DNA from: a virus
Direction: 5' to 3' (one strand)
IMG/VR virus record: IMGVR_UViG_3300002835_001123
Span: 1-23,417 of that record
DNA length: 23,417 nt
How positions within the stretch are numbered: the stretch's first letter is position 1; every line of letters starts with the position of its first letter. Shown in pieces: positions 1 to 23,417 of this stretch. The translations under genes and the position numbers were made by a program. Below the pieces are notes generated by a model. It had not been told where the DNA came from, did not search any database, and was given only the letters and a program-made list of their open reading frames with translations.

Positions 1-111
1 GGCCACGACCAGCAACGAGCCAGCCGCTTTCCGATCACTGTTGATTTCGCGAACCGGATCGCACGGTTCCTCTGGTTGCTGCTTGCCGCACAGCCCGCCA
101 GATCGGCTCAC
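1..111 (-). CDS. Possible partial small protein running off the left edge
   Basis: A minus-strand frame is open from a GTG at 111-109 to the window edge (37 codons, no stop). It follows the stop of the 40-codon membrane protein by 39 bases, in the same frame, and would continue the same operon. There is no clear Shine-Dalgarno sequence, and the peptide (two Cys, charged middle, hydrophobic end LLVV) is not recognised. The region could equally be a non-coding operon tail. The 150 bases at this end contain nothing else that I can support. Confidence 0.25.
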   Translation of the reverse strand, partial: MSRSGGLCGKQQPEEPCDPVREINSDRKAAGSLLVVA

Positions 112-150
112 TCGAACGCACTTAAAGTCTGGGAGTGAGCTGCGGACTAT

Positions 151-273
151 TCAGCGTTCTCGTTCGTCGTCCTGCAGGCCCAACATCGTCAGGATTGACT
201 TGCCGTGTTCGATCCAGATTGCTGCGGCACAAAGCACCGCAACAACGCACATGTAGACGATGCACTTATCCAT
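151..273 (-). CDS. Small single-pass membrane protein (40 aa)
   Basis: A short ORF starts at the ATG at 273-271, preceded by a near-perfect Shine-Dalgarno AGGAGG (285-280) six bases upstream. That signal is why this start is preferred over an upstream in-frame one. The peptide begins MDKCIVYMCVVAVLCAAAIW, a single hydrophobic helix of about 18 residues, and ends in a charged tail (DDERER). The first 8 bases overlap the end of the zinc-motif gene upstream, so it is probably translationally coupled. Function is unknown. Tiny membrane proteins in phage early operons can be holin-like or superinfection factors, but nothing here decides between these. The ORF and start are fairly sure; the role is open. 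Confidence 0.6.
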   Translation of the reverse strand: MDKCIVYMCVVAVLCAAAIWIEHGKSILTMLGLQDDERER

Positions 274-553
274 TTGACGCCTCCTGTCGTTCCTTCCGTC
301 TCGCCCGTGATGCGTTCCCAATTTCCTTGATCGTGTCAGCCCGCAGACAACCACACGACCGCTTATGTCCGTTCTGAATCTTGCACCGCTCGACCTTGAC
401 GTTTTCGCCGCATGAACACTGGCAGAGAAATTGAGTAATTCGTCTGCCGTTCCGCGTGAGCTTTGGTTCGACTTTCCAGAGCACCGTTAGCCGCGATGAC
501 TTTGGCGGCTTTGGCTTCGGCAACTCAGCCGTGCATTTCTTCTTGGCTGTCAT
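266..553 (-). CDS. Small zinc-binding phage protein (CxCxC...CGC motif)
   Basis: A 95-residue protein with a Lys/Pro-rich N-terminus (residues 4-18) followed by a compact Cys cluster: C44, C46, C48 and C67, C69, with the closing motif SCGCL. This pattern (strand, CxCxCG, basic spacer, CGCL) is shared by a widespread family of small phage proteins, and also occurs fused to AP2 or HNH endonuclease domains. It probably binds one zinc and nucleic acid. The start at 553 has an AAAGGAG signal six bases away and overlaps the upstream stop as ATGA. The Arg-rich C-terminus (residues 80-90) fits nucleic-acid binding. The specific role is unknown. Confidence 0.75.
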   Translation of the reverse strand: MTAKKKCTAELPKPKPPKSSRLTVLWKVEPKLTRNGRRITQFLCQCSCGENVKVERCKIQNGHKRSCGCLRADTIKEIGNASRARRKERQEASNG

Positions 554-909
554 AGCGGCTCCTTTGCCCTAAACAACTGCCCGCCGTCTCGTTCCTCTTC
601 CAGCCTCTCGCACAGATCTGAATTTCGTTTGATCTCGTCAGCCCGTTTCCTGTAGTTGCTGAGCTTGTCCGACCACGCTTCCCGATCACTAACCAAGTGA
701 CTGCAGTATTCTTCACAACAGGCTTTTGCGAGTTCCTTTGATGTCATAGCGATGCCACGACGTTTTAGCACCGCCAGCACCAGTGCATGTTGAGCCGTTA
801 CAATCTTCTTAACCTTGTCTGCTGCCTTGTGGCTTGTTACTGGATCGCTTGACCGAGCTATCGGAGCCGCGAAAGTTTCCGGCTCATCGAAAAGAAATCT
901 TTCCCCCAT
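550..909 (-). CDS. Phage protein with DPVTSHKAA motif, probable winged-helix
   Basis: 119 residues from the ATG at 909-907, chosen because AAGGAG lies about eight bases upstream and homologous-looking sequence starts here; an upstream in-frame ATG would run back through the neighbouring gene. The segment SSDPVTSHKAA (residues 20-30) is typical of small phage proteins that go on to a winged-helix fold. Here a plausible helix-turn-helix follows (AQHALVLAVLKRRGIAMTSKELAK). The gene starts one base after the 78-aa gene ends and its stop overlaps the next start (ATGA). It is likely a DNA-binding accessory or regulatory protein of the early operon; its target is unknown. Confidence 0.65.
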   Translation of the reverse strand: MGERFLFDEPETFAAPIARSSDPVTSHKAADKVKKIVTAQHALVLAVLKRRGIAMTSKELAKACCEEYCSHLVSDREAWSDKLSNYRKRADEIKRNSDLCERLEEERDGGQLFRAKEPL

Positions 910-910
910 G

Positions 911-1147
911 TCAGTGCTCCTTATGGCTGTCCCAAAATGCCATCGAGTCCAACGCAATCTCGTCTGTCTGATTTGCAGGATCCCCGAGAGACAACGGCAC
1001 GCCAACAACGACATCCGCTTCCGTCAGCTTCACTGCTTTGCGAATCTTGTCGATTGGCAACCGTGCGATTTCGATCGGCATTGGATGGCCGTTTTTCTTC
1101 CGCCATCGTTGCATCAGACTTTGAATTTCTGTGCGGTCGCTGCTCAT
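911..1147 (-). CDS. Hypothetical phage protein (78 aa)
   Basis: A 78-residue soluble protein with a basic amphipathic N-terminal half (Arg/Lys between residues 14 and 37) and an acidic C-terminal half. It has no Cys or membrane segment. I do not recognise the family. Its reality rests on context: its ATG overlaps the stop of the HNH gene (ATGA at 1144-1147) and its own stop sits one base before the next start, so it is a link in a translationally coupled chain running from the methyltransferase to the left edge. The motif PIEIARLPIDKIRKAV resembles a helix-rich DNA-associated segment, but this is only an impression. Confidence 0.6.
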   Translation of the reverse strand: MSSDRTEIQSLMQRWRKKNGHPMPIEIARLPIDKIRKAVKLTEADVVVGVPLSLGDPANQTDEIALDSMAFWDSHKEH

Positions 1148-1587
1148 CGGCTGGCCTCCTGCTCTGTGGTCAAGTTGCTTTGCAAATACTCTTCAATCAG
1201 CATTTCACGGCGCTGGTTGTTGTGGGCACGGCATTCGATTTGACAGTTTTCGACAGTCATGCCACCACCGCGCAAACGTGGCACAAGATGACCGCATTCA
1301 GCTTCCGAGCAGCATGGACCTTTACCGCGGTTGCTGAAAAAGCACCGCACGCCGTGAGCAATCGCGACCTCGACTTTTGTTTTCGTGTTCGTGTTCTTTC
1401 GAACGCTCAACCGCATCCTGTCAATGTCGTCCGGAGAGAATGGAAACACTGTTTCGTCAAAGTGCATGACCCACTCGGCATAGATCAGGCAGGCCGCCTC
1501 TTTCCGTTCTCGATCGGTTACAAGATCACGACCGCCCAATTGAGCTTTCTGAATTGCAATGGCCAGTTTCAGTTCATTGAACGTCAT
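1144..1587 (-). CDS. HNH-type nuclease-like protein
   Basis: 147 residues. The C-terminal half carries an HNH-like arrangement: C92/C93 and C98, then GH100 LVP, a glycine loop (RGGGM), N114, and H122-N123 in CRAHNNQR, with a further Cys at 119. HNH domains use the first His as general base and the later His/Asn to hold a metal. The N-terminal half (residues 1-75) is helical and not recognised. The gene is coupled to the methyltransferase upstream by an ATGA overlap (1584-1587). Next to a DNA methyltransferase, a nuclease could form a modification-restriction pair, but HNH proteins are also common as phage packaging or homing nucleases, so the pairing is inference. Confidence 0.7.
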   Translation of the reverse strand: MTFNELKLAIAIQKAQLGGRDLVTDRERKEAACLIYAEWVMHFDETVFPFSPDDIDRMRLSVRKNTNTKTKVEVAIAHGVRCFFSNRGKGPCCSEAECGHLVPRLRGGGMTVENCQIECRAHNNQRREMLIEEYLQSNLTTEQEASR

Positions 1588-2972
1588 GAGATCACCAGCC
1601 GTTTCTGAGCGAGATCAATGAACGCTTCGCTCTTGTCGATTCCGATGTATTTCCGACCGTTTCGGACGCTGGCAACTCCGGTTGTTCCGCTGCCGTTGAA
1701 CGGATCCACAACCAAGTCGCCGGGTTCACTCGCACAAAGAACAATTGGTTCCACGAGTGCCAGCGGAAGCTGAGTCGGAAACGTCGGAATTCGTTCTTCG
1801 CATGTGCCTGTCAACCGCGGAATTTGCCAAACGTCGTCCCAGATTTTGCCGCCGGTTGCCGCTCGTTTGTCGTTGTACTTTGTCTGCCGATCGGAGGGGC
1901 GAGAAACCGGCTCGGCATTCCAGACCATCGCCCGCTTGTGCATGGTCGCGTAAAAAATATGGCGGCTAGTTCGGTTAAACTTCCCAGAACAATTCACGCC
2001 AAACGTCTCGTACCACTTGATCCAGTTCCGAATGTTGAACCCGAGATCCTTCAGAATCATGCACGACTCCGCGGCCACTTCGTCGCAAGTCATCAGCCAC
2101 AAACTGCCATCATCTGTCAAGCATTCCTTGCACAGTGCCAGCCAGTCTTTGCACCAGCCGACGAACTTATCATGCGGCATCGCGTCCGCTTCAGCCCCGT
2201 CACCGTAATCAATGCCGATGTTGTACGGTGGATCGGTGAAAATCAGACGGGCAGGCCCGTGATTGTCGCGGACCGATTCAAGACCGGTCATCACGTCGTC
2301 ATTGATCAGAGTCCACAAAGGCTGATCGTTGCTCAGTTCGGCGACCGCTTCAGCCTTCTGTTTGATCTCAGCAGCTTTTTCCGTTCGCTTGATCTCTGCT
2401 GCAGCCTGGGGAACTGTTAGCTTGCCCTGTTCAATCTTTTCTGCGAGATCAGGGCGAGTCGCGACTATCTTTTCCGCGGGCTTGATGTACTTGCGATTTG
2501 TGCCAGCCGCTTCTGCTCGCTTTGCATCTGTCCGAGTTGTGTCGTCTTGTTTGCTAAGGGAATTATTTCCCTTAGCAGATTGTTTTTGGTGCTGATTCTT
2601 CGGCTGCGCCTTCGCGGTTTCAGCGATTGCCTTTTTATACTCTTCATCGAGTTGAGACCGCTTTGCGTCCGCAATAGCCGCCTGACTTGATGTGAGATGC
2701 CTGCGAGTCCGATTCTTCGACCAAACAAACGCCAAGGCATCGGCAGCCGTACCGTTGAACTCAATTGTCTTTGGCTTTACCTGAGCAATCGCACAAGCAG
2801 CACTGCGGTTTCGACCGTCCAAAACCTTGCCGTCAAACATGACGACTGGTTCTCGCAGTCCGTGCTTTGCAATGTCATCGGCCAGAGACTGAAGTTCGTC
2901 ATTTGGCATCATCGGGAAAATGCAGGCTGCGGGATGCCATGCAAGATTCGCGGTATCGACGCGCGTACCCAT
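1584..2972 (-). CDS. ParB-like/DNA methyltransferase fusion (N6-A or N4-C)
   Basis: 462 residues in two parts. Residues 10-95 are a ParB/Srx-like domain (HPAACIFPMMPNDELQSLAD, then GLREPVV and LDGRNRSAAC). A Lys/Gln-rich linker with possible helix-turn-helix follows (about 100-215). Residues 220-462 are a class I amino-DNA methyltransferase with catalytic motif IV DPPY (247-250) ahead of the SAM-binding motif FNGSGTTG (425-432), i.e. beta-type order as in the N6_N4_Mtase family. The frame has a stop nine bases before the ATG at 2972, so the start is fixed unless a weak codon is used; no good Shine-Dalgarno is visible. It heads the leftward operon. The likely role is methylating phage DNA against host restriction, or regulation. 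Confidence 0.9.
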   Translation of the reverse strand: MGTRVDTANLAWHPAACIFPMMPNDELQSLADDIAKHGLREPVVMFDGKVLDGRNRSAACAIAQVKPKTIEFNGTAADALAFVWSKNRTRRHLTSSQAAIADAKRSQLDEEYKKAIAETAKAQPKNQHQKQSAKGNNSLSKQDDTTRTDAKRAEAAGTNRKYIKPAEKIVATRPDLAEKIEQGKLTVPQAAAEIKRTEKAAEIKQKAEAVAELSNDQPLWTLINDDVMTGLESVRDNHGPARLIFTDPPYNIGIDYGDGAEADAMPHDKFVGWCKDWLALCKECLTDDGSLWLMTCDEVAAESCMILKDLGFNIRNWIKWYETFGVNCSGKFNRTSRHIFYATMHKRAMVWNAEPVSRPSDRQTKYNDKRAATGGKIWDDVWQIPRLTGTCEERIPTFPTQLPLALVEPIVLCASEPGDLVVDPFNGSGTTGVASVRNGRKYIGIDKSEAFIDLAQKRLVIS

Positions 2973-3025
2973 TCGCGTTCACGCTTAACCACATCCGTGC
3001 GGATGCAGCTTCCATCTGCGTCACG

Positions 3026-3040
3026 CTCCACAATGTGGAG
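3026..3040. repeat. 15-bp palindrome CTCCACA-A-TGTGGAG upstream of the methyltransferase operon
   Basis: Two perfect 7-bp arms around a single central base, 54 bases upstream of the methyltransferase start. A second small dyad, GCCCG-TTGCT-CGGGC, lies at 3046-3060 and a third, GCGTCACGC, at 3018-3026. The cluster sits between the repressor terminator and the first gene of the leftward operon, where a promoter is expected. It could be an operator or leader hairpins. No convincing -35/-10 pair was found here. Confidence 0.45.
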
Positions 3041-3065
3041 TTGTCGCCCGTTGCTCGGGCTGCGT

Positions 3066-3076
3066 GACAGTGTCCA
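3066..3076. promoter_or_regulatory. Candidate operator, copy 1 (TGGACACTGTC, minus orientation)
   Basis: The 11-mer TGGACACTGTC reads on the minus strand here and on the plus strand at 3452-3462, flanking the repressor gene symmetrically. Its core GACA-N-TGTC is a perfect dyad, as expected for a dimeric helix-turn-helix repressor. This copy lies directly upstream of the leftward methyltransferase operon. Binding is inferred, not shown. Confidence 0.45.
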
Positions 3077-3114
3077 AAAACAAAAACCCGTTGAGCTTTT
3101 CACGACTCAACGGG
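3075..3114 (-). terminator. Rho-independent terminator after the XRE repressor gene
   Basis: On the minus strand a perfect 9-bp stem, CCCGTTGAG...CTCAACGGG (3114-3106 with 3095-3087), has a 10-base loop and is followed at once by TTTTTGTTTTT (3086-3076 region). This is a textbook intrinsic terminator, 36 bases after the repressor stop. It separates the repressor transcript from the methyltransferase operon, so that operon must have its own promoter between here and 2973 unless it is fed by read-through. Confidence 0.85.
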
Positions 3115-3149
3115 AGGCAGGTTATAACGCTGGTGTTATATCGTCAACA

Positions 3150-3389
3150 TCAGACGGCAAGTTTTTTTCGTTTTTTTCTGAGGAGGTCTGAAACCTCAAC
3201 TTCGAAGGCCGATGCGATGGCGATGAGAGTTTTAATCTTTGGGTTTGGATCAGTGTCATTTAGCAGGCGTGCAATTGCTGGCTGCTGAAGTCCGCTTTTT
3301 TGCGCCAGCTTTTCCTGTGTAAGTCCGTGAAGCCTCATCAGCTCGCGAATATTTTCGTTGAACGTTGCCATAAGGTCGAAGTTTGTCAT
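3150..3389 (-). CDS. XRE/Cro-CI family helix-turn-helix repressor
   Basis: 79 residues consisting almost entirely of one HTH_3/XRE domain. NIRELMRLHGLTQEKLAQKSG (from residue 12) gives helices 1-2, then QQPAIARLLN is the recognition helix, and PKIKTLIAIASAFEVEVSDLL is the usual closing pair. The tail is basic (RKKRKK). It lacks a C-terminal dimerisation or protease domain, so it is a Cro-like or minimal CI-like regulator rather than a LexA-type repressor. Start 3389 is chosen for the AGGGG signal six bases upstream; the ATG at 3371 has none. It lies between two divergent gene sets with candidate operators on both sides, which fits the lysogeny switch. Confidence 0.88.
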   Translation of the reverse strand: MTNFDLMATFNENIRELMRLHGLTQEKLAQKSGLQQPAIARLLNDTDPNPKIKTLIAIASAFEVEVSDLLRKKRKKLAV

Positions 3390-3406
3390 GCCATTACCCC
3401 TGTGTC

Positions 3407-3415
3407 AATATACCA
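3407..3415 (-). promoter_or_regulatory. Extended -10 promoter for the XRE repressor
   Basis: The minus strand reads TGG-TATATT, matching the extended -10 form TGnTATAAT in all but one base, 18 bases upstream of the repressor start. A -35 match at the right distance is poor, which is common for extended -10 promoters. Transcription would start near 3400, giving a short leader that still contains the AGGGG ribosome-binding signal. Confidence 0.5.
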
Positions 3416-3428
3416 TCAGCGTTATTAG

Positions 3429-3506
3429 GCGAGGCAGTGGTTGAAAACCTGTGGACACTGTCTTAGTTCAGGCCGACACCCTCGCGGTAAGTCGCCACTG
3501 CCTCGC
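3429..3506 (+). repeat. Long-range 12-bp inverted repeat, possible structured leader RNA
   Basis: GCGAGGCAGTGG (3429-3440) and CCACTGCCTCGC (3495-3506) are perfect inverted copies separated by 54 bases. The interior holds smaller complementary pairs, CCTG/CAGG and CGAC/GTCG, so a transcript on the plus strand could fold as a closed multi-branch structure just upstream of the 70-codon gene at 3540. The candidate operator copy 2 lies inside it. It may be a leader RNA, an integration-protein binding array or an operator region; the sequence alone does not decide. Confidence 0.5.
3452..3462. promoter_or_regulatory. Candidate operator, copy 2 (TGGACACTGTC, plus orientation)
   Basis: Exact inverted counterpart of the 11-mer at 3066-3076, with the same GACA-C-TGTC dyad core. 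It lies in the divergent region between the repressor start and the plus-strand small genes leading to integrase. This placement lets one repressor control both outward operons, as in lambdoid switches. Binding is inferred. Confidence 0.45.
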
Positions 3507-3539
3507 TTGTTTCACTTCACACCCAACAAGGCCCAATCC

Positions 3540-3752
3540 ATGAACCTACAACCAGGAACCATTTACCACCTTGATGCAGGCGACGAGATCACCACGCCGG
3601 ATGACGCAATCGCTGAATCAATTGTCTGCCAATGGCCCTCGGAACTTCCGATCAAGACCAGTCACTGGAACCTTGTTTACAACCACTTCAAGCAGAATCG
3701 CCAATTCCTTTCGGCTGATGATGTCCGCTCAATCATTGCAGCCAATGACTGA
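3540..3752 (+). CDS. Hypothetical phage protein (70 aa), first gene rightward of the repressor
   Basis: 70 residues from the ATG at 3540. An upstream in-frame ATG exists at 3441 but would translate through the 12-bp inverted repeat, so the internal start is preferred. A weak AAGG lies about eight bases upstream. The protein is small and soluble, with an acidic N-terminal half and a helical C-terminus (SADDVRSIIAAND). No family is recognised. By position, opposite the repressor, it could be a Cro-, excisionase- or antirepressor-type protein, but no DNA-binding motif is evident. Its last 20 bases overlap a convergent minus-strand ORF. Confidence 0.55.
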   Translation: MNLQPGTIYHLDAGDEITTPDDAIAESIVCQWPSELPIKTSHWNLVYNHFKQNRQFLSADDVRSIIAAND

Positions 3753-3930
3753 GACAATCGTGTAGGTGGTGTTCGCCTTCAGCTTTCGCCCCTGCTTTGT
3801 TGACCTGAAATATCTGATCGCCATCAGCAATTCCTGTTGGCTCAACGTCCTGTAGGCCAGCACGTTGAACGTAATGTTTCTGTCCGCATCCCTCGCAATG
3901 TTCGACACGTTGGGAGGATTCATTTTTCAC
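3733..3930 (-). CDS. Small CxxC protein (65 aa), frame uncertain
   Basis: A minus-strand ORF from a GTG at 3930. The protein has a zinc-knuckle-like CEGCG near residue 12, an acidic middle (EPTG, DGDQIF) and a His-rich end (EHHLHDC). About a third of its codons begin with G, as in the well-supported genes of this window, which favours this frame. A second frame on the same strand (3729-3923, ATG start with a weak GGTGA signal) gives a 64-residue basic peptide and is the alternative. No strong Shine-Dalgarno supports either. It starts 21 bases from the divergent gene at 3952 and converges on the gene ending at 3752. The function is unknown. Confidence 0.45.
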   Translation of the reverse strand: MKNESSQRVEHCEGCGQKHYVQRAGLQDVEPTGIADGDQIFQVNKAGAKAEGEHHLHDCLSHWLQ

Positions 3931-3951
3931 CGCGTTTTAAGAGGTAGCCCA

Positions 3952-4236
3952 ATGTCAATAATCCGTTTCAACGACTTTGCTGTCCGTGCGACAGAAAACC
4001 GACTCATCGAACTGAAACTGAACAACAACACGTTCCTGCTTTATCCCGGAACTGCTCAGGGATTGGCTCAACAGATAGAGGCTGCAACGAAATCGCTGTT
4101 TGCTGAATCATCATCAGCCGCTTTCGAAACCATCATTTCTGCGCTGCAGAATCAATCTTCTTTTCAATCCGCTCCAGCGTCGAAGCAATCTCAGTCAGTA
4201 GCGTCACCGTCATGTTGTTTGCCTGTTGTTGGTTGA
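3952..4236 (+). CDS. Hypothetical phage protein (94 aa)
   Basis: 94 residues from the ATG at 3952, preceded by GAGGT six bases upstream; an in-frame ATG further upstream lacks such a signal and overlaps the divergent gene. Residues 1-66 look like an ordered domain (alternating hydrophobic strand FAVRATENRLIELKLNNNTF, then helices with TAQGLAQQIEAATKSLF). The last 28 residues are Ser/Gln-rich and probably disordered, and this part overlaps a minus-strand gene (4133-4300) antisense over 104 bases. One of the two may therefore be weakly expressed or misassigned. No family is recognised. Confidence 0.55.
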   Translation: MSIIRFNDFAVRATENRLIELKLNNNTFLLYPGTAQGLAQQIEAATKSLFAESSSAAFETIISALQNQSSFQSAPASKQSQSVASPSCCLPVVG

Positions 4237-4300
4237 TTGGTTTCTCATCCAATGCGGTTAGGACTCGCAGAATTCTGGCCTGCTGTTCATCTGAACTCAT
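4133..4300 (-). CDS. Small helical protein (55 aa)
   Basis: A 55-codon ORF from the ATG at 4300-4298 to a TGA at 4133. The peptide is strongly helical and amphipathic, starting MSSDEQQARILRVLTALDEK, then a Gln/Asn turn, then a heptad-like segment LLTEIASTLERIEKKIDSAA compatible with a short coiled coil. A purine-rich AGGTGGGGGG lies just upstream as a ribosome-binding signal, and a TATACT hexamer at 4366-4361 may be its -10 box. Composition and codon choice look like genuine coding sequence, more so than the opposing plus-strand tail it overlaps. Function is unknown. Confidence 0.55.
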   Translation of the reverse strand: MSSDEQQARILRVLTALDEKPINQQQANNMTVTLLTEIASTLERIEKKIDSAAQK

Positions 4301-4360
4301 TGTTTCCCCCCACCTGATTTCCCTCAGTTTTTTCCTTGCCCTCGACGCTACCCGCTGTGC

Positions 4361-4366
4361 AGTATA
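4361..4366 (-). promoter_or_regulatory. Possible -10 box (TATACT) for the 55-aa gene
   Basis: The minus strand has TATACT, one mismatch from consensus, about 60 bases upstream of the 55-codon gene. The sequence 17 bases further upstream (GGAATG) is a poor -35. It is listed because no other promoter for that gene is visible. The rest of 4301-4519 contains no supported gene; it holds T-runs around 4430-4446 and a small ACTAC...GTAGT dyad that could be integrase arm-type sites, unproven. Confidence 0.3.
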
Positions 4367-4519
4367 GCCGTCCCGAACATCACCATTCCGGCGGCAGTAG
4401 CACAGCCGATATGCGTAGGGGCGAGCGTTTTTTTGCGGGTTTTTCTGTACGAATTACTACGTGCAAAGTAGTCGCTATTGCGATTACTCTCGGCACCCAA
4501 TGGAGCTAACAGGAATGGA

Positions 4520-4543
4520 GTCGAGCAATCAGAAAGGCTCGAC
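4520..4543 (+). promoter_or_regulatory. Hairpin overlapping the integrase ribosome-binding site
   Basis: GTCGAGC (4520-4526) and GCTCGAC (4537-4543) form a perfect 7-bp stem with a 10-base loop; the integrase ATG follows after two bases. The only Shine-Dalgarno candidate, AAAGG (4533-4537), lies in the loop and the first stem base. In mRNA this would place the ribosome-binding site in a hairpin abutting the start codon, suggesting translational damping of integrase. The dyad could instead be a DNA-binding site. Confidence 0.55.
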
Positions 4544-4545
4544 AA

Positions 4546-5424
4546 ATGGCACAGTTAATTGACTTGGCCGTTCGGCATGTCCGCGAGAATAATCTGAAGG
4601 GACGGACGCCGATTTACTCGGCCGCAAGATTCGTCAGGCTCGTCGGTGATGTGGCTCCGGAATCCATCACGACCGATCACCTCAACCAATACCGGCAGGC
4701 ATGTGCTGGCCTATCGCCGAAGACCATTGAAAGCAGTATCGGGAATATCCTGACCGTCATATCTGAAATGACGGGCCGCAAGATTCCGCCAGGCAAACGG
4801 CTGAAACTCAAAAAGCCTGTCCCGCGTCCGGTTCCAGATGATGCCGTCAACGCGGTCTATGAGTTGGCTCCGCAATGGCTCAAGGGCTGGATCGCTTTGA
4901 CTGTTTGGACTGGCCTGCGTGTTGGCGACGGCGTTGATCTGATGTGGGACATTGCTGGCACAGATCCCGGCTCAGTCTTGCGGACAAACGCAGGCAAAAC
5001 TGGAAAGCAGCACGTTTTTCCCATGCCGGACTGGTTGCGTCAGATCATTGCTGAATCGCCGTTTCCCCGTGAATACTGCTTGGAGAACACAAAAAAGTAT
5101 GTGCGGGCACAAATCTATTTGTGCTGCGAATCGGCAGGTATCCGCAAATGGGGACCGAAGAACCTCCGCCAGCGAGCAATCACTGAATGGAGCAAAGCAA
5201 ACGCGACCGCTGGGGCGATTTTGCACGGGTGCGGACTTGGGGTGATGCACCACTATTTGGACCCGCTCGCAGTGCTTGAATCGGCCATGTACCGCGTCAG
5301 GCTTCCGGCCTGCTTTGGAGTCGTCATCAATTCCGAGGACAGCCTTTTGTCAGCCTATCGCCGCCTTGATCCGTCCGCTCAGGGACTGGTCAGCATGACT
5401 GCGGAACGGCTCGCGGCGGGGTGA
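4546..5424 (+). CDS. int: Tyrosine recombinase (phage integrase)
   Basis: 292 residues. The N-terminal part (1-95) is a SAM-like core-binding domain (ITTDHLNQYRQ, LSPKTIESSIGNILTVI). The C-terminal catalytic domain shows Arg I in WTGLRVGD (R125), a Lys in the beta-hairpin region (K151 or K154), Arg II in PKNLRQR (R208), a His near 227, His 235/236 and the nucleophile Y237 in MHHYLDP. The usual HxxR box reads KxxR here, a tolerated but less common variant. Enzymes of this class integrate and excise phage DNA at att sites through a 3'-phosphotyrosine. There is no arm-binding N-terminal domain of the lambda type. It is the last plus-strand gene and converges with a small minus-strand ORF. Confidence 0.9.
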   Translation: MAQLIDLAVRHVRENNLKGRTPIYSAARFVRLVGDVAPESITTDHLNQYRQACAGLSPKTIESSIGNILTVISEMTGRKIPPGKRLKLKKPVPRPVPDDAVNAVYELAPQWLKGWIALTVWTGLRVGDGVDLMWDIAGTDPGSVLRTNAGKTGKQHVFPMPDWLRQIIAESPFPREYCLENTKKYVRAQIYLCCESAGIRKWGPKNLRQRAITEWSKANATAGAILHGCGLGVMHHYLDPLAVLESAMYRVRLPACFGVVINSEDSLLSAYRRLDPSAQGLVSMTAERLAAG

Positions 5425-5575
5425 TCATTTGATACACCAACTGCTGCCGATAAAACAGCAGAGCACCTCTATCACGTAGCACACACGCGCCGGGATGCGA
5501 TCCTCTGGCTGGTGATGCCAAATAGGTGTTTCCGTAGTAACCGCAATCAAACTCAAAACAAAACATCATGACCAT
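5390..5575 (-). CDS. Small hypothetical protein convergent with integrase (61 aa)
   Basis: 61 codons from the ATG at 5575-5573. The peptide begins MVMMFCFEFDCGYYGNTYLA, with aromatic and Cys residues, and ends with a basic/Pro tail; the family is unknown. Support comes from its signals: GAAAGG (5588-5583) seven bases upstream, and a good promoter just before it (TTGACA, 17-base spacer, TATCGT). The last 35 bases overlap the end of integrase on the opposite strand. It may be a small regulator or superinfection factor expressed from its own promoter in the lysogen, which is inference. Confidence 0.45.
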   Translation of the reverse strand: MVMMFCFEFDCGYYGNTYLASPARGSHPGACVLRDRGALLFYRQQLVYQMITPPRAVPQSC

Positions 5576-5598
5576 GTCATCGCCTTTCGTGAGCAGCG

Positions 5599-5627
5599 AC
5601 GATATAGCGGACGCTACACAGTGTCAA
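5599..5627 (-). promoter_or_regulatory. Sigma70-like promoter with overlapping operator-like site
   Basis: A perfect -35 TTGACA (5627-5622) and a -10-like TATCGT (5604-5599) with exactly 17 bases between them on the minus strand. Transcription would begin near 5592, just upstream of the 61-codon gene. The sequence CACAGTGTC (5617-5625) overlaps the -35 and matches the candidate repressor operator core GACAGTGTC at eight of nine positions, so the repressor may control this promoter. Confidence 0.55.
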
Positions 5628-5633
5628 CAGCTA

Positions 5634-5682
5634 AACGCAGCGAGCTTCAACCGATCGGCTGAAGCCCTTCCCAGGCTGCGTT
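5634..5682 (-). terminator. Nested inverted repeat closing the late operon
   Basis: AACGCAGC (5634-5641) pairs with GCTGCGTT (5675-5682). Inside, GCTTCA (5644-5649) pairs with TGAAGC (5660-5665) around the palindrome CCGATCGG. On the minus strand the hairpin ends in GCTGCGTTTAG, giving only a short U run, so it is an imperfect intrinsic terminator or a processing hairpin. It lies 29 bases past the last late gene and directly before the next promoter, exactly where the late transcript should end. An attachment-site function is possible but not supported. Confidence 0.5.
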
Positions 5683-5710
5683 GGTCCGGTTCATGACGCC
5701 GGGGCCGTAA

Positions 5711-6256
5711 CTATGATTCCTTGTAAAACCAGATGCGAGTTCCCGGCACAACACTGTGCCGCCCCTCAAACACCTCATTGACCGCATCCATCACGCCGAC
5801 GTCTTGCGTCCAGTAATCATGCCCGCAGATCAATCCGCCGGGCTTCAGCAGCATTCGCCACGCTTCAATGTCGGCCCTGCACTCCGCGTAGTTGTGGTCC
5901 GCGTCGATGAAGATTGAATCAAACTTGTGCCCCAACCGCTGACACTCACGCGATGCGTCAATGGAGTGCATTCGCAGGCTGTTGATTGAGATATTCAGGT
6001 GCAACAGTTCAAAGGTCGCGGCCTGAACTCGTTCCACCCACTGACGATTTTGCCAGATACTGCCATCGTCGACCGAAACAACTTCCGAGAACCTTTGCAT
6101 TCCCGCACAGCTTGCCAGCAACGATCGGCCACAGTAGGTTCCGATTTCAGCGTGACTCTTTGACTTGCTGATGTTGTCGTAAAGCCAGCCAAGTTCAACC
6201 GGCCACATTTGCCCTGGCACTTGATAACACTGTCGGATCGTTTGTTCGCGCGTCAT
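5711..6256 (-). CDS. Class I SAM-dependent methyltransferase
   Basis: 181 residues from the ATG at 6256, with AGGAT about nine bases upstream and the previous stop one base away. Motif I is HAEIGTYCGRS (residues 35-45). The segment SIFIDADHNYAECRADIEAW (115-133) is followed by LLKPGGLICGHDY (136-148), a pattern typical of the Methyltransf_24 / cephalosporin hydroxylase-like family acting on small molecules or glycans rather than on DNA. It is the last gene of the late operon, behind the PRTase-HAD fusion, and may act on that enzyme's product or decorate a virion glycan. Both ideas are inference. Confidence 0.8.
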   Translation of the reverse strand: MTREQTIRQCYQVPGQMWPVELGWLYDNISKSKSHAEIGTYCGRSLLASCAGMQRFSEVVSVDDGSIWQNRQWVERVQAATFELLHLNISINSLRMHSIDASRECQRLGHKFDSIFIDADHNYAECRADIEAWRMLLKPGGLICGHDYWTQDVGVMDAVNEVFEGRHSVVPGTRIWFYKES

Positions 6257-6257
6257 C

Positions 6258-7655
6258 TTAGTAACATCCTGCGGTGTGCGGACAGATCGTAAGCAGCTTC
6301 GCCAGCTTCGCGATTTCACGGGCCTGCCCGTCCTCTGATTCGAAAAAGATTATCGGCCCAGGTGTTGCTTTGTGCTTCGCAGCCCATGCTGCGTAATGCC
6401 GGGCCTTGTATGCCGCGATGTTGTCCCGTCGGCGTTCTGCAAGTGTTGCGGCTGGGTGCATTACCAACCGATTCCAGCGGATGCCGTGCCGTCTCAACCA
6501 GTCTTCCGTGTCTGCCCTGTATCGCTCAATTCGTGCCGTCACGATCAGCGGAATCGGGCATCGGCGCGGCATGTAAAGCGGTTTGGCATTGCGGATGAAA
6601 TCCGAATACTTCGGCCCGTCATCATCGCATCCGGGCGGGCAATCGTGGCACAGAATGCCGTCGAAATCCATCGCCGCCGACGGGGACAAAATCGAGTTAA
6701 AAACGTTCCATTCAAGGATGTGCGGCCAGGGCAAATCAACGGACCAGATATCTGGCTTGAGCAATGCTTTTGGGTTGACATAAATCGCCGCATAGATCGC
6801 GTTTCCGAACTCGCGATCGATCAGCGGTTTGATCGCTTTGAGACTGTTGCCGGTCATGACAGTGTCATCAACGACAAGAATCTTTTCCGTCCTTGGATTG
6901 ACGTGTTTCGTTCCGCCAAGTCTCCAACCGTTTCCGGTCTGCACGACATCGTTCATGGTTTGCCGAATCGTGACCATCGGCAAATGAAGGTACATCGAAA
7001 GCATCGTTGCGGCGCTGAGCCCTGATCGTGCCACTCCTGCGATCGCAGTCACGTCCGGCGGAATCTTTGCGATCAGGTTGAGGATATCAAACTGGAACTG
7101 CGACGACCGGACAAAACGTGTCGGGCCGGTTCCAGCGACAAATGCACTGCCAACGCCTCGGCTTACTGTTCTGCGAACTGGTTTTGGTCGCGGCGTCTCG
7201 CATGTCGTCGTGGCTGCCGCCAATGCAGTTGAGACGATTTCGCTGATGCGTTTCCGTTGCCCCTCCTTGTCGCCGTGCGTTATTCGCCATTCCGGCGGCC
7301 ATGAGATTTCCGCGTACAACTTCTGCACAATTGCAGCGTGGTCGTGGGCGGATGTCTTGTTGAGCGACTGCAGATATGCTTTGCAGGTTCCGCACGATAC
7401 CGGCCTGCCAGTTTCTGCCTGTATCGCTGCCAGCAACAGTGTCCCGAGGTTTGAGCAATCACATCGACCACGTTTTGTTGTGCTGCATGATCGACGCTGC
7501 GGGCCTTTCTTCGCCTGCGGATTTACCCACGGTTCACCGCTCAGCATTGCGTCAACTCGTGGCTTGTTGGCTCTGCAAATCAGCTGCATCGTCGGCTTCA
7601 GCGCGACGTTTCGCGCTGTACAAAATCCAGACAGTTCGCACTGGCACTCACTCAC
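6258..7655 (-). CDS. Cys-rich domain / phosphoribosyltransferase / HAD phosphatase fusion
   Basis: 465 residues from a GTG at 7655, overlapping the previous frame (GAGGA about nine bases upstream). Residues 1-125 are rich in Cys: CQC near 4-6, C12, C27, CDCSNLGTLLLAAI around 65-78, and CGTC 88-91. Residues 180-310 form a type I phosphoribosyltransferase with the PRPP loop VVDDTVMTGNS (261-271) and an upstream GVARSGLSAATML. Residues 328-455 form a HAD domain: DFD at 330-332 as motif I, T373 in VTAR as motif II, K417 as motif III, and FFESEDGQA (437-445) as the acidic motif IV. PRTase-HAD pairs occur in predicted nucleoside-like metabolite pathways such as Ter-linked systems. The phage substrate is unknown. 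Confidence 0.82.
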   Translation of the reverse strand: MSECQCELSGFCTARNVALKPTMQLICRANKPRVDAMLSGEPWVNPQAKKGPQRRSCSTTKRGRCDCSNLGTLLLAAIQAETGRPVSCGTCKAYLQSLNKTSAHDHAAIVQKLYAEISWPPEWRITHGDKEGQRKRISEIVSTALAAATTTCETPRPKPVRRTVSRGVGSAFVAGTGPTRFVRSSQFQFDILNLIAKIPPDVTAIAGVARSGLSAATMLSMYLHLPMVTIRQTMNDVVQTGNGWRLGGTKHVNPRTEKILVVDDTVMTGNSLKAIKPLIDREFGNAIYAAIYVNPKALLKPDIWSVDLPWPHILEWNVFNSILSPSAAMDFDGILCHDCPPGCDDDGPKYSDFIRNAKPLYMPRRCPIPLIVTARIERYRADTEDWLRRHGIRWNRLVMHPAATLAERRRDNIAAYKARHYAAWAAKHKATPGPIIFFESEDGQAREIAKLAKLLTICPHTAGCY

Positions 7656-7800
7656 GACTGGCTTTCCTCGCTAATCGGTCGATTTCGTCTTTCCATGCCT
7701 GTACTGCATGATCGCCACTGGATTGCGAAAACCGCATCCAGCCATGCACAAGGAACTGTGCGAGGATCGCGATAAACAGGACGCCGATAAGTCTGAGCAT
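7648..7800 (-). CDS. Small membrane-anchored protein (50 aa)
   Basis: A short ORF whose ATG (7800-7798) shares a base with the previous stop (TAATG) and whose end overlaps the next start by 8 bases, so it fits tightly into the operon. The protein starts MLRLIGVLFIAILAQFLVHG, one membrane helix at the N-terminus, followed by a soluble amphipathic tail rich in charges (AWKDEIDRLARKASRE). AGGAAAG lies about ten bases upstream. A longer ORF in another frame (7652-7858) covers the same DNA but has no matching signals. N-in membrane anchors with helical tails in late phage operons suggest a spanin or holin accessory, unproven. Confidence 0.65.
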   Translation of the reverse strand: MLRLIGVLFIAILAQFLVHGWMRFSQSSGDHAVQAWKDEIDRLARKASRE

Positions 7801-9014
7801 TAACAGTTGCTTTCCTGCTCAACGATCGTGATATCCGAAATTTGATAGCTCCAAGCATCGCACGTTGGGTTCGAAAATGTGCCGACTGTCAGCAGTGCCG
7901 GGCATGCGCAGTCAGTGCGAACAACATCCGTCTGACACCAAACTCCTGTCGACCCAAATCTGTAGTAAACGCACAGGTCACAGTTTATGCAAGCACAAAC
8001 CATGATTACCTCCAGGGTTTCGGTGCGACTTCCCCCCATCGGTATTGCCAAAACACCGGTGAACGTTCCGCGATAGGCTGGAAATGGCCCAGGCGAAAAC
8101 GGTGAGCATTCAATTTCTGGTTCGCTGACTTGCCCGTATTGCAGCGTCATCTGATGCACTGTCGCTGGAGCGTTTGCTGAGGCAAAAAGCAGAGTCAACG
8201 TCTCGCCCATCGGCCGCCCGCAAATGCAATCCCCGACAACGGTGGCACAGTCGCACTGTTTGCAGCGAAACGAAAACGTCGTGCCGTTTTCCATCTCCAC
8301 CGTTCCGGACATATCCGCACAGCCAGTGACCTGAACCGGGCTTTGCTCATTGCCGTCAATTGTTGGTGTTACGATGCACTGGCCGTAAGCATCGCGCCCG
8401 AGTGCCAAACTCACATCGAAATTGCCAATCGGTCCAGCCCAAACCGGGGGATCACAATCGCTGTAGGAAACGTCCTGCAGTTCGCCGCTGTAGGTATCGG
8501 TGAAATCCGAGTAAATCACTTCGCTTACGTCGACGCATACCGCGTGGCACGAGCATCGGCAGTTTCCACAGAAGAAATCTCGGCAACCGGTGTCTGGATC
8601 GTCGATCAGGGCAAGCTCACGCGGTTCGTATTTTGACCAACGTAAAGTGCCTTCGAGGTAGCCAACATCGACAGCAACTTCGCCCTGTGGATCGCGACAA
8701 CTGGCTCCCTTGTAACACGTCGCTCTGTAAACTTCCTCGCCTTCGAGCGTGACGATGTATTCGCATTCGTCATACGAGTTCCGCTGCCAATACGAAACGA
8801 ACGCATAGCCGCCGACAGTGCCGGTCCATGATGACGTGCCGAAGTCGGCCGAACCTTGTTCGATGTTGCCGTACGTCTCCCATTCGAGACACAGTTTGCA
8901 CGGAATGACGCCGCAACAGCCGTCAGCCGTTTCGATGTCGCAAACGTCAATCATCCGCTCTGAGCATGGGTTTAAGCGGTCTGGTGACGATCTGCGAAGG
9001 TATCGTGATGGCAT
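7800..9014 (-). CDS. Cysteine-rich virion protein, probable distal tail or receptor-binding component
   Basis: 404 residues with about 33 cysteines (roughly 8 percent), far above its neighbours. They cluster in pairs and short runs: GCCG and CKLC near the N-terminus, CGNCRCSC mid-protein, CKQCDC and CICG, and CACINCDLC near the C-terminus. Spacing suggests repeated small units each with a CxxC-type end, alternating with beta-rich segments (TVGGYAFVSYW, GTFTGVLAIPM). It could bind metals inside the cell or form disulfides outside. No signal peptide or enzyme motif is seen. Its position after two other tail genes makes a distal tail or adhesin role likely. No family is recognised with certainty. 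Confidence 0.65.
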   Translation of the reverse strand: MPSRYLRRSSPDRLNPCSERMIDVCDIETADGCCGVIPCKLCLEWETYGNIEQGSADFGTSSWTGTVGGYAFVSYWQRNSYDECEYIVTLEGEEVYRATCYKGASCRDPQGEVAVDVGYLEGTLRWSKYEPRELALIDDPDTGCRDFFCGNCRCSCHAVCVDVSEVIYSDFTDTYSGELQDVSYSDCDPPVWAGPIGNFDVSLALGRDAYGQCIVTPTIDGNEQSPVQVTGCADMSGTVEMENGTTFSFRCKQCDCATVVGDCICGRPMGETLTLLFASANAPATVHQMTLQYGQVSEPEIECSPFSPGPFPAYRGTFTGVLAIPMGGSRTETLEVIMVCACINCDLCVYYRFGSTGVWCQTDVVRTDCACPALLTVGTFSNPTCDAWSYQISDITIVEQESNC

Positions 9015-9017
9015 GGG

Positions 9018-9719
9018 TCAGCACTCCGGCTGTGCACAAAGGTCGCTCAAGATCCATGCCGGAACGCAAGCTGGTGGATCGTAGTCGTCTGCAGTGTATG
9101 GGTAGTAGTAAGTGGCGCGGCCCAGCGTTGTTGGCAGCTCCTCGTCTACGTGACCGCTCAAATAACTGCAGATGTCATAAACGTGCCAGTATCCGTCGTC
9201 TTGTCGCCCTGGCGGAACTTTGCCACAGTTGCCGGTGTACCACAGCGGCGTTACTCTGAGCGTTTTTTGCGTAACCTCGTAACCGTCCGGGCAAAGAACG
9301 TCGACGATCGTAAACCACATTGTGTGGCCGCCGCCGGAACCAGTCGGCAACGCAACCCATTCGCCTTCAATCCATGCTGCCCGAACTTCATCGCCAGCCG
9401 ATTTCGCTTCCGCAGATTCGAAACGCTGCTTAATGTTTTCGTTGCGGCCGGAATCGATCAGATTCCCGTTTTGGTCCTTGAACCAAACGGACATGACCGC
9501 TTCGCCGGGAGCTGTACCAAAGTCTGTTGCTGCTGGCAGGTCGTCATCCAGTTTGCCGATTATTTCCAAGGGCGCTCTCACGCCAAATGCTGCGTTTGCA
9601 CTTTGCTGTTTTTGCCACAACAGTTTCGCGATAGCATCAGCCAGCTCATTCAGTCGCGCGGCGCTCAGTCGCTCGCCTCGCTGAAAGTTTGGAACGTGTG
9701 GCTGAAAGTTGTTTGGCAT
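9018..9719 (-). CDS. Putative minor tail protein
   Basis: 233 residues. The start (PHVPNFQRGERLSAARLNELADAI) resembles the N-terminus of many phage tail or fiber-attachment proteins, where a stretch ending in LxAxxLN is common. The middle is beta-rich with a Gly-rich loop (TGSGGGH), and the C-terminal third is Tyr/Asp/Pro-rich with four Cys. The ATG overlaps the preceding stop (TAATG at 9717-9721), and three bases separate its stop from the Cys-rich gene. It is probably a structural tail-tip component working with its two neighbours; the exact role is unknown. Confidence 0.6.
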   Translation of the reverse strand: MPNNFQPHVPNFQRGERLSAARLNELADAIAKLLWQKQQSANAAFGVRAPLEIIGKLDDDLPAATDFGTAPGEAVMSVWFKDQNGNLIDSGRNENIKQRFESAEAKSAGDEVRAAWIEGEWVALPTGSGGGHTMWFTIVDVLCPDGYEVTQKTLRVTPLWYTGNCGKVPPGRQDDGYWHVYDICSYLSGHVDEELPTTLGRATYYYPYTADDYDPPACVPAWILSDLCAQPEC

Positions 9720-10561
9720 TAGGTGAAGATCCGCCGAAGATCGGTTTCCTGAAACGTGTAACCACTGCCAATAGCAGACCTTGGCCGATCAAAGTCGCCA
9801 ATTTCTTCCCGCCATTGCCAGTTCCACCCGTAGACAGTGCTCCCTCCGTTAGCTGCTTGACCTGTGGTGCTCCATGACGTTTGAGCCTTTTCCAAAAAAG
9901 TCAGCGTCAGCTTCCAGGTTGTTTGCCCCAACGTGTTCAGCGAAATCGACGCAGACTTCTCTGCAAATAGCAACGTTCCCGGAGCAAGCAATTGCTTCGT
10001 AATTGGAATCAAAAACGCCACACTGTTAACGTGATTGATGCACTCAGACAAAACTCGCCATGGTGGATTTCGCACCTGCGACCATGTCACGACATGCCTC
10101 GTAGTTGTTGTGGCATACGCCGCGTTTACGTCCGCAGGAAGCGGGACGTTGTCAGACGCCCATTTTAGCCCACGACTTGGAACCGTGACAAACTCGCCCT
10201 GCTCCTGCATTTCGTAACTGATGAGCGTTCCGTCTTCAGTCGGCACCATCGGCTTGTACCCGATAGTGATCTTTGCTTCGCCAGCGTGCGTCAATGCCTG
10301 CGATTGCGGATCGACGATTGTCGCGTTGCGAGGATTTGGTGCAATCTTGTCGATACTGAACGTGTCTGCAAACACGCCAGGGAAGCCGGGACCGTAGACC
10401 ATCGGCAAACCGATCGGTCCGCCCGTAAACATGCCGTTGACAAATCCCCACCGGTCATCCCACGCCGTGACGAAGATTCGGGTAAATTGAAAATCGCCGT
10501 CTCGATTGCCCGTTTCAATCGGGCTGTCTTCATGCTCAACAAATGGGACGTTAATCGGCAT
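9719..10561 (-). CDS. Putative distal/minor tail protein
   Basis: 280 residues directly after the tape measure, starting at its stop (shared base at 10561) and ending in a TAATG overlap with the next gene. The protein is beta-rich with many Gly, Pro and aromatic residues (GFVNGMFTGGPIGLPMVYG, WNWQWREEIGDFDRPR) and has no membrane segment. In siphoviruses the gene after the tape measure usually encodes the distal tail protein that begins the tail tip, and this location is the main evidence. No family is named with confidence. Confidence 0.6.
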   Translation of the reverse strand: MPINVPFVEHEDSPIETGNRDGDFQFTRIFVTAWDDRWGFVNGMFTGGPIGLPMVYGPGFPGVFADTFSIDKIAPNPRNATIVDPQSQALTHAGEAKITIGYKPMVPTEDGTLISYEMQEQGEFVTVPSRGLKWASDNVPLPADVNAAYATTTTRHVVTWSQVRNPPWRVLSECINHVNSVAFLIPITKQLLAPGTLLFAEKSASISLNTLGQTTWKLTLTFLEKAQTSWSTTGQAANGGSTVYGWNWQWREEIGDFDRPRSAIGSGYTFQETDLRRIFT

Positions 10562-12051
10562 TATGCGAGCCCCATGTCAAGATTCTGAACCGCTTGCAAT
10601 TGCTGCTGCTGAATGTTCAATTGTTGCTGTTGGACACTCAAAGATGACTGAGCAACGCTCAATTGCTTGTTCAACGTTGACTCACGCAACGACGCAAACA
10701 ACGCTTCTGCCGAAAAGGTTTTGGACTGGCCCGCTTCTGCCATTTGCGTTGCGAATTGCTTCGGCAGTCTTCTGTTAGGGTCAACGCTGGTTTCGTCCTT
10801 GCCTTTTGGCTTGTTGGCTTCCTCCTCCGCCGCGATTTGATCAGCTTTAATTCGTCGCGCTGCTGCCAACTCTTCGTCGATTCGCTCCATGAGCGAAGGC
10901 CCTCGCCCACTTTTCAATTCAGGCATTTGAAACTCATCCAGAGGAACAGTGAACTCTGTGACCTCCTGACCGAGCAACATCTGCTTCATTGCTCGCATTC
11001 TGGCTCCGATGTTATCCACCATTCTGCCAGAGTTTGCCTGAATCCAATCAAACGCCGCTTTGGCGATGCTTACGACATCATCAAACGCATCGCGGAACTT
11101 GTCGGCAATATGCACTGCCGTGACTCCGACAATCACTCCGATACCTTCGAATTTTTCCTGCGTTTCAGTAAACCAATCGCGAACAGACGTTTGCAACTTG
11201 TTGAACGTGGATGGCATTTCGTCGGTTTGGTCGAAGAACTTGCGAGCCCATTCCAGCAACTTATTTGCCTCTGGCAACAGTGTTGTGCCCATCGCAATTG
11301 CCAACATTTCGACTTCGCTTTTGAGCTTCGCATACTGCCCGGCAGTCGTTTGGCTCATTCGGTCGTTCATGCCTGCAAATCGACCGGTTCCAGTGGTAGC
11401 CCAAACAAGCGACTGGCGAACTTCATCAATGGAGATTCGCCCCTCTTCCATTCGCCGTTTCAGCGAAGCCATAGACTCGCCAGTTGTCTTACTGATCGTT
11501 TCCAATGGGCTAAATCCGTTTTGAATCATTTGATTCAAATCTTGACCCATAAGCCGCCCGGCTCCAGATATCTGCCCAAATGCTCTTGTGAGCCCCTCGA
11601 GCTTTACCGAATCGCCCGCTGCGATGTCGGTAATCATGGACAAGACCGGAACAACCTCCTCGCCAGCTACGCCGAAATTCAACATCATCTTTGCGGCATC
11701 AGAAAGCTCTCGCATTCCGAACACGGTTTTCATGTCGAGGGCTCGCATCGCCTCAATCATGTCTTTTGACTTTTCGGCGGATCCCAGAAGTACTTCAAAG
11801 GCAATTGCCGTTTGCTCTGCACCGGCCGCTAAGCTCATCATGCCGCCCGCAGCCGCTCCAGCGCCAAGCCCCGCAAGTGTTGAACCCATACCGCCAAGAT
11901 TCAAGCGAACGCTTTGCAGCTTGTTTATTAGACCACTGGCCGCTGTTGTCGTGCGGTCGAGAGCCTTGCCAGCCATTCCAGCTTTTGTCTGGACCTGCGT
12001 AAGCCCATCGGCAGAAAAGATAACTTGTGCTTCTTGAACTGTTATCGCCAT
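10561..12051 (-). CDS. Tail tape measure protein (short)
   Basis: 496 residues. After a short beta-like start (ITVQEAQVIFSADGLTQVQT) comes the tape-measure N-terminal region: Ala/Gly-rich hydrophobic segment (GGMGSTLAGLGAGAAAGGMMSLAAG, about 53-77), then AFEVLLGSAEKSKDMIEAMR and LEGLTRAFGQISGAGRLMGQDLNQMIQNGF, characteristic of the TP901/Lambda-H-like superfamily. The C-terminus has a Gln-rich coiled coil (QQQQLNIQQQQLQ). At the usual 0.15 nm per residue it predicts a tail near 75 nm, short for a siphovirus. Its ATG shares a base with the stop of the frameshifted chaperone (TGATG). It sets tail length and may aid DNA delivery. Confidence 0.9.
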   Translation of the reverse strand: MAITVQEAQVIFSADGLTQVQTKAGMAGKALDRTTTAASGLINKLQSVRLNLGGMGSTLAGLGAGAAAGGMMSLAAGAEQTAIAFEVLLGSAEKSKDMIEAMRALDMKTVFGMRELSDAAKMMLNFGVAGEEVVPVLSMITDIAAGDSVKLEGLTRAFGQISGAGRLMGQDLNQMIQNGFSPLETISKTTGESMASLKRRMEEGRISIDEVRQSLVWATTGTGRFAGMNDRMSQTTAGQYAKLKSEVEMLAIAMGTTLLPEANKLLEWARKFFDQTDEMPSTFNKLQTSVRDWFTETQEKFEGIGVIVGVTAVHIADKFRDAFDDVVSIAKAAFDWIQANSGRMVDNIGARMRAMKQMLLGQEVTEFTVPLDEFQMPELKSGRGPSLMERIDEELAAARRIKADQIAAEEEANKPKGKDETSVDPNRRLPKQFATQMAEAGQSKTFSAEALFASLRESTLNKQLSVAQSSLSVQQQQLNIQQQQLQAVQNLDMGLA

Positions 12052-12691
12052 CAGCCTGGCCTCTTTTCAAAGATGTCTTCCGGGCACCATGCCCCGGCTG
12101 CGACCAGCACCTGATACATCGTCATTCGTCCGATTTCCTCGAACGTCCAGCCATACTTTTCGGCAACATTGCGAAACACCGTAGCCCATGGAATTGTTCG
12201 CCGCGTTACTGGCCCGACGCCGCCGCTACTGTCGGGCCATTTCAGTTTCCCACTTCGACTTTCTCTTCAATGGTATGAATCGCGTTGACAATCGCGTTGA
12301 TATCGCCAAACCAATCAATGAAGTCAGCCCCGAGCTGAATGCCCTGTTCTGCAGGCAAATCCTGCGGAAACTCCACCCCGTGATTCTTGCCCATTGCTCG
12401 CCAAATCGACCACGATAGGCCACGCATTGACCTATCGAATCGATCCTCATCAACCATTGTGGCAATCAATGGACGCGCCACGGTATCCGCTGCGATCTTG
12501 ATTGCCATTTGCTGAACGGCACGATCTTTAATGGATTCAATACCAGCGTAAGGATTACCAACGCGGGAAAGAATCGCTTCCTCTTTTTTCGCGTAGTCAG
12601 CTAGCGACCGAATTTCCAGCCTGTATGTCTTGCCGTCTTTGCTGAGTTCTGCAGTCCGCCGACCGCAAAGATTGAACAATCCATCCGCCAT
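12051..12691 (-). CDS. Tail assembly chaperone, long form made by -1 ribosomal frameshift
   Basis: The 149-aa chaperone reading frame (12691 to its stop at 12242) carries the slippery heptamer G-GGA-AAC at 12251-12245, one codon before its stop. Slipping back one base continues 64 more codons to a TGA at 12053-12051, giving 213 residues. The added part contains VFRNVAEKYGWTFEEIGRMT, a motif typical of the second tail chaperone (GT-like) of long-tailed phages. It has no good start of its own. A 9-bp perfect hairpin lies five bases past the slip site. The product would assist tape-measure folding and tail-tube polymerisation, as gpGT does in lambda. Confidence 0.85.
12210..12251 (-). promoter_or_regulatory. 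Programmed -1 frameshift signal: slippery GGGAAAC plus stem-loop
   Basis: On the minus strand, GGGAAAC (12251-12245) is read as G GGA AAC in the zero frame, followed at once by TGA. After a five-base spacer, TGGCCCGAC (12239-12231) pairs perfectly with GTCGGGCCA (12218-12210) around a 12-base loop. Heptamer form, spacer and stem all match known -1 frameshift signals, and the position between tail tube and tape measure is the conserved one. Confidence 0.85.
12242..12691 (-). CDS. Tail assembly chaperone, short form
   Basis: 149 residues from the ATG at 12691, with AGGAG seven bases upstream. It is mostly helical and acidic towards the end (FGDINAIVNAIHTIEEKVEVGN), with a basic N-terminus (NLCGRRTAELSKDGKTYRLEIRSL). 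Homology is not obvious, but its place between tail tube and tape measure, its size and the frameshift signal at its last codons identify it as the gpG-like partner of the long form. The ratio of short to long form is normally fixed by slip efficiency and is essential for tail assembly in lambda; the same is inferred here. Confidence 0.8.
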   Translation of the reverse strand: MADGLFNLCGRRTAELSKDGKTYRLEIRSLADYAKKEEAILSRVGNPYAGIESIKDRAVQQMAIKIAADTVARPLIATMVDEDRFDRSMRGLSWSIWRAMGKNHGVEFPQDLPAEQGIQLGADFIDWFGDINAIVNAIHTIEEKVEVGN

Positions 12692-12704
12692 GGATTACTC
12701 CTGA

Positions 12705-13109
12705 TTAGTTGAGAGTGAATGCACCAGCACCTGTTGGAATGCCTTGGAAGTCGAAAGCGAAATCACAAGCGACTGGTTCCCCAGAATCGGCATCGAACGT
12801 GATGTCGCCAACATCCGTGACAATGATCGTTCCGCTGATGGTGTCGCTGGATGCTGTTCCGTGACACACGATGCTGTATTCAGTGCCGATCTTCATTGCC
12901 ATGGTGGCACCAGCATGAATAAACAGCGTTGCTGTTCCTGACCAGTCCTTGACGCCGATCGTAGTTTTTCGACCACCAGCCGTTGAGTTGCTGGCATAAC
13001 GACCTTTGGCAGCCGTGCCTGTCACTGTCCATTTTGCCGTGTGGTCGACTGCGGACCCAGCGATTTTGAATGTCATTTCATTGCCGGTGAGCGGTGTGCC
13101 TGCTGGCAT
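12705..13109 (-). CDS. Major tail tube protein
   Basis: 134 residues, beta-rich throughout with alternating Thr/Val/Ile/Gly strands (TVTGTAAKGRYASNSTAGGRKTTIGVKDWSGTATLF, then DTISGTIIVTDVGDITFDADSG), the look of a small tail tube protein. There is no Trp/Cys cluster or membrane segment. The start has AAGGA about eight bases upstream. It lies just before the frameshifting chaperones and tape measure, the canonical location for the tail tube gene. The assignment rests on fold-like pattern and synteny rather than a diagnostic motif. Confidence 0.75.
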   Translation of the reverse strand: MPAGTPLTGNEMTFKIAGSAVDHTAKWTVTGTAAKGRYASNSTAGGRKTTIGVKDWSGTATLFIHAGATMAMKIGTEYSIVCHGTASSDTISGTIIVTDVGDITFDADSGEPVACDFAFDFQGIPTGAGAFTLN

Positions 13110-13158
13110 TTTCGTGATTCCTTATTGATGCAAGAAAAGAAACAAGACAGCAGTCAAA

Positions 13159-13566
13159 TTACTTCGCTGTTTCACTGGCGTTGATTTGCAGCCGGAGATT
13201 GGATGTCGATGTAGCGATTCCAAGCACCGTGATGAAGTCGCCCGACGCCAGATCGGCATAGGGGCAAATTCCGCCCGCTGTCGTGCTCACGCAAACAACG
13301 TCACCAGTTGTAAACGCGGTGTTAAATGTCAGGTTGCCACTCGTGGCATACTTCAACGGCTGCCCGTTTGCCGCGCCGTGAAGTGCAATTCCAGCCGCTA
13401 CGCTAGTGGCCGAAACGTCAGCATCACACGCCTTGAGCTTGCTGCTGTCTGCTGTGTCGATGTAGACGGCCATTCCCGCGGTAATTGACCCGCCAGCAGT
13501 GCCCTCACTGATTGCTGTGTTTGCTGTTCGCACGACACTGGCAGCAGTTACTGAATAGTCAGCCAT
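13159..13566 (-). CDS. Decoration-like beta protein within the tail module
   Basis: 135 residues, Ala/Thr/Ser/Gly-rich, all-beta in appearance: GSITAGMAVYIDTADSSKLK, VAAGIALHGAANGQPLKYA, then GDVVCVSTTAGGI and SGDFITVLGIATS. This arrangement resembles capsid cement/decoration proteins (DUF2190-like), and it shares general style with the decoration protein at 16993-17598. It sits, however, between the tail terminator-like gene and the tail tube gene. It may therefore decorate capsid or tail, or be a tail-tube-related protein. GGAG lies nine bases before the start, and three bases separate it from the upstream stop. Confidence 0.55.
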   Translation of the reverse strand: MADYSVTAASVVRTANTAISEGTAGGSITAGMAVYIDTADSSKLKACDADVSATSVAAGIALHGAANGQPLKYATSGNLTFNTAFTTGDVVCVSTTAGGICPYADLASGDFITVLGIATSTSNLRLQINASETAK

Positions 13567-13569
13567 TGT

Positions 13570-13998
13570 TTAGACTCCATTGTGATGAATTTCGAAACTT
13601 ACAGTGCTGTCCCAAATGCCGGTCGACTCATCCTGTTCTGATGAAATGCCGCTTGATCTGCTAAACGTAATCACTGAACCCGATCCGGTGTATGTGCCGC
13701 TATCCCACAGTGTTTCACAACGCTGAGCGACGGCCTTGCCTCTGTCGTAATCGATTGACATGACGGACACTTTTACCTGGCTTTTCCAGCCTCGTCCGCT
13801 GTTCGTTCGCCAGTGCGGTTCTGTCGCGACTTGCAATACAACGCAGTCGTCAAAATGTCCGTCCTGATCTTTATCCGCGTCGATTGTTTCGTTCGTCTGA
13901 ATGATCTCTGTTCCAACCCGCTCGGCAGGAATCATGGAGACGAGGCCCGCAGTTCCTTTCCAGCGTTCAATCAAACATTGATCAAGACCAGTGCTCAC
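13570..13998 (-). CDS. Putative tail terminator/completion protein
   Basis: 142 residues from a GTG at 13998 that overlaps the previous stop (GTGA). The pattern is a helical start (STGLDQCLIERWKGTAGLVSMI), PAERVGTEIIQ, then a beta-rich middle with a charged segment (DADKDQDGHFDD) and a C-terminal strand set (STGIWDSTVSFEIHHNGV). Size and location between the gp10-like gene and the tail tube are those of the DUF3168/gpU-like tail completion proteins that cap the tail and join it to the head. Identification is by position and general shape. Confidence 0.6.
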   Translation of the reverse strand: MSTGLDQCLIERWKGTAGLVSMIPAERVGTEIIQTNETIDADKDQDGHFDDCVVLQVATEPHWRTNSGRGWKSQVKVSVMSIDYDRGKAVAQRCETLWDSGTYTGSGSVITFSRSSGISSEQDESTGIWDSTVSFEIHHNGV

Positions 13999-14825
13999 TT
14001 AACAACCGCTTTCTTCTTGCCGCCCTTGTTGGCCTGTTTGAGTTCGCTTCCAACAACCTTGCCAAATTCTTCCTTGTTGTCTTCAACTGCCGGTTTCAAA
14101 AACGGCCTGCCTTTGCCGTCTTTTCGAAACTCCCACATCGCCATGTATCCGGCGATTTTCTTGTCAACATACACACGGCTCTCCAGCTTCTTTCCTTTTA
14201 ACCTTAACTGAGCCTTGATTGATGACCTTCCTTTTCCTGTTCGCATTTTTGGTGGCTCGCCCGGTCTGCTTGCCCCCGGATCTGCATTTGATGTTCTGAC
14301 CCGAGCGCCAGTGATGTCAACAGTGCCATCAAGATCGAACTGCGTTCTTGCTCTTTCCTGTGCTCTCAATGCCCTGCGTTGATCTCTAGCCTGTATCTTT
14401 CTTTCGCGTTCTCGAAGTCTTGCCGCCTTCTTGCGAGCCTTAAAAAACCGCGTTGTGTTTTTTGATGCCGCCCTCAGTGTCTTTCTTGCAAATCGTTTCG
14501 CCTTGCGTGTTTGTCCCGGTAACTTCTTCAGCCTTCGTCGTGCCTCTCGTAACCGTCGCTTTCCAATTCGCTTGAGTACCTTTGATGTTTTCTTGGCTTG
14601 TCGATTTGCCTTTTTTGCTCGTCGTGCGACAGCCTTCGACAACGAATTGGACTTGAAAAACTTCGCGACTCGCCTCTTGCTTTTGTTAACCCTTCTGCTG
14701 ACTACCTTGATTCTTTTCGCAACGTTTTTCTTTGCAGCCTTAACCCGCTTGCGGCCTGCCTTGGAAGTTGCTGAAAGCAGTTTCCCGGCTCTGTATCGAA
14801 GCGTCTTAGGTTTGCGTTTCGCCAT
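13995..14825 (-). CDS. gp10-like head-tail protein, C-terminal part, with histone-like basic N-terminal extension
   Basis: 276 residues. Residues 1-160 are extraordinarily basic: 69 Lys/Arg (43 percent) and only about five acidic residues, Ala-rich, resembling histone H1 tails. Residues about 180-265 match the C-terminal half of HK97 gp10-like minor tail proteins: GASRPGEPPKMRTGKGRSSI, then YMAMWEFRKDGKGRPFLKPAVED. The matching N-terminal helix half is encoded in the preceding gene (14806-14994) in a different frame, with a 20-base overlap. There is no convincing Shine-Dalgarno at the ATG (14825), so coupling or a +1 frameshift is likely. The basic segment could bind DNA entering or leaving the portal. 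A sequencing error or gene split is the alternative. Confidence 0.7.
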   Translation of the reverse strand: MAKRKPKTLRYRAGKLLSATSKAGRKRVKAAKKNVAKRIKVVSRRVNKSKRRVAKFFKSNSLSKAVARRAKKANRQAKKTSKVLKRIGKRRLREARRRLKKLPGQTRKAKRFARKTLRAASKNTTRFFKARKKAARLRERERKIQARDQRRALRAQERARTQFDLDGTVDITGARVRTSNADPGASRPGEPPKMRTGKGRSSIKAQLRLKGKKLESRVYVDKKIAGYMAMWEFRKDGKGRPFLKPAVEDNKEEFGKVVGSELKQANKGGKKKAVVK

Positions 14826-14994
14826 CTTGTTGCGCCGCTGTTCTTCTGGTTCCCGGCCGTCTCACATAACGCCGGCTCACTGACTGCTGAGCAATTGTTT
14901 TCAATTTCAAAGCAGCCGCCTCCAGTGCATCCGCTGTTTCCTTCTGCAGTTCTCGCATCATTTGAACCGTTCTGTCGATTCGCTTGATGCTCAT
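14806..14994 (-). CDS. gp10-like head-tail protein, N-terminal part (62 aa)
   Basis: 62 residues. The segment RTVQMMRELQKETADALEAAALKLKTIAQQSV is the typical first helix pair of HK97 gp10-like proteins; after SRRYVRR the reading frame stops shortly (ending TRRTAAQQDGETQT). The rest of a gp10-like domain appears in the next gene, shifted by +1, after a long Lys/Arg-rich stretch. The start overlaps the upstream adaptor stop as ATGA (14991-14994). Either this is a stable separate peptide that pairs with the next product, or the two are joined by frameshifting, or it is a broken gene. All three are open. Confidence 0.65.
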   Translation of the reverse strand: MSIKRIDRTVQMMRELQKETADALEAAALKLKTIAQQSVSRRYVRRPGTRRTAAQQDGETQT

Positions 14995-15605
14995 ACGTCA
15001 GACCTCGAACAAATCAAATATGGCAGCTCATCGCGGTTGAATCCTTTTTCGAGTCGATCCACTCGAAACGATCTGCCGTTGGAATCCGTCAAAGTAAGAT
15101 CCGTATCCAGTTCTGGAACTTCTTCAACAACGCAATACCACTCACCCTGCATGGTGCGTCGTTTGTTATCAACGTCGATTTCTGCCGAGGACTGAAACCA
15201 CTGGCACCGATATGACGCCGCCACCTCGGAAGGAATTGAAGCGTCTGCCCCGCTTGCCCGCTTGTACTTCGGCCGACGAACAGCCCTGATCGTGTCCGTC
15301 AATTGAAGGTGGCAATGAGACCGCTGCAAAGCAGTCTCCGCCGGATCCGTGTAAAGAACTCGCCATGTGCTGGTGACGTTGCCACGCTTGACACGAAACA
15401 AATCACCTTGCCGCGTCGCTGTGCCCTTCTGAACTGTCCAAACAAATGCCCGCTTGATTGTTTGCAGGTCCGGCTGCTCGATCAGGCGAACAGTTCTATT
15501 GAGCCCCGAGCTTTGGCCGTAGGGCGTCCACAATGCCTGTTCACCGAGTTCATCGGTGTTGAGGATCGCACACGCATCGACGGCCATTTGCTCGCGAAGG
15601 TTCAT
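14991..15605 (-). CDS. Head-tail adaptor-like protein
   Basis: 204 residues, mixed alpha/beta. The first 30 residues are helical (REQMAVDACAILNTDELGEQ), and the rest is strand-rich with many Arg and Asp. The last third (GEWYCVVEEVPELDTDLTLTDSNGRSFRVDRLEKG) looks like the small barrel of head-closure/stopper proteins (gpFII/SPP1 gp16-like). It overlaps both neighbours by ATGA, so translation is coupled. Its place between capsid and gp10-like genes fits head completion. No diagnostic motif is visible. Confidence 0.55.
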   Translation of the reverse strand: MNLREQMAVDACAILNTDELGEQALWTPYGQSSGLNRTVRLIEQPDLQTIKRAFVWTVQKGTATRQGDLFRVKRGNVTSTWRVLYTDPAETALQRSHCHLQLTDTIRAVRRPKYKRASGADASIPSEVAASYRCQWFQSSAEIDVDNKRRTMQGEWYCVVEEVPELDTDLTLTDSNGRSFRVDRLEKGFNRDELPYLICSRSDV

Positions 15606-15841
15606 TCAGTTGCGTCCACCAGTTTGAGAAATCCCATTCCGATGTGACCCTCAACCGCCGCTCTCAGATTACACTTGATCGCTTCAGGCGTTTCCAAATT
15701 GATCTTGACCGGCCTGTCGCCAATCTCAATTCGACCACCATTTGGCTTGTCTTTCGGAGCGATCCGAAAACCAAACACTTTCCCGGTTGCCTTTGGGCCT
15801 TTTGCGACCGTGATCGTCTTTGTTTTTTCCGCTGCTGCCAT
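15602..15841 (-). CDS. Hypothetical small head-region protein (79 aa)
   Basis: 79 residues from the ATG at 15841, preceded by GAGG seven bases upstream; a GTG one codon earlier is less well placed. The N-terminus is Lys/Ala-rich (EKTKTITVAKGPKATGK), followed by a compact domain (FGFRIAPKDKPNGGRIEIGDRPVKINLETPEAIKCNLRAAVEGHIG). Its end overlaps the next start (ATGA). It lies directly downstream of the capsid gene and may help head completion or neck assembly. The family is not recognised. Confidence 0.55.
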   Translation of the reverse strand: MAAAEKTKTITVAKGPKATGKVFGFRIAPKDKPNGGRIEIGDRPVKINLETPEAIKCNLRAAVEGHIGMGFLKLVDATE

Positions 15842-15901
15842 CACTGAGCCTCATTCCGCCGCCACAAAATGCCCTGTGATTATGGCGGATAACCACAGAG
15901 C

Positions 15902-15925
15902 CACCGGAAGACACGGCTTCCGGTG
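15902..15925 (-). terminator. Hairpin between major capsid and adaptor genes
   Basis: CACCGGAAG (15902-15910) and CTTCCGGTG (15917-15925) form a perfect 9-bp stem with a 6-base loop, 22 bases after the capsid stop on the minus strand. No U run follows on that strand, so it is unlikely to be an efficient terminator. It may be an RNA-processing or stability element that lets capsid mRNA exceed the downstream genes. Confidence 0.45.
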
Positions 15926-15946
15926 TTTCTCATCCACAGCCGCCGA

Positions 15947-16867
15947 TTAGGTGAAGGTGTGCAGAACCGCTTTCCACCATGCCAAGTAACCGAGGTTGTA
16001 ACGCGCCTCAGTCATGAACTTCACGTCCTTGGTTTCACTGTCGTCAAGCCCTTTCATCTGTCGTGAAAGCGGCTCGCGAGCCTGAAACACGAATGGCTTC
16101 AATGGGCCATCCAGATTGAACAGGTAAAACTTGCTCGTGTCGGTCAGGTAAGCACTGGACATGATCTTCGGAGCGTCCACAACGACGTTTGTACCGCCGG
16201 TGCTTACCAGAGGTGCCAGCAACGCTTCTTTGAAGATTGCTTCGAAGTCGACATTGCACAGCAGAAGCAGATTGCTCAGCCCCATGCTGATTGGTCGATT
16301 CAGCAGCTTGCCCTGATCGTTCTTGAACTTCATCATGGCGTTTCGAGCGGCGTTGAAAGCAGCCTTTGCTTCCGCCACTGTCGGCGTTGTGCCGGTTGCT
16401 GCCGCGCTGGTCAGGTCGTTGCTCTGTGTGCCAGAGTCGCCCCAACTGTGATCAGTGTCGAAAAAGAACTGACCATCGAAACACGTTGTTGACTCGCCAT
16501 TTACCAGCGTTGTGAAAAACAGCTCGTCCGGGTGATAACTGGCTTCAACGGCCAGATCCTCCATCAGCGGGCCGTACATATTCATACGGTCGTCGGCAAT
16601 GTCTGTCTTTTTGATCTTCAGCGAGTTTTCCCAATGCTTGTTCGCAATGGTGAAGGTTCCCGCTCGCAACTCGTGAAACTGTCGATCACCAAGCCACTCA
16701 CGAACGCCGGGATGATTCCCCAGCATTCCATAGGCTTCATCTGCACCGTCGCTTGGAACGATCGTCGAAACCTGCGGGTAGAATGGGGTCGCTGTCGCGA
16801 TTCGATTGTCAAATTTCTGCGTTAAAGTCCGCAGTGTGACTGTTGCTTTTGCTGTATCGAGAGGCAT
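15947..16867 (-). CDS. Major capsid protein, Mu gpT-like
   Basis: 306 residues. Diagnostic segments of the Mu-like major head subunit family: EAYGMLGNHPGVREWLGDRQFHEL (about 45-68), FTIANKHWENSLKIKKTDIADDRMNMYGPL (72-101) and GQFFFDTDHSWGDSG (131-145). Length is close to Mu gpT (305). It follows protease/scaffold and decoration genes, the expected order. AAGGA lies upstream, itself inside a tiny AAGG/CCTT hairpin. The protein forms the HK97-fold shell; here it is combined with a lambda-like portal and GpA terminase, a mosaic combination. The leader contains a long dyad at 16929-16971. Confidence 0.92.
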   Translation of the reverse strand: MPLDTAKATVTLRTLTQKFDNRIATATPFYPQVSTIVPSDGADEAYGMLGNHPGVREWLGDRQFHELRAGTFTIANKHWENSLKIKKTDIADDRMNMYGPLMEDLAVEASYHPDELFFTTLVNGESTTCFDGQFFFDTDHSWGDSGTQSNDLTSAAATGTTPTVAEAKAAFNAARNAMMKFKNDQGKLLNRPISMGLSNLLLLCNVDFEAIFKEALLAPLVSTGGTNVVVDAPKIMSSAYLTDTSKFYLFNLDGPLKPFVFQAREPLSRQMKGLDDSETKDVKFMTEARYNLGYLAWWKAVLHTFT

Positions 16868-16928
16868 CGGAAGGTTTCCTTAAAACCCTCCATCGCGGTG
16901 AACTCACACTGGGAAAATCAGACTCGTT

Positions 16929-16971
16929 GCGGGTAAGCCGGGACGCTTGCAAACGTTGACCGGCCTCCCGC
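16929..16971 (-). repeat. Extended dyad in the major capsid gene leader
   Basis: GCGGG (16929-16933) and GCCGG (16937-16941) pair with CCGGC (16960-16964) and CCCGC (16967-16971), and the middle ACG-C-TTGCAA-A-CGT is itself nearly palindromic. The 125-base gap between decoration and capsid genes contains no ORF; this structure is its main content. It could stabilise or regulate capsid mRNA. Confidence 0.4.
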
Positions 16972-16992
16972 GACGGAGACACAAAAATTCAT

Positions 16993-17598
16993 TTAGCCGA
17001 CTCGGCTTCTCGCTTCCAAATCCGCAACGCGAATTTGCAGGTTTCGAATGACGGACAACACTGTGTTTCCTTCGTCAGCCGTCGTGAATCCGAATGGGGT
17101 CGTGCTGGTCACGCTGGCAATTGCGTAGTCAGGAGTGCCCGGTGACGTGTGCGTAATCGTTGTCAACGCAGCAACAGGCAAAGCACCTGTTCCAGTCGGT
17201 TCGATCTCGACAATCAGCTTTGTGCCCGACACGAATCCAACCGCCCGGCCAATTGGAACGCTTGTCGATCCGATAGCCACGTTGATTACGTAGTTATCAT
17301 CGCCATAAACCACGTCGCCGACATTGGCCTGAGTGTAAGTGCCAGCACCAGTCAACACAAAGTCGCCTTCTGTGTAGACTTCCACTTGAATGTCACCGGC
17401 TGAACCGTTGGTATTGTCGGCTTCGTTTACGGCAATGCCGCAGAAGCCATTCACACCGGTTGCGGTGTCGTCGTCAGCAAAACCTGCTGCCGTCAGAAAC
17501 ACTAAGGTGCCCTGATAAATGCGTGTTGACGCGGCGACCGGAAACGACCGGCGCGTTCCGTCCTGAACATCAATAATTTGATTGGCTGTGACAGCCAT
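16993..17598 (-). CDS. Head decoration protein (DUF2190-like/gpD-like)
   Basis: 201 residues. Residues 1-135 are a beta-rich domain with SFPVAASTRIYQGTLVFLTAAGFA, GVNGFCGIAVNEADNTNG and a later GDVVYG...GRAVGFVSGTKLIVEIEP, typical of capsid decoration or cement proteins that follow the protease. The C-terminal tail ends in a helix (LSVIRNLQIRVADLEAR) that may trimerise. GAGGAG lies eight bases upstream. It lies between the protease/scaffold and major capsid genes, where lambda D also sits. Confidence 0.72.
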   Translation of the reverse strand: MAVTANQIIDVQDGTRRSFPVAASTRIYQGTLVFLTAAGFADDDTATGVNGFCGIAVNEADNTNGSAGDIQVEVYTEGDFVLTGAGTYTQANVGDVVYGDDNYVINVAIGSTSVPIGRAVGFVSGTKLIVEIEPTGTGALPVAALTTITHTSPGTPDYAIASVTSTTPFGFTTADEGNTVLSVIRNLQIRVADLEARSRVG

Positions 17599-17623
17599 GG
17601 CATTCGCTCCTCAAACAGTGATT

Positions 17624-17649
17624 AAAAAAAGAATCGCCCTTTCGGAGCG
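17624..17649 (-). terminator. Weak terminator/attenuator between scaffold and decoration genes
   Basis: Despite lying inside the head operon, the minus strand carries CGC-T-CC GAAA GGGCG (17649-17635; one bulged T, GNRA-type loop) followed by ATTCTTTTTTT. The protease/scaffold gene ends at 17653 just downstream of this point on the same strand's numbering, whereas the decoration gene ends at 16993. The hairpin therefore sits immediately after the protease/scaffold stop and upstream of decoration and capsid genes. Partial termination here would lower, not raise, capsid mRNA, unless an antiterminator or another promoter acts. Confidence 0.5.
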
Positions 17650-17652
17650 TGA

Positions 17653-18087
17653 TTAACCTGCAGCGTTCATTGGGGCCTTGAGAATATCCAGCCCGTCGTC
17701 AACTCGACGCATAGCGACGAACTGATCAAGCGTCATGCTCTTTGCATATCGTGGCTCGGCCGCAAATTCGGCCTTGTATTTTGCGTTTGGATCGGCAGGA
17801 GCTTCCGGCACGTTGCTAAGTGCTGGGTTTTTCTTTGCAACGATGTCACGCAAAGCGGCCTGCGTTTCTTCAACGCTGAAATTGTTGTCGACAAACAGGT
17901 TGAACTTGTCAGGAACTCCGGCCAAGTCAACCAGTGCTCGAATCTTTTTGCAGCGGGCTCTTTCGTCGGCTGCAAAATCTGTCGACAGGTCAGGCTTTGC
18001 TGCCGTCTCTTCGACTGGCGTTTCAGTCGTGGTCGTTTCTTCGACCGGTGTTTCTTCTGGCTTGTCAACTGGTGTTTCGTCGGCCAT
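17653..18087 (-). CDS. Nested scaffold protein from an internal start
   Basis: Within the protease gene an in-frame ATG at 18087-18085 is preceded by AGGGAG six bases upstream, a stronger ribosome-binding site than that of the full gene. It falls exactly at the boundary between the protease domain and the acidic linker and would give a 144-residue product beginning MADETPVDKPEE, i.e. just the scaffold part. This is the arrangement of lambda C/Nu3. Expression is inferred from the signal and domain boundary; it has not been shown. Confidence 0.65.
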   Translation of the reverse strand: MADETPVDKPEETPVEETTTTETPVEETAAKPDLSTDFAADERARCKKIRALVDLAGVPDKFNLFVDNNFSVEETQAALRDIVAKKNPALSNVPEAPADPNAKYKAEFAAEPRYAKSMTLDQFVAMRRVDDGLDILKAPMNAAG

Positions 18088-18786
18088 TACAGGCTCCCTG
18101 TTTGATAGATAGCGGTCAAGGAAACTGTTGATACGACCCCTGACCACTTCGGGTTCCGCATCGCCAAAATACGTTGAAAGCAACACTGTCGCCTGTGCTG
18201 GCAGATTTCGCAGATCAGGCGTAGTCAAATCGAACATTCCGCCGCGCGTCGCCGCTGGCTCGTCGACGATGTCTCCGGCCCGAATGTCCGAAAATCGCAT
18301 CGGCCATTTTTCGCCGCTCTTTTTCTTGTCAAACTCTTCGAGGTCCGAGTAATCCAGCCGAGTCGCTAAAGAAACGCCAAACGCTTCTGGATCGCTTTCA
18401 GCCAAATCCATGACATAGGTGCCGAGGTCGCCTTGTGGGCTCTTGAAAGCAGCGTCTGCCAAGTGCAAATCGCCACGTAGCGTTCCGCCGTCAACGCGAA
18501 CGTTTTTCCATCGACCCAAATAGGATCCCATGCCATCGCTGGACATGTTTGGATGTGTAAATCTGGCTTTTGCTCCGTTGTTGCCCTTGCTCATCATTTT
18601 CTGAGCTTGTGACAACGATTCTGCATCCACGGTCCACGGTCGTGCATCGCCGTTGTTAAGGTCGCCTACCTGCATCAGATTGGCACCGAAGATGATGTTG
18701 GCTTTGCGGTCAACCTTTGCAGGCAATTCAGCCTGCCGTGTTGTGCGGAACAATGCTGGATCCGCAATCGTGTCAAGCTGTGGCAT
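17653..18786 (-). CDS. Prohead protease with C-terminal scaffold region
   Basis: 377 residues from the ATG at 18786, with a purine-rich GGGGGGTG about six bases upstream; a TTG start 15 codons earlier is less likely. Residues 20-215 are an HK97/herpes-type assembly protease: ARFTHPN places the catalytic His at 78 and EAFGVSL the Ser at 139, with RFSDIRAGDIVDEPAA afterwards. Residues 235-280 are an acidic Thr/Glu/Pro linker with degenerate ETPVEE repeats, and the remainder is helical scaffold-like sequence (ADERARCKKIRALVDLAGVP, VEETQAALRDIVAKKNP). It overlaps the portal end by 14 bases. It cleaves scaffold and itself during head maturation. Confidence 0.85.
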   Translation of the reverse strand: MPQLDTIADPALFRTTRQAELPAKVDRKANIIFGANLMQVGDLNNGDARPWTVDAESLSQAQKMMSKGNNGAKARFTHPNMSSDGMGSYLGRWKNVRVDGGTLRGDLHLADAAFKSPQGDLGTYVMDLAESDPEAFGVSLATRLDYSDLEEFDKKKSGEKWPMRFSDIRAGDIVDEPAATRGGMFDLTTPDLRNLPAQATVLLSTYFGDAEPEVVRGRINSFLDRYLSNREPVMADETPVDKPEETPVEETTTTETPVEETAAKPDLSTDFAADERARCKKIRALVDLAGVPDKFNLFVDNNFSVEETQAALRDIVAKKNPALSNVPEAPADPNAKYKAEFAAEPRYAKSMTLDQFVAMRRVDDGLDILKAPMNAAG

Positions 18787-20416
18787 TCTGCACCCCCCGA
18801 ACTGCTTTAGCCGATTCCGATGGTTTTCCAACCGGTGCAGGAATCGCGTTTGGATCTGGTAGCCCCAACGCTTGCCGAGCCGTCATGATTCTGGCCTCTG
18901 ACCTCATCTTGGCCATCGCTTCGCGTTCTCGCTGAGCCAATGTCTCGTCGAAGTCTCTGCCTCTTGCAGCGAGAGATTCTGTTTCCGTCTGCAGTCCGCC
19001 AGCGATGGCTGCCAAGTCTGCGGTGACTTCTTTTTCAGGATCAACCCAAGGCCAGCCTGGGGGAATCCATGCGTGTTGCAGGAAGTGGTCACGATTTTCC
19101 TCGTACTTGACGGGATCAATCTTGATTGCGCCTTCAAACACACATTGATCGATAAACCGATGCCAAACCGGCTCCAGTGTTCGCTCAATAAGGCACTGTT
19201 GCCAAACCTTGAAGGTGATCCGGCCATCCATCAGAGCGAGTCGACCACCGCTGAAGTTGTTTGTAAACTGCTTGGCGAGGAGTTCGTACGGGTATCGGAG
19301 TGCAGCAGCAACGCCGTGCAACGCCCATTCGACATAAGGCGCGAGAGTAGTTCCCGGCCTTGCTGGATCAGAAAACGCGACTCCCTCGCCATCAGCGAGG
19401 TATTGAATTGTACCTGGGGACAGATCCTCAAGGTTGCTTCGTGATCGGCCCTGCTCAGCAAGAACCACTGGATCCGTTACGCCTGTGATAAACGCCGAAT
19501 GACACGCTGCGACCTGTTCCGCCACGAGGTTTGCGTAAACGAAATCCTTTAGGTCTTTCAGCCGCCCCATGGCAGGAGACAGCCACGGAACTCCGCGAAG
19601 CTGTCCAGGGAAAAGTTCTTCGTATGAATGCAGAATCTGCGTTCCAAGGTCTTTTTCATCCTCGCCTTGGTCGTAGGCCTCTGAGTCGTTTGGATGCGAT
19701 TTCCGCACGTACGCCGAGACTGGGAATCCCTGCTGATCCAACCGTAAACCAAGTCGTCGCCGCTGCCCCGGCTTTATTGACCCATAGCCAACGACAGGAA
19801 TCCGCTGTGGTGCGATGACCTGAACAGTCAGTGTTACCGGCTTCAGCGGATTGTCATCATCAGCCATTTCAAGCCAGTGTTCACCGAACAGCCCGTTGCA
19901 TCGCTCTAATTGTCTCTGCTTCGAATAGAATCGCTCGATCTTTGCCCAGCGAGAAAACAGCCATTCGGCCATGACGTTAAAATCCTCGGCCTGTGCTGGC
20001 GTCAGAATGCCGCGTTCTGGCTGGACTCTTGATTGTGGGCGAATGCCGGTCCCAACGACGTTGTCAACGCGGCCATTGATGGCTGACGATGCGTAACAGT
20101 CGTTTCGGTACAGATCCAAGGAACGGTCAATCAGCGTTTCCAGTTCAGTCGACAACTGATCGTTACTGCTCAACTTGCTCGCGAGCCACTTTTCGCCGCG
20201 AAGTCGGTCATGTTCTGCGCCTTCATAGGCTGCAAATCGTTCAGCAACACGCTCAGCCATTGCCATGCGTAGAACGTGGTCAACTCGGCTCTTGACTCGG
20301 CGGGATGCCTCTTCTGGATTGGTGCGGAACAGCCTTTTCTCTTCGCGAGTCTGCCGTGCCGCTTCTTTGACCTGTCGAACCAGCTCCGATTGTTGTTTTT
20401 CCTGCACTTCGTTCAT
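18773..20416 (-). CDS. Portal protein, lambda gpB family
   Basis: 547 residues. The N-terminal 85 residues are a charged helical extension (QEKQQSELVRQVKEAARQTREEKR). The portal core begins near residue 95 with ETLIDRSLDLYRNDCYASSAINGRVDNVVGTGIRPQSR (95-130), diagnostic of the lambda-type portal family, and continues with QILHSYEELFPGQLRGVPWLSPAM and NFSGGRLALMDGR. The Pro/Ala-rich C-terminus may be trimmed by the neighbouring protease. GAGG is nine bases upstream, and the ATG overlaps the gpW-like stop (ATGA). The dodecameric portal is the DNA gate and docking site for terminase and connector. Confidence 0.92.
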   Translation of the reverse strand: MNEVQEKQQSELVRQVKEAARQTREEKRLFRTNPEEASRRVKSRVDHVLRMAMAERVAERFAAYEGAEHDRLRGEKWLASKLSSNDQLSTELETLIDRSLDLYRNDCYASSAINGRVDNVVGTGIRPQSRVQPERGILTPAQAEDFNVMAEWLFSRWAKIERFYSKQRQLERCNGLFGEHWLEMADDDNPLKPVTLTVQVIAPQRIPVVGYGSIKPGQRRRLGLRLDQQGFPVSAYVRKSHPNDSEAYDQGEDEKDLGTQILHSYEELFPGQLRGVPWLSPAMGRLKDLKDFVYANLVAEQVAACHSAFITGVTDPVVLAEQGRSRSNLEDLSPGTIQYLADGEGVAFSDPARPGTTLAPYVEWALHGVAAALRYPYELLAKQFTNNFSGGRLALMDGRITFKVWQQCLIERTLEPVWHRFIDQCVFEGAIKIDPVKYEENRDHFLQHAWIPPGWPWVDPEKEVTADLAAIAGGLQTETESLAARGRDFDETLAQREREAMAKMRSEARIMTARQALGLPDPNAIPAPVGKPSESAKAVRGVQNATA

Positions 20417-20661
20417 CGCTGGAACCTCACAAGGTTCTTGCGACCAGCAAGGCCAGTTCCGGCCTGCGATCGCAGGTCAGCGATTCGTGCGTCAAGTTCA
20501 GCCAGCCAAGTTGATGTTGGTTCTTTCTGAACAGTTTGGCCGTCGACTGAATACGAAACGACTGGAGATCCAGACGCAAGGGCTGATTCAACCTTGTCGC
20601 GGATGTTCTCAAACAGCGTTAAGCGTTCAGATGCTGAGCGTGCCATGCGAGCATGTTGCAT
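20413..20661 (-). CDS. gpW-like head-tail joining protein
   Basis: 82 residues from the ATG at 20661 (a second ATG at 20646 is possible; neither has a clear Shine-Dalgarno). Pattern: helix (ASERLTLFENIRDKVESALASG), beta hairpin (PVVSYSVDGQTVQKEPTS), helix (TWLAELDARIADLRSQ), a match in order and length to lambda gpW. The position between large terminase and portal is also that of lambda W. gpW binds the portal after packaging and completes the neck. The basic C-terminus (AGRKNLVRFQR) fits contact with DNA. Confidence 0.75.
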   Translation of the reverse strand: MQHARMARSASERLTLFENIRDKVESALASGSPVVSYSVDGQTVQKEPTSTWLAELDARIADLRSQAGTGLAGRKNLVRFQR

Positions 20662-20691
20662 TGACTACGCAATCGGCGGCAGTGTGGTGTT

Positions 20692-20901
20692 CTAATCATT
20701 TAGAACCAACCTGATAACCGTTTGAAAACTATTGCCGCACGAACAGTATCTGTACTGTGTCCGAAACCCCGATTCATCTTTCGACCGGCCGACAGAGGCA
20801 AACTTGCCACAGACCGGGCAACACCCGTTTCCTGTCGCTACGCTGCAATGAAAGTATTGTCGAGTCTTCTGCACATACCCCGGCTCTCTAAGTGGCTTCA
20901 C
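20692..20901 (-). CDS. Zinc-ribbon protein (Com/Ogr-like)
   Basis: 69 residues from a GTG at 20901 with AAGGA eight bases upstream, overlapping the terminase stop (GTGA). The motif CPVCG (C28, C31) and CSCG (C53, C55) with an aromatic YRYC between gives a four-Cys zinc ribbon. Similar small ribbons (Mu Com, P2 Ogr/Delta) are nucleic-acid-binding regulators, but this one lies inside the packaging module and may simply be a terminase accessory. Function is uncertain; the zinc site is clear. Confidence 0.65.
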   Translation of the reverse strand: MKPLREPGYVQKTRQYFHCSVATGNGCCPVCGKFASVGRSKDESGFRTQYRYCSCGNSFQTVIRLVLND

Positions 20902-22919
20902 TTGCGTTTCCTTACAAAAGGCTCTGCTTTTTTGCCCGAAATCACGCCATTCACTGGCGTTTGTGCCGCCTTTTTTCGTGCCTTTTCTGACTCATATTCC
21001 GCCACGCTGAGCCCAACGAAAGACATATAACACGCATCGAGAAGGTGGTTTCTCGTGAATGTCTGAACCCATTTCCTCACTGTCCCTTTGCCTACCTCAA
21101 ATTGAGTGGTTTCACGTTCAGCCGTCAGTTGTTTTGCCACTTCGATTCGGCCCTCCACCTTTTCTGACTTTGGCAGCAACAACGCCGCTGAACTGTCGGC
21201 CGCAACCGTCAAAGCCTGATGGACTCTTCGCTTCCAGTGGTCTGCGTTGTTTTCCAGTTCGCGAAAACGCTTGTTGCCGCGAATCAGAATCACATCGTGC
21301 CAGCCCTCGCCAATCTGGTGCATCTGGCGATTTTTGTTCTGTGGGGCCACATAGGCGGATCCAGCGTGTTGCTTGAACCCAAATCCCTTCGCACGTCGCC
21401 ACAGTTGATGCTCGTTCAGTCCTTCTCGTATCGTGTCCGTTTCCCATCCAATATCGATCAAAGCGATATCGATTCCGCGGAGTCCTGACAGGCCCTCGAC
21501 TTCCCAGCCTTTATCGAATTTTTCCTGCAGATATCGAATTGCCTGTTTCAATGCCGTTTTCAAGTCACTGGCTTCTCTCAACACCGGCTCGAAACCGTAG
21601 TCGATGCAAAGTGGTTGCCCGTTTGATCGCTTTGCCGTCACGAACCAGTCGAGCTGCTTTTCTCGAACGTCGACGCCAGCAGCGATCGTCACCACATCAG
21701 AAGGCATCAGCCCGCGTTTCCACTGGCTTTGCCTGTGCATTACGGTGCGGAAATCCAACGGCTCAACATCTTGTTCCTTTGGTTTTGCAGGCAGTGCCCA
21801 CGTCCATTGAAGCAGTTCTTTTTCCGCGTTGTCCTGATCGACTTCGCGTGCTCCTTTCCACTCATCGGCTCCGACAATGCCCGCCGTCACAAATGTGTTT
21901 GTCGCCGCTGAGTACCGGAACCCCATTGTCTTCGATGCAACGATCTGGCCTGTGATCGTTCCGTCAGGCAGAATACACTGACCTTTGTGACGCACCTTGC
22001 AGTTTGCCAGTTGCTTCAGCCGTGTGGCGTCATCAAACACAATCCCACAAACTGGACAGGCCCACCGGCTTTGAAGTTCCGCCATGTCTTCGGTCGCAGC
22101 ATCCTGCCAGCCGATAAGATTGTCCCGGCCTGGACAAATCCATTCGTCGCAGGCGTGACACTGGATAACGACCTCACCTGCTGTTCCGTTGCTCCATTCC
22201 TGCCAGATGCGGCCCTGCTCAATCGTCACCGTCGATTCAAGATAAATGCGAGCCTGCCCGCTGGCACGATACGCCCTGACACGCCCCTCCATCTGCTTTA
22301 GTTTTGTCGCCTCATCCGATGTGCCGCCCACCTGATCCAAATGTGAAACCTCAGTTACGACAAGAATCGGACCTGTGAATCCGGCTCGCTTTTCATCACC
22401 ACCGCCTGCGGTGATGAACTTCAAATTGCTGCCGTTGCCAAACTGGATAAGTTCCGGTGTTCCGCCGTTCGAGCCTGCTCCCTTTCGCGGAAGATATTTC
22501 GCGAACTGGCTGGCTTCGATTGCTGGCCTAATGTCAAGCTTCCACTTGTCGTTGGCCATGTCCATTGATGGCAGCCCGAACAAAACCGTTTGATTCCTTT
22601 CAAATAAATGGTAGAGAATTGGAATGACGACGAACGCCAGCGTTTTGCCTGATTGCTGCGGGCCTGTGCAGGCATACCGAAACCAGTTACCTGAATCGAC
22701 CTCACGAAAGAAGGCCCCATGTGCTGGTTGTCGTGCAATCCTGAATCGCTGCCCTTGGAATGGGCCATCTGGAAGAATGATTTCCTGCTCAGCGAACTCA
22801 GCTATTGAGCGATAACGCGCAACGATTGCGATCCGCTGAAACGCTTCCCGGAGCGCCTTTGCTCCAGGTATGGCGTAGTCAGTCCACGTCTGTTTCGATT
22901 GTGGAACGATCATGTCCAT
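20898..22919 (-). CDS. Terminase large subunit, GpA family
   Basis: 673 residues. The ATPase domain has Walker A GPQQSGKT (86-93) and a Walker B-like ILVVTE with the acid at E190. A zinc-like insertion follows (CHACDEWIC 254-262, CPVCG 288-292), typical of GpA. The nuclease domain begins near GVDVRE (D417 candidate metal ligand) and continues with ALIDIGWETD and a late HLLDACY. Length and order fit PF05876-type enzymes, which cut and package DNA with cohesive ends in lambda-like phages. It overlaps the small subunit gene by 41 bases. Start choice between M1 and M3 is not resolved (weak GAG upstream). Confidence 0.93.
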   Translation of the reverse strand: MDMIVPQSKQTWTDYAIPGAKALREAFQRIAIVARYRSIAEFAEQEIILPDGPFQGQRFRIARQPAHGAFFREVDSGNWFRYACTGPQQSGKTLAFVVIPILYHLFERNQTVLFGLPSMDMANDKWKLDIRPAIEASQFAKYLPRKGAGSNGGTPELIQFGNGSNLKFITAGGGDEKRAGFTGPILVVTEVSHLDQVGGTSDEATKLKQMEGRVRAYRASGQARIYLESTVTIEQGRIWQEWSNGTAGEVVIQCHACDEWICPGRDNLIGWQDAATEDMAELQSRWACPVCGIVFDDATRLKQLANCKVRHKGQCILPDGTITGQIVASKTMGFRYSAATNTFVTAGIVGADEWKGAREVDQDNAEKELLQWTWALPAKPKEQDVEPLDFRTVMHRQSQWKRGLMPSDVVTIAAGVDVREKQLDWFVTAKRSNGQPLCIDYGFEPVLREASDLKTALKQAIRYLQEKFDKGWEVEGLSGLRGIDIALIDIGWETDTIREGLNEHQLWRRAKGFGFKQHAGSAYVAPQNKNRQMHQIGEGWHDVILIRGNKRFRELENNADHWKRRVHQALTVAADSSAALLLPKSEKVEGRIEVAKQLTAERETTQFEVGKGTVRKWVQTFTRNHLLDACYMSFVGLSVAEYESEKARKKAAQTPVNGVISGKKAEPFVRKRK

Positions 22920-23358
22920 AGATTCGCTCTAGGTTTGACAGTACCTCGCGATTTGCCTCCTCAATCAACTCCAGCGTGTCTGTATCGCCTTTTCTTTTCA
23001 CATGCTCCGCCACTCTGCGAAGCGGACCAAATAACGCTGGGGCAACGTCCTCGAAATCATTCAGCATGATTACCTGCCCGCGTGTTTGTGCGAGCTTAAT
23101 TTCTTCCTGTGCTGCTCTGGCTTGGCGGTATCGCTCGAGTCCGTCTGAGTCATCCCCTGCGAGCAATGTTTCGTCTGTCGGGACTGGGTTTGCTTCTTTT
23201 CTGAGATACCACCAAACGCACACGGCATAGATTTCTGCCGCGTTATCTTTGTCGAAGTCGGGAAAGGTAGGCTCGTGTTGAAATTTAGAAAGAACCGGTG
23301 GCGTCACACCAAGAATCCGGCTCAGCTCGCTCTTGATGGCTCGCTTCTTGTGTGCCAT
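22879..23358 (-). CDS. Putative terminase small subunit
   Basis: 159 residues. The N-terminal 60 residues contain a possible helix-turn-helix (IKSELSRILGVTPPVLSKFQ), the middle is a long charged helix (GLERYRQARAAQEEIKLAQTRGQVI), and the C-terminal part is helical (FGPLRRVAEHVKRKG...). The order (wHTH, ERYRxAxA...LxxxRGxVI...) is that of Nu1-like packaging proteins that recognise cos DNA and hand it to the large subunit, which overlaps by 41 bases. There is no Shine-Dalgarno; the leader is A/T-rich (AAAACAAACA before the ATG). It is the first late gene visible. Confidence 0.82.
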   Translation of the reverse strand: MAHKKRAIKSELSRILGVTPPVLSKFQHEPTFPDFDKDNAAEIYAVCVWWYLRKEANPVPTDETLLAGDDSDGLERYRQARAAQEEIKLAQTRGQVIMLNDFEDVAPALFGPLRRVAEHVKRKGDTDTLELIEEANREVLSNLERIYGHDRSTIETDVD

Positions 23359-23417
23359 TGTTTGTTTTAACCATGTTTCGATGTTTCAAACACAAAAAAA
23401 CAGGGATGAAGTTTCCC
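23359..23417 (-). other. Leader of the late operon with T-run, cut by the window edge
   Basis: On the minus strand the edge reads GGGA-AACTTCA-TCCC followed by TGTTTTTTT, a short stem with a U run that could be the end of a terminator for an upstream gene outside the window. It is followed by two close copies of GAAACAT (TTTGAAACATCGAAACATGG) before the small terminase. A cos or late promoter would be expected near here, but none can be recognised in 59 bases. Confidence 0.3.

Follow-up and report, generated by a model that had tools for sequence, protein, structure and literature searches.

Transfer of ribose 5-phosphate from PRPP to a glycan, followed by dephosphorylation by a HAD phosphatase, is established for K. 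pneumoniae O-antigens (PMC11127046), for Bcs3, the capsule polymerase of H. influenzae b (PMC10299916), and for C. jejuni Cj1432 (PMC12096443). In the K. pneumoniae O4/O7 case, too, the enzymes are dual-domain ribofuranosyltransferases, each with a gPRT and a HAD phosphatase (Kelly 2022, as cited in PMC11127046). Among phages, virion glycosylation by phage glycosyltransferases has been described in mycobacteriophages (Freeman 2023, as cited in PMC13313380 and PMC11256854). There, as these citing papers have it, phage-borne sugar-modifying enzymes are thought to target virion proteins, which is the likeness to the present case; those enzymes are actinobacteriophage glycosyltransferases, whereas the swappable cassette described here encodes a PRPP-type transferase fused to a Cys-rich module.

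The DNA analysed, here called the window, is the 23,417-bp IMG/VR virus record IMGVR_UViG_3300002835_001123, with no host genome attached. Like the gPRT–phosphatase ribofuranosyltransferases, one of its proteins carries a PRPP-binding phosphoribosyltransferase (PRT) and a HAD phosphatase in one polypeptide. As with those enzymes, its cellular copies are found in surface-polysaccharide loci, and the phage cassettes described here hold other glycan genes. In Bcs3 and Cj1432 (PMC10299916, PMC12096443), however, the phosphatase comes before the PRT, while in the window protein the order is reversed (PRT at residues 168-322, HAD at 323-465). Their PRT is larger; that of the window is compact and XGPRT-like, and lacks the helical bundles reported for CriT (Bcs3 CriT/CrpP). 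Further differences are the PNKP-like HAD and the Cys-rich module carried by phage copies. Because Bcs3 and Cj1432 gave no sequence match to the window protein among the matches listed, and differ in domain order and PRT size, the function proposed below rests on analogy: the PRT-HAD protein may work like the gPRT–phosphatase enzymes, and membership of that group is not claimed. Bcs3 and the T. composti enzyme are likewise absent among the profile and structure matches listed, which is no proof of differing folds. No paper describing the Cys module, or a PRT followed by a HAD in this order, came up in our literature search.

Homologous PRT-HAD fusions with 30-34% identity are encoded on Rhizobium and Rhodobacter plasmids, where NCBI names them 'phosphoribosyltransferase family protein'. 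They lie near glycosyltransferases or lipopolysaccharide genes but lack the Cys-rich module and a Methyltransf_24 partner. Some adjoin a caspase-like gene; in the Rhizobium plasmid loci L012 and L014, for example, a caspase-family peptidase gene stands immediately upstream of PRT-HAD, with type VI secretion genes close by.

The late operon and the three-part protein

The late operon lies on the minus strand and runs from the terminase (GpA ATPase plus nuclease) through portal, major head protein and tape measure to Cys-rich tail-region proteins and the PRT-HAD cassette. When the window proteins were scanned, the portal proved to be of lambda type and the major head protein Mu gpT-like. A Cys-rich late protein of 404 aa (7800..9014, minus strand), which is kept in relatives, precedes the cassette and from its position is a probable distal tail protein. 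Between it and the PRT-HAD gene (6258..7655, minus strand, 465 aa), and overlapping both, is a gene for a one-helix protein of 50 aa (7648..7800, minus strand). Directly behind PRT-HAD follows a Methyltransf_24 methyltransferase (5711..6256, minus strand, 181 aa), and just 3' of the cassette a hairpin element of 51 nt (5633..5683, minus strand). A tyrosine-type integrase (4546..5424, plus strand) is convergent with the late operon.

The PRT-HAD gene starts with GTG at 7655, in an 8-base overlap with the end of the one-helix gene, and stops with TAA at 6260–6258; the methyltransferase ATG at 6256 is one base beyond. This ATG, rather than the mechanically assigned GTG at 6319, is most likely the methyltransferase start, and relatives align from the equivalent point. 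The spacing and overlaps of the cassette genes constitute tight operon coupling.

Three other products of the window may be mentioned. The 50-aa protein (MLRLIGVLFIAILAQFLVHGW...), which falls below the 60-aa size of the first ORF list, has one apparent membrane helix and is possibly lysis-related. Downstream of the integrase, an N6/N4 DNA methyltransferase is fused to a ParB-like N-terminal domain (1584-2972, minus strand). Finally, a 276-aa ORF in the head/tail region (13995-14825, minus strand) is extremely rich in Lys and Arg and has no Pfam match.

All three parts of the PRT-HAD protein are encoded on the minus strand. The Cys-rich N-terminal module (residues 1-166, 7158..7655) has the pattern C-x-C-x5-C-x14-C, then C-x2-C-x7-LN. 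The PRT domain (residues about 168-322, 6690..7154) has an XGPRT-like fold, with the PRPP loop ILVVDDTVMTG around 6843-6881, and the PNKP-like HAD phosphatase domain (residues 323-465, 6261..6689) carries the motifs DFDGIL, VTAR, K and FFES. In Pfam, Pribosyltran matches residues 202-317 above the gathering score (E=2.4e-7), and the downstream protein matches Methyltransf_24 with E=3e-17 (63.9 bits against a cut-off of 26.3). The HAD domain is weak in single-sequence search, where it matches a PHROG polynucleotide kinase at 4e-5, but it is clear by profile, where it matches Pnkp1 with E=4.6e-4, and by fold.

An AlphaFold2 model built from 31 relatives has a mean pLDDT of 81. The PRT and HAD domains are mostly above 90, while the first 66 residues are mostly below 60 and the Cys-module fold there is without confident prediction. 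The PRT model matches HGXPRT/XGPRT (best Z 17.0, rmsd 2.5 over 133 residues), purine salvage enzymes with which it has the fold and the PRPP and PPi loops in common. The HAD model matches the PNKP phosphatase Pnkp1 (PDB 4xrp; Z 12.4, rmsd 3.0 over 129 residues), sharing with it the HAD fold and weak sequence-profile similarity; in contrast to PNKP, the window protein has no kinase or ligase domain, and its partners differ.

Conservation was assessed in 120 dereplicated relatives. The PPi-loop RSG is present in 118-119 of them, the second D of the PRPP-loop acidic pair is invariant, the first is D or E, and the HAD catalytic D, D, T, K and E are near-invariant. Judged by these residues, the PRT and HAD cores are intact and not degenerate. 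Both the PRT-HAD gene and the methyltransferase are under purifying selection, with pairwise dN/dS against the L004 copies of about 0.07 and about 0.15, respectively. Pfam, profile, fold and near-invariant motifs together confirm the Cys-rich/PRTase/HAD protein of the original prediction, which had the domains right; what can be refined is that the HAD is PNKP-like and that the Cys-rich part is a module in its own right.

Relatives and their gene neighbourhoods

The PRT-HAD fusion is not unusual. Relatives occur at 451 confirmed bacterial loci in GTDB genomes (80 kept) and at 87 viral loci in IMG/VR (80 kept); INPHARED phages gave zero matches, so that no isolate is at hand. On a quick tree, which has several long branches, there is little intermixing of phage with bacterial copies: 5 changes are counted, compared with 40 in shuffles. 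The closest cellular copies in GTDB are from Planctomycetota genomes, at 42–48% identity, and planctomycete genomes also contain terminase relatives of 34–40% identity, in two cases on single large contigs. Going by these similarities, a planctomycete host is likely.

Bacterial copies sit among glycosyltransferase, O-antigen ligase/polymerase and flippase genes. A scan of 121 neighbouring proteins from 60 dereplicated loci gave Glycos_transf_2 and Glyco_trans_1_4 (25 of the 121 each), Wzy_C (11), Polysacc_synt, a flippase (4), and PS_pyruv_trans (4). Downstream neighbours of the phage copies, 90 in all, include Methyltransf_24 (19), CTP_transf_3 (5), PS_pyruv_trans (4) and sulfotransferase (3), with RXYLT1_C (2), GT47 (2) and UDPG_MGDP_dh (1) being rarer.

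The association with the methyltransferase, also predicted originally, is real. Of the 60 dereplicated phage loci, 18 have the enzyme at +1/+2, and so do 11 of the 19 close relatives. Its profile matches 18 of the 79 phage ORFs of 120-320 aa at +1/+2 against 4 of 338 farther away (Fisher p=7e-11, a value to be taken as indicative since the profile was built iteratively from the same loci). A few of the 60 bacterial loci are planctomycete contigs with phage-like surrounding genes, and these include L016, the sole 'bacterial' locus of the 60 with an adjacent methyltransferase. In planctomycete genome G230, a Cys-rich protein is followed, in this order, by PRT-HAD, a sulfotransferase-like protein, MT24 and glycosyltransferases.

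Other arrangements were also seen. The planctomycete MAG G003 (L018, L019, L020) has 11 PRT-HAD matches, several of which are tandem PRT-HAD-PRT-HAD proteins of 606-681 aa, and some stand behind tail-like genes. Cytidylyltransferases of the CMP-sugar type (CTP_transf_3) adjoin PRT-HAD in L005 (8901-10199), L102, L107 and L110, most of which also encode a protein that reads as sialyltransferase-like; these neighbours suggest nonulosonic-acid-like sugars in the phage cassette.

Turning to the Cys-rich part, the N-terminal extension has a median of 113 aa in phages, with at least 4 Cys in 45 of 60 copies, as against a bacterial median of 0 and 4 of 60. The motif C-x-C-x3-G[FY]C is found again in phage PRT-HADs that are only distantly related, as well as in other proteins, GT-like ones among them. 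A stand-alone 92-aa protein with both Cys clusters is encoded in a planctomycete prophage, in the matching place behind the tail genes; the terminase of this prophage is 39% identical to that of the window. Profiles of the fused and stand-alone forms align in hhalign at 77% and E 2e-5. The stand-alone copy and the profile match together indicate that the PRT-HAD N-terminus is a phage late-operon module in fused form, and the Cys-rich part is thus separable. As a further observation, in L007 (5839-7785) and L099 (5229-7313) a Cys-rich tail protein seems to have an inserted formylglycine-enzyme/C-type-lectin-like domain, which recalls the variable domains targeted by diversity-generating retroelements.

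Cassette exchange and the 3' hairpin

Alignment of the window with L009, a related phage, reveals an exchange. Their DNA aligns as far as position 7164, where the Cys module ends, with the PRT starting near 7154; homology is absent through PRT-HAD and the methyltransferase, and is back at 5716–5633. What L009 encodes in the place of the cassette is a GT-like domain, followed by a Methyltransf_11 protein and a 2OG-Fe(II) oxygenase. The pair of PRT-HAD and methyltransferase is one allele of a swappable cassette, a finding new here.

The 3' flank common to the window and L009 holds the 51-nt hairpin, which has two helices and for whose region Rfam gave zero matches. The pattern CTGGGAAGGGC-N6-CGATCGG-N5-GCTC occurs once in the window and once per contig in 29 viral contigs, some of them already known here (e.g. 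those of L002, L004 and L009). Covariation is strong: in 15 distinct copies 98.6% of cells pair, a signal that collapses in slid controls, and 37 cells are changed on both sides, with 0 of 500 shuffles as high. Since the search pattern fixed several columns, the invariant pairs there do not count as evidence; covariation is seen in the inner stem, at its free N positions, and in the flanking outer stem, which the pattern left unconstrained.

The late operon probably has its 3' end at the hairpin, and is taken to end there in what follows. The genes just upstream of it are of several types, whose family names, where Pfam was not run, are readings of the sequence: PRT-HAD with MT24; a Cys-module GT-like protein with a methyltransferase and a 2OG-oxygenase; a Cys-module protein with a family-2-like transferase; two other transferase-like genes; and no cassette. 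The hairpin often lies just behind other glycan-type cassettes.

Proposed function and alternative readings

The products of the gene pair probably modify a sugar chain or surface molecule by adding ribose, drawn from PRPP, and a methyl group. On balance we favour, with some reservation, a glycan-decoration cassette in which PRPP ribosylation, HAD dephosphorylation and O-methylation are combined with a Cys adaptor at an exchangeable late-operon locus. The PRT domain would bind PRPP and move phosphoribose onto a sugar or glycan acceptor, at a hydroxyl group. The 5'-phosphate would then be taken off by the fused PNKP-like HAD domain, and the Methyltransf_24 enzyme would O-methylate the sugar, capping or modifying it. 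The Cys-rich module would be a phage-specific adaptor tethering the enzyme to a target that is most likely the upstream-encoded Cys-rich tail protein or another late protein; binding of the module to the tail protein, or to metal, is putative. At the 3' locus of the late operon, differing glycan-modifying enzymes would be exchanged between a constant Cys module and a constant hairpin.

In 6-oxopurine PRTases, a PRPP-loop Asp and a hood Lys contact the base (XGPRT D92, K115), and both the purine Asp and the O6-Lys are visible in the aligned Sulfolobus purine PRTase. The window PRT has M and N at these positions, and among relatives the first is D in 1 of 120 and the second K in 4 of 119. Unlike XGPRT and HGXPRT, then, the family is without the conserved purine Asp and Lys and is fused to a HAD phosphatase. 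That PRPP binding is kept but base recognition lost argues for an acceptor other than a base, and the loss of these residues, together with the bacterial polysaccharide loci, favours a ribosyl transferase that depends on PRPP and has a glycan as its acceptor. Weighing against the glycan-decoration reading, the PRT folds closest to that of the window act on nucleobases, and the methyltransferase is adjacent in only 18 of 60 phage loci. Among the options offered originally, modification of virion or host molecules fits best. The accompanying remark that nothing in virion assembly needs such enzymes overlooked published virion glycosylation (Freeman 2023, as cited in PMC13313380 and PMC11256854).

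The virion as acceptor is favoured by the late-operon coupling and the Cys module, while the host surface would suit the integrase-side place and the bacterial polysaccharide homologues. Were the same chemistry directed at host O-antigen or capsule, a prophage could alter the receptor and exclude other phages. Such lysogenic conversion, which we regard as unlikely but the strongest of the alternatives, would agree with the position of the cassette between late operon and convergent integrase, the usual place for such genes, with homologues in surface-polysaccharide loci and with relatives in planctomycete genomes amid phage-like genes. However, promoter matches in the cassette are not above chance when compared with shuffles which, along with the tight late-gene coupling, suggests late expression and speaks against conversion. 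Nor is a flippase or a GtrA/B-type membrane partner seen in the window, and the Cys module is common to PRT-HAD and a stand-alone late-operon protein.

We consider it improbable that the cassette carries out nucleotide or nucleoside chemistry, the PRT making a nucleoside 5'-monophosphate, the HAD dephosphorylating it and the methyltransferase finishing a signal, base precursor or counter-defence metabolite. The fold of the PRT, nearest XGPRT/HGXPRT, and that of the HAD, nearest a nucleic-acid 3'-phosphatase, would be in keeping with it, but the purine Asp and O6-Lys are gone in nearly all relatives, and in both bacteria and phages the neighbouring genes are of glycan type. The nucleotide-like signals and base precursors of the original prediction are not supported by these observations. 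Its Ter link found no TerD, TerC, TerY or ATP-grasp among the 25 commonest neighbour families or the window proteins scanned, and counter-defence lacks positive evidence, the sole defence-system signal in PADLOC being a generic PRTase match (ShosT, E 0.0015). With no supporting neighbours among the families listed and the base-site residues lost, the nucleotide-signal, Ter-linked and base-precursor readings were rejected. Least probable is nucleic-acid repair or end-processing, with the HAD as a PNKP-like 3'-phosphatase and the PRT ribosylating RNA or DNA ends: the only solved sequence relative of the HAD is Pnkp1, from an RNA-repair complex, but no kinase or ligase is among the neighbour families listed, and the neighbours are glycan-type.

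Returning to glycan decoration, a broader proposal can be made, tentatively and with more doubt than confidence. The late operon may contain a glyco-cassette slot, extending from Cys adaptor to RNA hairpin, in which enzymes are swapped to give changing virion glycan coats. PRT-HAD would then be a second, so far unrecognised family of PRPP-dependent ribosyl transferases, with the PRT ahead of a PNKP-like HAD, and the polysaccharide loci of bacteria would be another place where this family is widespread. If this is true, phages would own a PRPP-driven ribosylation chemistry, and the modular slot for swapping glycan-modifying enzymes would be their equivalent of variation in antigens or receptors. 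The covarying RNA would serve as a marker for locating such cassettes, and there would be a testable function for a PRT-HAD family which, in hundreds of bacterial genomes, is annotated only as 'phosphoribosyltransferase'. The cassette points to a poorly described decoration by phages of themselves or of their hosts.
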